From NCBI GenBank assembly GCA_018668255.1, contig JABISZ010000045.1:1-64000 (forward strand): a stretch of 64,000 nucleotides of DNA, in the 5' to 3' direction. The stretch's first letter is position 1. Each line of letters opens with the position of its first letter. This DNA comes from Pseudomonadota bacterium (GTDB taxonomy: Bacteria > Pseudomonadota > Gammaproteobacteria > Ga0077536). Shown piece after piece: positions 1 to 64,000 of the stretch. The position numbers and the translations under genes were made by a program. The notes below the pieces were generated by a model that did no database searches, was not told where the DNA came from, and was given only the letters and a program-made list of their open reading frames with translations.

Positions 1-40
1 AGAAGAAGGAGTTCTATTCGAGAACCCTGAGACTTGAGAG

Positions 41-1561
41 CTAAAGTATTTGAGGCCGTTGACTTTCAGGAATTGCTAGTTTTTTTTCTAGGGTTTTAGA
101 CAATAAAAATAGAATAACTGACGCGACTAAGGCTACTGTACATAAGGTTGTAAAGATACTTTCCAGCGCTAAGGTTTCATAGAGTCCAGATACCCGTCCC
201 GCTATGTAAGAGCCAACTGCACTCGCAAGGAACCAAATGCCCATGGTTAAGCTAGCTATCTTTTGCGGAGCAAGTTTACTCATCGCACTCAGTCCTACTG
301 GGCTTAGGCACATCTCGCCTATTGAGTGAAGTAGGTACATGCACGCCAACCAAGAAGGGCTGACCAATACACCATTGCCTGCGCTATAGGCAGCACCGAC
401 CATGACAGACCAACCTAAAGCCATGAATAAAAGGCCTAACGCGAACTTCGCAGTAGTGGATGGCTCAGAACTGCCAAGTCGTAGCCAGAGCCACGCAAAG
501 CCTGGGCCTAGAAAGAGTATGATATAAATCGGGTTAAGCGATTGCATCCAGCTAGCAGGGAAAGAGAACCCTAAAATTTCTCGGCTAGTATTCCTCTCTG
601 CAAAAAGAGTAAGAGTTGATCCTCCTTGTTCGTAAAGTGACCAAAAAATAGTTGCCGCTACAAAAAGGACTAAAATTTTAAAAATTTTGACGCGATCAGC
701 TGATTGGCGCCAATTAGATGCAATGAGCCAAAAGAAGAAAGAAAAAGTGATTGCAAACAAGGCTATCCCGAAAACATTTCCTATTTGGGTCAAAGAAATA
801 GTTTTTAAAGACGGCAATAACATGGAGACAGTGAGGCAAAAGAATGCAGCTAACCATATTAGTTTCTGGAGTTTTCTCCCAGTGAATTTTATTGCTGTGA
901 CAGGCGCCAGTAAACCAATTTCTCCCAAATTTCTTGACCCTTTTATATAGAAAAGTAAGCCGATGGCCATGCCAATTGCAGCCGCTCCGAAACCGAAGTG
1001 CCAAGCGTAAGTTTGTTCTACGCCAATTTTTTGCAGCAGCAAGCGAAAGTAGGGGGCTTGACTCAACCACCCGCATACCAAGGGCGATGCAAATGCTCCT
1101 ATATTGATCCCCATATAGTAGATTGAATAACCCGCATCTCTTCTTTGATCGTCTTTTCCATAAAGTTGTCCTACCATCGAGCTGATACTCGGTTTGAGAA
1201 GTCCAGTACCGACGATTAGCGCAAACAATCCGCTTAGAAAGTATGACATTCCAGGTATGGCTAATAAAATGTGGCCGAGCATAATGATAACGCCGCCTAT
1301 TAACGTTGCATTGCGCTGTCCGATAAGACGATCGGCGCACCATCCTCCGGGTAAACAAGCCAAATACACCATCGAGGTATAGATTCCGTAAATAGCGCCA
1401 GCATCAGACACGCTTAATCCGAGACCGCCGTTGTTAACCGTCGTAACCATGAAAAGGATTAGAATTGCTCGCATCCCATAGTAAGAAAAGCGTTCCCACA
1501 TTTCCGTAAGGAATAGGGTCTTTAGACCGATTGGATGGTTTAAGAAGCTTTGTCTATTAAT
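41..1561 (-). CDS. POT/PTR2-family proton-dependent oligopeptide transporter
   Basis: This is a multi-spanning inner-membrane symporter that takes up di- and tripeptides with protons. The sequence shows the family's ExxERFxYYG motif at the first helix, a GGWCADRLIG loop and the FYxxINxG-type signature as YYMGINIGA. The first ATG (position 1501) would cut inside the ExxER motif and drop its first glutamate. Reading upstream in frame restores NHPIGLKTLFLTE, the normal family N-terminus, but no ATG, GTG or TTG occurs before the stop at 1595-1597. The best start is an ATT at 1561-1559, preceded by AAGGGAG with about 8 nt spacing, giving about 506 residues. Identity of the family is secure; substrate is not known. 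It lies 45 nt downstream of the DMT transporter on the same strand. Confidence 0.88.
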   Translation of the reverse strand: MNRQSFLNHPIGLKTLFLTEMWERFSYYGMRAILILFMVTTVNNGGLGLSVSDAGAIYGIYTSMVYLACLPGGWCADRLIGQRNATLIGGVIIMLGHILLAIPGMSYFLSGLFALIVGTGLLKPSISSMVGQLYGKDDQRRDAGYSIYYMGINIGAFASPLVCGWLSQAPYFRLLLQKIGVEQTYAWHFGFGAAAIGMAIGLLFYIKGSRNLGEIGLLAPVTAIKFTGRKLQKLIWLAAFFCLTVSMLLPSLKTISLTQIGNVFGIALFAITFSFFFWLIASNWRQSADRVKIFKILVLFVAATIFWSLYEQGGSTLTLFAERNTSREILGFSFPASWMQSLNPIYIILFLGPGFAWLWLRLGSSEPSTTAKFALGLLFMALGWSVMVGAAYSAGNGVLVSPSWLACMYLLHSIGEMCLSPVGLSAMSKLAPQKIASLTMGIWFLASAVGSYIAGRVSGLYETLALESIFTTLCTVALVASVILFLLSKTLEKKLAIPESQRPQIL

Positions 1562-1606
1562 TGCAGTATCTCCCTTAATGGAGTGTTCGGAAATTCAGTT
1601 GGTATT

Positions 1607-2512
1607 CTAATCAGCGTCGGAAAGCCTCTCCAGACGACTCGCTTGAAGATATATGAAGCTGGAAACGGTCAAACATGCTAGAGCTAACAATATCATAACT
1701 ATGCCTAACCAATCATCCTGAGACACTGATTCACCTAGGTGCCAAGCAGACGAAAGGATGGCGATAATTGGCACCAGCAAAGTCATCATACTAGTTGTTC
1801 CTGCCGTCAGTTTGTCAAGGAGATAGACCCACAGCAACCAACCCAAACCTGTTGAGACGATACCTGTTGCGAATAGAGCCATTATAAAGCGTGGGGTATA
1901 GATAGGAGTGGGCTCTCCCAATACCCAAGCTATAAATAAGAGGCCTAAGGAGCCAAAACCCATCTGCCACGCCGTCAGTGATAGCAAATCGATGGGTTCT
2001 CTAGCAAACATTTTCTTGATCAAGATAGACGCAATAGCCCAACTGAAAGCTCCACAGATAGCACTAACGCACCCATACAATTGTCCGTCTATCTCCCAAG
2101 GTTTTAAGACAAACATTAATCCAGGGAATGCTAGAATAATCGCAGCCCACTGGAAAGGTTTGATTCGCTCTTTTAGGATGGGCCAGGCAAGTAGCAATGT
2201 CCAGAAAGGATAAGTGAACATTAATATGGCTGCACGACTAGCTTCGGCATCTACCAAAGATAGTTGTGAGAACCCAACACACCCCATAGTATTAAAAACA
2301 CCAAGCAAGAGAATTTCTTTATAACGATGGAGCTCGAGTGGACGCTTCATTAGTACGACAAAAACCATAAGAAAAACAGAACCGATGAGTGTTCGTTGGC
2401 CTGCGAAAGAAAAAGGGCCCGAGTCCAACAGTCCTATTTTCATAAACACCCAAGAGTATCCCCAAAATAAAGACAGAAGAATGAATGCTATCGCTACAGG
2501 TCGAGTTTTCAG
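1607..2512 (-). CDS. DMT-superfamily EamA transporter
   Basis: This is a drug/metabolite-type exporter with two EamA repeats and about ten transmembrane helices; the cargo is unknown. The first standard start codon in frame is a GTG at 2449, which would leave out most of helix 1. Upstream in-frame codons read KTRPVAIAFILLSLFWGYSW, a textbook EamA first helix, with no ATG, GTG or TTG before the stop at 2564-2566. A CTG at 2512-2510 is preceded by GGAG with 7 nt spacing and gives about 301 residues, so I favour it. It lies just downstream of the enoyl-CoA hydratase-like gene and may be co-transcribed with it. The alternatives are the GTG start, or a base error removing a normal start. Confidence 0.82.
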   Translation of the reverse strand: MKTRPVAIAFILLSLFWGYSWVFMKIGLLDSGPFSFAGQRTLIGSVFLMVFVVLMKRPLELHRYKEILLLGVFNTMGCVGFSQLSLVDAEASRAAILMFTYPFWTLLLAWPILKERIKPFQWAAIILAFPGLMFVLKPWEIDGQLYGCVSAICGAFSWAIASILIKKMFAREPIDLLSLTAWQMGFGSLGLLFIAWVLGEPTPIYTPRFIMALFATGIVSTGLGWLLWVYLLDKLTAGTTSMMTLLVPIIAILSSAWHLGESVSQDDWLGIVMILLALACLTVSSFIYLQASRLERLSDAD

Positions 2513-2563
2513 TAGAGGACTCCAGGAGGTGAGGGGTGGAATTAAATAGTGATGGTGCGCTTG

Positions 2564-3355
2564 TTAATTGCCTGTAAAAGAGGGAGTACTTTTATCCAAG
2601 TAGGATTTTCGGGCGATTTTCTGATCGTCGGTAGCCATACTTAACAGATGTTGATCGGCATCCGAGTGCATTAGAGCCTGATCTAGTGCACCGGAAATTT
2701 GATTGATACTACGTTTGATCATTTGCGCGGCAATGGGCGATTTGTTGACATATCGCATAGCTAAATTTTTAGCTGCGCTTATCAGTTCGTCGGGAGAGAC
2801 GATATGATCAATAATGCCCCATTCGACTAACTGTTCGTCATAAATTCTCTCACCACCAATGACTAGTCTTTTGGCCTTGGACGTTCCGACTAAGCGAATA
2901 GTAAGGGGCAGGCTTTGCCACATGAGGTTAAGGCCTAGGTCGATCTCCGGATATTGGATGAAACATCCCGAAGCACCTATCCTAAAGTCCATAGCCGTTG
3001 CTAAACAAGCTCCTCCACCGATGGCTCCGCCATTCCATGCTCCGATAGTGATCTGGTCAATTGCTAAAACAGCATTTAGAGCTCGCTCGCCCATTCGGAT
3101 GCGACGTCGTTTCATAAGAAGACCAGTATCGTCTTGCTTTTTCATTTCTTGAATATCGGCTCCAGATGAGAAATGGTTCCCTTCGCCACTAAAAATAACG
3201 ACCCTAGTCTCCTCATCATCTCTGAAAGACAGAGCGCAAGCTTCAATTTCTGAAAGATGTTCTTTATTTAAGGCATTAGCGGCTTCGGGTCGATTGAGCA
3301 TAACAACAGTGACATGTTTGTCACGCAGAATTTTTAGATATTTATATGTCACCAT
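2564..3355 (-). CDS. Enoyl-CoA hydratase/isomerase (crotonase) family protein
   Basis: This 263-residue protein has the crotonase fold that binds acyl-CoA thioesters through an oxyanion hole. The SSGADIQEM loop and the NGGAIGGGACLA glycine-rich helix are both visible. Of the two catalytic glutamates of true hydratases, the second is kept (PEIDLGLN), but the first falls on a cysteine (GGGACLA instead of GGGCELA). The reaction may therefore be isomerisation or another CoA chemistry rather than simple hydration. It sits 20 nt downstream of an LLM oxidoreductase gene on the same strand, suggesting shared transcription. Family assignment is firm; substrate is unknown. Confidence 0.88.
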   Translation of the reverse strand: MVTYKYLKILRDKHVTVVMLNRPEAANALNKEHLSEIEACALSFRDDEETRVVIFSGEGNHFSSGADIQEMKKQDDTGLLMKRRRIRMGERALNAVLAIDQITIGAWNGGAIGGGACLATAMDFRIGASGCFIQYPEIDLGLNLMWQSLPLTIRLVGTSKAKRLVIGGERIYDEQLVEWGIIDHIVSPDELISAAKNLAMRYVNKSPIAAQMIKRSINQISGALDQALMHSDADQHLLSMATDDQKIARKSYLDKSTPSFTGN

Positions 3356-3375
3356 CAGATTCCTTTCGCATATAC

Positions 3376-4260
3376 TTAGAAAATCTCATCAGCCAGTTGG
3401 GAAAGCTCCTCGAGGATTGATTTCTCATCTTTGCCCTGAAGCCACAACACTATCCCGTTCGCGCTTGAATCAGCAACATTATCTAAATCAGCTTTATTCC
3501 TGAAGAGACCGTCAGGGGCGAACAAAGTAATATCGAGCGATTTGGGATCTCGTCCAAAATCTGCTGCATAGTTGTTGAGTTCAGCTCTACCATCTACTAT
3601 TTCTTGAGGATCGACACAGAAAGGAAGCCATCCGTCTCCCCACTGCGCCACTCTTTTAAACACTAGTGGCGTGCCTATGCTGCCAAGCAAAATTGGTGGG
3701 TGCGGATGCCGGGCGGGTTTTGGCTTGCATATCAAACGTGGAAAATCATAGTATTTCCCATGATGTTCAACATATTCACCAGTCCATAGCGCCTTCATTA
3801 CGGCAACATTTTCTTTAGTTTGAGTCCAACGGTGCTCAAAATCTCCGCCTAGAACTTCACATTCGGGTTTGTTCCAACCTGCACCTATTCCTAGTAAAAA
3901 CCGTCCCCCTGAATAGTGATCAAGGCTAGCTATTTCCTTTGCGGTAGTGATCGGATTTCTCTCAGGCAAAAGTGTGATCCCTGTTCCTAATTCGATGGTG
4001 GAAGTGGTAGCAGACGCTCGAGTAAGCGCAATCAGCGGGTCAGGCATTTTGAATAGATAGTCTGGAGTTGAACCGCCTGGCTCTTTACCTGGGTAATCAT
4101 CTGCTGATCCTTCGGGTATAACGGTATGTTCAGGCGCCCAATACGAGGAAAAGCCTAAGTCTTCGGCGTGCTTAGCTACGATCGCTGGATCACCGTTCTC
4201 CATGTCAGTTAACACTTGGAAGACCCCTATTTTCATTCCTTTGTATAGTTTGTTGTTCAT
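3376..4260 (-). CDS. LLM class flavin/F420-dependent oxidoreductase
   Basis: This is a luciferase-like TIM-barrel enzyme of about 294 residues, resembling the TIGR03619-type F420-dependent branch. Family marks are SSYWAPEHTVIP near the N-terminus, LGTGITLLPERNP, then the phosphate-binding region SGGRFLLGIGAGW. I chose the ATG at 4260, which has AGGGG 5 nt upstream; an ATG at 4329 would add 23 residues that do not look like the family. It is divergent from the LLM gene at 4531, and the two share a 270-bp upstream region. Whether it uses FMN or F420 and what it oxidises cannot be decided here. Confidence 0.87.
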   Translation of the reverse strand: MNNKLYKGMKIGVFQVLTDMENGDPAIVAKHAEDLGFSSYWAPEHTVIPEGSADDYPGKEPGGSTPDYLFKMPDPLIALTRASATTSTIELGTGITLLPERNPITTAKEIASLDHYSGGRFLLGIGAGWNKPECEVLGGDFEHRWTQTKENVAVMKALWTGEYVEHHGKYYDFPRLICKPKPARHPHPPILLGSIGTPLVFKRVAQWGDGWLPFCVDPQEIVDGRAELNNYAADFGRDPKSLDITLFAPDGLFRNKADLDNVADSSANGIVLWLQGKDEKSILEELSQLADEIF

Positions 4261-4530
4261 GATTTCCCCTATAGTGAAAGACGGTTGAAAAGGAGCAGTT
4301 GATAGACGAATCGCGAAGTCCAACACCATTTCCCGAATAAGCCTAAATTATAGACACAAGAGGCGCTACTCGTCTCTAGATATTTTTGGATGCTTGTTTC
4401 GAGACTAGTTTAGATAAGCCAGTGTAATCTCATACATGTTATATAAAGTGTCGGAACTTGTTGATTTGAGTTCGTGACCAGTACAAAATCGTAGACTCTT
4501 TACCGAGTTCGAAGAAAAAAGGGGATTGCT

Positions 4531-5634
4531 ATGAATCTGGGCTATTTCATGATGCCACTGCATCACATTGATAGGGAGTATCACGAGACTCTGGAGGAGG
4601 ATATTGAAGCGATAGTCTTGGCCGACGAGCTTGGATATACAGAGGCGTGGGTGGGAGAACACTATAGCTCGGCCGTGGAACAGATTACTTCGCCGTTAAT
4701 GTTCCATGCAAATCTGATTGCACGGACTAAAAAGATTATTTTTGCGACAGGTGTAATGTGCTTGCCTCAGTACCATCCAGCTGTTCAAGCAGGACAAGCA
4801 GCGATGTTTGATCATTTAAGTAACGGACGATTCATCATGGGTGTCGGTCCTGGTGGTCTTGCGTCTGACTTTGAATTATTTGGAGTCTCGGATAAAGACA
4901 GAATGGAAATGATGGAAGAGTCGTTGGATATGATTCTAGAGTTATGGAAAACAGATCCCCCTTATAAAATGCATGGGAAGCATTGGGATATCGAAATGAA
5001 AGAATGGACTCATCATGACATAAAAACAGGTTATGTTCCCAAGCCTCTTCAAGTCCCTCATCCTCCGATAGCTATGTCAGCAATGAGTCCTTTTTCTGGC
5101 TCATTAAGATTTGCCGGAGCTCGTGGCTATATGCCTGTTTCTGCGAACTTTATTGCACCTTGGTCGGTTGCTACGCACTGGCCTGCTTATTGTGCGGGAG
5201 CCCAAGAGTCAGGATTGACCCCAGACAGAAAGAACTGGCATGTCGCTAGAAGCATCTATGTTGCAGATACGGATGCTGAGGCAGAGGCCTTTGTGAAAAA
5301 AGCAAGAGGTAGCTACGACTATTATTACGATTATTTGTTTAAAATATTTGATCGTTCTAACTACAAAGGACCATTTGTGCCAAATAAAGACGACGATCCT
5401 GAACAACTTACGCATCAGGCAGTTAGAGATGCATGCGTCATCTGGGGGAGTCCAGAGACTGTTGCAAGAAAATTAAATGCGTTCCGTGCCGAAGTCGGAG
5501 AGTTTGGCACTTTGCTTTATGCTGCTCATGACTGGGCAGATAAAGCGGCGATGAAAAAATCTATGAGACTTATGGCGGAAGAGGTCATGCCTATTTTGAA
5601 CGGGACATCTATTCCCTTGGCTTCAACTGGGTGA
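4531..5634 (+). CDS. LLM class flavin-dependent monooxygenase (limonene-monooxygenase-like)
   Basis: This 367-residue luciferase-like protein has the long form typical of FMN-dependent monooxygenases related to limonene 1,2-monooxygenase. It shows EAWVGEHYSS at the start of the barrel, HPAVQAGQAAMFDHLSNGRF, and the phosphate-binding GRFIMGVGPGG. The C-terminal part holds VIWGSPETVARKL and an EEVMP tail common to this branch. The ATG follows a GGGG ribosome site. It is followed by a second LLM gene 55 nt downstream and faces a third across the divergent promoter region. It probably needs a separate flavin reductase, none of which is seen nearby. Substrate is unknown. Confidence 0.87.
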   Translation: MNLGYFMMPLHHIDREYHETLEEDIEAIVLADELGYTEAWVGEHYSSAVEQITSPLMFHANLIARTKKIIFATGVMCLPQYHPAVQAGQAAMFDHLSNGRFIMGVGPGGLASDFELFGVSDKDRMEMMEESLDMILELWKTDPPYKMHGKHWDIEMKEWTHHDIKTGYVPKPLQVPHPPIAMSAMSPFSGSLRFAGARGYMPVSANFIAPWSVATHWPAYCAGAQESGLTPDRKNWHVARSIYVADTDAEAEAFVKKARGSYDYYYDYLFKIFDRSNYKGPFVPNKDDDPEQLTHQAVRDACVIWGSPETVARKLNAFRAEVGEFGTLLYAAHDWADKAAMKKSMRLMAEEVMPILNGTSIPLASTG

Positions 5635-5689
5635 TAATAGAATATTAACGGAACGATTATAACAATTTTAGTTTGATAGGAGACTTGGT

Positions 5690-6703
5690 ATGAGTGCGGG
5701 TAAATTACGATTTGGATTATGGTACGACTTTCGCAATCCCCCTCAGTGGCAGCGAGATAATACGAGCCTTTACCACGAATGCTTTGCTCAAATCCTACGA
5801 GCCGAAGAGGCAGGATTTGACGATATATGGTTATCAGAGCATCATTTTTTAGATGATTGTTATTCTCCATCTATGCTTCCAATAGGTTGTGCTATAGCAG
5901 CTTTGACGAAAAAAGTTCACATTGGCACTAGCGTTCTGTTGTTGCCCTTACATGATCCCGTTCGAGTTGCGGAGGATGCCGCCACTTTAGATGTAATTTC
6001 AGGAGGGCGTTTAGAACTAGGATTAGGAGTAGGTTACAAAGCTGAAGAGCTTAGAGCTTGGGGCGTAGATCCCAAAAGTCGCGGGAAGCGAATGGACGAA
6101 GGTATTGAGATAATCCAACGACTTTTTGCAGGTGAAAAATTTAGCTTCCACGGGGAATATAACAATTTTACGGATATTCAGTTAAGACCTCTCCCAGTTC
6201 AGAAAAATCCTAGATTATGGATAGCAGGTTTCAGCAATGTGGCGGTGCGTCGCGCGGCCAGAGTGGGCGCTGGTTATATTGCCATTGGTCCAGTAGGGCC
6301 TTTTACCAAAGTCTATCGTGATGAGTTAGCAAAAACTGGAAAGAATCCTGATGAGTATGAGATAGCGGCTGGGTACGCGTGGTTGCATGTCGCTAAAGAC
6401 CCTGAGAAGCGATGGAAAGAAGCAGTTGAACATTTAGCCTACCAGCAGAATGAGTATGGCAAATGGTTCAGTGGAGCAGGAATGGATTTTATCAAACCTG
6501 TTACAGCTACTCGTGAGTCTATAGAGAAGAATGACGTATACATAGTCAGTCCTGAACAAGCCTGTGAGATGATAGAAAAATATCAGAAAGAAACCGATTG
6601 CCAAAGGTTTTATACGTGGGCAGTTCCTCCAGGTATGAGCCCTAGTTGGTCAGATGAACATATTGAGCTGATGGCGAGTGAAGTTATGCCGGCTTTCAGG
6701 TAA
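5690..6703 (+). CDS. LLM class flavin-dependent oxidoreductase
   Basis: This is a 337-residue luciferase-like TIM-barrel protein. It carries DDIWLSEHHF, the strand LLLPLHDPVRVAEDAA, and the flavin phosphate region SGGRLELGLGVGY, then RGKRMDEGIEI. A good ribosome site (AGGAG, 7 nt before the ATG) supports the start. It follows the preceding LLM gene by 55 nt in the same direction, so the two probably form an operon. It ends at a hairpin shared with the convergent DUF3047 gene. It could be an alkanal-monooxygenase-like or F420-type enzyme; the sequence does not settle it. Confidence 0.87.
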   Translation: MSAGKLRFGLWYDFRNPPQWQRDNTSLYHECFAQILRAEEAGFDDIWLSEHHFLDDCYSPSMLPIGCAIAALTKKVHIGTSVLLLPLHDPVRVAEDAATLDVISGGRLELGLGVGYKAEELRAWGVDPKSRGKRMDEGIEIIQRLFAGEKFSFHGEYNNFTDIQLRPLPVQKNPRLWIAGFSNVAVRRAARVGAGYIAIGPVGPFTKVYRDELAKTGKNPDEYEIAAGYAWLHVAKDPEKRWKEAVEHLAYQQNEYGKWFSGAGMDFIKPVTATRESIEKNDVYIVSPEQACEMIEKYQKETDCQRFYTWAVPPGMSPSWSDEHIELMASEVMPAFR

Positions 6704-6710
6704 TAAATTA

Positions 6711-6746
6711 CCGCTGTCAGATGTCTGAAATGATTTCTGACGGCGG
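6711..6746. terminator. Probable bidirectional terminator hairpin
   Basis: A 10-bp stem pairs CCGCTGTCAG (6711-6720) with CTGACGGCGG (6737-6746), with one G-T pair and a 16-nt loop. It lies between two convergent genes ending at 6703 and 6750. Transcripts from the minus-strand gene would meet a moderately U-rich tract after the stem. There is no strong T-run on the plus side, so efficiency there is uncertain. Confidence 0.55.
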
Positions 6747-6749
6747 CAA

Positions 6750-7814
6750 CTATAAAACCTGAAGGATCTTATTTTTGTCTTTTAAGAAGATTCTGGAAAA
6801 CTCCGCACTTGCTTGAGCATGTTGAAAAGTGGAAACGCCGATAAGCCATATAGCAGTGATAATTTGAGGCTCAAAACCCATGGATATTTTGACATCTTCA
6901 AATAAATTGCGAGATTCAGATAACCAATTTTTACTTTGGTCGCCTTTTCTAACCACATAATGGGTCTCGCGGTCTTTCCAAGATCTTACGGGGCAGTCAA
7001 AGTAATGTCCCTCATCTAATTGGCTACTCCATATCCACGTTAAATCTCTTCCGTTATCAAACTCAGCCGCAACTGACACGTAGTCATGAGATTTAGCTCT
7101 ATCTTCTCGTATACAGCTGGGATGTTCTATTAGCTTCCAATCCCAATTTAAATAAGTTGATTGAGTGACAGGAAATTCTAGTTTTTTCCGGATTATTCCC
7201 TGGTCGTTTAATGAATTAAGAATGATACGGTTCCTTTCTGAATCTGCAACGTGAGAGTATATATCGCTAACTCCGGCTTCCTTTAAATACTGCCAACCAG
7301 ACGGAGTAGCTTTTGGCTGCTCAAGTTGCTTAGAAGCGACCTCTAAAAGTAAAGATTTTTTAAATTGACTCAGGGCCTTCAATTTCTTTAAGCCCAGTTT
7401 AGGGTCGCGCTCCCAGCAGATGAGAGTGACACTTAGTTCCCCTGTTAAGTTTTGGTAAAGGCTAGTAGGGGACTTTAAGTCTCCTTTTAAATTGGACCAT
7501 AAGCCATAATAGATTCCGACTTCAATGGTTCCGGAAACATCAGCGACAAATGTGCCGGTTCCTCTTGTAACATTTTCAATCTCCCCTCCAGGGATTCTTG
7601 CCCATAAATGAAACCCCGGTCCGCCATACAAGCTTGCATCTTCGGTGGACCAATTTATCTGGCCTTCAGCTAGCAGTGTGTATTGTTGACCGCGTGTAAT
7701 TACTATTTTAGTCTGCTGCCAAGGAGGCTCATTTCCTGCAAGTAATATATAGTCAACCTTGGCGACTTCTTCTACTGAGGTAATGTCAAAATCAGTGACT
7801 AGTTTTTCTCTCAT
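6750..7814 (-). CDS. DUF3047-like protein with N-terminal lectin-like beta-sandwich
   Basis: No function can be assigned. The 354-residue protein has two parts. Residues about 1-135 look like a beta-sandwich of the PA-IL (LecA) lectin type: ITRGQQYTLLAEGQ, GGPGFHLWARIPGG and a final LSVTLICW strand follow that family's rhythm. Residues about 220-345 resemble DUF3047: a LNWDWKL opening, DYVSVAAEF, TWIWSS, a WLSESRNLFEDV segment and a closing IGVSTFQHAQASAEF strand. No signal peptide is evident, so a cytoplasmic place is likely. It stands alone between LLM genes, convergent with one at 5690 and divergent from another at 8032. The domain calls rest on recalled family patterns. Confidence 0.6.
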   Translation of the reverse strand: MREKLVTDFDITSVEEVAKVDYILLAGNEPPWQQTKIVITRGQQYTLLAEGQINWSTEDASLYGGPGFHLWARIPGGEIENVTRGTGTFVADVSGTIEVGIYYGLWSNLKGDLKSPTSLYQNLTGELSVTLICWERDPKLGLKKLKALSQFKKSLLLEVASKQLEQPKATPSGWQYLKEAGVSDIYSHVADSERNRIILNSLNDQGIIRKKLEFPVTQSTYLNWDWKLIEHPSCIREDRAKSHDYVSVAAEFDNGRDLTWIWSSQLDEGHYFDCPVRSWKDRETHYVVRKGDQSKNWLSESRNLFEDVKISMGFEPQIITAIWLIGVSTFQHAQASAEFSRIFLKDKNKILQVL

Positions 7815-8031
7815 CGAGGATTACTGTTTGGTAAAGGACAGAACGTATTCTTATCTAAAAATCAGCAAACGTAAAGTTGGTGCGGCTTATATGATCAGGT
7901 GTTTAGGATCGCATCTATGTTGAGGTACTATAGAACTGTTCCTTTGCCTCGTTGAGGTATACGCGGCGGAAATAGATCAATACGCCATATTTAGAACTCT
8001 AAAAAAGCAACACAAGTAGAGAGAAACAGCT

Positions 8032-8955
8032 ATGAAAATCAGATTGGGATTCGGATTACTCAACTATCCTTTTGAAAGCGGGAAAGAATATTTCCGTTGG
8101 GTTGAAATGCTTGAAGAAGCTGGAGTCGACTCTGTATGGCAGTCAGATCGATTGATCTCTACCGATAATTATTTGGAATCTTTAAGCGCTTTAGCATCCC
8201 TTGCGGGCTGTACAGAAAAAATTAAATTCGGAATGAACGCGATTGTGGCCCCTCTTCGTGATCCACTCGTGTTAGCCAAGCAATGTGCCACGATAGATTA
8301 TCTAAGCGGAGGGAGATTATTGCCAATGTTTGGAGTGGGGTACCCTAAGGCAGATGAGTGGGCGGCTACCGGACGGAGTTCTGACCATCGTGGCTCTAAG
8401 GCGAATGAAATGTTTGCTCTTATGACCAGACTTTGGACAGAAGAATCAGTGACTTTCGAAGGGAAGTACTACCAATACAAAAATGCCTCTATCGCTCCAC
8501 GTCCGTTACAGACTCCGCTCCCTTTGTGGATTGGTGGCTCTAGTAAAGCTGCTATAAACCGGACAGCAAAACTTGGATCGGGATGGATAGGGGGAATAAC
8601 AAGTCCTGAAGACGTAAAACGAGTAATTATGGGAATCAAGACTAAGTCAGCCGAATATGGCCGTGAGATTGACGATGATCATTATGGCACATCTATAGGG
8701 TTTCGGATCGGGAGCGTAGATGATGAAGCGGTAGTGAATTCTCCTTTTGTTAAGCGAACTGGTATAGGAGAGAACATGGATTTAAATCCATTATTTGCTA
8801 TAGGGAGTTCGGCACAAGTGACCGAAAGAATCCGCACCTATATTAAATCTGGTGCAAGTAAGTTTGTTTTGTTTCCTATTGCATCAGGTACAAAAGACGT
8901 ATTCGATCAGACGCAGCGTGTTATCGCTGAGATAAAGCCAGCAATAGAGAACTGA
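8032..8955 (+). CDS. LLM class flavin/F420-dependent oxidoreductase
   Basis: This is a 307-residue luciferase-like protein. It shows DSVWQSDRLI where other LLM members have the EHH segment, then APLRDPLVLAKQCATID and the phosphate region SGGRLLPMFGVGYP. A substrate-side stretch YKNASIAPRPLQ-PLPLWIGGSS is typical of F420-type members. It is monocistronic: a 217-bp gap separates it from the divergent DUF3047 gene, and a hairpin lies right after its stop. Physiological role is unknown. Confidence 0.86.
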   Translation: MKIRLGFGLLNYPFESGKEYFRWVEMLEEAGVDSVWQSDRLISTDNYLESLSALASLAGCTEKIKFGMNAIVAPLRDPLVLAKQCATIDYLSGGRLLPMFGVGYPKADEWAATGRSSDHRGSKANEMFALMTRLWTEESVTFEGKYYQYKNASIAPRPLQTPLPLWIGGSSKAAINRTAKLGSGWIGGITSPEDVKRVIMGIKTKSAEYGREIDDDHYGTSIGFRIGSVDDEAVVNSPFVKRTGIGENMDLNPLFAIGSSAQVTERIRTYIKSGASKFVLFPIASGTKDVFDQTQRVIAEIKPAIEN

Positions 8956-8967
8956 GTCTTGAAATTT

Positions 8968-9001
8968 AGGGCCGCCTGAATTTTGTAAGTCAGACAGCCC
9001 T
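8968..9001. terminator. Probable bidirectional terminator hairpin
   Basis: AGGGC (8968-8972) pairs with GCCCT (8997-9001) and an inner CTGA/TCAG stem continues after two mismatched positions, closing a loop of about 10 nt. It lies between the convergent LLM gene (ends 8955) and RRM gene (ends 9015), flanked by AAATTT and TTAAAAT. Confidence 0.55.
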
Positions 9002-9014
9002 TAAAATGTTGGAC

Positions 9015-9269
9015 TTATCTTCTGTCTTCTCTTGGGCGTGCTTCGTTAACTCTCGCTTCACGGCCTTTTAGCATAGCCCCGTTGAGCTCTTCTACCGCTG
9101 CAGCTCCTTCGCTCGCATTAGGCATCTCTACGAAACCAAAGCCTTTAGAACGGCCCGTGTCTCGATCGCTAATGATTTTACAGCTATCCACTGTCCCGTG
9201 TTGCTCAAATGACTCTTGGAGTTCTTCGACGCTAATGTCATAAGAGAGGTTTCCAACATAAATATCCAT
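9015..9269 (-). CDS. RRM-domain RNA-binding protein
   Basis: This 84-residue protein is a single RNA-recognition motif of the small bacterial/cyanobacterial type, often cold-induced. RNP2 is IYVGNL (residues 3-8) and RNP1 is KGFGFVEM (42-49), with the aromatic residues that stack on RNA bases present. A short basic tail (ARPREDRR) follows. The ATG has AAGG about 8 nt upstream. A long untranslated stretch precedes it, with a possible promoter TTGCAC-17/18-TTTACT on the minus strand near 9330-9360, which would suit a regulated leader; this is inference. RNA targets are unknown. Confidence 0.92.
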   Translation of the reverse strand: MDIYVGNLSYDISVEELQESFEQHGTVDSCKIISDRDTGRSKGFGFVEMPNASEGAAAVEELNGAMLKGREARVNEARPREDRR

Positions 9270-9720
9270 AACTAGTACCTTTTATATATACCATCTTTTG
9301 TAAGTATCAGACTCTTGCCCGATGGCAAAATAGCAAGAGCAGTAAAAATGATGTGTCGTTTTAAGTGCAAGATCAATAAACGCCGATAATGAGTGAGAGG
9401 AGTGATATATGTGTGAGTTCGATAAGCAAGGTCTGTGAAAGTAAGATTTGGGTCTTTAGGTGGCTGAGCAGTGTCGGGCTTGTACGTTGCCGATTGTAGG
9501 CAGCATGCATACCGTAATTAAATCCCCAGCTTTTTCGACTATTTCTTCTATCCCCAACTAAGCAATACGCTTTACGCGCGAATCTTTATCATAAACCTCT
9601 ATGCGAAAGGTGGCAACACCTGTCTGCCGCGGAAGGTTGCACTTCTCGGGTTGACCAAAAACAGGTTCTTTTTCAAGAGAGAGAAATTTTTAATTTCTAA
9701 TGCAAACAATGGGTTACGAA
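9270..9720. other. 451-bp gap with a leader region and a possible decayed reading frame
   Basis: No intact gene is visible. The left part is the leader of the RRM gene. On the minus strand, from about 9689 down to 9456, one frame reads VFGQPEKCNLPRQTG and RIEVYDKDSRVKRIA, hits a TAG at 9558-9560, and goes on in the same frame as GIEEIVEKAGDLITVCMLP to a TAA at 9456-9458. It has no clear start codon or ribosome site. It may be a gene remnant or chance. A small inverted repeat (GAAATT/AATTTC) lies near 9682-9696. I saw no tRNA or known riboswitch. Confidence 0.3.
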
Positions 9721-10698
9721 CTATCTAGAAAGTACAATCTTTCCGTACATATCGCGGCTTTCTAGTATTTTCATACCTTCTAACGTGTCTTCAAAACACA
9801 AGTGCTGGAAAACAACGGGGTTTATGCTGCCAATTTTGAGGAGTTGATAGAGGTATTTTTGGCAACGTTCAACTTTTTCAGGTGCTCTCTCCATGTATTG
9901 GCCCCATGCCAACCCTAGGATCGCCGCATTTTTCAAAAGCAATCTATTGGTCTCAATAGAGGGGATAGTCCCAGCAGCAAAGCCAATAACAATCAAACGT
10001 CCATCCCAGCCAAGGCACCTTTTTGTCTGTTCGAAAAGATCGCCTCCTACTGGGTCATAGATGACATCTGCGCGTCGACCACTGGTAAGCCGGGTAACTT
10101 CGTCAGCGAGGTTTTGTGATTTATAGTTGATGACGTGGTCTGCACCTTGGTTCAAGCAGACTTCCATCTTTTTCTGGCTACCCACGGCAGCTATTACTGT
10201 AGCTCCCATGAGTTTCCCCAGCTGAATAGCTGCAAGTCCGACTCCGCCGGCTCCGCCGAGAACTAACAGCGTTTCGCCCACCTGAAGATGAGCACGATGG
10301 GCAAGCCCGAAGTACGATGTCCCATAAGTTACGCTCAACGCAGCACCGGCTTCATCTGATACGAAATCAGGCACTAACCATGCACTGTTGTTTGTCACTG
10401 CGAAGTATTCCGCGAGTGTTCCACCACCATGACAGAAACCAGCGACTCGGTCTCCGGCTTGAAATTTACTTGAAGGCCCTGCGGACTCGACTATACCTAT
10501 TCCTTCGACTCCAGGAACCGCAGGAAGGGGAGTTTTTACCTGGTATAGGCCTTGGCAAACTAACAAATCGGGAAAATTCAAAGACACTGCGGAAGTTTTA
10601 ACTATCGCCGTATCCGTTTTTGCAATTGGCATTTCTCGCTCTGACCATTTAAGTACTTCGTGATAAGGGCCATAAGATTCAAATTGCCAAGCTTTCAT
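9721..10698 (-). CDS. NADPH:quinone oxidoreductase-like MDR protein
   Basis: This is a 325-residue zinc-free medium-chain dehydrogenase/reductase of the quinone oxidoreductase class, expected to be a soluble NADPH-dependent reductase. The nucleotide site VLGGAGGVGLAAIQLGK is clear, and the quinone-reductase features GVEGIGIVESAG, ADVIYDPVGGDLF and an LLKNAAILGLAWG stretch follow. No structural zinc cysteines are present. It is the last gene of the acetone-carboxylase-type operon, 15 nt after the hydrolase gene. That position suggests reduction of an enone or carbonyl compound in the same pathway; this is inference. Confidence 0.88.
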   Translation of the reverse strand: MKAWQFESYGPYHEVLKWSEREMPIAKTDTAIVKTSAVSLNFPDLLVCQGLYQVKTPLPAVPGVEGIGIVESAGPSSKFQAGDRVAGFCHGGGTLAEYFAVTNNSAWLVPDFVSDEAGAALSVTYGTSYFGLAHRAHLQVGETLLVLGGAGGVGLAAIQLGKLMGATVIAAVGSQKKMEVCLNQGADHVINYKSQNLADEVTRLTSGRRADVIYDPVGGDLFEQTKRCLGWDGRLIVIGFAAGTIPSIETNRLLLKNAAILGLAWGQYMERAPEKVERCQKYLYQLLKIGSINPVVFQHLCFEDTLEGMKILESRDMYGKIVLSR

Positions 10699-10713
10699 TT
10701 TTGTACCCGTTGA

Positions 10714-11574
10714 TTAAGTGGTAGCAGTAGCTTCTGGTTCTGACACGATAGTGTTTTCAATGTACCCCAGCTCAGGGATCTCTATTTTCACAGTTTGACC
10801 TTTAGTCAGAAATTGTTTGGGATCAAGTCCTATACCTACTCCACTAGGTGTCCCAGTCAATATTAAATCGCCGACTTCTAGAGTAAAGGCTGCTGTCAAT
10901 GTAGCAATTTGATCGAAACAGTCAAAGACAAGATGTCGTGTATTTGAGTCTTGACGTAGCTCACCGTCTACCCATGTTTTAATATCTAGATTATGCGGGT
11001 CTTCAATTTCATCTTTCGTAGTGATCCAGGGTCCAAACGGACAGTGGGTATCGAATGACTTCCCTAACGTGAAAGTCTGAGAGCGCATTTGCCAATCACG
11101 AACACTCACGTCGTTACAAACAACATATCCGGCTATGACTGAATGTGCATTTTCTCTAGTTACGTGTCTACAACGTTTGCCGATCACAAAGCCAAATTCT
11201 CCCTCGTAATCCAGTTTGTCAGACACTTTGGGCAAGTGGACGTCCCCATATGGCCCATTAGCAGAGGTAGATTGCTTGTTGAAGAACATCGGGAAGTCGG
11301 GAGTAGCCAAACCTGTTTCTTCAATATGATCCTTATAATTCAATCCGACCGCTAGAATTTTGGGCGGTCGATGGATGGGTGGGCAAAGTTCAACTTGGGA
11401 AAGCTGATGTTCTTGACCTTTATAGTTCTGAGCTTTACTCAAAGCCGCATCGCCAGCCTCTAAAAATGCGATCATTTCTCTAGGGACATCGGCCTTAGAC
11501 AAGTCAACAAGGATATCGTTTTCGACCCGTCCTATTCGTTTTTCCCCGTTTATTCGGAAAGTAGCTAATTTCAT
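10714..11574 (-). CDS. Fumarylacetoacetate hydrolase-family protein
   Basis: This 286-residue protein is a FAH-superfamily enzyme; members hydrolyse or decarboxylate beta-dicarbonyl acids using a divalent metal. The family core is intact: ILAVGLNYKDHIEE, the metal-site region DYEGEFGFVIGK, GYVVCNDVSVRDWQ, the lid segment KSFDTHCPFGPW and the closing LTGTPSGVG. It lies 16 nt after the acetone carboxylase beta gene and 15 nt before the MDR gene, so it is probably in the same transcript. A role on an acylpyruvate or beta-keto acid formed after carboxylation would fit, but is not shown. Confidence 0.88.
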   Translation of the reverse strand: MKLATFRINGEKRIGRVENDILVDLSKADVPREMIAFLEAGDAALSKAQNYKGQEHQLSQVELCPPIHRPPKILAVGLNYKDHIEETGLATPDFPMFFNKQSTSANGPYGDVHLPKVSDKLDYEGEFGFVIGKRCRHVTRENAHSVIAGYVVCNDVSVRDWQMRSQTFTLGKSFDTHCPFGPWITTKDEIEDPHNLDIKTWVDGELRQDSNTRHLVFDCFDQIATLTAAFTLEVGDLILTGTPSGVGIGLDPKQFLTKGQTVKIEIPELGYIENTIVSEPEATATT

Positions 11575-11590
11575 TTTAAAAGTCTCTTTT

Positions 11591-13759
11591 TTAGCTGTAG
11601 TGAAGGATCAGATATTCGTCTATGTACATTTCCTTATTTGGAGGGATAACTACGGTGGTCATTGGATCACGAATTATCGAAGGGCCTTTGACCGTGTTTC
11701 CAGCTTTTAATTCTCCCATTTCCCAAACGTCAAAGCTGATCCATCCGTCTTTATGATACACGTCACGCTTTTCTACGAATGCACTGGCATTTGCTTCTGA
11801 ACTAGACAAGTCATGCCTAAGTAGTTTTGGTTGGGGTTTATCTGCGATAGCTTCAAGGTGAATGTCTGTCAATGAGTAGCCGGCACTGCCAAACTTGGCG
11901 CCTTCTGGATAGACTTTAGAATACATCGTCTCGAACGCGGCGATCATAGTCTGTATATCATTCGGACCATCCATTACACCATTTTCCAACGCGGTATTGA
12001 AACTTTCAATTTGCCCCATATATCGCGCCGATACTCCGTATCGGAAAGTGAGAGTATCTGGGTCGATACCTTCTGCTTTCATTTGTGTGCTAGCTTCGTG
12101 CTCCATTTCCCTCCAGGTGGTATGGATATCCTTGGCAATCTTCGCAAGATGTTCATCACTGGATTGATTGGGGATTAGTGCACGTGTCCCGCGGTCATAC
12201 CTGTGCATATATTCGGCGCAGGCCGCCCCAAATGCTGAAAAACCTGCCGCCCACGGGATAGTGATTACGTCCTTGAATTCTATACCTTCAGCGAAGCCGT
12301 ACATGTGCACAGGCCCAGCTCCTCCGTAGTAAAGCATGGTGAAGTCATGTGTATCATATCCCTTGGAGGCTATCATCGTGCGCAAAAGATCATTCATTTC
12401 GGTGTTAATTATTTGAAGGAGTCCTGCTCCAGCTTCGTAGACATCAAGGCCGAGAGGGTCGGCTACTGTTTCTTTTAAGGCTTTTAATGCTATCTCTTTA
12501 TTAAGCTTGACTTGTCCGCCCAAGAAATAGTCTGGGTCGACATATCCGAGTGCGACATTGATGTCTGTCACGGTTAGTCGATCGTAGTTGAGGCAGATCC
12601 CAACAGCTGCACCAGCAGATTCAGGGCCCACATGCAGTCGTTTGTACTCGTCTACCCAAACTACTGATCCAGCGCCTTGACCGGCTGAGTCTAGCTCTAC
12701 CATAGGCAGCGCTAGCCGATGGCCGGCTATATCTGCGCTTTTTGCTATACCGATTCGTTTGTCGATAATCAGACCAACGTCAAAGCTAGTACCGCCCATG
12801 TCAGCGGTAACAATATTATCTAAATCTAAAACGTTGCCTAAAAACTGTGCTCCAATTAAGCCGCCCACTGGCCCTGATATCATAGTTTCATACAGTCTAG
12901 TGTAGTCCATATTTACAGCGCCGCCGTATGAGAGCAACGTTAGTAACCGACCATCAAAGCCTAATTCGCGTGCCGCTTTCTCCACATTTAATAGAGATGC
13001 TCTGACTTGTTCAGCAGCAAAGCATTGGAACAAAAGACTTTTGAGTCGACTATTTTCTTTAGCCACAGGTGCGACATCCGCGGAGCACACGACCGGAATT
13101 TCTAATCCTTTATCTTCAATTATTTTTTCGGCAATAGCTTTAGCTTGGTGTTCATGACGAGGGTCAACGAATGAATACAGAAAAAGAATACCAATAACTT
13201 CACAGCCTTCGTCCAATAATTTCTTCGTGCCTACTTTGACCTGTTCTTCATTGAGCGGGATTAGGACATGTCCTGCTGGCAAATGTATTTCCCCAAGGTA
13301 ACAACCACCGCCAATTCTTTCGCTCACGCCAAGAACATTCTTAGGTTCAACCAGTGGTCGAGTGTGTTTGTGCAGTTGTTGGTGTAATGACTCTGCCTGA
13401 CTCTGCCCTAAGTAACTTAATCCACCTTCCATGACTGTCAGATCTTCGAAACCACGAGTGACTAGTAGTCCTACTTTTCTTCCATCTCCGGTCAGGATCG
13501 TATTTAACATGCCTGTACCGCAGTAAACGTCAGCGGCCAGTCGTTTATGTACGTCTTCGGAGCTTAAACCTATAGATTGGGCAGCATCTGCGACAGAATC
13601 GCGATAACTCTTTTGCTGATCTTCTTTTCGGCTAATTGATTTACCTACAGTAAATGTACCATCAGGTTTCACAAGAATGGCATCGGTCATTGTTCCTCCG
13701 GCATCGAGGGCAAGTATCAGATCGCCAGTATCTGCTTCGGCAGGAGCAGTTGTACTCAT
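11591..13759 (-). CDS. acxA: Acetone carboxylase-type beta subunit (hydantoinase A family)
   Basis: At 722 residues this matches the length of acetone carboxylase beta (about 78 kDa) and belongs to the HyuA/5-oxoprolinase family. The ATP-binding actin-like fold shows DAGGTMTD at residues 19-26 and a second phosphate loop DMGGTSFDVG near 320; SGPVGGLIGA and GGAGPVHMYGFAEG follow. In the known enzyme, beta phosphorylates acetone and bicarbonate at the expense of ATP, to give acetoacetate with the alpha subunit. It lies 69 nt after the gamma gene and leads into the hydrolase gene. Acetophenone carboxylase-type substrates are an alternative. The symbol follows the Xanthobacter naming and is by similarity. 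Confidence 0.85.
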   Translation of the reverse strand: MSTTAPAEADTGDLILALDAGGTMTDAILVKPDGTFTVGKSISRKEDQQKSYRDSVADAAQSIGLSSEDVHKRLAADVYCGTGMLNTILTGDGRKVGLLVTRGFEDLTVMEGGLSYLGQSQAESLHQQLHKHTRPLVEPKNVLGVSERIGGGCYLGEIHLPAGHVLIPLNEEQVKVGTKKLLDEGCEVIGILFLYSFVDPRHEHQAKAIAEKIIEDKGLEIPVVCSADVAPVAKENSRLKSLLFQCFAAEQVRASLLNVEKAARELGFDGRLLTLLSYGGAVNMDYTRLYETMISGPVGGLIGAQFLGNVLDLDNIVTADMGGTSFDVGLIIDKRIGIAKSADIAGHRLALPMVELDSAGQGAGSVVWVDEYKRLHVGPESAGAAVGICLNYDRLTVTDINVALGYVDPDYFLGGQVKLNKEIALKALKETVADPLGLDVYEAGAGLLQIINTEMNDLLRTMIASKGYDTHDFTMLYYGGAGPVHMYGFAEGIEFKDVITIPWAAGFSAFGAACAEYMHRYDRGTRALIPNQSSDEHLAKIAKDIHTTWREMEHEASTQMKAEGIDPDTLTFRYGVSARYMGQIESFNTALENGVMDGPNDIQTMIAAFETMYSKVYPEGAKFGSAGYSLTDIHLEAIADKPQPKLLRHDLSSSEANASAFVEKRDVYHKDGWISFDVWEMGELKAGNTVKGPSIIRDPMTTVVIPPNKEMYIDEYLILHYS

Positions 13760-13828
13760 GTTATTCTCTCCAAAAATAGTGTGCGCGCTCTCGGCAACGA
13801 AAGCAGGCTTGAATAAAACTCCAGGAAT

Positions 13829-14392
13829 TTATCCCCAGTTGCTGGTCGTGTCAGATGTTTTATCTTGGTACCAGTCACTGGCAGCATCGTCTAGAGGTTT
13901 ACCTAAGTAGTCGCTATAGAACTTGTCTAGATCTGGTAACATTTCCATGACTACAGGGTAGCCAGGAGGAACCACCTCAACAGCGTGCTGTGTAGCACAG
14001 CTTGGGCAGAAATACTCTCTAATTTCCTGCCATCCTGCTTCTGGAACAGCGGGTTTAGGGTCATAGACAGCTTTCATTTCCTCTGCTGTCTTTCTTACTC
14101 GGACCTTGCTCTGTAGTTTCCAATTCGAACGGTAATCTCCAAATTCGTGACCACATTCACACTTCGTTATACGTTTTCCTGTCCCTTGGCTGACAATATA
14201 GAGCTTATCGGATAAACGAAGTAGAATTTTATCTTTCCATCTCACTCGACCTTGCAGTACTTTTATATAGTTGAAAAAACGACTACTGTCTTTTTTAGGT
14301 AACTTGAGTAGCCGCTCTAAGTTGTCGTCATCAATTTGCCCATCAATTAGTTGTTCAATAATTCCTTTGCTGATAGAAATATCGTCGCTCAT
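13829..14392 (-). CDS. acxC: Acetone carboxylase-type gamma subunit
   Basis: This 187-residue protein matches the small gamma subunit of acetone carboxylase (about 20 kDa). It has a zinc-site pattern with Cys78 and Cys80 (ITKCECGHEFGD) and Cys129 and Cys132 (YFCPSCATQ), and ends in a PDLDKFYSDYLGKPL segment typical of the family. It lies only 4 nt after the alpha gene, consistent with fixed stoichiometry. Presence of a gamma subunit separates this complex from plain hydantoinases and 5-oxoprolinases, which lack it. Confidence 0.85.
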   Translation of the reverse strand: MSDDISISKGIIEQLIDGQIDDDNLERLLKLPKKDSSRFFNYIKVLQGRVRWKDKILLRLSDKLYIVSQGTGKRITKCECGHEFGDYRSNWKLQSKVRVRKTAEEMKAVYDPKPAVPEAGWQEIREYFCPSCATQHAVEVVPPGYPVVMEMLPDLDKFYSDYLGKPLDDAASDWYQDKTSDTTSNWG

Positions 14393-14396
14393 GGCT

Positions 14397-16634
14397 CTAT
14401 CCCTCTAGCACGTTAAATTCGTGTGGCAGATTCCAAAAAGAGGTAAACTCGTCTCTGAACTTGTCAAACGAAAGACTTTCGTTATACATGAGGCCAACTT
14501 CCGGAAAAAAAGCCGCGTTTTGCACGATCTCTCTTTCTTTTGTCCACCAGTCTTTGACATCGACAGATTCATCTAATCTACCTTGTCGAAGTGCAATACG
14601 TTTTACTTCTGTCGCAGCAGTATCTAAAACCCAATTACCAAGGGTATTCTTTGAGGCAACGACTCCATGCATTTCATTGACGAAATCGTAGTCAGGGCAT
14701 GTCCCACTGTCGAGATCTTCTATAACGGCCATAGGGTCTCGATCTAAAGGATCCCCCCAACCGCCAGAAGAACCTGCCGCGTCGACGAACAGATCGTTGT
14801 GTTCCATAGACAGCTCTGGGCAGTCAGTCTTCCAAACTTTTAGATCATCTACCTTTAGGAGTCCACTGTCTGTCATTTCGAGCATTTCTCTGGCATCACG
14901 AGGTGCTAAGCCTTTCGCATTGACTTCGTCTAAGTTTGTACCTCTCGCAGATATCATGAAGCTAGAAGGTCCCGGATACGCTCCGTTCATTCCTAGTGCG
15001 ACAGAGGTAGTCGAAGACAACCCACCATTAGGGCGGGTAATTCCAATGTGCTGACCGGGTTCTACGCACCAGTGGACAGCAGATTCGCCGGGTCCGCCAC
15101 GATATTTTCCCGCACCGAAGTAGCCAGGTAGAAGTTTTCTACCTAAGTAAAACATTGGTGGGACTGTACTTTCAAACTCTTCCGCGTCACCTATCGTTGC
15201 CATTTGAGACCACGCTGCCCAAACGAGTGGCTCTCCATCCTTGAAGCACCAAGCTCCTCGACTTGAACCACCCAGCCACTCAAAATTAGTGAAGCCATAG
15301 GCCGTGCCATCTTCTGCAGTACCTTGGCCTTGCCAAGCCCCCCAGTTTCCATCTACGCAAAATGCTTCTTCCAAGTAACCGAAGCTGAACATTGCTCGGC
15401 TTACGGCACCGAACCCAATATTGTTCAAAGTGACAGTTTGCGCCCAAGGATTAGCATTACTTGTGAATTCATTGTCTGGATTCAGAATGCTACCTTTGGG
15501 GTAGTGTCTTTGAACAGCCAGTTCGATTCCAGCCGTTACTTTAGTGTTGTGCGAAAATGAATTAATCATCCCAAGAAACACTGCTGCATCGGACGCACCT
15601 GGTGTGGCATTATAGGCGTGATGGCCCCAACGCGACGTACCTTCGGTATCAATTTTTAAACCGTTTTCATTAGGCTCTACACTTGCTCGAATATGTATAA
15701 GCGTGTTTTTGTCTGCATGGGACCAAATGGTTTGTAATCCCTTATATTGAGCCATTCTAAAGGCGGCGCCGGTGTAGGTGCCTGGAACCATTGTGGATTT
15801 CATATTATCTAAAACCCGTCGCCTTGATTCTTCAATAACTTCACGGATCGCTGTTTTGTAGTAATCAATTCCGAACTCGTCAATTAACTTGTGCGTAGCT
15901 TCGTGAATCATCGCACAACCTGCTAGACGCATTTTGTCATCAAGAATGTTCATAGTCGCTGCACGAGTCCGTCTTTCCCATATGGCTTTCCACCAAGACT
16001 CTTGCTGAAGTTTCCTTCCTGTCCGCATGGGTGGAACCACCAACCCGTCCATAAATGTATCTACTGAGAATGTTGCCCAAGAGCCGGCAACTGGTGCGCC
16101 ATTTTCCATTAGGTGATTGATACCGACCGCCCATGCAACGACTTCGCCTTCGATAACAATTGGTACAAATGAATAAAAATCACCGGGGTGGGGGACACCA
16201 CCAGTAAGCCCATCACTTACACCATAGACATCTCCGTCTTCAATACCGTCATTAACATCATAGTTATTTGCTGCCATATACCTAACAGCAGTAGGGAAAA
16301 TAGCGGTATGCGACAAGAAACCTAAAGAAAGCGCTAATGTATCGCCCTCTGCGGTAGTAACGCCCCAAAGACACTCACCCATTTCTCGTGAACCTGGACT
16401 CGCCGCGACATATCTAGCGGACTCGCGGGCGGCCAGTACGGCAGAATGTAGTTTCGAATAAAAGCGCTCATATCTGATGGGATCCGCTTTCTTAAGGCTG
16501 AGCTCTTTCACTCCGTAATAGTTGCCAGTTGACTCAGTCAAGCGATCTCTTTTTTCAACGGCTTCAGCTAATGTAGGCGCCGTAATCGCTTTCAGATTGG
16601 GTTGGTTCAATACTTCTTTTTCAATAGTGGCCAT
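14397..16634 (-). CDS. acxB: Acetone carboxylase-type alpha subunit (hydantoinase B family)
   Basis: This is the HyuB-type large subunit, 745 residues from the ATG at 16634, which has AGGGG 8 nt upstream and starts MATIEKEV. A further 45 in-frame residues upstream look non-coding in character. It contains GDVYGVSDGLTGGVPHPGD-type loops seen in the metal-containing alpha subunit, plus TPGASDAAVFLGM and GKYRGGPGESAVHW. In the known alpha2-beta2-gamma2 complex, alpha holds the manganese site where the activated substrates are joined. It is the first gene of the operon. Its promoter must lie in the 340-bp gap up to 16974. Confidence 0.86.
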   Translation of the reverse strand: MATIEKEVLNQPNLKAITAPTLAEAVEKRDRLTESTGNYYGVKELSLKKADPIRYERFYSKLHSAVLAARESARYVAASPGSREMGECLWGVTTAEGDTLALSLGFLSHTAIFPTAVRYMAANNYDVNDGIEDGDVYGVSDGLTGGVPHPGDFYSFVPIVIEGEVVAWAVGINHLMENGAPVAGSWATFSVDTFMDGLVVPPMRTGRKLQQESWWKAIWERRTRAATMNILDDKMRLAGCAMIHEATHKLIDEFGIDYYKTAIREVIEESRRRVLDNMKSTMVPGTYTGAAFRMAQYKGLQTIWSHADKNTLIHIRASVEPNENGLKIDTEGTSRWGHHAYNATPGASDAAVFLGMINSFSHNTKVTAGIELAVQRHYPKGSILNPDNEFTSNANPWAQTVTLNNIGFGAVSRAMFSFGYLEEAFCVDGNWGAWQGQGTAEDGTAYGFTNFEWLGGSSRGAWCFKDGEPLVWAAWSQMATIGDAEEFESTVPPMFYLGRKLLPGYFGAGKYRGGPGESAVHWCVEPGQHIGITRPNGGLSSTTSVALGMNGAYPGPSSFMISARGTNLDEVNAKGLAPRDAREMLEMTDSGLLKVDDLKVWKTDCPELSMEHNDLFVDAAGSSGGWGDPLDRDPMAVIEDLDSGTCPDYDFVNEMHGVVASKNTLGNWVLDTAATEVKRIALRQGRLDESVDVKDWWTKEREIVQNAAFFPEVGLMYNESLSFDKFRDEFTSFWNLPHEFNVLEG

Positions 16635-16974
16635 CTGGATTCCCCTCGGCTGGACAACTGTTTTAAATTTTTGAATTCGTGCAAAATTACTTTCTAATAG
16701 ACACCTCGTAAAAAGCGGTATTTCGTATCTATCCTTGGATATTCTAGTTAATGGATACCTGTGGCGCAAGAGACTGATTTTACGCGTTTCCTCGTGTTTA
16801 TAATTTGAGGTCTGATAAAAGCGGGGGAAGGCTTCAGCTAGTAGGATCCTCTAAAAAGAAATAGACCGGTGCTGTGGGTTTGGGATATTTAGAGCATTAC
16901 TGGGATGCAGAAAAAATCATACCTATGTTATAAGGATGAGATTGAGTTAGATTTTAAATTGCTAAGGACAAGCT
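16635..16974. promoter_or_regulatory. Divergent 340-bp control region between acx operon and LLM gene
   Basis: This gap separates the minus-strand acetone carboxylase operon from the plus-strand LLM gene at 16975, so promoters for both must lie in it. I could not identify a convincing sigma54 (GG-N10-GC type) or sigma70 pair for either side. The plus-strand gene has AAGGA about 6 nt before its ATG. No gene, repeat or hairpin of note was seen. Confidence 0.4.
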
Positions 16975-17997
16975 ATGAAGATTTCTTATATGCCGGATAC
17001 TCATTTCGGAGAATATGATCAAGCAACCGCCCCAGATCGTGACGATGTTGCGGACGCTATGGAACACTGTGTCGCAGAAGCAGAATTGGCAGAAAAAGTT
17101 GGTTTTGATGGACTTTGGGTACCAGAGCGGCATCAAAGACCAGAAACGTGGTGGCCCAATATAACGTCGTTACTAGCCGTAATAGCATCTCGAACGAAAA
17201 ACGTTCAGATAGCTACGACTGTTATGCAACCTACTTTTCATCATCCGATACACCTAGCAGAGTCTTTGGCAGCAGTTGATAACTTGAGTCGTGGACGGTT
17301 TGTATTTGGAGCGGGTGTTGGCTATCACCCAGACTATTTTCGCTGTTTTGGAGTTCCGTTTGAGCAACGAGGGAAACGTTTTGAGGAGACTATGGACTGC
17401 ATCGTAGGCGCTTGGACTCAAGAAGAATTTAATTACGACGGAGAATTCTTTAAATACGAAGGAGTTAAACTTAGTCCAAAACCGTATCAAAATCCTCGGC
17501 CTCCCATATGGATAGGAGCTTTTGCTCCCAAGGCTATGGATCGAGCACTTGATTATGAAGGTTGGTGCTTATGGTTTCCTCCGCATTTAGATATTTTAGA
17601 GCCTGCAGTTAAGGAAATGAGAGAGAGAGCCGCGCAAAGAGGCAAGGATGACTTTCAGATTACTATCGGATTTGAAGGCTGGCTAGGTGACGACCCTGCG
17701 CTCCGAGATAAGCATGTTCATCGGTGGGTAAGAGAATGGAGTTTCTACGCTGACAATGGATTGTCTCCGGAAGCAGAATCTTTGGATATGGCGGAACAGG
17801 TCGAAAGTATGTTTCTTTGCGTAGGAAACAGGCAGAAATGGATCGATCGGATGAGTGAAATGAAAGAAAGAGTTAATCCTGATTGGTTATGTATTAGGAC
17901 CAGAAATCCAGTAAATCCGGGCAAATTTTATCCGTCCAGAACTGAGTGCTTAGAGGTAATTGAAGCCTTTGGCGAAATTCTTGATGAGATACGCTGA
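16975..17997 (+). CDS. LLM class flavin/F420-dependent oxidoreductase
   Basis: This is a 340-residue luciferase-like protein. It shows DGLWVPERHQRP, the strand TTVMQPTFHHPIHLAESLA, and the phosphate region SRGRFVFGAGVGYHPDYF, followed by EQRGKRFEETMD. SPKPYQNPRPPIWIGAF marks the substrate side of the barrel. It begins a plus-strand group of two LLM genes and a metallo-hydrolase (gaps of 83 and 33 nt), which probably act on the same compound. It is divergent from the acetone carboxylase operon, suggesting coordinated control. Cofactor and substrate are unknown. Confidence 0.86.
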   Translation: MKISYMPDTHFGEYDQATAPDRDDVADAMEHCVAEAELAEKVGFDGLWVPERHQRPETWWPNITSLLAVIASRTKNVQIATTVMQPTFHHPIHLAESLAAVDNLSRGRFVFGAGVGYHPDYFRCFGVPFEQRGKRFEETMDCIVGAWTQEEFNYDGEFFKYEGVKLSPKPYQNPRPPIWIGAFAPKAMDRALDYEGWCLWFPPHLDILEPAVKEMRERAAQRGKDDFQITIGFEGWLGDDPALRDKHVHRWVREWSFYADNGLSPEAESLDMAEQVESMFLCVGNRQKWIDRMSEMKERVNPDWLCIRTRNPVNPGKFYPSRTECLEVIEAFGEILDEIR

Positions 17998-18080
17998 ATA
18001 TAGTCGACAGGACAGATGTCTCTTGTACGGTTTTATGCAACGATGTTATCGTTGAGACATAAACATCTGAGGGAGATGGG

Positions 18081-19121
18081 ATGAAACTAGGACTGGTTTT
18101 TGGATATTCTGGCAGCCATATTAAAGTGCCAATGGAGCTTATTTTAGAAGCTGAATCTTTAGGATATGACTCTGTATTTAGCGCTGAGGCGTGGGGATCT
18201 GATGCGGTTTCTCCTATTGCTTGGATTTTAGCTCAGACAAAAACAATTAAAGCTGGCACCGCAATTATGCAGATGGCTGCCAGAACACCTTCAATGACGG
18301 CTATGACGGCCATGACTTTAGACCAGTTATCGGGTGGCCGCTTTATATTAGGCATTGGGCCTTCCGGTCCGCAGGTAGCGGAGGGCTGGTACGGCGAAGC
18401 TTACGGTCGGCCTTTGACTCGGACTAGAGAGTATATAGACATAATACGTCAGATATTCAAGAGGGAACGGCCTCTTATGCATGAAGGCTACCACTATCAG
18501 ATACCGTATATGGGAGCTGGTAGTACAGGATTGGGTAAACCGCTCAAAAGTATTTTACATGGCGATCCGGCGCTTCCAATTTATACCGGTGTCGCGACCG
18601 AGAAAGGAGCACAAACTGCCGCAGAAGTTGCAGACGGGGCCTTTCTCGTTTGGGCAAATCCAAATCGCTACGATCTTTGGTCACCTGCAATAGAAAGAGG
18701 TTTTTCAAAAGCTAGTAATGATAAAAGCTTGGAGAATTTTGATGTTGCCCCATTTGTCAGAGCTGTAATGGGGCCAGATATCGATGCCTGCAGACAAGAA
18801 TTAAAATCAGGCTTCGCGCTTTACATTGGCGGAATGGGAGCCCGAGAAAAAAACTTCTACAACGATTATGCGGCACGGTTAGGTTATGCTGACGCAGCGA
18901 GTGAGATTCAAGATTTATTTTTAACTGGTCAAAAGCAACAGGCTTGCGAAGCTGTTCCAGATCAGCTTGTCGACGATTGTTGTTTGGTCGGCCCTGAGGA
19001 ACATATTAAGGAGCAGCTAGTCAGCTGGAAAGAAGCCGGAAGACGAAAAGAGGTTGGCACTATGGTGATTTCGACTGCACAGCCCGAGGTTCTAAGAGTG
19101 GTTGCAGAAAACGTGCTATAA
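18081..19121 (+). CDS. LLM class F420-dependent oxidoreductase (Rv3520c-like)
   Basis: This 346-residue protein belongs to the methylenetetrahydromethanopterin-reductase-like branch of the LLM family, similar to Rv3520c-type proteins. It has VFSAEAWGSDAVSP, GTAIMQMAARTPSMTAM, and SGGRFILGIGPSGPQV, followed by the marked WYGEAYGRPLTRTREY segment. GKPLKSILHGDPALPIY is also typical of that branch. If it really binds F420, the organism must make that cofactor; no F420 genes are seen in this window. It lies between another LLM gene and a metallo-hydrolase gene. Confidence 0.86.
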   Translation: MKLGLVFGYSGSHIKVPMELILEAESLGYDSVFSAEAWGSDAVSPIAWILAQTKTIKAGTAIMQMAARTPSMTAMTAMTLDQLSGGRFILGIGPSGPQVAEGWYGEAYGRPLTRTREYIDIIRQIFKRERPLMHEGYHYQIPYMGAGSTGLGKPLKSILHGDPALPIYTGVATEKGAQTAAEVADGAFLVWANPNRYDLWSPAIERGFSKASNDKSLENFDVAPFVRAVMGPDIDACRQELKSGFALYIGGMGAREKNFYNDYAARLGYADAASEIQDLFLTGQKQQACEAVPDQLVDDCCLVGPEEHIKEQLVSWKEAGRRKEVGTMVISTAQPEVLRVVAENVL

Positions 19122-19154
19122 CAAGTATCTATATCAAAGCTTATAGGGGGCACA

Positions 19155-20024
19155 ATGATGAAATGGCAAATTGGAAAAATTAAAGTAACCCGCATTCAAG
19201 AAGTAGTCTTCCCGGAATTTTCAGATGTAATCCCTGCCGTTACGAAGGAACTTGTCAAAGAAATAAAATGGCTTTTCCCACATTTTGTTACAGCTGATGG
19301 ACATTTAAGTCTTAGCATCCATTCTTTAATAGTAGAAACGCCTACCCACAAGCTTGTTGTTGATACCTGCATTGGTGATGGTCGCGACAGAATGCCTATG
19401 GAAGGCATGCACATGCTCTCGACAAACTATATGCGGGATATGCAGTCGGAAGGTTATCAGCCGGAAGACATAGACTTCGTCTTATGTACACATCTACACG
19501 TCGACCATGTGGGATGGAATACGCGACTAGTCGATGGGAAATGGGTGCCAACTTTCCCTAATGCAAAATATATTATGGATAAAAAAGATTTAGATTTTTG
19601 GGGTTCTATTGACGCCGATACCGACATTGATTTCATGCAAGTTCAAAGACAAGTTTTTGAAGATTCTCTAATGCCTGTAATAAATGCCGGCCTAGCGCAG
19701 CCAGTCGATGCGCCATCGATTATTTGCGAAGGCGTAAGACTTATCTCTACACCAGGACATACCCCAGGACATGTTTCTGTCGTATTGGAATCGGAAGGGC
19801 AAACAGGATTAATTACCGGTGATTTTATTCATCATCCAATTCAGTTTCATGACCCTGCTTTAGTGAGCCCTTTTGATGTTGACAATGAGATGGCCATCGA
19901 GACTCGTCGCAGAATATTTGGCGAATATGCAGACACCCCGACCTTAATCATAGGCACACATTTTGCTGGACCGACAGCAGGAACCTTGGTCACTGAGAAT
20001 GGCACCTATCGATTGAAAGTTTGA
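19155..20024 (+). CDS. Metallo-beta-lactamase-fold hydrolase
   Basis: This is a 289-residue MBL-fold enzyme with a complete di-zinc site: HxHxDH at residues 113-118 (THLHVDHVGW), a histidine in TPGHTPGHVSV, an aspartate in GDFIHHP, and a last histidine in GTHFAGPTAG. Members act on lactones, thioesters or similar bonds. It is 33 nt downstream of an LLM gene, so hydrolysis of a lactone or ester made by that oxygenase is a reasonable guess. Its last codons form part of a strong terminator hairpin. The start is a double ATG; either may be used. Confidence 0.88.
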   Translation: MMKWQIGKIKVTRIQEVVFPEFSDVIPAVTKELVKEIKWLFPHFVTADGHLSLSIHSLIVETPTHKLVVDTCIGDGRDRMPMEGMHMLSTNYMRDMQSEGYQPEDIDFVLCTHLHVDHVGWNTRLVDGKWVPTFPNAKYIMDKKDLDFWGSIDADTDIDFMQVQRQVFEDSLMPVINAGLAQPVDAPSIICEGVRLISTPGHTPGHVSVVLESEGQTGLITGDFIHHPIQFHDPALVSPFDVDNEMAIETRRRIFGEYADTPTLIIGTHFAGPTAGTLVTENGTYRLKV

Positions 20025-20044
20025 TTAAATCGATGGGTGCCATT
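19998..20044. terminator. Strong bidirectional terminator hairpin overlapping the MBL gene end
   Basis: A 17-bp stem pairs 19998-20014 with 20028-20044 (arms begin AATGGCACC and end GGTGCCATT, with one G-T pair) around a 13-nt loop. The left arm is coding sequence for the last residues of the hydrolase, and the stop codon is in the loop. It separates two convergent genes. No long T-run follows on either side. Confidence 0.6.
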
Positions 20045-20049
20045 CTAAA

Positions 20050-21120
20050 CTAAAAAGCGTACTGTAAGCCTGCCATCAAGTTAAAGTTTTGTTCTAAACG
20101 AACACCGTTTAATTCCTGCATCAAAGGTAGTCCCGCTTCGAAGCCTATTCTTACTCCGGAGAAATATCCGGATTGGCATACCCAGTTTAAACCTAGCAGC
20201 ATAGTGATTACGTCTCCTCCATAATAATCAGGGTTAGCCGCCTGAGTCGGCAGCGTTATGAGAGGATCTATTCCTTTTATTTTACTGTCATGTCTGTATT
20301 TGAGCCTGGCGGATATGCTCAATGTGTCTGCAGGTGCAAACGAAGTCCAGGCTGTTACTTCGTGCTGCTGTCCCTTCCTATACCCGTTATGTTTGCCTAA
20401 GAACTCTGTGCCAGAATATTGTCCTCCCCAAGTTAATCTCTGGTGTCTGCCAGTGTAGGTTAATCCGTTTAAGATGCCATAGTTGCCGTTTCCCAATTGC
20501 ATTGCATAAGGAAGACGTTTTGTTGGCCGCATACCCATTGGTGTCAGGATCTGATCTGTTTCTGAGGTCGAACCTGTCGGCAAAATAGTTCCTATTGATA
20601 GATGGACCTTATGATTGCCTGTACTAAAAAGATGTATCAAACCGGTGAGTTTTGTATCCCCCCACCCATTAGATTGGGTGGTAAAAGTGTCTCGTACCGT
20701 TGTACCGGAGCCACCTTTATACGTGGTCAACTTCATTTTTTTGTCAGTATAGTTAGACATAACCATCAAGGTTAACCAGTCAGTCGGCGCATACATTGCG
20801 CCGAACATATGCATGTGCATATTCATTTTTTTTGGAACGACTCTAAGAGTTGGTGGTTGACCGTTGATATTAGAGAAACGGTTAGACACACTGGTAGCGA
20901 TTGTGTCCGCCGTAATATTTGAACCGTCGTTTTGAAGGTCGCCCATATCCATATACATGTAACGATATGAGGTCATAAGCTTGCCTTTTTTATGCATGTG
21001 ATCACCCATAACACCTATAGGGGCGTGTGAATCAGCTTTCATTTGTGCAACGGCGATTGAAGAAAAATGCACGAGTATGATCGCGTGCAAAAGAATATGG
21101 GTTATTGTTTTAAATATCAT
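20050..21120 (-). CDS. Met/His-rich outer-membrane protein of the phenol-meta-pathway-like transporter family
   Basis: This 356-residue protein has an N-terminal signal peptide (hydrophobic residues about 5-25, ending AVAQ) and the alternating pattern of an outer-membrane beta-barrel, ending in an aromatic residue (LQYAF). It resembles barrel proteins annotated as transporters in the meta-pathway phenol degradation group. Residues after the signal are rich in Met and His (GDHMHKKGK, YMYMDMGD, MNMHMHMFG), which suggests copper or another soft metal. The upstream DUF2946 gene, 81 nt away on the same strand, points the same way. The metal role is inference. Confidence 0.7.
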   Translation of the reverse strand: MIFKTITHILLHAIILVHFSSIAVAQMKADSHAPIGVMGDHMHKKGKLMTSYRYMYMDMGDLQNDGSNITADTIATSVSNRFSNINGQPPTLRVVPKKMNMHMHMFGAMYAPTDWLTLMVMSNYTDKKMKLTTYKGGSGTTVRDTFTTQSNGWGDTKLTGLIHLFSTGNHKVHLSIGTILPTGSTSETDQILTPMGMRPTKRLPYAMQLGNGNYGILNGLTYTGRHQRLTWGGQYSGTEFLGKHNGYRKGQQHEVTAWTSFAPADTLSISARLKYRHDSKIKGIDPLITLPTQAANPDYYGGDVITMLLGLNWVCQSGYFSGVRIGFEAGLPLMQELNGVRLEQNFNLMAGLQYAF

Positions 21121-21201
21121 TTATCAGCTTCCTCTAGACCCATGCGAGCAAAAGCTCAAGCTTCCGCAGGGGAATCATAAAATTAAATTTTAGCAGTAGA
21201 T

Positions 21202-21645
21202 TTAGATGGGAAGCGTGGGTGGTGCCCGAGGCTGAGATAGGTGATGATAGACGTCTTTGAAAAGGGATGAGGTTTGCTTGTAGCGAACTGAAGTTGTTGA
21301 TCGGTCAACCTTGGAGCAAGGCAGTACAGGCGCGCCAGCTATGGCATTGCTTCCAGCCCATAAGGAACACGATTCACTGGATGAGATTATTGTGTCGCTC
21401 TTATGCTCAACATCTTCGCCTATCACGGAATCGATCGAGTGATGATGGTGATGGGTTGGCGATTCTGCTGTGTCCAATCCATCAGAATCGAGACTGAAAT
21501 TATTTTGATTAGGACAGAGACCTAATTTGAAGTTAGATAGGTCGTCCCCCTCGGTCCCAGCCAACATGTATCCGCCAGGGATCAGCGCCCGCAGAGCAAA
21601 AAGCAAAGTTAACAAAATAGCAACAGATTGCTTTCTAAGAAACAT
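21202..21645 (-). CDS. DUF2946-like small membrane/secreted protein
   Basis: I propose a start at the ATG 21645, where MFLRKQSVAILLTLLFALRA forms a signal anchor; an upstream in-frame start at 21717 would add 24 residues of doubtful value. The 147-residue protein follows the DUF2946 plan: RALIPGGYM after the hydrophobic segment, LGLCPNQ, a histidine run (HHHHH), ESCSLW and a closing RAPP. DUF2946 genes often neighbour copper-handling and TonB genes. It lies upstream of the Met/His-rich barrel protein and divergent from the CaiB gene. Molecular function is unknown. Confidence 0.65.
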   Translation of the reverse strand: MFLRKQSVAILLTLLFALRALIPGGYMLAGTEGDDLSNFKLGLCPNQNNFSLDSDGLDTAESPTHHHHHSIDSVIGEDVEHKSDTIISSSESCSLWAGSNAIAGAPVLPCSKVDRSTTSVRYKQTSSLFKDVYHHLSQPRAPPTLPI

Positions 21646-21727
21646 CAGGTAAGTATAACTAAAAAGGCAGGCAATTTGGAGGTGCTCTAAATTAAACATT
21701 CCGCCATTTTGCAACAAAGGAGAAGAG

Positions 21728-22927
21728 ATGACTGACCTGAATAACTTGCAGCAAGGGCCGTTAAAAGGAATCCGAGTACTTGATTTTTCAAGGTATATAG
21801 CTGGTCCCTACTGCGCCGGTCTTCTTGCCTACCTGGGTGCTGACGTGATCCGTATTGAAAAACCATCTGGGGGCGAGGATAGATTCGTGTCGCCGATATC
21901 AGAAGGTTCAAGTCCTTTGCTTTTCATGACAGGCAATCGAAAAAGAAGCTTGGGATTAGACTTGAAAGCACCTAGTGCTGTGGCAGTCGTTAAGCAATTA
22001 GTAACGCACGCGGATGTGGTGGTAGCCAACATGCCGCCGGCCGCGTTAATTCAGTTAGGGTTGGATTATGAGACATTAAGCGCAATAAAGTCGGACATCA
22101 TTCTCACGACACAAACGTGTTTCGGGCATGAAGGTCCTTGGGCCGACCGGGGCGGATTTGATGGGATTGCGCAAGCTATGTCGGGTGCTGCTTTTATGTC
22201 AGGTTTCCCGGATGAACCCCGTCGCTCCACAGCACCATATGTGGATTACTCAACTGCTGTTCTGGGTGCTTTTGGAACATTAGCAGCAATACGACAGCGT
22301 GATCAAACTGGCAAAGGACAGCATGTCCAAGCCTCTCTGCTTGGTTCCGCAATGGCTGTGTTCAGCACAGCGATCGTAGAACAGGAAGCACTGCAGCCGA
22401 ATAGAATACCGACAGGCAATCGAGGACAAACAGGAGCGCCAACTGATGTTTTTAAAGCGACTAACGGGAGCATAATTACACAGGTGGTAGGTAATGGTTT
22501 GTTCAGGAGAGTGACCAAAGTCATCGGCAAACCGGAATGGAACGACGATCCAAGGTTTTCGACTGATGAACTGCGCGGAAATAATCGCGATGTTGTCTGT
22601 GATGCGGTAGGGAAATGGGTCGCTGAGCGGACTGCAGAAGAGGCTGTAGAAACTTTTGCCCATGAAGGGGTCCCCTGTGGGCCAGTTTTAAATTTGATCG
22701 ATGCCGCGGTACATCCGCAAGTATCGGCGATGGGCTTTTTAGAAGAAGTTAGTTTTCCTAATGTCGATAACAAGACCAAAACTCCAAGAGTACCCTTAGA
22801 TTTCTCAGGATATAAGCCTATATCTGCGGGCCCGCCGCAAGTAGGTGAGCACTCGGCTGACATACTGCTTGAAATAGGATTTTCTCAGGAAGAGGTTTCG
22901 GAACTAATTGCTAAAAAGATCGTGTGA
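21728..22927 (+). CDS. CaiB/BaiF family III CoA-transferase
   Basis: This 399-residue enzyme moves CoA between carboxylic acids through an enzyme-bound anhydride. The family core is clear: GIRVLDFSRYIAGPYC at residues 14-29, GADVIRIEKPSGGE, and the catalytic aspartate at position 145 in GGFDGIAQAMSG. The substrate pocket segment APYVDYSTAVLGAF follows. AAAGGAG precedes the ATG. It opens the long plus-strand CoA-ester cluster, 146 nt before the HMG-CoA-synthase-like gene. With the MaoC hydratase and CitE-like lyase downstream, a dicarboxylate such as itaconate, mesaconate or citramalate is a possible substrate. Confidence 0.9.
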   Translation: MTDLNNLQQGPLKGIRVLDFSRYIAGPYCAGLLAYLGADVIRIEKPSGGEDRFVSPISEGSSPLLFMTGNRKRSLGLDLKAPSAVAVVKQLVTHADVVVANMPPAALIQLGLDYETLSAIKSDIILTTQTCFGHEGPWADRGGFDGIAQAMSGAAFMSGFPDEPRRSTAPYVDYSTAVLGAFGTLAAIRQRDQTGKGQHVQASLLGSAMAVFSTAIVEQEALQPNRIPTGNRGQTGAPTDVFKATNGSIITQVVGNGLFRRVTKVIGKPEWNDDPRFSTDELRGNNRDVVCDAVGKWVAERTAEEAVETFAHEGVPCGPVLNLIDAAVHPQVSAMGFLEEVSFPNVDNKTKTPRVPLDFSGYKPISAGPPQVGEHSADILLEIGFSQEEVSELIAKKIV

Positions 22928-22949
22928 GTCATAGATTTGGAGAATGTCA

Positions 22950-22983
22950 TAGTCTCGATTAGACTTAACAAGTATTGAGACTA
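22950..22983. promoter_or_regulatory. Nested inverted repeat upstream of the HMG-CoA-synthase-like gene
   Basis: TAGTCTC (22950-22956) and GAGACTA (22977-22983) form perfect 7-bp arms, and an inner ACTT-AAC-AAGT repeat lies at 22963-22973. It could be the terminator of the CaiB gene or an operator for the following gene. The inner AACAAGT matches one half of the palindrome at the tetR promoter (31744-31762), so binding by that TetR is conceivable. Confidence 0.35.
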
Positions 22984-23073
22984 GCGATGGGGTATACCAA
23001 AGCTTTTCTGCGCACTGCGTCCCGACGGGAAATGCAGTATTTAATAAGATAGTTAATTAAGAGATTGATAGCC

Positions 23074-24504
23074 ATGAGTTACGGAATTTTATCGTTTGGG
23101 GCATACGTTCCATCTTTGCGTCTAGATAGGAAAGCTGTCTTCGAAGCGGTGGGTTGGGCGACCCCAAATTTGAGGGGTTTAGCCTCCGGTGAGCGAAGTG
23201 TGGCTAATTGGGACGAAGATGCTATCACTATGGCTGTAGAAGCTGGCTTAGACTGCTTGGCAGATACTGAATTCTCGGTGCCACATATATGTATGGCTTC
23301 TACTACTTTCCCTTTTTCTGACCGTTCTAACAGCGGTCTTGTAGCGGATGCTTTAAACCTTCAAAGATCAATCGCGACGGAGGATTTTGGGGGCAGTCGC
23401 CGTGCCGGGACTAGCGCGCTTTCGAGAGCTTTATCTAACAACGAATCTTCTTTGATGATAGCGAGTGATTGTCGCGAAGCGCAACCAGGCAGTGTTCAAG
23501 AAATGAATTATGGTCATGGTAGCGCTTGTGTGCTGCTGGGCGAAGGTAAGCCGATTGCAGAGTTTTTGTCTAGCTCTTCAGAGCACGAAGATTTGATTGA
23601 TCAATACCGGGCGAACGGGATTGAGTATGATTATAGTTTAGAAGAACGCTGGGTTAGAGAAGAAGGCTGGCTCAAAATAGCTCCTGAGGCAATGCAAGGG
23701 GCTGCGTCAAAAGCAGGAATAGAACTTAGCGAGATCGATCATTTCGTAGTGCATGGGAATGGAGGCGCAGTAGCTGCGCTGTCCAAGAAACTTGGCATAG
23801 AGCGGTCTCGATTTGCTGATGACTTAAAAGCGATCTGTGGCGATACGGGGGCTGCTCACCCATTTTTAATGTTGTCTAATGTATTGAGTAATGCTGGGGC
23901 TGGTGACACTGTTATGTTGGTGGGTTTTGGTCAAGGCGTCGATGCCTTGCTGATAAAAACGACAGATCATCTAACGACCGGGCGTCAAGGCCGCGGTGCT
24001 GAGAGATTTATGGCCCGACGACGAGCAACAAGCAACTACACTTTTTATCTTTCTCTCAGACAGAGGCTATCTTTAGATTTTGGCTTGCGGGCAGAGCGGG
24101 ACAATAGAACTGCATTGTCTGCCTTTTATCGAAAGCGCCGAGACATTAATGCGATGATAGGAGGACGATGCAGTAGCTGTGATGCTTTACAGTATCCAAA
24201 GAGTATCATCTGCGTTAGTTGTGGGGCTAGTGACTCACAAGTTGAAGAAAGTTTGTCGGGCTTAACCGGTCGTGTTAAATCGTTTACAGAAGACTGGCTA
24301 GCTTACACACCATCGCCTCCATATATTTATGGCAACGTTGAATTCGATGGCGGAGCCAATGTTATGCTTGAGTTTACTGACTTTGAGCCGGGCAGTCTTC
24401 GTACTGGAGATGAAATACGACTAGCGTTTCGAGTTAAAGACCGAGATGAAAAAAGAAAATTTCATCGATATTTTTGGAAACCAGCGCCGTTGACGCGCCT
24501 ATAA
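23074..24504 (+). CDS. HMG-CoA-synthase-like protein fused to a DUF35 Zn-ribbon/OB-fold domain
   Basis: This 476-residue protein joins two units. Residues 1-300 have the HMG-CoA synthase/KAS III fold (MSYGILSFGAYVPSLRLDR; FVVHGNGGAVAALS). Residues 363-476 are a DUF35 domain: a Zn-ribbon with Cys366, 369, 380 and 383, then an OB-fold. In archaea a separate DUF35 protein bridges HMG-CoA synthase and thiolase. Here it is fused, and the thiolase gene follows 19 nt downstream. The canonical catalytic cysteine motif (ACKAGT type) is replaced by GGSRRAGT at 106-113, so ordinary HMG-CoA synthesis is doubtful; an aldol or retro-aldol step is one option. I use the ATG at 23074 rather than the TTG at 23065. 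Confidence 0.82.
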   Translation: MSYGILSFGAYVPSLRLDRKAVFEAVGWATPNLRGLASGERSVANWDEDAITMAVEAGLDCLADTEFSVPHICMASTTFPFSDRSNSGLVADALNLQRSIATEDFGGSRRAGTSALSRALSNNESSLMIASDCREAQPGSVQEMNYGHGSACVLLGEGKPIAEFLSSSSEHEDLIDQYRANGIEYDYSLEERWVREEGWLKIAPEAMQGAASKAGIELSEIDHFVVHGNGGAVAALSKKLGIERSRFADDLKAICGDTGAAHPFLMLSNVLSNAGAGDTVMLVGFGQGVDALLIKTTDHLTTGRQGRGAERFMARRRATSNYTFYLSLRQRLSLDFGLRAERDNRTALSAFYRKRRDINAMIGGRCSSCDALQYPKSIICVSCGASDSQVEESLSGLTGRVKSFTEDWLAYTPSPPYIYGNVEFDGGANVMLEFTDFEPGSLRTGDEIRLAFRVKDRDEKRKFHRYFWKPAPLTRL

Positions 24505-24523
24505 ATTTAAGGGTATTTGAGTT

Positions 24524-25726
24524 ATGGCTAGTGGAATAAGAGACAAGGTTGCAATTATTGGAATGGGTTGTACACGGTTCGGCGAACGCTGGGATTGCGG
24601 TCCCGAAGAACTGATGGTCGAGGCTTTCAACGAAGCGCTCACTGATTCTGGAGTTTCGCGCGATCAGATTGAGATGGCTTGGCTGGGACTTTTTTTTCAG
24701 GAGCAAAGCGCCGGAAAATCAGGCTTGCCACTAAGTATGGGGTTGAGACTGCCGAATATACCTGTAACACGAGTTGAGAATATGTGTGCGACTGGGACAG
24801 AGGCGCTTAGAGGGGCTGTCTACGCTGTTGCGGCTGGTGCCTGTGACATCGCGATGGCGGTAGGGGTGGAGAAGTTAAAGGATACCGGTTACCCAGGTTT
24901 GCCTGAACGCAGCAAGGGAACGTTTGATGATCTGTGGCTTCCGAATGCAACCGCGCCAGGCGCGTTTGCGCAACTTGCAAGTGCGTACCAAGCCAAACAT
25001 GGATGTGATTCTATCGATTTAAAGCGTGCCATGGCACATATCTCGGTCAAAAGTCATGACAACGGTTTACTAAACCCTAAAGCCCATTTGCGGCGAGCTA
25101 TCACTGAAGAACAGGCTATGAACGCGCCGATGATTGCCGCGCCCCTTGGCTTATACGATTGTTGCGGGGTCAGTGATGGTGCTGCCTGCGCAATTGTAAC
25201 GAGTGTAGAAAAAGCGAAAGAGATGGGCATCAAAGATATGATTACGGTAAAAGCAATGCAGTTGGCTCCCAGTAACGGCTTTGAGATGTCTACAACAGAT
25301 TGGGATGGTAGTTATCTTCAAACGACACGCATAGCCGCAGCGAGAGCTTATAAGGAAGCAGGAATAACAGATCCTATTAAGCAACTCGATATGACAGAAG
25401 TGCACGATTGTTTCTCGGTAACAGAGCTCGTTGTTATGGAGGATCTCGGCTTATGTGAGGAAGGTGGCGCTATAAAAGCTGTGCTGGACGGAAAGTTTGA
25501 TAAAGACGGTGACGTTCCCTGCCAAATTGATGGTGGGTTAAAATGTTTCGGTCATCCAATAGGAGCCAGCGGATTGCGAATGGCTTATGAGATCTATCTT
25601 CAACTACAAGGTAAAGCAGGGGAGCGTCAATTAGACAGCCCTTCTATGGGCCTGACTCATAATCTAGGCGGGCATCCGTTTAGAAATGTGGCGAGTGTGT
25701 CGGTGCTAGGTTTGCACTCCGAGTAA
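24524..25726 (+). CDS. SCP2/archaeal-type thiolase (lipid-transfer protein family)
   Basis: This 400-residue thiolase-superfamily enzyme keeps the nucleophilic cysteine (Cys88 in ENMCATGTEA) and the GHP motif (KCFGHPIGASG), and ends with THNLGGHPFRN. The HDCFSVTELVVMEDLGL segment is typical of the archaeal/SCP2 branch, which works together with a DUF35 partner. That partner is fused to the protein encoded just upstream. Expected chemistry is thiolytic cleavage or condensation of acyl-CoA; some relatives (Ltp2) are aldolases needing DUF35. Presence of the cysteine favours thiolase activity here. Confidence 0.88.
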   Translation: MASGIRDKVAIIGMGCTRFGERWDCGPEELMVEAFNEALTDSGVSRDQIEMAWLGLFFQEQSAGKSGLPLSMGLRLPNIPVTRVENMCATGTEALRGAVYAVAAGACDIAMAVGVEKLKDTGYPGLPERSKGTFDDLWLPNATAPGAFAQLASAYQAKHGCDSIDLKRAMAHISVKSHDNGLLNPKAHLRRAITEEQAMNAPMIAAPLGLYDCCGVSDGAACAIVTSVEKAKEMGIKDMITVKAMQLAPSNGFEMSTTDWDGSYLQTTRIAAARAYKEAGITDPIKQLDMTEVHDCFSVTELVVMEDLGLCEEGGAIKAVLDGKFDKDGDVPCQIDGGLKCFGHPIGASGLRMAYEIYLQLQGKAGERQLDSPSMGLTHNLGGHPFRNVASVSVLGLHSE

Positions 25727-25781
25727 CCTCTAATATGTCTAGAGTGGAAAATGCCGTTAAAAAAACTGTGAGAACTCAATT

Positions 25782-26927
25782 ATGAATGCCCATCAATCTT
25801 CCTGGATGACTGAAGACCACGTAATGTATCGAGATGGAGTACGCAAGTTTCTCGAAACTGAATTTTTACCACAACGAGAACATTGGGTCGAACAGGGTTA
25901 CCCAGAGAAGGAATATTGGAAAAAAGCCGGTGAAATGGGATTGCTTTGTCCTGATCTGCCAGTAGAGTACGGAGGCGGAGGGGGTGACTTTGGGTTTGAC
26001 GTTATTACATATGAAGAGTTAATGAGGCTGTGTATTTCAAGCTTTGGGAATGGGATACAAAGCATTGTCGCTCACTACATACTTAGGTACGGAACAGAAG
26101 AGCAAAAATTACGCTGGTTACCTGGGATGGCTACCGGGGAATTCATTACATCTATAGCCATGACAGAACCGGGTACGGGATCGGATCTACAATCCATTAA
26201 AACTTCAGCGGCCAGAGATGGTGACGAATATGTGCTGACGGGATCTAAAACTTTTATCACTAATGGTTACAACGCTAATTTGATTTGTGTCGTATGTAAG
26301 ACGGATCCATCGGAGGGAGCGAAAGGAGTTTCACTATTGATGTGTGAAGTTGACGATCTCAATGGGTTTAGTCGCAATAAACCGCTAAAAAAAATTGGAA
26401 TGAAAGGGCAAGATACTTGTGAGTTATTTTTCGACGAGTGTCGTATCCCTGTAGGTAATGTGTTAGGTGGAGAAGAAGGCCAAGGTTTTTATCAGCTGAT
26501 GGCTCAACTTCCGAGAGAAAGACTGATTATTGCTGTAAGCGCCATAGCGGCAGTTGAAGCTGTCCTCGAGCAGACAATAGAGTATACAAAAGAAAGAAAA
26601 GCTTTCAATAAGCCCTTAATGTCGTTTCAAAACACTAAATTTAAACTGGCTGAAATGGCTACGGAAGCGAAAATTTCTAGGGTTTTTGTCGATCATTGTA
26701 TTGAACAGCTTATGGTCGGAAATCTTGATAATGAAACAGCTTCAATGGCTAAATGGTGGTGCAGCGAGAAACAATTTGACACGGCTCATCAGTGTCTTCA
26801 GTTGCATGGGGGGTATGGGTATATGATGGAATATCCAGTAGCCCATTATTTTACAGATAGTCGTGTGCAAATGATTTACGGTGGTTCCAATGAGATAATG
26901 AAAGAGCTGATTTCTCGAAGTCTTTAG
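25782..26927 (+). CDS. Acyl-CoA dehydrogenase (long-chain/isovaleryl type)
   Basis: This 381-residue flavoenzyme oxidises acyl-CoA to 2-enoyl-CoA and passes electrons to ETF. FAD-binding marks are AMTEPGTGSDLQS and FITNGYNANL. The C-terminal motif reads IYGGSNEIMKEL, so the usual IYEGT catalytic glutamate is absent there. A candidate base sits instead in LPRERLIIA, as in long-chain and isovaleryl-CoA dehydrogenases. Such a placement often goes with long or branched acyl chains. The gene follows the thiolase and precedes a MatB-like ligase. Confidence 0.9.
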   Translation: MNAHQSSWMTEDHVMYRDGVRKFLETEFLPQREHWVEQGYPEKEYWKKAGEMGLLCPDLPVEYGGGGGDFGFDVITYEELMRLCISSFGNGIQSIVAHYILRYGTEEQKLRWLPGMATGEFITSIAMTEPGTGSDLQSIKTSAARDGDEYVLTGSKTFITNGYNANLICVVCKTDPSEGAKGVSLLMCEVDDLNGFSRNKPLKKIGMKGQDTCELFFDECRIPVGNVLGGEEGQGFYQLMAQLPRERLIIAVSAIAAVEAVLEQTIEYTKERKAFNKPLMSFQNTKFKLAEMATEAKISRVFVDHCIEQLMVGNLDNETASMAKWWCSEKQFDTAHQCLQLHGGYGYMMEYPVAHYFTDSRVQMIYGGSNEIMKELISRSL

Positions 26928-26965
26928 TTCGTGATTGTCTTTTTGTTACATCATAAGATCATTTA

Positions 26966-28489
26966 GTGAGTTCTAACTGTAATTTATTCTCTCGTTTTTC
27001 TCGGTGTTTTCCTGGGGAAGACAATACTTTTCTAACTGACGATGCGGGCGTATGCCATACCTATGCTGATCTAGAGAAGAAAAGTAGTGACATCGCGTAC
27101 AACTTAGTAGAGAAGGGCTTGCGGCCAGGTGATCGAGTCACCTTAATTGCTCAGAAATCTTTAAATGCGTTGTGGATCTACTTAGGTTGTCTCAGAGCAG
27201 GGGCTATCTTTCATCCGATAAACCCAGATTACTCAAAGCCAGAAATAGTATTTTTTTTAAATGATGCTCGCCCTAAATTTCTAGTTACCGATGGTGGTGC
27301 TTCCTTAAAAATAGGGAACCTTGCCTCCCAAGTTGAATCTATTGAAGAACATTTGCAAATACCTTTGGTTGACCGAGAAGGCCTACTTTGCCCTCCCGAG
27401 AATGCAGATCAGGGTAATTTCCCTTGCCATGTAAATACTCCTAATGATACAGCAGCGCTGCTGTATTCTTCAGGCACTACTGGGGATCCTAAGGGGATAT
27501 GCCTAACTCATGGAAATCTTTATGAAAATGCAGCGTCGCTTTGTCGTGCTTGGCAGTTTTCATCCAATGATGTACTTCTTCATGTTTTGCCAGTTTTCCA
27601 TGTCCATGGGCTTTTTATAGCTTTGGGTCCAGTGCTTGTTGCAGGCGCAAGTATGAGATACCAAAATAGGTTTGTCGTTGATGAAGTGATAGAAGCATTA
27701 CCGAATGTAACGGTGTTGATGGGTGTACCTACTTTCTATAGCCGCCTGCTGGATAATCCTGAATTTACCAGTGTATCCTCACGAAATATTCGCGTATTTA
27801 TTTCCGGTTCAGCGCCATTGACGGAAAGTGTCTTTCGGCGATTTGAGGAGCGTACCAGCCATAAGATTTTAGAGCGATATGGGATGACTGAAACTGGAGT
27901 GAATACTTCAAATCCTATTGACGGAGATAGAATCCCTGAGTCTGTCGGAGTTGTTCTTCCTGGGGTGGAACTAAGAATCACCGATGAGGAAGGCATCGCG
28001 ATAAAAGATGAGAGTGTTGGTGCTATAGAGGTTAGAGGCGACAATGTTTTTCCGAGATATTGGGGACTGGCTGATAAGACCAGAGAAGCATTTGACGAGG
28101 CCGGATGGTTTGGTACAGGTGATCAAGGTAGTATGAATTCAAATGGATATTTGTTTATCTCCGGTCGTTCCAAAGATATGATAATTACTGGGGGCTTAAA
28201 TGTTTACCCAAAAGAAGTGGAGAGAGTGTTGGATAAATTTTCAGGGATCATCGAATCTTCTGTATTTGGAGTGCCCCATAGTGACTTTGGAGAAGGAGTG
28301 ATGGCTGCGGTTGTGATGAAGGCGAATGTACCCTTGGAACAGCAAAGAGTTATTGAGGCACTTAACGAACAACTAGCACGATTCAAGATCCCTAAACATA
28401 TCGTCGCCCTGGAAGAATTACCACGAAATGCAATGGGGAAGGTGATGAAAACCGAATTGAGAACGAGCTATGCAAGCTTTTTCTCATGA
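26966..28489 (+). CDS. AMP-dependent acyl-CoA ligase, malonyl-CoA-synthetase-like
   Basis: This 507-residue adenylate-forming enzyme activates a carboxylic acid with ATP and CoA. The P-loop is YSSGTTGDPKG, the core motif RYGMTET, then a TGD motif in GWFGTGDQG, and the catalytic lysine region NAMGKVMKTEL. The sequence after the core motif, NTSNPIDGDR, with LPGVELRI, matches the MatB family that makes malonyl- or methylmalonyl-CoA. The start is a GTG at 26966 with a poor ribosome site. Dicarboxylate or methylmalonate activation would suit its MaoC and lyase neighbours. Confidence 0.87.
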   Translation: MSSNCNLFSRFSRCFPGEDNTFLTDDAGVCHTYADLEKKSSDIAYNLVEKGLRPGDRVTLIAQKSLNALWIYLGCLRAGAIFHPINPDYSKPEIVFFLNDARPKFLVTDGGASLKIGNLASQVESIEEHLQIPLVDREGLLCPPENADQGNFPCHVNTPNDTAALLYSSGTTGDPKGICLTHGNLYENAASLCRAWQFSSNDVLLHVLPVFHVHGLFIALGPVLVAGASMRYQNRFVVDEVIEALPNVTVLMGVPTFYSRLLDNPEFTSVSSRNIRVFISGSAPLTESVFRRFEERTSHKILERYGMTETGVNTSNPIDGDRIPESVGVVLPGVELRITDEEGIAIKDESVGAIEVRGDNVFPRYWGLADKTREAFDEAGWFGTGDQGSMNSNGYLFISGRSKDMIITGGLNVYPKEVERVLDKFSGIIESSVFGVPHSDFGEGVMAAVVMKANVPLEQQRVIEALNEQLARFKIPKHIVALEELPRNAMGKVMKTELRTSYASFFS

Positions 28490-28574
28490 ATTAAGACTTC
28501 GGAGTCTAATGCAGGTTCTACTTGAGATGCTTTCAACATGTGTTGTGAATAAATAATAGAAGAAGGAGATAAAA

Positions 28575-29030
28575 ATGGCAGGTTTGTTTTTTGAAGAATT
28601 TTCGGTCGGTCAAAAGTTCGAACACGCGATAACACGGACAGTAACGGAAACAGATAACGTGATGTTCACGACGATGACACATAACCCTGCCAAATTGCAT
28701 CTCGACGAGGAGTACTGTCGCGAGCATACTGAGTTTGGCGAGAGAATTGTGAATAGCTGCTTCACTTTATCCTTAATGGTGGGGATAAGCGTTTACGATA
28801 CTACTCTTGGAACAGCGGTTGCTAACCTGGGATGGGATGAGGTTCGCTTTCCTCACCCTGTGTTCCATGGCGACACGATCAAAGTAGAGACGGAGATCCT
28901 TGAAGTCAGGGCAAGCAAGTCACGTCCGAAAAATGGTATTGTACTTTTTGCACATAGTGCTTTTAATCAAAAGAACGAGCTTGTGGCGTATTGCAAAAGG
29001 TCCGGCTTAATTTTAAGGAAGCCTAGCTAA
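28575..29030 (+). CDS. MaoC-family enoyl-CoA hydratase
   Basis: This 151-residue protein has the hot-dog MaoC fold, with VTETDNVMFTTMTHNPAKLH carrying the Asp/His pair region of hydratase 2 enzymes, then FGERIVNSCFTLSLMVG. Related proteins hydrate mesaconyl-CoA or itaconyl-CoA to malyl- or citramalyl-type esters. AGAAGGAG precedes the ATG. Its TAA overlaps the ATG of the CitE-like lyase gene (TAATG), a strong sign that the two steps are consecutive: hydration, then cleavage. Confidence 0.88.
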   Translation: MAGLFFEEFSVGQKFEHAITRTVTETDNVMFTTMTHNPAKLHLDEEYCREHTEFGERIVNSCFTLSLMVGISVYDTTLGTAVANLGWDEVRFPHPVFHGDTIKVETEILEVRASKSRPKNGIVLFAHSAFNQKNELVAYCKRSGLILRKPS

Positions 29031-29908
29031 TGTTTAGATCTTTACTATTTGCTCCTGGCGACAGTGAGAAAAAAATGCTGAAGGCTTCTAACGTCGGAGC
29101 TGATTGCGTTATTCTAGATTTGGAAGACTCAGTTGTAGAATCACGCAAACCTATTGCACGAGAAATGGTAACTGAATTCTTAAAAGAAGGAGGTAATCCG
29201 GAAGTCTCTTATTTCGTGAGAATTAATCCTTTAGATTCTGGTAAATTCCTACAGGATTTGGCGGCGGTTGTGCCTGCAGGTCCTGCTGGGATTGTTTTCC
29301 CTAAGTCTAATGGTGTGCAAGAGGCTTTGGCTATTGCAAACTATATTGAGGTGTTGGAAGTTGAGCATGGGCTATCTACTGGTTCGGTACGACTCTTGCC
29401 ACTTGTTTCGGAGACTCCAACCGCCATATTCACCATGGGTGAGTACAAAGATGGGCCAGCTCGGATGATGGGACTCACTTGGGGAGCAGAAGATCTTGGA
29501 GCGGCCGTAGGAGCTAGTGCTAATTTGCAAAGTAATAAGGACTGGACGTCTCCATACCAAATGACTCGTTCGCTATGTTTGTTTGCTGCTCATGCAGCAA
29601 AGGTTCAAGCGATCGATACGGTCATGGCTGACTTCCGCGATCTCGACCGGCTGAAAGTGGTGTGTGATGAGGGACGCAGAGATGGGTTCACAGGTAAAAT
29701 ATGTATCCACCCAGCTCAGGTAGAGGTGATAAATGAGGCTTACTCCCCCAGTCTTGAAGAGTTAGACCATGCGCGCGCTGTGATTAAAGCATTTGCTGAA
29801 AATCCTGAGGCGGGTACATTGCAAATTGAAGGTAAAATGATTGATAAACCTCACCTAGTTTTGGCTGAGCGAGTCCTGGCGTTTGCTGGAGAGCTTTCAG
29901 GTAAATAA
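29030..29908 (+). CDS. CitE-like CoA-ester lyase (HpcH/HpaI family)
   Basis: This 292-residue TIM-barrel enzyme resembles malyl-CoA, citramalyl-CoA and beta-methylmalyl-CoA lyases. Family marks are SLLFAPGDSEKKM, VILDLEDSV, YFVRINPLDSG, LLPLVSETPTAIF and the metal-site region WGAEDLGAAVGA, with GFTGKICIHPAQV near the end. Products would be acetyl- or propionyl-CoA plus pyruvate or glyoxylate. It overlaps the MaoC gene by one base and precedes the haloalkane dehalogenase gene by 17 nt. Exact substrate cannot be decided. Confidence 0.9.
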   Translation: MFRSLLFAPGDSEKKMLKASNVGADCVILDLEDSVVESRKPIAREMVTEFLKEGGNPEVSYFVRINPLDSGKFLQDLAAVVPAGPAGIVFPKSNGVQEALAIANYIEVLEVEHGLSTGSVRLLPLVSETPTAIFTMGEYKDGPARMMGLTWGAEDLGAAVGASANLQSNKDWTSPYQMTRSLCLFAAHAAKVQAIDTVMADFRDLDRLKVVCDEGRRDGFTGKICIHPAQVEVINEAYSPSLEELDHARAVIKAFAENPEAGTLQIEGKMIDKPHLVLAERVLAFAGELSGK

Positions 29909-29925
29909 AGTAAAAGGAATTAGGC

Positions 29926-30801
29926 ATGAACGATTGGGTGAAGAGTAAAAAAACTGTAGATGTCTTGGGTAATAAAATGGCTTATGTAGAAATGGGGGAG
30001 GGCCGGCCAATAATATTTCAGCATGGAAATCCTACCTCTTCGTACTTGTGGAGAAATATTATGCCCAAAATTGCGCATTTGGGCAGATGTATTGCGATCG
30101 ATTTAATAGGAATGGGTGATTCTGAAAAACTTAATGACTCTGGCCCAGATAGATACACTTTTGCGGAGCATAGTCGTTATTTAGAAGCCGCCCTAGAGGC
30201 CCTTGGTATCAACAATGATATTGTTTGGGTCGTTCATGATTGGGGAAGTGCGCTAGGTTTTGATTACACCGCAAGGCATCCCGATAGAGTGTCAGCGGTT
30301 TGCTATATGGAAGGGATCGTCAAGGAAATGACTTGGGATGAGTGGCCAGAGAGCGCCCGCGATATGTTTAAAACTTTTCGTAGTCCGGCAGGGGACGAAG
30401 TTGTCTTAGATAAGAACGTATTCGTTGAACGTGTTTTACCGGCTTCCATCATTAGAAAACTATCTGACGAGGAAATGGATGCGTACAAAGCTCCTTTTTT
30501 AAATGCAGGGGAAGACCGTCGTCCTACTTTGACTTGGCCTAGACAGATCCCTATCGAGGGAGAGCCAGAAGACGTTTGCGCGATTGTTCGCAATTATGGT
30601 CAACACTTGAGTAAAAGCGATATTCCAAAGCTATTTATTGAAGCAAACCCAGGAATGATACTTAAAGGAACTTTGGCTGAATACGCGAAAACATGGCCAA
30701 ATCAAACGCAGGTCTCTGTAAAAGGACTGCACTTCATTCAAGAGGACTCTCCCATTGAAATTGCGGATGAGATTTTAAAATGGATAGAAAGTTTTTCCTG
30801 A
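29926..30801 (+). CDS. Haloalkane dehalogenase (HLD-II, LinB/DhaA-like)
   Basis: This 291-residue alpha/beta hydrolase carries the full haloalkane dehalogenase set. The halide-binding residues are Asn35 (HGNPTSS) and Trp106. The nucleophile is Asp105 in VVHDWGSALGF, the catalytic acid is Glu129 in MEGIVKEM (the position used by subfamily II), and the base is His269 in KGLHFIQED. These enzymes hydrolyse carbon-halogen bonds to alcohols without cofactors. It lies between the CitE-like lyase and panB. Marine bacteria often carry such genes; the natural substrate is unknown. A simple esterase is unlikely because both halide-binding residues are present. Confidence 0.9.
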   Translation: MNDWVKSKKTVDVLGNKMAYVEMGEGRPIIFQHGNPTSSYLWRNIMPKIAHLGRCIAIDLIGMGDSEKLNDSGPDRYTFAEHSRYLEAALEALGINNDIVWVVHDWGSALGFDYTARHPDRVSAVCYMEGIVKEMTWDEWPESARDMFKTFRSPAGDEVVLDKNVFVERVLPASIIRKLSDEEMDAYKAPFLNAGEDRRPTLTWPRQIPIEGEPEDVCAIVRNYGQHLSKSDIPKLFIEANPGMILKGTLAEYAKTWPNQTQVSVKGLHFIQEDSPIEIADEILKWIESFS

Positions 30802-30825
30802 ATCTTAGACTGAGGACTTTTAGTA

Positions 30826-31644
30826 ATGAGCGCACAATCTGATTTATCTTCCAAAGTGACTATTGCAACGCTAAAAGCTAAAAAATCAGCTCAAGAGAAA
30901 ATTACTGCCTTAACGGCTTATGATGCTGCTTTTGCAGGTGTTCTGGATGCTTCTGGGGTTGATTTTGTTTTGGTAGGGGATTCTCTAGGGATGGTCGTTC
31001 AAGGTAGAGATACCACGATTTCCGTAACCGTCGATGAAATTGTTTATCATAGTCAGTTAGTATCTCGAGGGCTTGAGCGCTCTCTATTGATGGCTGATAT
31101 GCCATTTATGAGTTACGCGACGCCAGATGACTGTCTTAGAAATGCCGCCAGAATGATGAAGGAAGGTAATGCTGAAGTAGTTAAACTGGAATGGGGTGCA
31201 CTTGAAATAGATATGGTTTATCGACTGACTGAGTGTGGTGTTCCCGTATGTGCACACCTGGGTTTAACTCCTCAAGCTATCCACAAGTACGGTGGTTACA
31301 AAGTGCAGGGTAGGGAAGCAGGGGCGGCAATTCAGATGAAAAAAGATGCTTTAGAGCTAGAACAGGCAGGGGCAGACATTTTATTGCTCGAATGTGTGCC
31401 TATGACCTTGGCCCAAGAAATCACTGACCAAGCAAAGATCCCAGTTATTGGTATAGGCGCGGGGCAACAGGTGGACGGTCAAATCTTAGTTCTTTATGAC
31501 GTGCTAGATATAGCCCCTGGCAAGCGCACTCGTTTTTCAAAGAACTATATGGAACAAGAAAGCTCTATTCAAGCTGCGGTGTCTGCTTATGTACGCGAGG
31601 TTCAACTCGGCGAATTTCCGACAGCAGAATACGCATTTAAATGA
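30826..31644 (+). CDS. panB: 3-methyl-2-oxobutanoate hydroxymethyltransferase
   Basis: This 272-residue protein is PanB, which adds a hydroxymethyl group from methylene-THF to 2-oxoisovalerate to make ketopantoate. Metal and catalytic residues are kept: VGDSLGM, ADMPFM, Glu122 in KLEWG, the HLGLTPQ segment, ECVP and GIGAG. Tryptophan replaces the first glycine after Glu122 (KLEGG elsewhere), and Arg replaces His in QGRDTT. No panC follows; the gene sits 24 nt after the dehalogenase gene in a catabolic cluster. It may be the cell's pantothenate gene or have been recruited for a related aldol step. Confidence 0.9.
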   Translation: MSAQSDLSSKVTIATLKAKKSAQEKITALTAYDAAFAGVLDASGVDFVLVGDSLGMVVQGRDTTISVTVDEIVYHSQLVSRGLERSLLMADMPFMSYATPDDCLRNAARMMKEGNAEVVKLEWGALEIDMVYRLTECGVPVCAHLGLTPQAIHKYGGYKVQGREAGAAIQMKKDALELEQAGADILLLECVPMTLAQEITDQAKIPVIGIGAGQQVDGQILVLYDVLDIAPGKRTRFSKNYMEQESSIQAAVSAYVREVQLGEFPTAEYAFK

Positions 31645-31706
31645 ATTCAAACCTCTAACAAAGCGACCGAATTTTATAGAATAAAGTTCATGTATAACCT
31701 GTAAGT

Positions 31707-31739
31707 ATCTATTAAATATAGATAATAGATTATTTTTTT
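31707..31739 (+). terminator. Possible intrinsic terminator after panB
   Basis: ATCTAT (31707-31712) and ATAGAT (31718-31723) form a 6-bp stem with a 5-nt loop, and a run of seven T follows at 31733-31739. The stem is AT-rich and the T-run is set off by about 9 nt, so it would be weak. It lies before the tetR promoter. Confidence 0.4.
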
Positions 31740-31743
31740 ATAC

Positions 31744-31762
31744 CACTTGTTGCGAACAAGTG
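31744..31762. promoter_or_regulatory. 19-bp perfect palindrome, candidate TetR operator
   Basis: CACTTGTT, a GCG spacer and AACAAGTG form a perfect 8-3-8 inverted repeat ending 22 nt before the tetR ATG. It overlaps the proposed -35 box (31750-31755). This size and place are what an autoregulating TetR-family repressor needs. Confidence 0.75.
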
Positions 31763-31785
31763 ACAGTTCGCTCATAATTCCTAAA
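31750..31785 (+). promoter_or_regulatory. Candidate sigma70 promoter of tetR-icmF, predicted leaderless
   Basis: TTGCGA (31750-31755) and CATAAT (31773-31778) are spaced by exactly 17 nt. A start about 7 nt after the -10 box falls on the A of the tetR ATG at 31785. The gene has no ribosome site, which fits a leaderless transcript. Confidence 0.55.
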
Positions 31786-32438
31786 TGTCTGTTTCACAAC
31801 CACTAATTCACGATAGGCCGAGCCACGCCGAGAGAACAGCTCTTTCGGACGCCCGTATGGTTGATGCAGCCGTTGGACTTATCTGTTCTAAGGGTGCGAC
31901 AAAGACCACACTTAAAGAAGTTGGTGAGATTGCAGGTTATAGTCGAGGGCTAGCTAGTCAGCGATTTGGTAGCAAAGACAAGCTTTTTACTTTTATAGTC
32001 AGGTCAGTCGGGGAACTTTGGTTAGAAGACCTTCGACGGGCGGTGCTAGATAACATTGGCATAGAAGCTATAGAGAAAGCTCTCGATGCGCACTACGCTT
32101 TTATCGTTAGGGATGCACCCGCTATCCGAGCATTCTACATTCTCTGGTTTAAATCAATAGGGCCGGATGAAGAGCTGAAAAAGGTTGTAGCTAATATCCA
32201 TGACCGGCGGCGTAAAGACGTCGAGAAATGGTTGAGAAAAGCAATCTTCGCGGGTGAGATTTCTAAAGAAGTCGATTGTAAAAGCGCGGCTCAGAATTTC
32301 TGCGCTGCGATCATTGGTGTAGTTTACCAATGGTTGGCTAATCCGGCTGACAAAGAACAAATCAAAGCATTACATGAAACATTGAAGTTACAAACAATTT
32401 TGTCTTTGAGACGAAATTCAGTAGGGAGTATGACATGA
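31785..32438 (+). CDS. TetR-family transcriptional regulator
   Basis: This 217-residue protein has a TetR-type helix-turn-helix near residues 40-67 (TTLKEVGEIAGYSRGLASQRFGS written in family form: helix, GYSRG turn, KDKLF) and an all-helical ligand domain. Its ATGA overlaps the start of icmF by 4 nt, so regulator and mutase are co-transcribed. A 19-bp palindrome lies over its promoter, so it probably represses itself and icmF. An acyl-CoA is the likely inducer, as for many TetR proteins next to CoA enzymes; this is inference. No ribosome site precedes the ATG. Confidence 0.9.
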   Translation: MSVSQPLIHDRPSHAERTALSDARMVDAAVGLICSKGATKTTLKEVGEIAGYSRGLASQRFGSKDKLFTFIVRSVGELWLEDLRRAVLDNIGIEAIEKALDAHYAFIVRDAPAIRAFYILWFKSIGPDEELKKVVANIHDRRRKDVEKWLRKAIFAGEISKEVDCKSAAQNFCAAIIGVVYQWLANPADKEQIKALHETLKLQTILSLRRNSVGSMT

Positions 32439-35400
32439 GTATGAGAGCAGAAGATGTTGCTGACAATTTAGATATTGTGACTGAGGGATCTCCAATGAGG
32501 TTTGTCACCGCTGCGTCCTTATTTGACGGACATGATGCAGCCATCAATGTGATGAGAAGAATGATCCAGGCTGAGGGAGTGGAAGTCATTCACTTAGGAC
32601 ACAATCGCTCAGTTGCCGACGTTGTTCGCGCAGCCATACAAGAAGACGCAGATGGAATTGCGATGAGTTCCTATCAAGGGGGCCATAACGAATATTTTAA
32701 ATATATGGTCGACATGCTCCGAGAAGCCGGAGCAGGGCACATTCGTGTATTTGGGGGTGGCGGAGGAACAATCACCCCTGAAGAAATTGCTGAATTGGAA
32801 GCCTATGGTGTGGAGCGTATCTATCACCCTAATGATGGGATGAAAATGGGTCTAGATGGGATGATTCGTGATCTAATTGAACGCGCTAGTAAAGCACGAC
32901 AACCCTCACAACTTCCCAACTCATTATCGATAGATGACTTCTATAGCGTGGCACGAACTTTGTCTGCCCTGGAAGACTGCGTAATTGGGGAACAGAAGTT
33001 AGAAACACTCAGAAAAGAATGGAAAATGGCTTCCGGTAATACGCCTGTCATTGGAGTCACAGGGACAGGTGGCGCGGGGAAAAGTAGCGTGACTGATGAA
33101 ATAATGTCTCGCTTTTGTCAATACTTTCCCGATAAGAAAATTGCAGTATTAGCGGTAGACCCCACCCGTAGAAGAACAGGTGGGGCACTGTTAGGTGATC
33201 GAATCAGGATGAATAGCCTTAGACATGAAAATCTATTTATGAGGTCGATGGCTACAAGAAGGCAGCATCTTTCGACGAGCGAGATGCTGGCTGATGCAAT
33301 TACCTTTCTGAAATCAGTTGGGTTTGACATGATTATTGTTGAAACGGCAGGGATAGGACAGAGCGATAGCCAGATTATTGATTTGGTGGATATCTCCGCT
33401 TACATCATGACCAGCGAATACGGGGCAGCGAGCCAACTGGAAAAAATCGATATGCTCGACTTTGCTGATGTGATTATTTTGAACAAGTACGACAAAAGAG
33501 GAGCAGAGGACGCTCTGCGAGATGTAAGAAAACAATGGAAAAGAAACCACGTTAAGTTTGATGCGATGGATGAAGAAATCCCCGTGTACCCTACGATTGC
33601 AAGTCAGTTTAATGATCCCGGTATTTCTTGGATGTTTTCAGAACTATGCCAAAAACTGTGTACGTTAGTAGGTGATGAAGGGTGGCTGGTGAATGCCGAT
33701 AATGCTAACAAAGAACCTAGAGCAACAGTACTGATCCCTGGGCAAAGAGTTAGGTATCTAGCTGAGATAGCGGAGCAAGGGAGAAGTATTAATTCTAAGA
33801 TAGAGACTATGTGTGAGGACGCCGCCCGTGCGCAATACTGTCATGCGGCCTTGCGAGAGATAGGGGATGACCTATTGCCTCTAGAGCTAGAGTCATATTC
33901 ACATTTTGCTTTAAGTGAGGGGTCGGATAAATCTCTTCTGACTCTAAGGCAACGTTATAATTCTTCACTCGAAGACATGGGGACTGAAGCAAGACAGCTC
34001 TTGTTAGCTTGGCCAGAGAGACTTTCCGGAATAACTGCTGAAGAATACAACTACGATGTGCGCGGTAAAGTTGTCACTGGGAGCAACTATAAATTAAGCC
34101 TCAGTCAACAAAAAATTCCAAAGATAGCCCCTCCAAGGTTTGACGGCTGGTCGGATCTTCTCCGATTTTTGATGAAAGAAAATTTACCTGGTGCCTATCC
34201 CTATACCGGAGGGACATTCCCCTACAGACGAGAAGGTGAAGATCCAATTAGAATGTTTGCTGGTGAAGGTACTCCTGAGCGCACAAATAGACGATTTCAT
34301 TACTTATCTGAAGGTCAACCCGCGGCTCGACTTTCTACTGCCTTTGATTCTGTTACCTTATATGGAGAGGATCCTCATGAAAGGCCAGACATTTACGGTA
34401 AAGTGGGAAACTCCGGAGTGTCCATTGCTACGGTAGATGACGCGAAAAAACTTTATTCTGGTTTCGACTTGTGCTCTCCAACTACTTCCGTTTCTATGAC
34501 TATTAATGGACCAGCACCGATTATCCTTGCTTTTTTTATGAATGCGGCTATTGATCAACAAGTAGAGAAACACTTGAAGGAGACTGGGCAATGGCCTGCG
34601 GCGGAAGAGAAAATTGCTGAAATTTTCAAAGGCAAACAACGGCCTTCATATGCGGGGCAATTGCCACCTCAAAACAATGGTTTAGGACTTGGTTTATTGG
34701 GTCTTTCGGGGGATCAATTGGTCGACGAAGAAACTTATCAAGAAATAAAAAATCGCACTTTAAAGTCTGTCAGAGGGACTGTCCAAGCGGATATCCTTAA
34801 AGAAGATCAAGCCCAAAATACCTGTATTTTTTCAACAGAGTTTGCAATGAAAGCTATGGGAGATATGCAGGCGTACTTTGTGCAGCAAGAGATTCGAAAT
34901 TTCTATAGCGTTTCAATAAGCGGATACCATATTGCCGAAGCAGGGGCAAATCCCATCTCCCAGCTAGCATTTACTCTGTCAAATGGTTTCACGATAGTGG
35001 AATACTATTTAGCTCGCGGCATGAGTATTGACGAGTTTGCGCCTAACCTTAGTTTTTTCTTTTCCAACGGAATGGACCCTGAATACACTGTAATTGGCCG
35101 AGTGGCTCGACGGATATGGGCACGAGCGATGAGAGACCGCTATGGTGCTAGCGCCAAAAGCCAACAACTTAAATATCATATTCAAACATCAGGACGAAGC
35201 CTGCATGCTCAAGAAATAAGCTTCAACGATATCCGGACAACCTTGCAAGCTCTTTATGCGCTTCTTGATAACTGTAATAGTTTACACACAAATGCCTATG
35301 ATGAAGCTATAACCACGCCTACTGAGGAATCTGTGCGACGTGCTGTTGCCATTCAGTTGGTTATAAACCGTGAGTTTGGCTTGAATATTTGTGAAAATAC

Positions 35401-35875
35401 GTGGCAAGGGTCGTTCATTGCTAATGAACTAACTGATTTAGTTGAAGAAGCTGTCTATAAAGAGTTCGACAGCATATCTGAGCGTGGAGGTGTCTTAGGT
35501 GCGATGGATACGATGTATCAACGCTCAAAGATTCAAGATGAAAGTATGCATTACGAGCACAAAAAACATGATGGGAGTCTTCCCTTAATAGGCGTTAATA
35601 CGTTTCTTCCAAAAGAAGGGCACGAAGACGCGGTTACCGTGGTAGAACTAATGAGATCAACGGATGTCGAGAAGCAAGAGCAAATCAAATCTCTAAGAAA
35701 TTTTCAATCTATCCATAACATGCAGTGTAAAGATGAGCTTGCGGGCTTACAGGAGGTCGCCAGGCAACGGGGAAATGTATTCGAGAGCCTCATGACTACA
35801 GCAAAGCATGCAACCCTAGGCCAAATCTCTGGAGCCTTATATGACGTTGGTGGCGAGTATAGGCGCAACATGTAG
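32435..35875 (+). CDS. icmF: Fused isobutyryl-CoA mutase with B12, G-protein and mutase domains
   Basis: This 1146-residue protein has the IcmF order. Residues about 22-150 are the B12 domain, with the cobalt-binding His33 in DGHDAAIN. About 200-415 are a MeaB-like GTPase with P-loop G210-S217. About 570-1140 are the mutase domain (MFAGEGTPERTNRRF, SISGYHIAEAGANP). By my alignment Phe608 and Gln794 match Tyr89 and Arg207 of methylmalonyl-CoA mutase; this Phe/Gln pair marks enzymes that interconvert isobutyryl- and butyryl-CoA. The G domain guards cofactor loading. It overlaps tetR by 4 nt and precedes the BtuF-like gene by 2 nt. A related branched acyl-CoA remains possible as substrate. Confidence 0.93.
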   Translation: MSMRAEDVADNLDIVTEGSPMRFVTAASLFDGHDAAINVMRRMIQAEGVEVIHLGHNRSVADVVRAAIQEDADGIAMSSYQGGHNEYFKYMVDMLREAGAGHIRVFGGGGGTITPEEIAELEAYGVERIYHPNDGMKMGLDGMIRDLIERASKARQPSQLPNSLSIDDFYSVARTLSALEDCVIGEQKLETLRKEWKMASGNTPVIGVTGTGGAGKSSVTDEIMSRFCQYFPDKKIAVLAVDPTRRRTGGALLGDRIRMNSLRHENLFMRSMATRRQHLSTSEMLADAITFLKSVGFDMIIVETAGIGQSDSQIIDLVDISAYIMTSEYGAASQLEKIDMLDFADVIILNKYDKRGAEDALRDVRKQWKRNHVKFDAMDEEIPVYPTIASQFNDPGISWMFSELCQKLCTLVGDEGWLVNADNANKEPRATVLIPGQRVRYLAEIAEQGRSINSKIETMCEDAARAQYCHAALREIGDDLLPLELESYSHFALSEGSDKSLLTLRQRYNSSLEDMGTEARQLLLAWPERLSGITAEEYNYDVRGKVVTGSNYKLSLSQQKIPKIAPPRFDGWSDLLRFLMKENLPGAYPYTGGTFPYRREGEDPIRMFAGEGTPERTNRRFHYLSEGQPAARLSTAFDSVTLYGEDPHERPDIYGKVGNSGVSIATVDDAKKLYSGFDLCSPTTSVSMTINGPAPIILAFFMNAAIDQQVEKHLKETGQWPAAEEKIAEIFKGKQRPSYAGQLPPQNNGLGLGLLGLSGDQLVDEETYQEIKNRTLKSVRGTVQADILKEDQAQNTCIFSTEFAMKAMGDMQAYFVQQEIRNFYSVSISGYHIAEAGANPISQLAFTLSNGFTIVEYYLARGMSIDEFAPNLSFFFSNGMDPEYTVIGRVARRIWARAMRDRYGASAKSQQLKYHIQTSGRSLHAQEISFNDIRTTLQALYALLDNCNSLHTNAYDEAITTPTEESVRRAVAIQLVINREFGLNICENTWQGSFIANELTDLVEEAVYKEFDSISERGGVLGAMDTMYQRSKIQDESMHYEHKKHDGSLPLIGVNTFLPKEGHEDAVTVVELMRSTDVEKQEQIKSLRNFQSIHNMQCKDELAGLQEVARQRGNVFESLMTTAKHATLGQISGALYDVGGEYRRNM

Positions 35876-35877
35876 TC

Positions 35878-36699
35878 ATGTCCTTATTCATCGACGATCA
35901 TGGACAGAAACATGAGAGCGCTTGCTCTAATGCCAGGATTGTGTCGTTGGTGCCTAGTATTACGGAATTGCTCTTTGAACTAGGATTGGAAGAGAAAATA
36001 GTTGGTAGAACAGGGTTTTGCATTCACCCCAAAAAAAAAGTTGAACGAGTCCCTAAGCTGGGGGGCACTAAAGACGTCGATTTGAAAAAATTGAAGGTGC
36101 TCGAGCCAACACATGTGATCCTAAATATAGACGAAAACACTTTAGCAACTTTTGACGCGATTAGTAAATTTGTACCAAATGTTATTGTGACACACCCTAA
36201 TGCGCCCGAAGATAATATAAAATTGTATCGACTAATTGGCGGGATTTTTAACCGTTCTCAAATGGCTGAACATCTGGTGGTGCAATTTGAACAAAAATTA
36301 TTGAGCCTTAAATTAAATCAAAAACACCTGCCGCAGCGGAAAATTCTTTATTTGATTTGGAAGAAGCCGTGGATGTCTGTGAATAGAGATACGTATATCG
36401 CAAGGATGTTAAAGCTCATAAACTGCAGAGTAGTAACGTATAGATGCGAAGCTAGATATCCAACCTGCAGTGTGGAGTCTCTACTTTCATATGATACTGA
36501 TATGTGCCTGTTAAGTAGCGAACCGTACCCATTTAAGAGCAAACACATCGTTGAACTCGAGTCGCTTTTAAACCTATTTGATAGAGTACGATTAGTCGAT
36601 GGAGAAATGTTTTCATGGTACGGAAGCCGCGCTATTTTGGCCCTCGACTATTTAGACTTATTGGTCCAAGGTTGGCTTTCTCAGGAAACGCGTTTATGA
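35878..36699 (+). CDS. BtuF-like cobalamin-binding (helical-backbone metal receptor) protein without signal peptide
   Basis: This 273-residue protein resembles the vitamin B12-binding protein BtuF and related metal-complex receptors: RIVSLVPSITELLFELGL at residues 22-39, IVGRTGFCIHP, VPKLGGTKDVDLKKL and LEPTHVIL. Unlike periplasmic BtuF it begins MSLFIDDHGQKH, with no signal peptide, so it is probably cytoplasmic. It starts 2 nt after icmF and overlaps the DUF1289 gene by 4 nt. A role in B12 handling for the mutase is suggested by position only. No BtuC or BtuD gene is nearby. Confidence 0.8.
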   Translation: MSLFIDDHGQKHESACSNARIVSLVPSITELLFELGLEEKIVGRTGFCIHPKKKVERVPKLGGTKDVDLKKLKVLEPTHVILNIDENTLATFDAISKFVPNVIVTHPNAPEDNIKLYRLIGGIFNRSQMAEHLVVQFEQKLLSLKLNQKHLPQRKILYLIWKKPWMSVNRDTYIARMLKLINCRVVTYRCEARYPTCSVESLLSYDTDMCLLSSEPYPFKSKHIVELESLLNLFDRVRLVDGEMFSWYGSRAILALDYLDLLVQGWLSQETRL

Positions 36700-36878
36700 A
36701 AATAACCTCGCCATGCATTAATCTATGTGTGATTGAAGATGAGCATTGTGCTGGATGCCTTCGAACGGAGGCAGAAATCTCAAATTGGCTGGGATTTTCT
36801 GAAACAGAAAGAGCTGTCGTTATGAGGCAACTTGAAGATAGGAAGAGACAAAAGCTGGAATTAAACTTGTCGAAATAA
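36696..36878 (+). CDS. DUF1289 small cysteine-rich protein
   Basis: This 60-residue protein is a typical DUF1289 member, with Cys7, Cys11, Cys18 and Cys21 (SPCINLC, HCAGCLRT), which could bind zinc or an iron-sulfur cluster, then the EISNWLGFSETER segment. The ATG at 36696 overlaps the upstream stop as ATGA, so it is translationally coupled to the BtuF-like gene. A longer in-frame start at 36615 would lie inside that gene and is unlikely. Function of the family is unknown. Confidence 0.85.
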   Translation: MKITSPCINLCVIEDEHCAGCLRTEAEISNWLGFSETERAVVMRQLEDRKRQKLELNLSK

Positions 36879-36912
36879 ATGTCATATAACATATTAAAGA
36901 GAGGATTGAGAG

Positions 36913-37704
36913 ATGGATTTTGAGACCATAACATTTGAACGAGACGGTGCAGTTGCGATAATCACCCTAAATAGGCCTGACGCCGCAAATAGCTTAAACG
37001 CCAAGATGTCAGAAGAGCTGGTTAAAGTAGCTACCCATTGTGACTCCAATTCTGATATTCGGGCGGTAGTATTTACTGGCGCTGGAAAAATGTTTTCGGC
37101 CGGCGGCGACCTCCATTCCTTTGCAGCAGAAGGCGACGGAATGGCTGAGTATATGCGTTATGCAACAGCCGGATTGCATGCTGCAGTATCTCGCTTTGCT
37201 AGAATGAATGCTCCTTTTTTAGTTGCTGTGAACGGTGTCGCTGCAGGTGCCGGATTTTCTATGGCAATTACCGGTGATATGGTTTTTGCTGCCGATACTG
37301 CGAAATTTACAGAAGCGTACACTAAAGCCGGCGTTTCACCAGACGGAAGTAGTACTTGGTTTCTGCCTCGTTTAATAGGTAAAGTGAAAGCGATGCAATT
37401 AATTATGATGAACGATGTGTTGACTGCGGAACAAGCGCTTGATTGGGGGCTTATTAATGAGGTGGTTCCTGCGGATAAATTGATGTCTCGGGTAATGGAA
37501 GTAGCTCATCAGCTTGCCAAGGGCCCGACTTTGGCTTACGGCGAAGCAAAACGATTAGTTGTCGACAGCTTAAGCAATGGATTAGAGACACAAATGGAAT
37601 TAGAGACTCGTGCCATTTCGGGACTAGCGAGGGCGTCTAAAGACACCCAAGAAGGTATTGCCGCTTTTGTCGGGAAGAGAAGCCCCGATTTTAAAGGACA
37701 TTAG
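36913..37704 (+). CDS. Enoyl-CoA isomerase-like crotonase (PaaG-like)
   Basis: This 263-residue crotonase-fold protein has an intact oxyanion-hole region (FSAGGDLHSF and GVAAGAGFSMAI), but neither hydratase glutamate. Instead it shows an aspartate in GVSPDGSSTWFLPRL, the arrangement of PaaG-type isomerases, where an aspartate shifts the double bond. So isomerisation, not hydration, is expected. GAGAG-rich sequence precedes the ATG. It begins the run leading through an MDR reductase, a second crotonase and HMG-CoA lyase. Confidence 0.88.
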   Translation: MDFETITFERDGAVAIITLNRPDAANSLNAKMSEELVKVATHCDSNSDIRAVVFTGAGKMFSAGGDLHSFAAEGDGMAEYMRYATAGLHAAVSRFARMNAPFLVAVNGVAAGAGFSMAITGDMVFAADTAKFTEAYTKAGVSPDGSSTWFLPRLIGKVKAMQLIMMNDVLTAEQALDWGLINEVVPADKLMSRVMEVAHQLAKGPTLAYGEAKRLVVDSLSNGLETQMELETRAISGLARASKDTQEGIAAFVGKRSPDFKGH

Positions 37705-37709
37705 ACATC

Positions 37710-38717
37710 ATGAAAGCGCTAGTTCTTAGAGAAATTGGTGGGCCGGATAACCTCTCGATAGAAACGATTGAGACACCCACGCCGGGTAAGGGAGAGGTGA
37801 GAGTCAAGCTTGAAGCAGCTGCACTTAACCGTCGTGATGTTTGGATAACTCTTGGCCAATATCCCAAAATAACCTTTCCTTGTGTTGCCGGTTCAGATGG
37901 AGCCGGTATAGTCGATGCTGTTGGAGAAAATGTATCTGATTCCTTAATAGGCAATGAAGTTGTTATTTACCCTGCATTGGACTGGGGAGAAGATCCACTG
38001 TGCGGGGGAAAAGAATTTAGAGTGCTCGGAATGCCAGACCAAGGCACTTTTGCTGAATATATCTGTGTTCCCGTGGAGTCCATATCCGCAAAGCCGAAAC
38101 ATTTGAGTTGGGCCGAGGCAGCGGCTATCCCTCTAGCCGGTTTGACAGCTTGGAGAGCCGTTGTGACACACGGAGAGGTTAAGGCAGGCCAGAAAGTTCT
38201 CGTTACAGGGATTGGCGGTGGGGCCGCAGGGTTTGCCTTGAGATGGGCGGTAGCCAAGGGTGCTGAAGTAGTCTGTACTTCAAGCAGTCTAGATAAAATT
38301 GAGGCGGCTTGTCGGCTAGGCGCTCATGCTGGTTATGATTACACCGATGTTAACTGGGTCAAGCGACTTAAGGCCGAAATTGGTAGTGTCGACTTAGTGA
38401 TTGATAGTGCTGGAGGAGATGGCATGCATCAAGTCCTTGATTCATTGAAAAACGGCGGTCGCTATGTCTTTTTTGGCGCTACAAGAGGAAATTGCTCTTC
38501 AGGTTTTAATATGGCTAAGCTGTTTTTTAAACAGATTCGAATTCAAGGTACGACGATGGGCATGCCTAAAGAATTCAAGGAGATGATGGATTTCGTGTCT
38601 GAAAACGAAATAAAGCCGGTGATAGATAGCGTTTATGCTTTTGCAGATGGCCTAACAGCGCATCAGAGAATGTTGGATTCAGAACAAATGGGTAAACTAG
38701 TGATAACCTTTGAGTAA
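37710..38717 (+). CDS. Zinc-binding-dehydrogenase-family MDR oxidoreductase
   Basis: This 335-residue medium-chain dehydrogenase/reductase starts 5 nt after the PaaG-like gene. It has the GroES-like N-terminal part (VAGSDGAGIVDAVGENV) and a nucleotide site GIGGGAAGFALRWA, followed by VDLVIDSAGGDGMHQVL. The classical zinc cysteines are not evident, though the enzyme groups by pattern with zinc-type alcohol dehydrogenases and enoyl reductases. Tight coupling to an enoyl-CoA isomerase suggests reduction of a 2-enoyl-CoA; this is inference. Confidence 0.87.
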   Translation: MKALVLREIGGPDNLSIETIETPTPGKGEVRVKLEAAALNRRDVWITLGQYPKITFPCVAGSDGAGIVDAVGENVSDSLIGNEVVIYPALDWGEDPLCGGKEFRVLGMPDQGTFAEYICVPVESISAKPKHLSWAEAAAIPLAGLTAWRAVVTHGEVKAGQKVLVTGIGGGAAGFALRWAVAKGAEVVCTSSSLDKIEAACRLGAHAGYDYTDVNWVKRLKAEIGSVDLVIDSAGGDGMHQVLDSLKNGGRYVFFGATRGNCSSGFNMAKLFFKQIRIQGTTMGMPKEFKEMMDFVSENEIKPVIDSVYAFADGLTAHQRMLDSEQMGKLVITFE

Positions 38718-38775
38718 TTAACTGGACGAGTAGGCTGCTGAATGAATTGAGATACGAGATATATGTGAGGTTAGT

Positions 38776-39570
38776 ATGGACAAAGAATTCGAAACTATAT
38801 TGATTGAAAGACCTAGTCCACACGTTATGGTTCTTAAATTTAACAGGGCTGAACGTGCTAACGCGATGAATACTCAAATGGGCTTAGACTTAAGACAGGT
38901 ATTTTTGGATCTCTATGTAGATACAAACGATGTTCGCTGTCTCGTGGTTACAGGCGCGGGTGAAAAAATATTCAGCGCTGGAGGAGATTTAAAAGATCGA
39001 CATGGCATGACTGAAAGACAGTGGAAAGCACAGCATGCCATTTTTGAACAAATGGTACGTCTTATGAAAGATTGTCCTGTCCCCATAATTGGTGCAGTTA
39101 ATGGCGCGGCTTACGGGGGCGGGTGTGAGTTCGCTTTAGGTTGTGATTTTCTATACGCATCCGAGAGTGCACGTTTCGCACTCACGGAAATTACCTTAGG
39201 TATTATGCCAGGAGCGGGAGGCACCTTAAATCTGCCGCATGCGGTAGGAGAAAGGCGTGCGCGTGAATTAATATATACGGGAAAACCTTTTAACGCGAAA
39301 GAAGCCTACGATTGGGGCTTGGTGAATGAAGTTTTTCCGCTAAAAGAACTTATGAATGAGACGTTGAAGTGCGCCGAAACGATCGCCAACAATGCGCCGT
39401 TGTCTGTAAGGCAAGCGAAAAAATCGATTAGTGTGTCCATGCAGGCGGATAGAAGTACAGGTTATATGTATGAACTGGAGGCGTATAATCAAATGATTCC
39501 AACGAATGATCGGAATGAGGGAATTACTGCTTTTAACGAAAAGCGTAAGCCAAAATTCACAGGGACATGA
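38776..39570 (+). CDS. Enoyl-CoA hydratase
   Basis: This 264-residue crotonase has both catalytic glutamates: GGGCEFALGCD and LTEITLGIMPGAGG. It should therefore hydrate 2-enoyl-CoA to 3-hydroxyacyl-CoA. The oxyanion-hole element FSAGGDLKDR is also intact, and the C-terminal FNEKRKPKFTG is standard. It lies 6 nt before HMG-CoA lyase. Such a pair recalls methylglutaconyl-CoA hydratase followed by HMG-CoA lyase at the end of the leucine/isovalerate route, though no biotin carboxylase for that route is seen here. Confidence 0.9.
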   Translation: MDKEFETILIERPSPHVMVLKFNRAERANAMNTQMGLDLRQVFLDLYVDTNDVRCLVVTGAGEKIFSAGGDLKDRHGMTERQWKAQHAIFEQMVRLMKDCPVPIIGAVNGAAYGGGCEFALGCDFLYASESARFALTEITLGIMPGAGGTLNLPHAVGERRARELIYTGKPFNAKEAYDWGLVNEVFPLKELMNETLKCAETIANNAPLSVRQAKKSISVSMQADRSTGYMYELEAYNQMIPTNDRNEGITAFNEKRKPKFTGT

Positions 39571-39576
39571 AACTTC

Positions 39577-40527
39577 ATGAAGACGTCAAATAATATGTCT
39601 AATAATGTTTGGGTTCGAGAAGTAGGGACCAGGGATGGACTGCAGAGTATTGATACTATCTTTACTACAGACTCCAAAGTTGAATGGATAAAACAAGAAG
39701 CTGCTGCTGGCATTCCTGAAATTGAGGTCGGTTCATTCGTCCCCGCAAAATTGTTGCCTCAATTAGCTGACACGACCGATGTCATATCAGAGGCCTGTAA
39801 GATTAGTGGTTTGCGGGTGTCGGCACTTGTTCCGAATTTTCGTGGTGCGATTGATGGCATGGCTTCAGGAGTTCATCAGTTAAATTACGTTTTGTCGGTT
39901 TCAGAAGCGCATAGTCAGGCGAATACCAGAAAAACAGTGGAGGAGGCGGTATTGGATTTCAGCCGCATTGTCAGTTATCGAAAAGTTAATCCCGAATACC
40001 ACCATGTTCTTCTCGGAGCTGGTTTAGCGACAGCATTTGGTTGCACTATAGCCGGTCAAATTGATGAGAAAGATGTACTGAATACATTAGAAGCTCTTCT
40101 CGAATTTTCACCTGATGAAGTAGTTGTTGCGGACACAGTGGGTTTTGCCAATCCTACTCAATGCCGCAGACTTTTCAAGCAAGTGCTTGCTATGACAGGG
40201 GATATTCCAGTGAGTGCACATTTCCATGATACTCGTGGATTGGGGTTAGCTAATGTTGCTGCAACTTTAGACGTAGGCGTTAGAAGATTTGACGCGTCGC
40301 TCGGTGGGCTAGGAGGCTGTCCTTATGCCCCTGGTGCAAGTGGGAACGTAGTGACTGAAGATTTGATCTTCATGTTGCATGCTATGGGTATGGATACAGG
40401 GATCTCGTTGGAGAAACTATTGTTCGCTCGAACGTTCATGGAAAGTAATCTAAATGGCGAAGTTACGAAAGGTGCCTTTGTACATGCCGGATTCCCCAAA
40501 GGGTTCAAGCCAGAAAGTGTCTTTTAA
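39577..40527 (+). CDS. Hydroxymethylglutaryl-CoA lyase
   Basis: This 316-residue DRE-TIM metallolyase cleaves HMG-CoA to acetoacetate and acetyl-CoA. The motifs are complete: REVGTRDGLQS at residues 14-24, the metal ligands His215 and His217 in AHFHDTRGLG, and the active-site loop GLGGCPYAPGASGN with catalytic Cys248. A second in-frame ATG 18 nt downstream is a possible start. Its product acetoacetate is also the product of the acetone carboxylase encoded 23 kb away. Acyclic-terpene-type lyases share these motifs, so a longer substrate cannot be excluded. Confidence 0.92.
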   Translation: MKTSNNMSNNVWVREVGTRDGLQSIDTIFTTDSKVEWIKQEAAAGIPEIEVGSFVPAKLLPQLADTTDVISEACKISGLRVSALVPNFRGAIDGMASGVHQLNYVLSVSEAHSQANTRKTVEEAVLDFSRIVSYRKVNPEYHHVLLGAGLATAFGCTIAGQIDEKDVLNTLEALLEFSPDEVVVADTVGFANPTQCRRLFKQVLAMTGDIPVSAHFHDTRGLGLANVAATLDVGVRRFDASLGGLGGCPYAPGASGNVVTEDLIFMLHAMGMDTGISLEKLLFARTFMESNLNGEVTKGAFVHAGFPKGFKPESVF

Positions 40528-40587
40528 AAATAATAATTTATTCTTAGCGCATTAAGCCATGAATGTAGAAAATGTGGGAGATAGAGT

Positions 40588-42060
40588 ATGAATACAGAAG
40601 TCGATTATAAAGTCATTGTTATTGGAGCGGGGTCATCAGGCCTCTGTATGGCTATAAAATTGAAAGAGCAAGGAATTGATGATCTTGTACTTTTGGATAA
40701 AGCCAGCGGGTTGGGAGGCACTTGGTACCACAACACCTATCCTGGGGCAGGGTGTGATGTTCAGTCACACTTGTATTCTTTTTCATTCGAACCGAAACTA
40801 GATTGGTCACGACCTTTTGGAGGCCAACAAGAAATTCTTCAGTACTTAAATCACTGTGCCGACAAGTACGATATTCGTCGGCATATAAAATTTAATACGG
40901 GCGTTAAAAAAGCTATTTGGAACGATGAGTTAAACCACTGGAAGGTAACAACGGAAGATGGCCAAACGCTGACGGCAACTGCAGTCGTGAGTGCTCTTGG
41001 AATGTTCAACAACGTGGTTTGGCCTAAAATTAAAGGGATGAGTGATTTCAAGGGAAAAACCTTTCATTCCGCCCGCTGGGACCATAGAATCGACTTAACT
41101 AACAAAAAAGTTGCTGTTGTAGGTATAGCGGCTAGCGCCATTCAGTTCGTACCTGAGATCGCCGAGAAAGTCAGTCAATTAAATCTATTTCAACGAACTG
41201 CAAATTGGGTTGTGCCAAAAAAGAACACTCCTTATTTACCTGAAGAACTTGAGTCGTTTATAGCTGATCCTGAATTAGTGTCTACTAGCCGGGAAGAAAC
41301 TTATAGGTTATGGAATACTTTAGCTACGTTTAATGATAAAAAAATACTGAAGAAAATTGAGCATTCAGGTCTTGAAAGAATTGCTCAGGTGGATGATCTT
41401 GAAACGCAAAGGAAGCTGACGCCGAAGCATCCGTTCGGCTGCAAGCGTCCTTTGTTTTCGGACGTCTATTATCCCGTCTTCAATATGCCGCATGTGAGTT
41501 TAATTACCGAGGATATTGCTGAGATCACAGAAGCAGGTGTCGTTACTGTGGATGGTCAGATGAGTGAAGTTGATGTCATTATTTATTCCACAGGTTTTGA
41601 GACAACAACTTATCTAAACGCTATTGAAGTGTGCGGAAGGAAAGGACAGAGCTTAACTGATGCGTGGTCTGATGGAGCACAAGCTTATCTAGGCGTCACA
41701 ACCAGTGGTTTTCCAAACTTATTTATGCTTTATGGGCCTAACACTAACCAGGGGTGCATTCTGGTTATGATTGAACAACAGGTCAAATATATTATGAGAC
41801 AGCTTAATCGTCTGGAAACAGAGAATATAGCTTGGTTGGATGTCAAAAAAGATGTCATGCATCATTTTAACGAGCAACTTCAAGTTGATATTAAAAATGT
41901 TGATGTTTGGCAACACTCGTGTGGAAATGATTTCTATTATAGAGCGGGACCATCTGGACGGTTTGTAACTCAGTGGCCGAAATCTATGGACGATTTCGCA
42001 CTGGCCACGGGAAAGAAGGATGAAAGTCTCTATGAAGTTGGCGACTCACCCGCTAACTAA
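40588..42060 (+). CDS. Flavin monooxygenase, Baeyer-Villiger type
   Basis: This 490-residue FAD/NADPH enzyme has the first dinucleotide site VIGAGSSG at residues 11-18, the GGTWYHNTYPGAGCDV segment typical of BVMOs, and the fingerprint FxGxxxHxxxWD at 154-165. The second dinucleotide site reads VVGIAASAI, where the usual glycines are partly replaced. Such enzymes turn ketones into esters or lactones with O2. GGGAGA precedes the ATG. The gene overlaps the convergent VWA gene by 8 bp. Ketone oxidation would complement the acetone carboxylase and LLM enzymes. Confidence 0.9.
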   Translation: MNTEVDYKVIVIGAGSSGLCMAIKLKEQGIDDLVLLDKASGLGGTWYHNTYPGAGCDVQSHLYSFSFEPKLDWSRPFGGQQEILQYLNHCADKYDIRRHIKFNTGVKKAIWNDELNHWKVTTEDGQTLTATAVVSALGMFNNVVWPKIKGMSDFKGKTFHSARWDHRIDLTNKKVAVVGIAASAIQFVPEIAEKVSQLNLFQRTANWVVPKKNTPYLPEELESFIADPELVSTSREETYRLWNTLATFNDKKILKKIEHSGLERIAQVDDLETQRKLTPKHPFGCKRPLFSDVYYPVFNMPHVSLITEDIAEITEAGVVTVDGQMSEVDVIIYSTGFETTTYLNAIEVCGRKGQSLTDAWSDGAQAYLGVTTSGFPNLFMLYGPNTNQGCILVMIEQQVKYIMRQLNRLETENIAWLDVKKDVMHHFNEQLQVDIKNVDVWQHSCGNDFYYRAGPSGRFVTQWPKSMDDFALATGKKDESLYEVGDSPAN

Positions 42061-43186
42061 GGCGTTTGAGACCAGCAATTAGCTTTAACAAAGACTGTGC
42101 ATTGAACGCTGGTAAGAATTCGTCAATGTAGGGCATGGCTGCTTTCATTGTTTTAGCTCTAATTTCAAAACTTGAAGACCCGTACATAGGATTAATCCAG
42201 ACGATAGATCTAGTTCTTCGCTTTGCAAGTTCAAGCTCGCGTTTGACGCCAGCAATATCACCAGTGTCGTAGCCGTCGCTGACTACTATTAAAACAGTAC
42301 TCCGAGAAAAACCCTCTGCGAGAACATTTCTATTAACGTCCGTCAGTGCTTTGGCTATATTGGTGCCGCCGCTCCAATATCGTACAGTTCTAGATACCTT
42401 AGCAAGGACATCTACTACGTCATGACCTCTAAGAAGCGGTGTAATGTCATTTGTTTGAGTGCTAAAGACAATTGTTCTCGAGTTCTTCAGCGTTTTTTGT
42501 ACACCAAACATCAATTGCAAAAGAAAAGGATTGAAAACGTCCATCGAGCCACTGACATCACACAGCAAGACGATTCGGGTTTTGCGTACCTTAGGGATCG
42601 TACGTGACAAGTTTATAAGTTCCATACCAAAAGGCACAGATTTTCTCACTGACTTGCGTATATCAATCTTAGTGCCATGAGGACTGTTTTGGTTTCGTCG
42701 AGACGGTCTGGTAGCTAGGCGTCTGGATAATTCGCGAATAAGCTTGTGAAGGGGAGGTGCTAATGGGTCCCATCTCATACGCAAGTTAGCTTTACGGGCA
42801 ACAGCAGCTTCGGAAAAAGAATCGCTTTCGCTAATCATGTCTCTGTGCCCTTCATTAGAAAGCCCAGCATCCAAAGATCCCTTGATCATTTCCGAATTAG
42901 CTAAAATATAATCCCCCTCACTTTCTGGTGTATTATTCCAATAACCATTGAATACTCGATCAAAAATTATTTCTTCTTCCTTAGTCGACGCCAAGTTAAG
43001 ACGAAGCGCGAGTTGATATTCTTTTTTGTCACTTATATCTATGCAGCCAAGAGTTTTGAACACGTCGATGCTCCGAGCAGGAGTAATTACCAAACCAGCA
43101 TTTCTTGCAGCAGTGCAAATATTTAACGTATGAGATGCAACTGCATGATTTTCGCTATTCCTTCCGTCAGGGTTTTTTATAGTCAA
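42053..43186 (-). CDS. VWA-domain protein, CoxE-like
   Basis: This 377-residue protein has a C-terminal von Willebrand A domain. The metal-ion adhesion site is DVSGS at residues 210-214, with supporting SGGTNIAKAL and VVSDGYDTGD. The N-terminal half is CoxE-like. It starts at a TTG (43186) with GGAGAG a few nt upstream, inside the end of the MoxR gene (20-bp overlap), so the two are co-translated. MoxR-VWA pairs act as maturation or insertion chaperones for metal enzymes or complexes. The client here is unknown. Confidence 0.87.
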   Translation of the reverse strand: MTIKNPDGRNSENHAVASHTLNICTAARNAGLVITPARSIDVFKTLGCIDISDKKEYQLALRLNLASTKEEEIIFDRVFNGYWNNTPESEGDYILANSEMIKGSLDAGLSNEGHRDMISESDSFSEAAVARKANLRMRWDPLAPPLHKLIRELSRRLATRPSRRNQNSPHGTKIDIRKSVRKSVPFGMELINLSRTIPKVRKTRIVLLCDVSGSMDVFNPFLLQLMFGVQKTLKNSRTIVFSTQTNDITPLLRGHDVVDVLAKVSRTVRYWSGGTNIAKALTDVNRNVLAEGFSRSTVLIVVSDGYDTGDIAGVKRELELAKRRTRSIVWINPMYGSSSFEIRAKTMKAAMPYIDEFLPAFNAQSLLKLIAGLKRLS

Positions 43187-44078
43187 TGAGACTCTCCATA
43201 TCGAGCGCTTTTAATCTTTCGATATCATCTTTATATTTAAGTAAGACACCTGCTGTATCAAATAAAATTTGTGAGTTAATACTGTCGACCCTTAACGAAA
43301 GCAATGCTTGTGCCCAATCTAAAGACTCAGCAACTCCCGGTTTTTTAAAAAAGTCTATTGAACGGAGGTTATTTACGAGTTTTGAGATAGAGCGAGTTAA
43401 GTCAGCATTAATCTCGGGCACGTGCTGTGCAATGATCTCTTGCTCTTTTTCCATCGATGGATAATCTACCCATAAATACAAGCAACGTCTTTTCAAGGCA
43501 TCGTTGAGTTCACGTGTACGATTTGATGTGAGAATGACGATTGGACGAACTTGCGCTTCAAACGTACCAAGCTCAGGAATAGTTACTTGGAAGTCTGAGA
43601 GCAACTCTAAAAGATAGGCTTCAAATTCTTCGTCAGCTCTATCTATTTCATCGATGAGTAAGACCGGCGGAGTTGGGCCACCATGTCGGACGGCTTGTAA
43701 TAAAGGGCGTGTAAATAAATAATCTTCAGTAAAGATTGAGGTTTCTATTTCAGTTTGTTTCGATTTGCTTGATTCTGCAAGACGTATCGCTAAAATTTGT
43801 TTTGCATAGTTCCACTCGTATAAAGCTGAAGAGGTATCAAGTCCCTCGTAGCACTGCAATCGTATTAGACGCGTTTCCAATATGGCAGCGAGTGTCTTTG
43901 CTAGTTGAGTTTTCCCAACACCTGCTTCTCCCTCAAGCAAAATAGGTTTCCCCAAGTCAAAAGCGATTTTTGTTGTAAGAGAGATCGCCTTGTCTGCTAT
44001 GTAACCGTGAGCTTTGAAAAGCTCAGGGATGTCCGGCATATGCTGAAAGGGGTGGTGAAAATGCTGCTGTGTATCCAT
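43167..44078 (-). CDS. MoxR-family AAA+ ATPase
   Basis: This 303-residue AAA+ ATPase has Walker A GEAGVGKT at residues 50-57, Walker B VLLIDEID at about 139-146, and a sensor segment PIVILTSNRTRELNDALKRR. MoxR proteins work with a VWA partner, encoded immediately downstream, to activate or assemble another protein, such as CO dehydrogenase or methanol dehydrogenase in known cases. No such metalloenzyme is nearby except the oxygenases and mutase of this cluster. It is divergent from the AcuI-like gene. Confidence 0.9.
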   Translation of the reverse strand: MDTQQHFHHPFQHMPDIPELFKAHGYIADKAISLTTKIAFDLGKPILLEGEAGVGKTQLAKTLAAILETRLIRLQCYEGLDTSSALYEWNYAKQILAIRLAESSKSKQTEIETSIFTEDYLFTRPLLQAVRHGGPTPPVLLIDEIDRADEEFEAYLLELLSDFQVTIPELGTFEAQVRPIVILTSNRTRELNDALKRRCLYLWVDYPSMEKEQEIIAQHVPEINADLTRSISKLVNNLRSIDFFKKPGVAESLDWAQALLSLRVDSINSQILFDTAGVLLKYKDDIERLKALDMESLIDYKKP

Positions 44079-44195
44079 ATGTAAACAAAACCTTTTTGAG
44101 TGTCTTTACCGTTATCTTCTGTAGTTAGACTTGAACAGGTATTATAATCTCTCATGAGAAATAATTTTAAATTTTTGAAAGAAAGAGATTTATAG

Positions 44196-44219
44196 ATATA
44201 AGATCATTTGTTCTTATAT
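44196..44219. promoter_or_regulatory. Inverted repeat upstream of the AcuI-like gene
   Basis: ATATAAGA (44196-44203) and TCTTATAT (44212-44219) are perfect 8-bp arms around an 8-nt spacer, 33 nt before the AcuI-like ATG and inside the 174-bp divergent region shared with moxR. It may be an operator. It is AT-rich, so chance is possible. Confidence 0.35.
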
Positions 44220-44252
44220 AACATATGTTTAGATAGATTTTGGAGAAAAGGC

Positions 44253-45248
44253 ATGAGTGATATGTTTAATGCAGTAGTAGCAGAAAAAGATGCAGAAGGA
44301 GTTTTTTCTGTGGGTATTAAAGCTTTGTCAACATCAGATTTGCCGGTAGACGGCGTACTAGTGGATATTGATTACTCTACTTTAAATTACAAAGACGGCC
44401 TTGCGATCACTAATGCCAGTCCTATTTGTCAGAAATTCCCTATGGTGTGCGGGATAGACCTCGCTGGAACTGTCATTGAATCCGATTCTGAGCAATGGGT
44501 GGCGGGCGACAAAGTATTAGTTAACGGTTACGGGCTTTCCGAGCGTCATTGGGGCGCTTACAGCCAAAAGCAGAGAGTAAATGCTAAATTCTTGGTGCGA
44601 ATTCCTTCTCAATTATCCACTGAGCAAGCTATGGCGATCGGGACAGCTGGTTATACTGCGATGCTGTGCGTGAATGCCGTGAGAGATCACGGAACTGCGC
44701 CTGAAGATGGTCCGGTGCTCGTGACGGGCAGTGCGGGTGGCGTGGGATCTATTGCGATCATGCTTTTGGCTAAATTAGGTTACTCGGTTACTGCATCTAC
44801 CGGTCGACCAGAGACTGCTTCATACCTTAAGACACTCGGTGCTTTAGATATCATTGCGAGAGATGAACTGGCTAGGAAAAGTAAACCATTGGAAAAGGAA
44901 ATCTGGGCTGCTGTTGTGGACAGTGTTGGTTCGACCACTCTGGGGACTGCGTTGGCACAAACAAAATACAATGGGGTAATAGCTGCGTGTGGCTTGGCAG
45001 CCGGGTTAGATATGCCAACGACGGTATTGCCTTTCATCCTTCGGAATGTCCGCTTACAAGGGTGCGATTCAGTGATGGCCCCCATGAACCTGCGAGAGCG
45101 GGCTTGGGATGATCTTGCTTCTTTACTAGACACTTCACTACTATCCGAGGTCTATCGTATTGAACCGATGTCAAATATAGAGAGCTTGGCCTCTGCCATT
45201 TTGCGCGGAGAGATTAAAGGTAGAGTAGTCATTGACGTAAATGCCTAG
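44253..45248 (+). CDS. AcuI/YhdH-family acrylyl-CoA reductase-like protein
   Basis: This 331-residue MDR enzyme matches the YhdH/AcuI family, which reduces acrylyl-CoA to propionyl-CoA with NADPH. Marks are DYSTLNYKDGLAIT, GIDLAGTV, the nucleotide site VTGSAGGVGSIAI, and the closing GRVVIDVNA. The ATG at 44253 has GGAGAAAAGG before it; an in-frame start at 44208 adds 15 unlikely residues. AcuI detoxifies acrylyl-CoA from DMSP breakdown in marine bacteria, but no DMSP lyase gene is in the window, so DMSP use is only a possibility. Confidence 0.88.
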   Translation: MSDMFNAVVAEKDAEGVFSVGIKALSTSDLPVDGVLVDIDYSTLNYKDGLAITNASPICQKFPMVCGIDLAGTVIESDSEQWVAGDKVLVNGYGLSERHWGAYSQKQRVNAKFLVRIPSQLSTEQAMAIGTAGYTAMLCVNAVRDHGTAPEDGPVLVTGSAGGVGSIAIMLLAKLGYSVTASTGRPETASYLKTLGALDIIARDELARKSKPLEKEIWAAVVDSVGSTTLGTALAQTKYNGVIAACGLAAGLDMPTTVLPFILRNVRLQGCDSVMAPMNLRERAWDDLASLLDTSLLSEVYRIEPMSNIESLASAILRGEIKGRVVIDVNA

Positions 45249-45357
45249 ACGATGCACCAAGATTGTATTTCTCAAAGAAATGCAAATAACTCAATTATGT
45301 TTATAATTACCACTTTATTTTAACGCAAGATTCAGGGCACTGAAAAGGAAAGAAGTT

Positions 45358-47442
45358 ATGGGAGAAGTAGTCAACTACAATCGAGAAAATGAGATCGCAT
45401 ATATCTCGGTGAACAGCCCGCCTGTTAACGCCCTTTCTTTGCCAGTCAGAACCGGCCTGCAAAAAGCTTTTCAAAAGTTCAGCGCTGACTCGGAAGCTAA
45501 AGCTGCAATTTTAATATGTGAAGGACGTACTTGGATTGCGGGTGCAGACATTACCGAGTTCGGTAAACCACCTGAGGATCCCTGGTTGCCGAAAATCGTC
45601 GAACAAATGGAAGATTGTGAGAAAATCATAGTGGCTGCTATTCATGGAACAGCATTGGGTGGAGGCTTTGAAACTGCCATGGGCTGTCATTATCGTTGTG
45701 CAGTAACAACAGCAATGGTGGGGCTGCCGGAAGTAACTTTAGGTTTGCTAGCAGGCGCAACTGGCACACAAAGATTGCCTCGATTAATAGGAGTGAAAGC
45801 AGCACTCGATGCTATGGTCAGCGGTGCTCCTATTCCAGCTAAGGTTGCCTATGAAGCCGGAGCAATTGATGAATTGATTGAAGGGGACCTTAGAGAAGGT
45901 GCTACTGAGTATGTTAAACGCCTCTTGTCTCAGGGTGCAAAACCAATCAAAGTTCGCGAAATTGAAATTGATACTTCTGATATTGGAGAACATTTTTTTG
46001 CTGAATACCGCAACGGGATGGCAAAACGTACACGTGGATATTTCGCACCAGAGCAAATTGTTAAATGTGTTGAGGCGGCAGTTTCATTGCCATATCAGGA
46101 GGCTGTAAAAAAAGAAGGTGAGTTATTCATGGAATGTATGATGTCCTCACATTCTGTAGCACAGAGACATTTATTTTTCGCTGATAGAGCTTGCGGTAAG
46201 GTTCTCGACGTTCCTAAAGAGACGCCTCTCAGACCAATTAAGAAAGTCGCAGTGATCGGTGGCGGCACTATGGGAGGCGGCATCGCGATGAATTTTGCAA
46301 ATGTGGGCATTCCAGTGGTGCTCAAAGAGATCAATGAAGCCGCTTTGGAAAAAGGCCTAGAGATTATCCGTTCTAATTACAACGCGACGGTTACCAAAGG
46401 TCGAATGAGCGCCGAACAGATGCAAGATAGATTGAACATCATATCGGGAACAATCGATTATAGTGGTGTAGGCGACTGCGACCTGATTGTAGAAGCTGTC
46501 TTCGAAAATATGGCGCTTAAAAAAGAAATATTTGGTGAGCTAGATAAGGTAGCTAAAGCTGGCGCTATCTTGGCAAGTAACACCTCGACGTTGGATATTG
46601 ATGAAATAGCGAAAGCTACTAATCGACCTGGAGATGTTATCGGTTGGCATTTCTTTGCCCCGGCAAATGTAATGACTCTTCTAGAGATTGTCCGCGGTGC
46701 GGGTACTTCAAAAGACGTGATCGCAACGTCCATGGCGATGGCCAAAAAAATCAAGAAAATTGCAGTCTTGGTCGGGGTATGCTTTGGATTTGTTGGGAAC
46801 AGAATGTTCTTCCCATATGTTCGAGAGGCGCAGCAGATGATTCTAGAAGGAGTATCTCCTGAGAGAATTGATCAAGTTGCTTTTGATTGGGGAATGGCTA
46901 TGGGGCCAAATGCGGTATCGGATCTGTCAGGCCTGGACGTGCTAGATAAAGTTAAAAGTGAGTGGGAGGATCGTCCGGAAGATCCCTCGTTATGGGCGGT
47001 TGGAAGTAAGCTTGTAGAAATAGGTAGATTAGGACAAAAAACAAAGGCTGGTATATTTACATATGCGGGGCGTACGGCAGTGCCTGATGAAGCTGTTGCT
47101 AAGGTTGCTAAGGAAGAGGCCGTGCGTTTAAATGTTAAACAATTAGAAAATGTGAGCGATGAGGAAATTATTGAGCGTTTGATGTACTCAATGATTAATG
47201 AAGGCGCACTAATATTAGAGGAAGAGATTGCCATGCGATCTAGCGATATTGACGTAGTCTTTGTCCATGGTTATGGGATGCCACGTTATAGAGGCGGCCC
47301 AATGCGTTATGGGGACACTGTAGGGTTGGCAAAGGTCGTTGAGGCTATGGAGAAATATCGCGCACGATACGGAGATATGTATTGGACGCCGGCGCCATTA
47401 CTTGCTAGATTAGCAGCATCTGGCGGTTCTTTTAGTGATTAA
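45358..47442 (+). CDS. Bifunctional enoyl-CoA hydratase/3-hydroxyacyl-CoA dehydrogenase
   Basis: This 694-residue FadB-like enzyme carries a crotonase domain (residues 1-190) with both glutamates (GGGFETAMGC and LPEVTLGLL), then a 3-hydroxyacyl-CoA dehydrogenase with NAD site VIGGGTMGGGIAMNF near residue 300, and two C-terminal dehydrogenase repeats. The dehydrogenase signature runs HFFAPANVMTLLEIVRG. It performs two consecutive beta-oxidation steps. A partner thiolase does not follow; the thiolase at 24524 could serve. Length fits the peroxisomal-like multifunctional type. It precedes the selenoprotein gene by 41 nt. Confidence 0.93.
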   Translation: MGEVVNYNRENEIAYISVNSPPVNALSLPVRTGLQKAFQKFSADSEAKAAILICEGRTWIAGADITEFGKPPEDPWLPKIVEQMEDCEKIIVAAIHGTALGGGFETAMGCHYRCAVTTAMVGLPEVTLGLLAGATGTQRLPRLIGVKAALDAMVSGAPIPAKVAYEAGAIDELIEGDLREGATEYVKRLLSQGAKPIKVREIEIDTSDIGEHFFAEYRNGMAKRTRGYFAPEQIVKCVEAAVSLPYQEAVKKEGELFMECMMSSHSVAQRHLFFADRACGKVLDVPKETPLRPIKKVAVIGGGTMGGGIAMNFANVGIPVVLKEINEAALEKGLEIIRSNYNATVTKGRMSAEQMQDRLNIISGTIDYSGVGDCDLIVEAVFENMALKKEIFGELDKVAKAGAILASNTSTLDIDEIAKATNRPGDVIGWHFFAPANVMTLLEIVRGAGTSKDVIATSMAMAKKIKKIAVLVGVCFGFVGNRMFFPYVREAQQMILEGVSPERIDQVAFDWGMAMGPNAVSDLSGLDVLDKVKSEWEDRPEDPSLWAVGSKLVEIGRLGQKTKAGIFTYAGRTAVPDEAVAKVAKEEAVRLNVKQLENVSDEEIIERLMYSMINEGALILEEEIAMRSSDIDVVFVHGYGMPRYRGGPMRYGDTVGLAKVVEAMEKYRARYGDMYWTPAPLLARLAASGGSFSD

Positions 47443-47483
47443 CACTAATCGATTTTTGAAAGGTTAATTAAACGGGAGGCTAA

Positions 47484-48047
47484 GTGTCTAGAATTAAACT
47501 AGTTGAGAAAGAAGGTTGTGACGAAGAAGCCGAGGCTTTATTTAATCGTATGGAGGCTATGGGATTTTCGCTACTGAATGTGTTTAAACTTTGGGCGAAC
47601 AACCTGAAAGGCGCTACAGGCTTTTTGCATATTGCTGAAGCCTTGTATCTGGATGCATCCCTATCAGCGCGTTACAGAGAGTTAGCATACTTAAGAGCTT
47701 CTCAAGTAAATAATTGTCATTACTGAATACCTACTCATCAGATGCTCAGTCGGAGCGTCGGTATAACGGAACAAGAACTTGCATCTATGGAGACTCCAGA
47801 CAGCTGTCCGTCCTTCAACGATGTCGATAAGCTGGTATTGATCTATTCGGAAAATCTTACAGCTACTAACGAAGTGGGGGACGAGGTTTATGCTCGCTTG
47901 CAGAAGGCTTTTAGCAACGAAGAGATTATGGAATTGGCGATGACAGTTGGCTTATCAGCTATGGTTAACCGAGTCCATGCAACCTTTGAAACAGATGTTG
48001 ACGACTCTACCCAAGATTTTGTCTCGACATTGAGTTGTCCTTTGTAA
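47484..48047 (+). CDS. Carboxymuconolactone decarboxylase/AhpD-like selenoprotein (in-frame UGA, CxxU)
   Basis: Read through one TGA at 47724-47726, this is a 187-residue AhpD/CMD-family protein with selenocysteine at position 81. The frame is continuous on both sides. The redox motif reads Cys78-His-Tyr-Sec81, then His85. Together with Glu66 in RELAYL, the spacing equals that of mycobacterial AhpD Glu118, Cys130, Cys133 and His137. A hairpin with SECIS features starts just after the UGA. The GTG start has a strong site (GGGAGG, 4 nt). The second half (FNDVDKLVLIYSENLT; SNEEIMELAM) is ordinary CMD sequence. AhpD-like CxxU selenoproteins are reported from marine metagenomes. Expected role: thiol peroxidase or thiol-disulfide redox partner. 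A nonsense mutation is the alternative. Confidence 0.85.
47727..47764 (+). promoter_or_regulatory. Candidate bacterial SECIS element
   Basis: Directly after the UGA, GATGCTC (47741-47747) pairs with GAGCGTC (47753-47759) in a 7-bp stem with one G-U pair. The apical loop AGTCG has G in the second place, as the bacterial SECIS model requires. A lower stem ATACC/GGTAT (47727-47731 and 47760-47764) closes the structure, with 9 unpaired bases on the 5' side. The loop G is 23 nt past the UGA, within the usual range for SelB recognition. Confidence 0.78.
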
Positions 48048-48066
48048 AACTATTTGCATCAACTGC

Positions 48067-49761
48067 TTAGGCAGTCTCAGCTTCTAGAAGATTGTACTTT
48101 TCAGACATTCGGTCTCGCATTACAAATTTTTGAATCTTCCCTGTGACCGTCATCGGGAACTCAGTCACAATCTCAATATAGGCAGGCACCTTGTAATGGG
48201 CTATCTGGCCAGCGCAAAACTCTATTATTTCGTTAGTCTCACAAGACTCTCCAGGTTTTAGTTGGATCCAAGTAGCTACCGTCTCCCCAAACCGTTCATC
48301 TGGAACCCCAAAGACTGCTACATCTTGTATTTTTGGATGCCGATACAAGTATTCTTCAATTTCACGAGGATAAATATTCTCGCCGCCACGGATTATCATA
48401 TCCTTGACCCGTCCTGTGATATTACAATAGCCTTCTTGATCGATCACGGCTAGGTCGCCCGTATGCATCCAACTATTATCGTCGATTGCACCATCTGTTT
48501 TCTCCTTATCACCCCAATAACCTTGCATGACGCTATATCCTCGGGTGCAAAGTTCTCCTTGTTGCCCAATGGGTTGAGTTCGACCTTCCTCGTCGATTAT
48601 TTTCACCTGTACGTGCGGCATTACCCTCCCAACGGTTGAGACTCTCTTCTCGACAGGATCATCAGTGCTGGATTGAAAGCTAACAGGACTAGTCTCTGTC
48701 ATACCGTAAGCAATTGTGACTTCTTTCATGCCCATCGTCGTCTGGACTTGTTTCATAACCTCTATAGGGCAAGGTGCCCCCGCCATTACACCAGTTCTCA
48801 AGGATTTGAAATCCGTATCATTGAATGTGGGGTGAGCGAGTTCAGCCGTGAACATGGTAGGGACCCCATGGAGGGCGGTACATTGCTCAGACGCGAGAGC
48901 TTGAAGTACTTCTCCGGCATCAAATCCTTCCCCAGGAAAGATCATTGTTGCTCCATGGGTTAGACAACATAAGACTCCCATAACCATCCCAAAGCAATGG
49001 TAAAGAGGGACTGGTATGCATAATCTATCTGCCTCAGTGAAGCGCATCGCATGGCCTACAAAGTAGGCATTATTAATAATGTTGAAATGAGATAAAGTTG
49101 CACCTTTAGGAAGACCAGTAGTTCCGCTAGTGAACTGAATGTTAATCGGTTGGTCAGGATCTAACGTGTTTTCTATCTCTGCTAGCGTGCGCAAAATTTC
49201 GTTATCGGTCTGTACTGATATGTCTTGATATCGAGAGGTCCCCGGAACTAATTGATCGGACATAACGATGACGTGTTTAAGTGAAGGCAGGCGACGGCTT
49301 TTTAAATCACCAGGTGATGAGTCTTTTAACTCTGGCGCCAGTGATTGAATCATTTCTAGGTAGTTACTACTCTTGAATGTCTCAGCAGACACTAACGCCT
49401 TGCATTGCACTTGGTTAAGCGCGTGTTCCAGCTCAGAAATACGATATGCAGGGTTAATATTAACAAGTATGACACCAATTTTTGCTGTCGCGAACTGCGT
49501 AATCACCCATTCAGGCCTGTTGGGAGACCAAATACCCAGGCGATCTCCCGGTTTAAGTCCAATTTTTAACAAGCCAGCTGCAAAGTCATTAGCTGCGTTG
49601 TTCAGTTGTTGGTAAGTCATTCTCAGATTACTAGGACAAAAGACGAGGGCTTCATTCTCTGCAAAGACATTAGCAGAATTCTCTAAAGCCTTTCCTATCG
49701 TTTGAAATATCAGCGGTTTATCGCTAGTACCGCTAACGTAGCTTAATTGTGATTCCGACAT
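48067..49761 (-). CDS. Acyl-CoA synthetase (AMP-forming, FadD-like)
   Basis: This 564-residue adenylate-forming ligase activates a fatty or short/medium-chain acid to its CoA ester. Motifs are [44 protein letters not shown] and the catalytic-lysine region [29 protein letters not shown] near the N-terminus is common in the FadD/acetoacetyl-type branch. It is convergent with the selenoprotein gene (19 bp apart) and is probably transcribed alone or after the MTH1187-like gene (24 bp upstream). Chain-length preference is unknown. Confidence 0.92.
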
Positions 49762-49785
49762 GTCAAATCCCCTGAATGAAAAATA

Positions 49786-50082
49786 CTAAAGCTTACTGGT
49801 AACACTATCAATTTTGTCTTGCATAGATTGTTCTCGATCAGTTCTCGTCCCTACTTTTAGAGAAGTGAATACTCTAGGGGCTCCCATCTCATGGACTCGT
49901 TCATGACATTGTTTAACAACTGAAAAAACTAAGTCCCACTCTCCTTCGATCACTGTACCATAGGGATGCAGTTGTGATTTTAAGTCATTTTTTAAAATTA
50001 TCCTTTCACATTCAGCAATATATTCAGACACAGATACTCCAACTCCGATAGGTACTACACAGAGATCTACCATAACTTTCAT
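49786..50082 (-). CDS. MTH1187-family thiamine-binding protein (DUF77)
   Basis: This 98-residue protein has the MTH1187/YkoF-like ferredoxin fold. It begins MKVMVDLCVVPIGVGVSVSEY and contains LHPYGTVIEGEWD and VFTSLKVGTRTDR, all typical of the family, some of whose members bind thiamine. It follows asnS with one base between stop and start and precedes the acyl-CoA synthetase gene. Its biological role is not established. Confidence 0.88.
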   Translation of the reverse strand: MKVMVDLCVVPIGVGVSVSEYIAECERIILKNDLKSQLHPYGTVIEGEWDLVFSVVKQCHERVHEMGAPRVFTSLKVGTRTDREQSMQDKIDSVTSKL

Positions 50083-50083
50083 A

Positions 50084-51463
50084 TCAGAACTCCAGACTTT
50101 TAGGGGTGCGAGGAAACGCTATAACATCTCGTATGTTTGACACACCGGTGACCAACATTATTAATCTCTCGAACCCTAACCCAAAACCAGCATGAGGTGC
50201 CGACCCATTCTTTCGAGTGTCCAGGTACCACCAATAGTCTTCTTCACTAAAGCCCTTATCAGTCATAGCTGCAAGCAACACATCAAGTCGCTCTTCTCTC
50301 GCACTTCCGCCTACTAATTCACCAACTCCCGGCACGAGCAGATCCATTGCAGCAACAGTCTTCATATCGTCATTCCTACGCATGTAAAAAGCTTTAATAG
50401 CTATAGGCCAATCGTAAACGAAAACGGGTTTTTTAAAATACGATTCGGTCAAATAGCGTTCATGCTCAGATTGTAGATCCTTTCCCCAAGCTGGCTTAAA
50501 CGTAAATTCTTGATTGCTTTCAATCAGGATTTCAATTGCTTCAGTATAGGTGATCCTCATGAAGTCGCTGTCAATTATATTGTCTAATCTTTCCAACAAG
50601 CCTTGGTCTACGTGCTGAACAAACAAATTCAAATCGGCCGCACTTTGAGTTTTTATCGTAGATAAGATTGATTTGATAAATTTTTCCGCAACATTCATGT
50701 CGTCAAAAATATTGGCGAAGGCCATTTCTGGTTCGACCATCCAAAATTCGGCCATATGTCGTGCGGTATTGGAGTTTTCCGACCGAAAAGTCGGTCCGAA
50801 GGTGTATACCTTATTGAGAGCCATACAATAGGTCTCCAGCGCAAGTTGTCCCGATACTGTTAAGTGGGCTTTTTTACCAAAAAAATCTGATGAATAGTCA
50901 TTATCAGTGTTTTTGGGATCTAGCGCAGTTACTTGGAACATTTCTCCGGCGCCCTCACAGTCAGAACCGGTAATAATAGGCGTGTTTATTAGATGAAAAC
51001 CTTCTGCTTGGAAAAAAGTGTGGATAGCAAAGCTTAACCTTGAACGAATACGCGCGATAGCTGAGTATTTGTTTGTTCTAGGTCGGAGATGTGCAATTTC
51101 CCGTAAAAATTCATCGCTATGTCGCTTTTTTTGCAGTGGGTAGCTCTCTTCACAGCCACCTAGCAAGTAAACTTTGGTGGCATGAATTTCCCACATTTGT
51201 CCTTTACCAAGCGACTTGACTAAATTGCCAATGACATGAATTGCCGCTCCCGTCTGAATCTCATTTAATATTTCTGCACCTGCTGTTTTTTCTTCCACGA
51301 TTATTTGGATGTTAGCTAGACAGCTACCGTCGTTTAACTCTATAAACGAGAATGATTTGGCAGCTCTTTTTGTTCGAACCCATCCCGCAACTATAACTTG
51401 CTCCCGAGGCTCTGTTTCATTAATTAGACTGATAACGTCATTTTTTTCTTCGAATAAAGACAT
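50084..51463 (-). CDS. asnS: Asparagine-tRNA ligase
   Basis: This 459-residue class IIb synthetase charges tRNA-Asn. It has the N-terminal OB anticodon-binding fold (VIVAGWVRTKRAAKSFSFIE), motif 2 as FRSENSNTARHMAEFWMVEPE, spread over the ATP site, and motif 3 as GLGFERLIMLVTG followed by NIRDVIAFPRTP. The length matches bacterial AsnRS, and the motif 2 details favour AsnRS over AspRS, which carries an extra domain. It lies 8 nt after metH on the same strand. Confidence 0.95.
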   Translation of the reverse strand: MSLFEEKNDVISLINETEPREQVIVAGWVRTKRAAKSFSFIELNDGSCLANIQIIVEEKTAGAEILNEIQTGAAIHVIGNLVKSLGKGQMWEIHATKVYLLGGCEESYPLQKKRHSDEFLREIAHLRPRTNKYSAIARIRSRLSFAIHTFFQAEGFHLINTPIITGSDCEGAGEMFQVTALDPKNTDNDYSSDFFGKKAHLTVSGQLALETYCMALNKVYTFGPTFRSENSNTARHMAEFWMVEPEMAFANIFDDMNVAEKFIKSILSTIKTQSAADLNLFVQHVDQGLLERLDNIIDSDFMRITYTEAIEILIESNQEFTFKPAWGKDLQSEHERYLTESYFKKPVFVYDWPIAIKAFYMRRNDDMKTVAAMDLLVPGVGELVGGSAREERLDVLLAAMTDKGFSEEDYWWYLDTRKNGSAPHAGFGLGFERLIMLVTGVSNIRDVIAFPRTPKSLEF

Positions 51464-51471
51464 GGCAGCAT

Positions 51472-54400
51472 TTATTCCTCCGGCTCATAGCTAAGACTGC
51501 TAGATAACCATCTTTCGGCTTCCTTTGAAGTGAAGCCTTTCCTAGATGCATAGTCATCTAGTTGATCTCTATTGATTTTGCCCACCCCAAAATATCTTGC
51601 ATTAGCGTGACTAAAGTACCAACCAGATACTGATGCTGCCGGATTCATGGCAAAATTCTCCGTTAATGTCATCCCAATATTTTTTTCAACATTAAGAATT
51701 TCCCATAATGTCTTTTTTTCAGTGTGGTCGGGGCATGCGGGGTATCCAGGTGCAGGTCGAATCCCCTGATAACTTTCAGAGATAAGGTCCTCTCCAGACA
51801 AGCTTTCATCGGCGGCATAACCCCAGTAGTCTTTACGAACAATTTCATGGAGCTTTTCAGCAAAAGCTTCAGCTAATCTATCTGCCAAAGCTTTGACCAT
51901 AATAGAGCTGTAATCATCATGGTCAGCCTCGTACTTCTTAACCAGTTCGTCTACCCCTAGGCCTGCCGTTAGAGCAAAAGCTCCGAGATAGTCTTCTTTG
52001 GCAGCTGTTTTAGGAGCGACAAAATCAGCTAACGCATAGTTAGGTTGGCCAGGTGGTTTGAGTTGTTGCTGGCGCAAGGTGTGAATGCGTGCGCTTATTA
52101 CAGATCTACTATTATCTTCATAGAACTCAACATCTTCTGCACTGCTGCTGTTGACAGGAAATACTTTGAATACTGCTTTTGCTTTTATTTTTTTGTGAAG
52201 GACTATATCTGATAACATTATTTTTGCGTCATGCAGTAGTGCTGTGGCTTGCGCTCCAACTATTTCGTCCTTCATTATTCTTGGGTACTTACCTGCCAAC
52301 TCCCAAGCCATAAAAAATGGAGTCCAGTCTATATAATCGATTAGTTCTTCTAGGGGATAATCATTTAATACGATTATTTCTTTAGCTTTCGGCGGTATTG
52401 GAACGTAGGTTCGCCATTCTATTGCAAGCCGGTTTGATCGGGCTTTGCTCATACTGATCAAATTGGAGTCTTTTTTCCTATCAGTGTATCTTTTGCGAAG
52501 CGTTGCGTATTCATCTTGTATGGAAGAGACAAAACTAGGCTTTAACTCTTTGCTGACTAATTTGGTCATAACTCCTACTGCTCTAGAAGCATCTTTCACA
52601 TGAACTGTAGGCCCCGAATAGGCGGGATCCACTTTGACAGCGGTGTGCGCCCGTGACGTCGTCGCTCCACCTATAAGTAAAGGTATATTGAGTTTTCTTT
52701 TCTCCATTTCCTTAGCGACGTAAACCATTTCATCTAAAGACGGCGTAATTAAACCACTTAGACCTATGATGTCAGCTTTTTCTCTTTCCGCGGCATCCAC
52801 AATGTTTGTAAGCGATACCATCACACCTAGATCTATCACTTTGAAATTATTGCATTGTAAGACTACACCCACGATATTTTTCCCAATGTCATGAACGTCA
52901 CCTTTGACGGTGGCCATGATTATGGAGGGTTGCGCCGAATCATCTCCCGAGCTTGTTTTCTCCTCTTCGATGAAGGGAATCAAGTGTGCAACAGATTTTT
53001 TCATGACTCTGGCGCTTTTGACTACTTGAGGCAGGAACATTTTCCCGCTGCCAAATAAATCCCCAACTATCCCCATGCCATCCATCAAGGGACCTTCTAT
53101 CACTTCAATTGGCTTACTATATGTTCTTCTAGCCTCTTCGGTATCATCAATGATGAAATCAGTTATCCCCTGAACCAGCGCATAGCTAAGCCTTTTCTCG
53201 ACACTTTTAGTTCTCCATTCTGCAAGTTCTTCTTCTGCTTTTTCTGCCTCGACGACGCCACTGGCTAACTCTATAAGATTATCAGTGCCGTCCTCGGTCC
53301 GATTAAAAACGACGTCTTCAATAGCAGTCAACAAATCAGGCTCGATTTTTTCGTACATTCCTAATTGACCAGCATTAACAATTGCCATGTCTAGTCCGGA
53401 TTTTATCCCATGGTAAAGAAAAACGGAGTGCATTGCTTCACGCACAGGATTATTGCCTCTGAATGAGAAAGAAACGTTACTCAGCCCTCCACTCACAAGG
53501 GCATGTGGCAGTTGGTGTTTAATTAACCGAGTGGCTTCGAAAAAATCTTTGGCGTAATTATTATGCTCTGCTATACCTGTGGCGATGGTTAGGACGTTGG
53601 GATCGAAAATGATATCCTCCGGTGGAAAATCTATTTTTTCTGTAAGTAATTCGTACGAGCGTTTGCAAATTTTAAATTTGCGCTCTGTACTATCAGCCTG
53701 ACCTTCTTCATCAAAGGCCATCACTACTGCAGCGGCACCGTAACGTTTAATTAGTCGCGCCTGCATTAGGAAGTTTTCTTCGCCTTCTTTCAGACTGATG
53801 GAGTTAACGATCCCTTTACCTTGCAGACATCGTAACCCGGCTTCAAGGACTTCCCATTTTGATGAGTCAATCATTATTGGGACTCGACTTATATCAGGGT
53901 CAGAACTTATTAGATTAATGTACTTGGTCATAAGTGCTACCGAGTCGAGCATTCCTTCGTCCATATTCACATCTATGATTTGCGCACCATTACTCACTTG
54001 TTGGCTAGCAATTTTAGCTGCACTTTCAAAGTCATTATCTTTGATTAGTCTTGAGAATTTGGGCGAGCCGGTAACGTTTGTCCTCTCGCCTATATTAACG
54101 AAACCTTTATCTGGAGATAAGTTAAAAGGTTCTAGCCCACTGAGTCGGCAATGCCGGACTATTTGAGGAACGGTTCTGGGTGGATATTTTGATGCCAAGT
54201 CAGATAATGTTTTTATGTGTTCAGGCGTTGTACCGCAGCAACCTCCAATAATGTTTACGTGTCCGGCTTTTAGCAGGGGCTCTATCACACCTCCCATGTA
54301 AGACGGCGTCTCATCGTATTCTCCAAAAGCGTTGGGTAGTCCAGCATTAGGGTGTGCACTTACCAAACAGTCAGAAATTCGCGACAATTCTTCAATATAA

Positions 54401-55167
54401 GGTGCTAGGTCCTCCGCTCCAAGGGCACAGTTAAGTCCAATAGATATAGGTTGAGCATGCCTAACTGAGTTCCAAAAAGCTTCTGTTGTTTGCCCAGTCA
54501 ACGTCCTACCACTTTTATCAGTTATCGTTCCTGAGATCATTATAGGAAAGTCAGTTTTAGTTCGTTCCAGATAGCGATTTACGGCAAAAATTGCAGCTTT
54601 GGCATTTAGGGTGTCAAAAACTGTTTCAATTAAAAAAAGGTCGGCACCTCCTGCTGCCAATCCCTGACAAGCTTCATAATAGGCTATCTCAAGCTCTTCA
54701 AAGGTAATATTACGTGCGCTGGGATCATTGACGTCGGGAGACACTGACGCGGTTCGATTGGTTGGTCCTAATACGCCTGCAACAAACTTTTCTGTGGTAC
54801 CTGGATTATTGATTTTGAATAGGTCAATAGAGCGTCGAGCGGATACAGCTGCTTGTTTATTCAATTCGAAAACTATTGATTCGAGGCCATAGTCAGATTG
54901 CGCGATAGAAGTTGAGTTGAAAGTGTTCGTCTCAAGAATGTCAGCACCTGCATCAAGGAAGGCAGTATGTATATCTTCAACAATATGCGGCGCAGTGAGG
55001 GTCAGGAGGTCATTATTTCCTTTTAGGTCAAATTTATGGTCTTTGAAAAGCTCACCGCGAAAATCTGTCTCAGTCAATTCGTGCTGCTGTATCATCGTTC
55101 CCATCGCTCCGTCGAGGACGATTATTTTTTCCAAGGCGAGTTCGCCTAGCGTTTTTTTTGCTGACAT
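51472..55167 (-). CDS. metH: Cobalamin-dependent methionine synthase
   Basis: At 1231 residues this is full-length MetH, which methylates homocysteine from methyl-THF through methyl-B12. The homocysteine domain has its zinc cysteines at 247, 310 and 311 (NCALG and GGCCGT). The pterin domain follows at about 350-620 ([14 protein letters not shown]). The B12 domain shows DVHDIG with Asp757, His759 and Gly762. The reactivation domain ends with [14 protein letters not shown]. No cobalamin riboswitch is seen in the 88 bp upstream. It precedes asnS by 8 nt. Together with IcmF it makes B12 a key cofactor in this cell. Confidence 0.97.
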
Positions 55168-55255
55168 TTGATGAAATCACACTAATTTTTTTCGTAAGTA
55201 TATTTTAACACGGCTCAGGAAATTAATTTAAATATTTGGTTTTTTTTATGAGGGC

Positions 55256-56338
55256 TTATGTTATGTTTTTCTTGAACCGAAGCCTGTTTTCAAGGTCTAA
55301 ATAGAGCAATAACAGTAGGAGGCCAAAAAGAAGATGAGCTGATGCGAAACCAAGGACTGCCGAGATCTCTTGTTTTTTTATCATAGCTTTAAAAATTCCT
55401 AAAGCATTTAGATAGGTGAAATAGACACCTAGTGCTGTTGCAAACCCGAGATACCAGCTCCCTCGCTTCTGCTTTAAGGCGATTAGCAAGGCAATTAACG
55501 GTGCAATGAAGGCAAATATGGGCAAGGCTAATCGCCATTGAAGTTCAGCGGCATAATAGGGGCCTTTTGAGCCTATTAATTCCGGAGTGGCTACATAAGT
55601 TGGATATGTCGAGACATCGCTCATGCCCGATGATTTTATTTTGACAGAATAGCGCTTAAAGTTTGTTATTACATAACCTAGAGTTCCGGGCCGACCTTGA
55701 TAGCTCGTTCCTTTTTCGAATATTGCTGTTTTTCCCCCAGTGTCTGGATTATTCAATATGAAAGAACGTTCTGCAACCATAGCTGCATCAAAAGGCTGGG
55801 TGTCATCGTGCACAAAGACATGTTCTAAAAATGTTTTATCTGTGGCTTCGCTTTTCGCAAAAAAAACTTTGTCCCCACCTGAGATTTTCTTAAAGACTCC
55901 AGGTGCTACGTTTGCGATAGTAGCTGTTCGTTCTCCTATATCTTTTAATTCAACTAATTTCAATTCGGCCATTGGGTTTACTATACAAGTCATAACCGCA
56001 ACCAATAGAGCCGCGATACCAGAGAGTTTTGCTACTGCGAATAGCATATTTAAATGACTCATTCCATTGGCTTTCATGCTGACTAATTCAGAGTGTTTCT
56101 GTAGTGAGGTCACTACAGTGTAAGATCCCAAGAACATGGAGATCGGCACTAAGTCTTGTATCGACACCAGCATTTTCAAAGCAACAATTTTGAGCACATA
56201 TTGAGAAGCTAAGTTCCCACTGGCGGCATCTGCAAAATAGGTAGCCAATCTCATGCTCAGAAAAATCACTAGTAAGCCAACTAAAATAGCGCTGCTAGTT
56301 TTTATGATCTCCGTCAGGACATGTTTATGAAGAATCAT
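55256..56338 (-). CDS. lptF: LPS export ABC transporter permease LptF
   Basis: This 360-residue inner-membrane permease has three N-terminal and three C-terminal helices around a periplasmic beta domain (residues about 125-260), as in LptF/LptG, which pull lipopolysaccharide from the membrane. MILHKHVLTEIIKT and LPS-permease marks such as LQKHSELVSMKANGMSHL point to LptF rather than LptG. Unusually, no lptG follows; metH lies downstream instead. It is divergent from the adenosyltransferase gene with 168 bp between. Confidence 0.85.
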   Translation of the reverse strand: MILHKHVLTEIIKTSSAILVGLLVIFLSMRLATYFADAASGNLASQYVLKIVALKMLVSIQDLVPISMFLGSYTVVTSLQKHSELVSMKANGMSHLNMLFAVAKLSGIAALLVAVMTCIVNPMAELKLVELKDIGERTATIANVAPGVFKKISGGDKVFFAKSEATDKTFLEHVFVHDDTQPFDAAMVAERSFILNNPDTGGKTAIFEKGTSYQGRPGTLGYVITNFKRYSVKIKSSGMSDVSTYPTYVATPELIGSKGPYYAAELQWRLALPIFAFIAPLIALLIALKQKRGSWYLGFATALGVYFTYLNALGIFKAMIKKQEISAVLGFASAHLLFGLLLLLLYLDLENRLRFKKNIT

Positions 56339-56506
56339 CTTCGATCAGCACCTATCATTCCTTTTTGTTCTGTTATTATGCATGATTGACTGCATATAAT
56401 GGTTACTCTCAAATATAAATTTTATTTACTAAAGATATTCACTGCCTAATTAAGTTGTTGAGTGGCGTTAAAAGGTAGTTGCGATTCAATTAGACGAGGT
56501 GTGTCA

Positions 56507-57049
56507 ATGGGTAATCGACTGTCGAAAATCTACACAAAAACCGGAGATTCCGGAACTACTGGCTTAGGTGACGGCAGTCGCATTAGCAAAACTAGTCTTA
56601 GAATAAATGCAATTGGCGAGATTGATGAATTGAACTGCAATCTAGGCCTTTTACTGAATCATGAGCTTAGGGCAGATATGCGGCTGCTTATAATCGACAT
56701 CCAACATGATTTATTTGTTGTAGGTGGCGAATTATCCATCCCTGAAAGTAGGTTTGTTGAAGAAGATTCAATCAAAAAACTAGAAAATGCTATTGATTTT
56801 TACAATGAAGAATTACCTGCTTTAAAAGAATTTATACTCCCCGGTGGCAGTCCCGCTGCATCAGCGGCCCATTTATGCAGAGCAGTATGTCGCCGTGCCG
56901 AAAGAGCAACACTTGAAATAGAATCGACTGAATCGATAAACTGTGATCTGATCTGTTACATAAACCGGTTGTCGGATTTTCTTTTTGTAGTGGCGAGAAT
57001 TGTTAGCAAGGATTCTAGTGTGGGAGAGGTTTTGTGGCAGAGAAAATGA
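56507..57049 (+). CDS. Cob(I)yrinic acid a,c-diamide adenosyltransferase, PduO type
   Basis: This 180-residue protein makes adenosylcobalamin from cob(I)alamin and ATP. The ATP site is KIYTKTGDSGTTGLGDG (residues 7-23), followed by NAIGEIDELNCNLG and the helix AAHLCRAVCRRAERA. The ATG at 56507 has GAGG 7 nt upstream; a start at 56462 would add 15 atypical residues. Its product is the cofactor that IcmF needs. It lies 31 nt before thrH. Confidence 0.93.
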   Translation: MGNRLSKIYTKTGDSGTTGLGDGSRISKTSLRINAIGEIDELNCNLGLLLNHELRADMRLLIIDIQHDLFVVGGELSIPESRFVEEDSIKKLENAIDFYNEELPALKEFILPGGSPAASAAHLCRAVCRRAERATLEIESTESINCDLICYINRLSDFLFVVARIVSKDSSVGEVLWQRK

Positions 57050-57080
57050 ATAAGAAAGATAATTTGAAGAGTTACACGAA

Positions 57081-57680
57081 ATGAAAATAGCATGTCTTGA
57101 TTTTGAAGGAGTACTTGTCCCTGAAATTTGGGTCAATTTAGCCGAACAAACAAATATTGAGGAACTTCGGGTAACGACCCGTGATATAGCAGACTATGAT
57201 GAATTAATGCGTTTCAGGCTTGATCTAATGGCAAAACACGGGCTGAGTTACGAGGATTTGAATAAAGCTGCCGAAAAACTAGAGCCTTTGCCCGGAGCTT
57301 TAGAATTTCTTGTTTGGCTAAGAAGCAGGTATCAAGTGGCTATCATTTCTGATACTTTTTATGAGCTTGCTGGCCCTCTCCTTAGTAAACTCCACAATCC
57401 TATGACGTTATGCCACCGTTTAACCGTAGGTTCGGATGGAAATATCATCGGTTATAGGTTGAGACAAGTAGATCCAAAACGCCATTGTGTAAAAGCATTT
57501 CAATCCCTGGGATATGAAATAGTCGCAGCAGGGGACTCGTACAACGATATATCAATGTTAGAGCAAGCGGAAAATGGAATTCTGTTCCAACCTTCTGAAA
57601 AAGTAGTTAACGACTTTCCAGATTTCCCCGTTGCCTTAAATTATGAAGAACTGAAAGTGATGTACACAGAGTCTATGTGA
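57081..57680 (+). CDS. thrH: Phosphoserine phosphatase/homoserine phosphotransferase ThrH
   Basis: This 199-residue HAD-family enzyme resembles ThrH of Pseudomonas, which dephosphorylates phosphoserine and can pass the phosphate to homoserine. The nucleophile motif is LDFEGVLVPEIW, with Asp7 and Glu9 (DxE in place of DxD is normal for ThrH). VAIISDTFYE and AAGDSYNDISML give the other HAD motifs. It is convergent with gluQ, 10 bp away. Confidence 0.92.
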   Translation: MKIACLDFEGVLVPEIWVNLAEQTNIEELRVTTRDIADYDELMRFRLDLMAKHGLSYEDLNKAAEKLEPLPGALEFLVWLRSRYQVAIISDTFYELAGPLLSKLHNPMTLCHRLTVGSDGNIIGYRLRQVDPKRHCVKAFQSLGYEIVAAGDSYNDISMLEQAENGILFQPSEKVVNDFPDFPVALNYEELKVMYTESM

Positions 57681-57690
57681 GTAATCAACT

Positions 57691-58539
57691 TCATGTTTCT
57701 GAGCTTAGAATTTTCCATTCCGATAATGCCCAAGTTAAAAGCACTGAAGTAGGCTCTCGCAATATTTCGGCATTCGGATGCAGTCCTAAGTGCAAAAAAG
57801 CGGCCACCATGGCTTCTTGTGCAGAGTCGACGGTGATTGGAATGGCTCCAGCTTGTTTGCTCAGTTTTTTACCATTGGCATCGCACACTAAAGGGATATG
57901 GCCGTGGATTTTGCTTTTAAACGACAGAAGATCCTGAAGATAAACATGCTTAAGTGTTAGACGAGCGAGATCCGCGCCACGTATTATTTCGGTAACACCC
58001 ATAAATTCATCGTCAACGACGGTTGAAATGTCATAACTAAAAACGCCGTCTGCACGTTTTACAATGAAATCTCCTGATTCCTTTTTGAGTACACCCTCAA
58101 TTCGACCTAAGTAGGCATCGTTAAAAGAAATACGCGACTCATCAAGCCTCAAGCGCAATTGATTGTTAACAAAAGAAAGTCCTTTTAAATGAGAACAATT
58201 GCCAGGATAAGGTTTGCCTCCGATTTTCTTTCGCGTACAAATGCATGGGTAAAGTAGTTGTCGCTCAATTAAAGAGTCAATGACTGAAGCATAGTTGTCA
58301 ATTTGTTGACTTTGGTATACTACAGGGCCATCCCACTCCATACCAAGGGCACCGAGCACATATAGTATGGATTTAGCACTGCCAGGAACCTCTCTGGCTT
58401 TGTCTATGTCGTCGATCCGCACTTTCCAAAGGCCGCCTTGAGCACGAGAATTGAGAAAGCTTGCTATAGCAGCGCATAAGGAACCTAAATGAAGGCCTCC
58501 AGATGGCGTGGGTGCAAATCTACCTATCGTTTGTTGCAT
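57691..58539 (-). CDS. gluQ: Glutamyl-Q tRNA(Asp) synthetase
   Basis: This 282-residue protein is a glutamyl-tRNA synthetase catalytic core without the anticodon domain, which attaches glutamate to queuosine in tRNA-Asp. The HIGH-type motif is PTPSGGLHLGS, and the KMSKS-type motif is KKLSKQAGAI. The zinc-site cysteines appear as CICTRKK and YPGNCSH. Its start overlaps the end of cysZ by 20 bp. It shares the locus with queF, which makes the queuosine precursor, so the two are functionally linked. Confidence 0.94.
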   Translation of the reverse strand: MQQTIGRFAPTPSGGLHLGSLCAAIASFLNSRAQGGLWKVRIDDIDKAREVPGSAKSILYVLGALGMEWDGPVVYQSQQIDNYASVIDSLIERQLLYPCICTRKKIGGKPYPGNCSHLKGLSFVNNQLRLRLDESRISFNDAYLGRIEGVLKKESGDFIVKRADGVFSYDISTVVDDEFMGVTEIIRGADLARLTLKHVYLQDLLSFKSKIHGHIPLVCDANGKKLSKQAGAIPITVDSAQEAMVAAFLHLGLHPNAEILREPTSVLLTWALSEWKILSSET

Positions 58540-59293
58540 GCGGAGTTATCAATTCCTTCCGTATTTTTTGGTCGTAGAAGAGCGTTCCAGCGGCGACCCC
58601 AATGGGCATTGCTAAAATATTGGCGATGGGGAGGAGCGTAAGAATTGTGAGGCTAAAACCTAACCCAAGAGTAAGTCCTCGTTCTTGGGCAGCGTAGTTT
58701 TTAGCCGCGGGAAATTCCCTGCCATTGTTCGATAACGGATAATCAATGTACTCTAATGAGAGCATCCAGGAACCAAATAACAGCCAAGCAATAGGTGCAA
58801 AAAGATTCAGGCCCGGTATTAAACTGCATATTAGTAGAGGCAAGCCTAATTTCAAAAAACAACCAAGCTTCTTTATTTCGGAACCAATCGAAATGATGCT
58901 ATCAGTAATGTTTTTAAAAGCCCCCGCATCTGAGTTGGAGTTTCTGTTCTGATTTCCCAGTTTGCATTCTATAGCAGCGGATAGTTGACTATTAAAAGGT
59001 GCAGCCAAAAGATTAGATACTGAAAAGAGCAGAAACGAAAGGGTGCTAGACAGGGTGCAAATGAGGAACCACCATATAATATTACGTAGGTAGCTCGGCC
59101 AGATACTTAGGTATTGTTCGAGTTGTGCGTACAAAAAAAAACCTACCATTAAGAGCCCACCGACCAGAATGATTGTGCTTACACAAATTGGCACAATGGC
59201 CCACTTGACCATGTCACGCCTACATATTAAGCGAGCAGCAGGATATGTGAAGCTAAATCCTTCTTTAAAAGCTCTAAAAAATATGAGCATCAA
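58520..59293 (-). CDS. cysZ: Sulfate transporter CysZ
   Basis: This 257-residue inner-membrane protein matches CysZ (EI24 family), which takes up sulfate for cysteine synthesis. It has several hydrophobic segments, a [15 protein letters not shown] stretch near the N-terminus, [14 protein letters not shown], and [13 protein letters not shown] followed by [19 protein letters not shown], all characteristic. It starts inside the end of queF (ATGA overlap) and ends 20 bp inside gluQ, giving a queF-cysZ-gluQ operon. Confidence 0.92.
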
Positions 59294-59685
59294 ATATTAG
59301 GAAGGTAGGAAGAGTCTGAGGGTTCCCAAGACGTTTGGCGATGTTCGACAATAATAGTCGGGTACGTCCCACCTCTGACATTAAATCGTGCGGATAATCG
59401 CGCAAATCTTGGAGAGCAAGCTTCTACTATGTCATCTAAAATAGAGTTGGTGATAGCCTCATGGAAGGCTCCTTGGTCCCTGAAAGACCAAATATAGAGC
59501 TTGAGCGCCTTCAACTCAATGCATTTTTCAGCCGGAATGTACGCAAGGGTCATTTCGGCAAAATCTGGCTGTCCTGTTTTTGGGCAAAGGCAAGTGAATT
59601 CGGGTATTTTAATTTCTATCAAGTAGTCTCGTTTTGAAGCGGGATTTTCGAAAACGTCTAATTTTTTTGTGGGTTTAGTGCTCAT
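59290..59685 (-). CDS. queF: NADPH-dependent 7-cyano-7-deazaguanine reductase, short type
   Basis: This 131-residue enzyme reduces preQ0 to preQ1 in queuosine synthesis. The catalytic Cys34 lies in [12 protein letters not shown], with Asp41 in the same segment, and the NADPH-binding motif is ELKALKLY. The length fits the unimodular type. I use the ATG at 59685; a TTG at 59709 would add eight residues. It begins the queF-cysZ-gluQ operon. Confidence 0.94.
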
Positions 59686-59871
59686 GTATGTAAAGATTCC
59701 AGGTTTCAATAACTAAATTGGAAGGAAACTCTAGCATAAGCAGGGTTGCACGTGTAGACCGATAGAGCTTTACGGGTGAAACTGACTACTCAATTGCTTT
59801 ATCTAGGAAAATAATTCTGAAATAGGTAATGAGATTGTACGAGCTTTCGCCTATCAGGTATGCTTAAAGGC

Positions 59872-62800
59872 ATGCGTATTAACAAAATTAAATTAGCTGG
59901 CTTTAAGTCTTTTGTCGACCCTACCACTCTAGCGTTACCGGGCAATTTGACTGGGGTGGTGGGGCCAAATGGTTGTGGAAAATCGAATGTTATAGATGGA
60001 TTAATGTGGGTGCTGGGTGAGAGTTCTGCAAAACACCTTCGTGGCGACTCCATGACTGACGTAATTTTTAGCGGGTCGAGTTCTCGAAAACCAGTTGGGC
60101 AAGCAACGGCTGAGATCATATTTGATAATTCTGAGAACAAGCTTGCAGGTCAATATGCCTCTTTTTCTGAAATATCAATAAAAAGAACATTGGGTCGCGA
60201 TGGAATCTCAAGTTATTTTCTGAATGGGACGCGTTGCCGAAAGAAAGATATTACCAACGTTTTTCTAGGCACTGGCGTGGGGCCTCGCGGATATTCGGTG
60301 ATAGAGCAGGGAACGATATCGCGAGTGATAGAAGCCAAACCTGAAGAGCTTAGAGCATATCTAGAGGAAGCGGCTGGAATTTCACAGTACAAAGAACGAA
60401 GACGCGAAACGGAATCTAGAATTAAAAGAACTGAGGAAAACATTGAGCGCTTAAGCGATATTCGGGGCGAGCTTGAAAAACAATTGAAACATCTTAAACG
60501 TCAAGCGAACGCTGCTGAGCGCTACAAAGAATTGAAAAAAGATGAACGGAAACTAAATGGGTTATTGATAGCTTTTAACTGGCGCAAAACTAAAGAAGAT
60601 GCTGCAACCAATCTTTTACGTAAGGAAGAGTCTGAAACGAAGTTACAAAAATTAATTGCGGCTCAGCGTGAGATTGAATCGTTGCAAGTGGCTCTTAGTG
60701 AAGAGCATCAGGAAATCACAGCAGATTTCAATACTTTTCAGGCGAAATTTTATTCTAAAACCGCTGATATTTCACGGCTTGAACAGGAATTAAAGCATTC
60801 AAAAGAAAAAAAACTTACCTCAGAAAAAAGCCAAATCGACATAAATACCAAGCTAGTCAGCCTGGCAAATATTCTTGCTGATGATGAGAAACATATTGTC
60901 TACGCTACTACAGAGCTTGAAGAATTAGTTCCTCAGCTGGTTCGAGACAAAACAGCGTCTGAGAAAATGAAAGCTCTATTGAAAGAGTCCGAGATGTCCT
61001 CGGCTCAGTGCCAGGCAGAATGGGACAACCATACCGTCATAAAGAATAAGCTATCTGAAGAAGTTCATTCTAGAAAAATACGTCTTGAACATCTTGCCGA
61101 CGCAATAGCATCCCATACCGAAAGAAGGCAAAAAATATCCGATGAGTTGGCGATAGATAACTCAAAAGTATTGTCTGTGAAGGCTGATACTTTGCGGGGT
61201 CATATAGCTGTTCTTAACTCGGAGGAAGAGATTCTTATCGAGAAAAAGAATGCTACAGCAGAATTGTTGTCTGGATATAGGAACAAAGCTGAGATTCAGC
61301 TTAAGCAGTTGCATGAATCTGAGCTATTGGGTGAGAAAAAACGGGGAGAACTCGCTTCTGAGAAAGCACTTCAAGAGAGAGCGCTAGGAGGAAACCAGAG
61401 CGAAACGGCAGACTGGCTCAAGCAAAAAGGAATAACCGATGTATCTAGACTTGCAGAGAAAATAACAATAGAGAAAGGCTGGGAAACTGCCGTTGAAACT
61501 GCATTAAGAGTCCCTCTCAATGCATTATGCGGTGATAACGTTGTTGATGACTTGTTCCGACCCGGAAACCAACTTTCCGTTAATAAGGCGACTATTACAA
61601 TTCTAGAGCCAGACGATAAAAAGTATGTGAGTTCTTCATCTTCCTTCCCGTTACTAGCAGACCGTGTAAAAGGGGCCTTCAAAGTTACTCCGTTTTTAGA
61701 TGGCGTATATTCGGCTGATACAGAGAAGGAAGCGTTGAATGCAAGAAGATCCTTAAACCCACACGAAGTGATAGTGACAAAAGATGGGTGTCTGTTTGGT
61801 CGTTACTGGGCTCAATTACCTGCCAATAATCCTGACGAGATTGGAATTTTAGCTAGAGAGAGAAATATCCATGATCTAGAAAATGAATCATCCGACCTTA
61901 GTCTTATCACGATAAGATCAAGGAAAGAGCTGGAAAAGACGTATGCTGACATAGAGAAAATAACAGCTAATGAAAAATCGATAATTATGTCAACGGACGA
62001 AGTTTCCCAGAAGCTTAATCAACAGAGGGATCAGTTACAAAAATTAATTTCGGAACTGGGTATTCACGACCATAAGTTTAACGATTTGTCCCAACAGTTA
62101 AAAGAAATAGACATTAAACTGAAAAATGATGCTGCGAGCTCGGAAGCACTTTCGACAGCCTTGAGCCTTGCGTTGGCACAGTTAAACGAGAAAGAAACTG
62201 AAACCGACCGTTTGACTGTAGCTAAGAGTGCTATTCAGCAGAGAGTAGACGATGCCAGAAAAAAATGGGCCGAGTTACGCGACGAGTCACATGCGAAAGA
62301 ACTGGCAGCACAAGACCTCCGAGCGAAACTGAGCAATTATAAGGAGGGACAAGATAGGAACATATCAGCACGAGAACAGTCGAAAGAAGCGCTTGCGAAT
62401 ATTGAAAATAGCATTAGCCAAATGCATACACCTATTAAGGATATGACCGACACTCTGGAGAAACAATTGTCTGAGAAGCTAAATATGGACAAGGAGCTGG
62501 CTGCGCTTAGAGTTAATCTAGACCTTTGTAATGAAAAGAACCAGAAATCTGCTAAAGCTAGAACTGACGCTGAGGCATTGGTTGGCGAATGTAAACATGG
62601 CCTCGAGAATGACCGCTTAGAAGAAAGAACTTATGCCGTGAAGCTGGATGAACTTAACACCAGGTTCAAAGAAACTGGTGAAAATATTGAAGAAGCGCTT
62701 TCGGCGATAGAAGAAAAGTATGAATTACACGAGATTACTGGCGATATAGAATCTTTGAAAATGAGATTGCTTCGGTTGGAGCCTATAAATTTGGCAGCCA

Positions 62801-63393
62801 TCGATGAGTTTAACGAGCTTTCGGAGAGGAAAGAGTACCTTGATGCACAAGATAGCGACTTAACGGATTCATTGAACACTTTGAAATCAGCAATTCGTAA
62901 AATCGACATCGAAACAAAAACTCGCTTCAAAGAAACCTACGATAAAGTAAACTATAAACTCCAAGAAACATTCCCAGTGCTATTTGGGGGTGGGCAAGCA
63001 TACTTGGAAATGACTGATGATGACTTGCTCGAGACGGGAGTTACTGTTATGGCGCAACCTCCCGGGAAGAGAAACACCTCTATACATCTCCTTTCAGGAG
63101 GCGAGAAAGCTCTGACCGCGCTAACCTTTATTTTCTCTATCTTCGATTTAAATCCCGCACCTTTTTGTTTGTTAGATGAAGTTGACGCGCCTTTGGATGA
63201 CGTGAATGTAGTCCGACTAATTGACATGCTGAAAGCCATGTCTAAGAACGTGCAATTTCTGTTCGTAACTCACAATAAAATAACAATGGAAATTGCTGAA
63301 CAGCTGATTGGAGTGACTATGCAGGAGGCGGGAGTTTCTCGATTAGTGAGCGTGGACATGGCCGAAGCCGTTGAATTGGCTGCAATCGCCTAA
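59872..63393 (+). CDS. smc: Chromosome segregation protein SMC
   Basis: This 1173-residue protein is a full-length SMC ATPase that organises the chromosome. Walker A is GPNGCGKSN (residues 31-39). Two long coiled coils flank a hinge at about 500-640 (WETAVETALRVPLNALCG region). The signature LLSGGEKALTAL starts at 1073 and Walker B FCLLDEVDAPLDD lies near 1098. I prefer the ATG at 59872, giving MRINKIKLAGFKSFV, over that at 59860, which adds four residues. zipA follows after 20 nt, a usual gammaproteobacterial order. Confidence 0.95.
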   Translation: MRINKIKLAGFKSFVDPTTLALPGNLTGVVGPNGCGKSNVIDGLMWVLGESSAKHLRGDSMTDVIFSGSSSRKPVGQATAEIIFDNSENKLAGQYASFSEISIKRTLGRDGISSYFLNGTRCRKKDITNVFLGTGVGPRGYSVIEQGTISRVIEAKPEELRAYLEEAAGISQYKERRRETESRIKRTEENIERLSDIRGELEKQLKHLKRQANAAERYKELKKDERKLNGLLIAFNWRKTKEDAATNLLRKEESETKLQKLIAAQREIESLQVALSEEHQEITADFNTFQAKFYSKTADISRLEQELKHSKEKKLTSEKSQIDINTKLVSLANILADDEKHIVYATTELEELVPQLVRDKTASEKMKALLKESEMSSAQCQAEWDNHTVIKNKLSEEVHSRKIRLEHLADAIASHTERRQKISDELAIDNSKVLSVKADTLRGHIAVLNSEEEILIEKKNATAELLSGYRNKAEIQLKQLHESELLGEKKRGELASEKALQERALGGNQSETADWLKQKGITDVSRLAEKITIEKGWETAVETALRVPLNALCGDNVVDDLFRPGNQLSVNKATITILEPDDKKYVSSSSSFPLLADRVKGAFKVTPFLDGVYSADTEKEALNARRSLNPHEVIVTKDGCLFGRYWAQLPANNPDEIGILARERNIHDLENESSDLSLITIRSRKELEKTYADIEKITANEKSIIMSTDEVSQKLNQQRDQLQKLISELGIHDHKFNDLSQQLKEIDIKLKNDAASSEALSTALSLALAQLNEKETETDRLTVAKSAIQQRVDDARKKWAELRDESHAKELAAQDLRAKLSNYKEGQDRNISAREQSKEALANIENSISQMHTPIKDMTDTLEKQLSEKLNMDKELAALRVNLDLCNEKNQKSAKARTDAEALVGECKHGLENDRLEERTYAVKLDELNTRFKETGENIEEALSAIEEKYELHEITGDIESLKMRLLRLEPINLAAIDEFNELSERKEYLDAQDSDLTDSLNTLKSAIRKIDIETKTRFKETYDKVNYKLQETFPVLFGGGQAYLEMTDDDLLETGVTVMAQPPGKRNTSIHLLSGGEKALTALTFIFSIFDLNPAPFCLLDEVDAPLDDVNVVRLIDMLKAMSKNVQFLFVTHNKITMEIAEQLIGVTMQEAGVSRLVSVDMAEAVELAAIA

Positions 63394-63413
63394 CGTCGTT
63401 AAAGCAGTAATTT

Positions 63414-64000
63414 ATGTTTTTATATGTGACTTTTTTTTCTTTATTTCTTGGAATTCTTTGTGGAGCCTTTATGGCGAGCAAATCTCGTAAAAAAAGAGAA
63501 GCCGAAATATTAAGGCTTGAATTGCTTTGGAAAGAAAGAATTCCACAAGTAATCGAAGAACATAGTAGCACAAGTGAACTTCAACCTCGACCAGTTAACA
63601 GTAGTGAATTTCGGCTAAGTCTATCGAAAGGCACGGCGATTAGGAAAGGGCGGCTTCCTGTAGTAAATAAAAGCAACCGCCCTTCAGCACAAAAGGATAA
63701 CGACCAACTAGCATTGTTCTCTAAAGATACTGCTGCGACGAACGGCGCTGAACCAGGCGAGAAGAGTAATGCAGAGACGCTAGTGCAGACCGAAGATTAC
63801 AGCAGTCCAAAAAAAGCTAAAGGCTTGTTAATACAGCTATACATAAAACGACGTTCCGGTGAGCTGATAGATGGGCTAGCTCTAGTGCGTTCTTTCAATA
63901 AAGTTGGATTGACCTTCGGGGAAAGAGGGGTTTTTCATTTCATAAACCATACGCAACCCGAGCTGCCACCGCTTTTTAGTGCGGCGAACATGCACGAGCC
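63414..64000 (+). CDS. zipA: Cell division protein ZipA, cut by the window end
   Basis: The frame from the ATG at 63414 stays open to the window end (195 codons). It begins with a membrane anchor (MFLYVTFFSLFLGILCGAF) followed by a charged KSRKKRE segment, a variable linker, and the start of the FtsZ-binding domain: LVRSFNKVGLTFGERGVFHF and LPPLFSAANMHEP match ZipA. ZipA tethers FtsZ to the inner membrane. The position directly after smc supports the call. The C-terminal part is missing because of the window edge, not decay. Confidence 0.92.
   Translation, partial: MFLYVTFFSLFLGILCGAFMASKSRKKREAEILRLELLWKERIPQVIEEHSSTSELQPRPVNSSEFRLSLSKGTAIRKGRLPVVNKSNRPSAQKDNDQLALFSKDTAATNGAEPGEKSNAETLVQTEDYSSPKKAKGLLIQLYIKRRSGELIDGLALVRSFNKVGLTFGERGVFHFINHTQPELPPLFSAANMHE

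Follow-up and report, generated by a model that had tools for sequence, protein, structure and literature searches.

AhpD-like selenoproteins with a CxxU redox motif were first reported in 2005 from Sargasso Sea data, in which 27 sequences were found (PMC1088965), as the first-pass annotation of the present locus had correctly stated. In 2008 the set was enlarged with GOS data to 299 AhpD-like 1 (COG2128) and 70 AhpD-like 2 (pfam02627) sequences (PMC2398784), and such proteins appear again in a 2026 review, which also records a CxxU selenoprotein form of the peroxidase-related enzyme TIGR01926 (PMC13188914). Among the relatives that carry a second Cys at this place, M. tuberculosis AhpD acts as an adaptor for AhpC, while PA0269 has a weak peroxidase activity; their proton relays comprise Glu118, Cys130, His132, Cys133 and His137 in the former and Glu36, Cys48, Tyr50, Cys51 and His55 in the latter (PMC3141380). 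A search of the available literature retrieved no biochemically studied AhpD-like selenoprotein.

The gene considered here lies at 47484–48047 on the forward strand of a 64,000-nucleotide stretch of gammaproteobacterial DNA (the window) and is predicted to encode 187 residues with Sec at position 81. Like the Sargasso Sea and GOS sequences, it combines a CMD/AhpD-related product, a CxxU motif and a downstream SECIS-type hairpin, and, again like them, it has Cys homologues. The subfamily to which it belongs differs from the earlier sets in occurring in genomes with a full Sec machinery, in that no Cys form was found among its near relatives, and in often standing beside selA; AhpD-like 1 and 2 being metagenomic reads, this comparison is by description only, and some overlap with the present subfamily is possible. 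Among the NCBIfam models, the best match of the product is TIGR01926 (residues 2–172, E = 1.7e-16), but its 60.5 bits fall short of the cut-off (81.8), which leaves it outside that family. Two further models that also describe AhpD-related (seleno)proteins represent different subfamilies, namely NF041238 (AhpD_rel_CFYUT; 22.2 bits against a cut-off of 175) and NF053654 (GroundWater_YciW; 49.7 bits against 310). Assignment to an existing NCBIfam selenoprotein equivalog was accordingly rejected, the scores being below every cut-off. The AhpD-like CxxU kind has thus been known since 2005, and what is new is a Sec-only, selA-linked subfamily that falls below the NCBIfam selenoprotein cut-offs.

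A CMD-family frame with one in-frame UGA

The frame starts with GTG, preceded by what reads as a Shine-Dalgarno-like GGGAGG (47474–47479, forward strand), ends with TAA and contains exactly one internal stop, the TGA of codon 81 (47724–47726, forward strand), in the local context ...NNC78HYU81IPTH85.... Re-reading it bears out several points of the first-pass annotation: the single TGA stands at the second Cys of CxxC in a CMD-family frame, the numbering of Glu66, Cys78, Sec81 and His85 and their AhpD spacing are correct, and coding quality persists past the UGA. Codon log-odds in the frame of the gene are 0.199 before the UGA and 0.167 after it, as compared with 0.18–0.24 in the neighboring genes; both alternative frames of the same segment score below zero. 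The match to the Pfam CMD domain (PF02627) spans the UGA (residues 47–102, E = 1.3e-12, 48.0 bits with a cut-off of 23), and the product exceeds the cut-off of the AhpD core domain model TIGR00778 (41.7 against 27.8 bits). Translation table 11 breaks the same segment into one ORF of 80 aa and another of 101 aa, which is the splitting that had been anticipated for automatic annotation.

Such a split frame, in a draft assembly that is itself fragmented (2.30 Mb, 98% complete, 106 contigs), could be read as a broken CMD gene in which a TGC or TGT codon had mutated to TGA or had been misread as such. The distribution of the TGA speaks against this. The gene is present in 21 of 58 relatives, the source genome included, all of them from one family, i.e., in 21 of the 36 family genomes examined. 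The 20 other family orthologues are 49–94% identical to it, each with exactly one in-frame TGA, and this falls at the identical codon in 21/21 (20 by script, with the 21st, L049/L084, confirmed separately). A wider scan of 84,980 species, with one genome per species and two peptide patterns, one of them independent of the Sec/Cys site, returned 23 loci, with TGA at the site in 23/23. Gammaproteobacteria are among the sources of these loci, as are records bearing the titles Candidatus Binatia, Candidatus Binataceae and Desulfurellaceae. Many of the loci belong to species already represented by the family genomes; L069 and L079–L081 contribute four new proteins. No Cys form of the subfamily was found among the 21 family orthologues and the 23 scan loci: the nearest Cys homologues are only about 30% identical, with CVYC, CAYC or CSYC at the site, and TGC or TGT occupies it in the distant homologues L085, L086 and L052. 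Close relatives carry UGA at this site and show no scattered nonsense changes, and coincidence is ruled out by its recurrence in the 21 family orthologues and in independent public assemblies. With TGA recurring at codon 81 in assemblies of more than 20 species, no other stops, similar coding quality on both sides and a synonymously constrained hairpin (see below), a broken or misread gene retains a vanishingly small probability, and both pseudogene and sequencing error were rejected on account of the conservation of the UGA across species.

Three of the gene-bearing records (L070, L075 and L082) are titled Klebsiella pneumoniae, yet they match genomes of the uncultured family of the source, and these titles are very probably wrong.

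The SECIS-type hairpin

Past the UGA, folding, pair retention and synonymous constraint point to a bacterial SECIS-type hairpin, GAUGCUC-(AGUCG)-GAGCGUC, at 47741–47759 on the forward strand. It has a stem of 7 bp and a loop of 5 nt, the latter lying 21 nt after the UGA and bearing a G at its second position followed by U, with an MFE of -10.2 kcal/mol (z -3.84). In each of these respects it stays within the published limits for the bSECIS, namely a loop of 3–9 nt, a stem of 4–16 bp, a G at loop position 1 or 2, a spacing of 16–37 nt and an MFE of at most -7.5 (PMC13188914). Across 20 distinct sequences none of the seven pairs is lost and five of them are invariant, with no two-sided compensatory change found in that set. 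Because the pairs hardly vary, covariation was unusable as a guide to the SECIS, and synonymous constraint was used instead. Where the residue is shared, codon identity is 0.92 at codons 86–92 versus 0.42 elsewhere, a value reached in 0/300 within-gene codon shuffles; Leu88 is CTC and Val92 is GTC in every sequence compared.

Longer folded stretches are only mildly more stable than their shuffles (z -1.06 and -1.88). An extended hairpin with a lower stem AUACC/GGUAU was considered and set aside, being present in the window sequence but not retained by most relatives in the alignment. At position 47748 the loop of the window starts with A (Ser89, AGT), whereas all other orthologues have G there (Gly, GGT); the SECIS model nevertheless holds for the window, given the G at loop position 2.

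Selenocysteine machinery and genomic neighborhood

All four sel genes are present elsewhere in the source genome, with selB spread over two contigs. The selA gene lies at C74:5416–6789 (577.9 bits), and selB starts at the end of the same contig and goes on at the start of C54. The two contig ends (the 3' end of L024 and the 5' end of L025) overlap inside selB by 203 bp at 95.6% identity; the assembly has thus split selB, and more than one strain seems to be mixed in the genome bin. On C54 there follows a tRNA-Sec (9371–9460; 70.2 bits, above the Rfam threshold), which a second program, ARAGORN, also names tRNA-SeC, with the anticodon TCA; over the 64-kb window itself, Rfam and ARAGORN found no RNA gene. 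The selD match on C14 (313.8 bits) forms the C-terminal half of a fusion protein of 743 aa (L027:1147–3378). SelD here has the sequence CGGC, while the N-terminal part is oxidoreductase-like and was assigned to Ndh by eye. The Ndh-SelD fusions reported from GOS data (PMC2398784) have CxxC in every case, and the C14 fusion with its CGGC is alike.

A read-through frame alone is silent on which residue is inserted, and the UGA might be read without selenium as some other amino acid (e.g., Trp, as in code 4) or through near-cognate read-through. This is very improbable in view of the Cys that homologues outside the subfamily carry at the site (CVYC, CAYC, CSYC), of the presence of tRNA-Sec, SelA, SelB and SelD, and of a gene that is never seen without selA; moreover, the other genes of the window appear to use UGA as a normal stop, many frames gaining only a few codons when it is read through. 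Taken together, the read-through frame, the conservation of the UGA, the constraint on the SECIS-type hairpin and the Sec machinery (selA, selB, tRNA-Sec and selD) make it almost certain that 47484–48047 encodes a selenoprotein of AhpD-like fold, with Sec insertion itself inferred from these lines of evidence. In this the first-pass annotation, which had proposed a genuine AhpD/CMD-type selenoprotein with a CxxU motif, is upheld.

The tie to the Sec trait extends beyond the source genome. selA is found in 31 of the 58 relatives, including 21/21 of the carriers of the gene, and tRNA-Sec, likewise in 21/21 carriers, agrees with it in distribution; the co-occurrence of gene and selA gives a Fisher p of 0.008 when the family alone is counted and of 2e-8 for the 58 genomes together, values to be read with the proviso that the genomes, being related, are not independent samples. 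In eight species (G012, G015, G019, G021, G024, G027, G030 and G032) the gene lies about 100–155 bp from selA, as measured between match ends, being codirectional with it in G012 and divergent in the seven others, with tRNA-Sec on the same contig. Two genomes of the same family, G003 (from the genus of the source, 87% complete) and G013 (100% complete), are without the gene, selA and tRNA-Sec, a pattern that suggests loss of the whole Sec trait.

In the source genome the place before selA is held not by the 47484–48047 gene but by another AhpD-related selenoprotein gene, the third in this genome (L024:4265–5359, on C74), directly upstream of selA; it is a true member of NF041238, with the CFYUT motif and 338 bits, and its UGA, too, makes standard ORF lists show it in pieces. 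The second Sec gene of the CMD family in this genome, with the motif CFLU (L026:1935–2489, at about 63934–64488 of C87), is related to NF053654 and scores far below its cut-off (78.5 bits against 310); its second TGA, after ...SCPL, is probably a true stop.

Around the gene itself stand an ADH-type reductase and an enoyl-CoA hydratase/3-hydroxyacyl-CoA dehydrogenase upstream, and an AMP-binding enzyme of the acyl-CoA ligase type downstream on the opposite strand. The enoyl-CoA hydratase/3-hydroxyacyl-CoA dehydrogenase gene (45358–47442) is on the same strand at a distance of 41 bp, an arrangement that four further members of the genus share (L060, L062–L064) and that might suggest an operon in which the selenoprotein serves beta-oxidation. 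Such a role is improbable, since the flanks examined outside the genus did not contain the beta-oxidation neighbor and selA takes up the neighboring position in eight species; with the gene order kept within the genus only, an involvement in fatty-acid breakdown is weakly backed. The placement directly after a beta-oxidation gene, as first noted, is thus correct, whereas a functional link with beta-oxidation is not supported outside the genus. The further proposal that the protein protects the local oxygenases and flavoenzymes finds no support either, the beta-oxidation neighbor being confined to the genus and selA being the recurrent one.

Fold, active site and possible chemistry

An AlphaFold (AF2) model of the product, with Cys replacing Sec, is all-helical (pLDDT 90.4, pTM 0.86), and its best PDB matches in Foldseek are the AhpD-like proteins 3c1l, 2pfx, 6k40, 2prr and 2ijc. 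The fold class is that of M. tuberculosis AhpD and PA0269, although overall identity is low (21–28% to the PA0269 chains in structural alignments). Five residues, Glu66, Cys78, Tyr80, Sec81 and His85, are invariant in the subfamily alignment and follow the spacing 12/2/1/4 of PA0269, i.e., the Glu-(11)-Cys-x-(His/Tyr)-Cys-(3)-His relay that it shares with M. tuberculosis AhpD. On the forward strand, the codon of Glu66, a predicted proton-relay residue, lies at 47679–47681 (spacing as between Glu36 and Cys48 of PA0269), the TGT codon of Cys78, the partner of Sec81 in CHYU, at 47715–47717, and the codon of His85, again predicted to belong to the relay, at 47736–47738 (spacing as between Cys51 and His55); Tyr80 matches Tyr50 of PA0269. 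At the second Cys of these enzymes the present product has Sec.

From these elements a course of events may be proposed. During translation, the hairpin at 47741–47759 would recruit SelB with Sec-tRNA(UCA), so that the UGA would be decoded as Sec81, the Ndh-SelD fusion presumably supplying the selenophosphate from which SelA would make the Sec-tRNA. The product would then fold as an all-helical AhpD/CMD unit in which Glu66, Cys78, Tyr80, Sec81 and His85 would constitute an AhpD-type proton relay. The selenolate of Sec81 most likely attacks the substrate, a peroxide or a disulfide, after which Cys78 would form a selenenylsulfide with Sec81, to be re-reduced by a cellular thiol donor. By analogy with the characterized relatives, a thiol- or selenol-dependent reduction of peroxides or disulfides is the probable chemistry, with both the substrate and the reductant inferred, and Sec may improve on the weak peroxidase activity of the PA0269 type. 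No AhpC gene was found among the neighbors scanned.

Alternatively, the protein could be a selenoprotein, as argued above, and differ in its chemistry only: instead of being a peroxidase, it would be an adaptor that reduces disulfides, or an enzyme resembling a dehalogenase or decarboxylase, with a Sec nucleophile directed at an organic substrate. The presence of the debrominase Bmp8 (6ohi, 6ohj; TM 0.80) among the structural matches, the acyl-CoA and flavin-oxygenase type enzymes in the neighborhood, and the adaptor role of M. tuberculosis AhpD toward AhpC make this a possibility of some weight. It is nonetheless the less probable one, as Bmp8 is only about 15% identical, all five relay residues are kept at the AhpD spacing and the closest matches are named as antioxidant or peroxidase-related proteins.

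Beyond the reductase chemistry favored here, the C-terminal tail ...SCPL (48030–48044, forward strand) contains a conserved Cys, C185, present in 20 of 23 orthologues, which may be a further redox thiol; the last residues of this region are of low confidence in the model. On a more speculative and rather unlikely reading, C185, on its flexible tail, would be the third redox residue of a three-center selenol/thiol relay in a Sec-only AhpD subfamily tied to the Sec operon, one that perhaps protects or tunes the selenium pathway instead of being a general peroxidase.

The locus is a clear case of a real enzyme that the standard ORF list breaks into two fragments, here a selenoprotein of uncultured Gammaproteobacteria that comparative data fully support. 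No curated model that was tested names its subfamily, in which no Cys form was found among near relatives and linkage to selA recurs, and the question of why Sec is kept at the AhpD active site in some lineages could well be studied on it.
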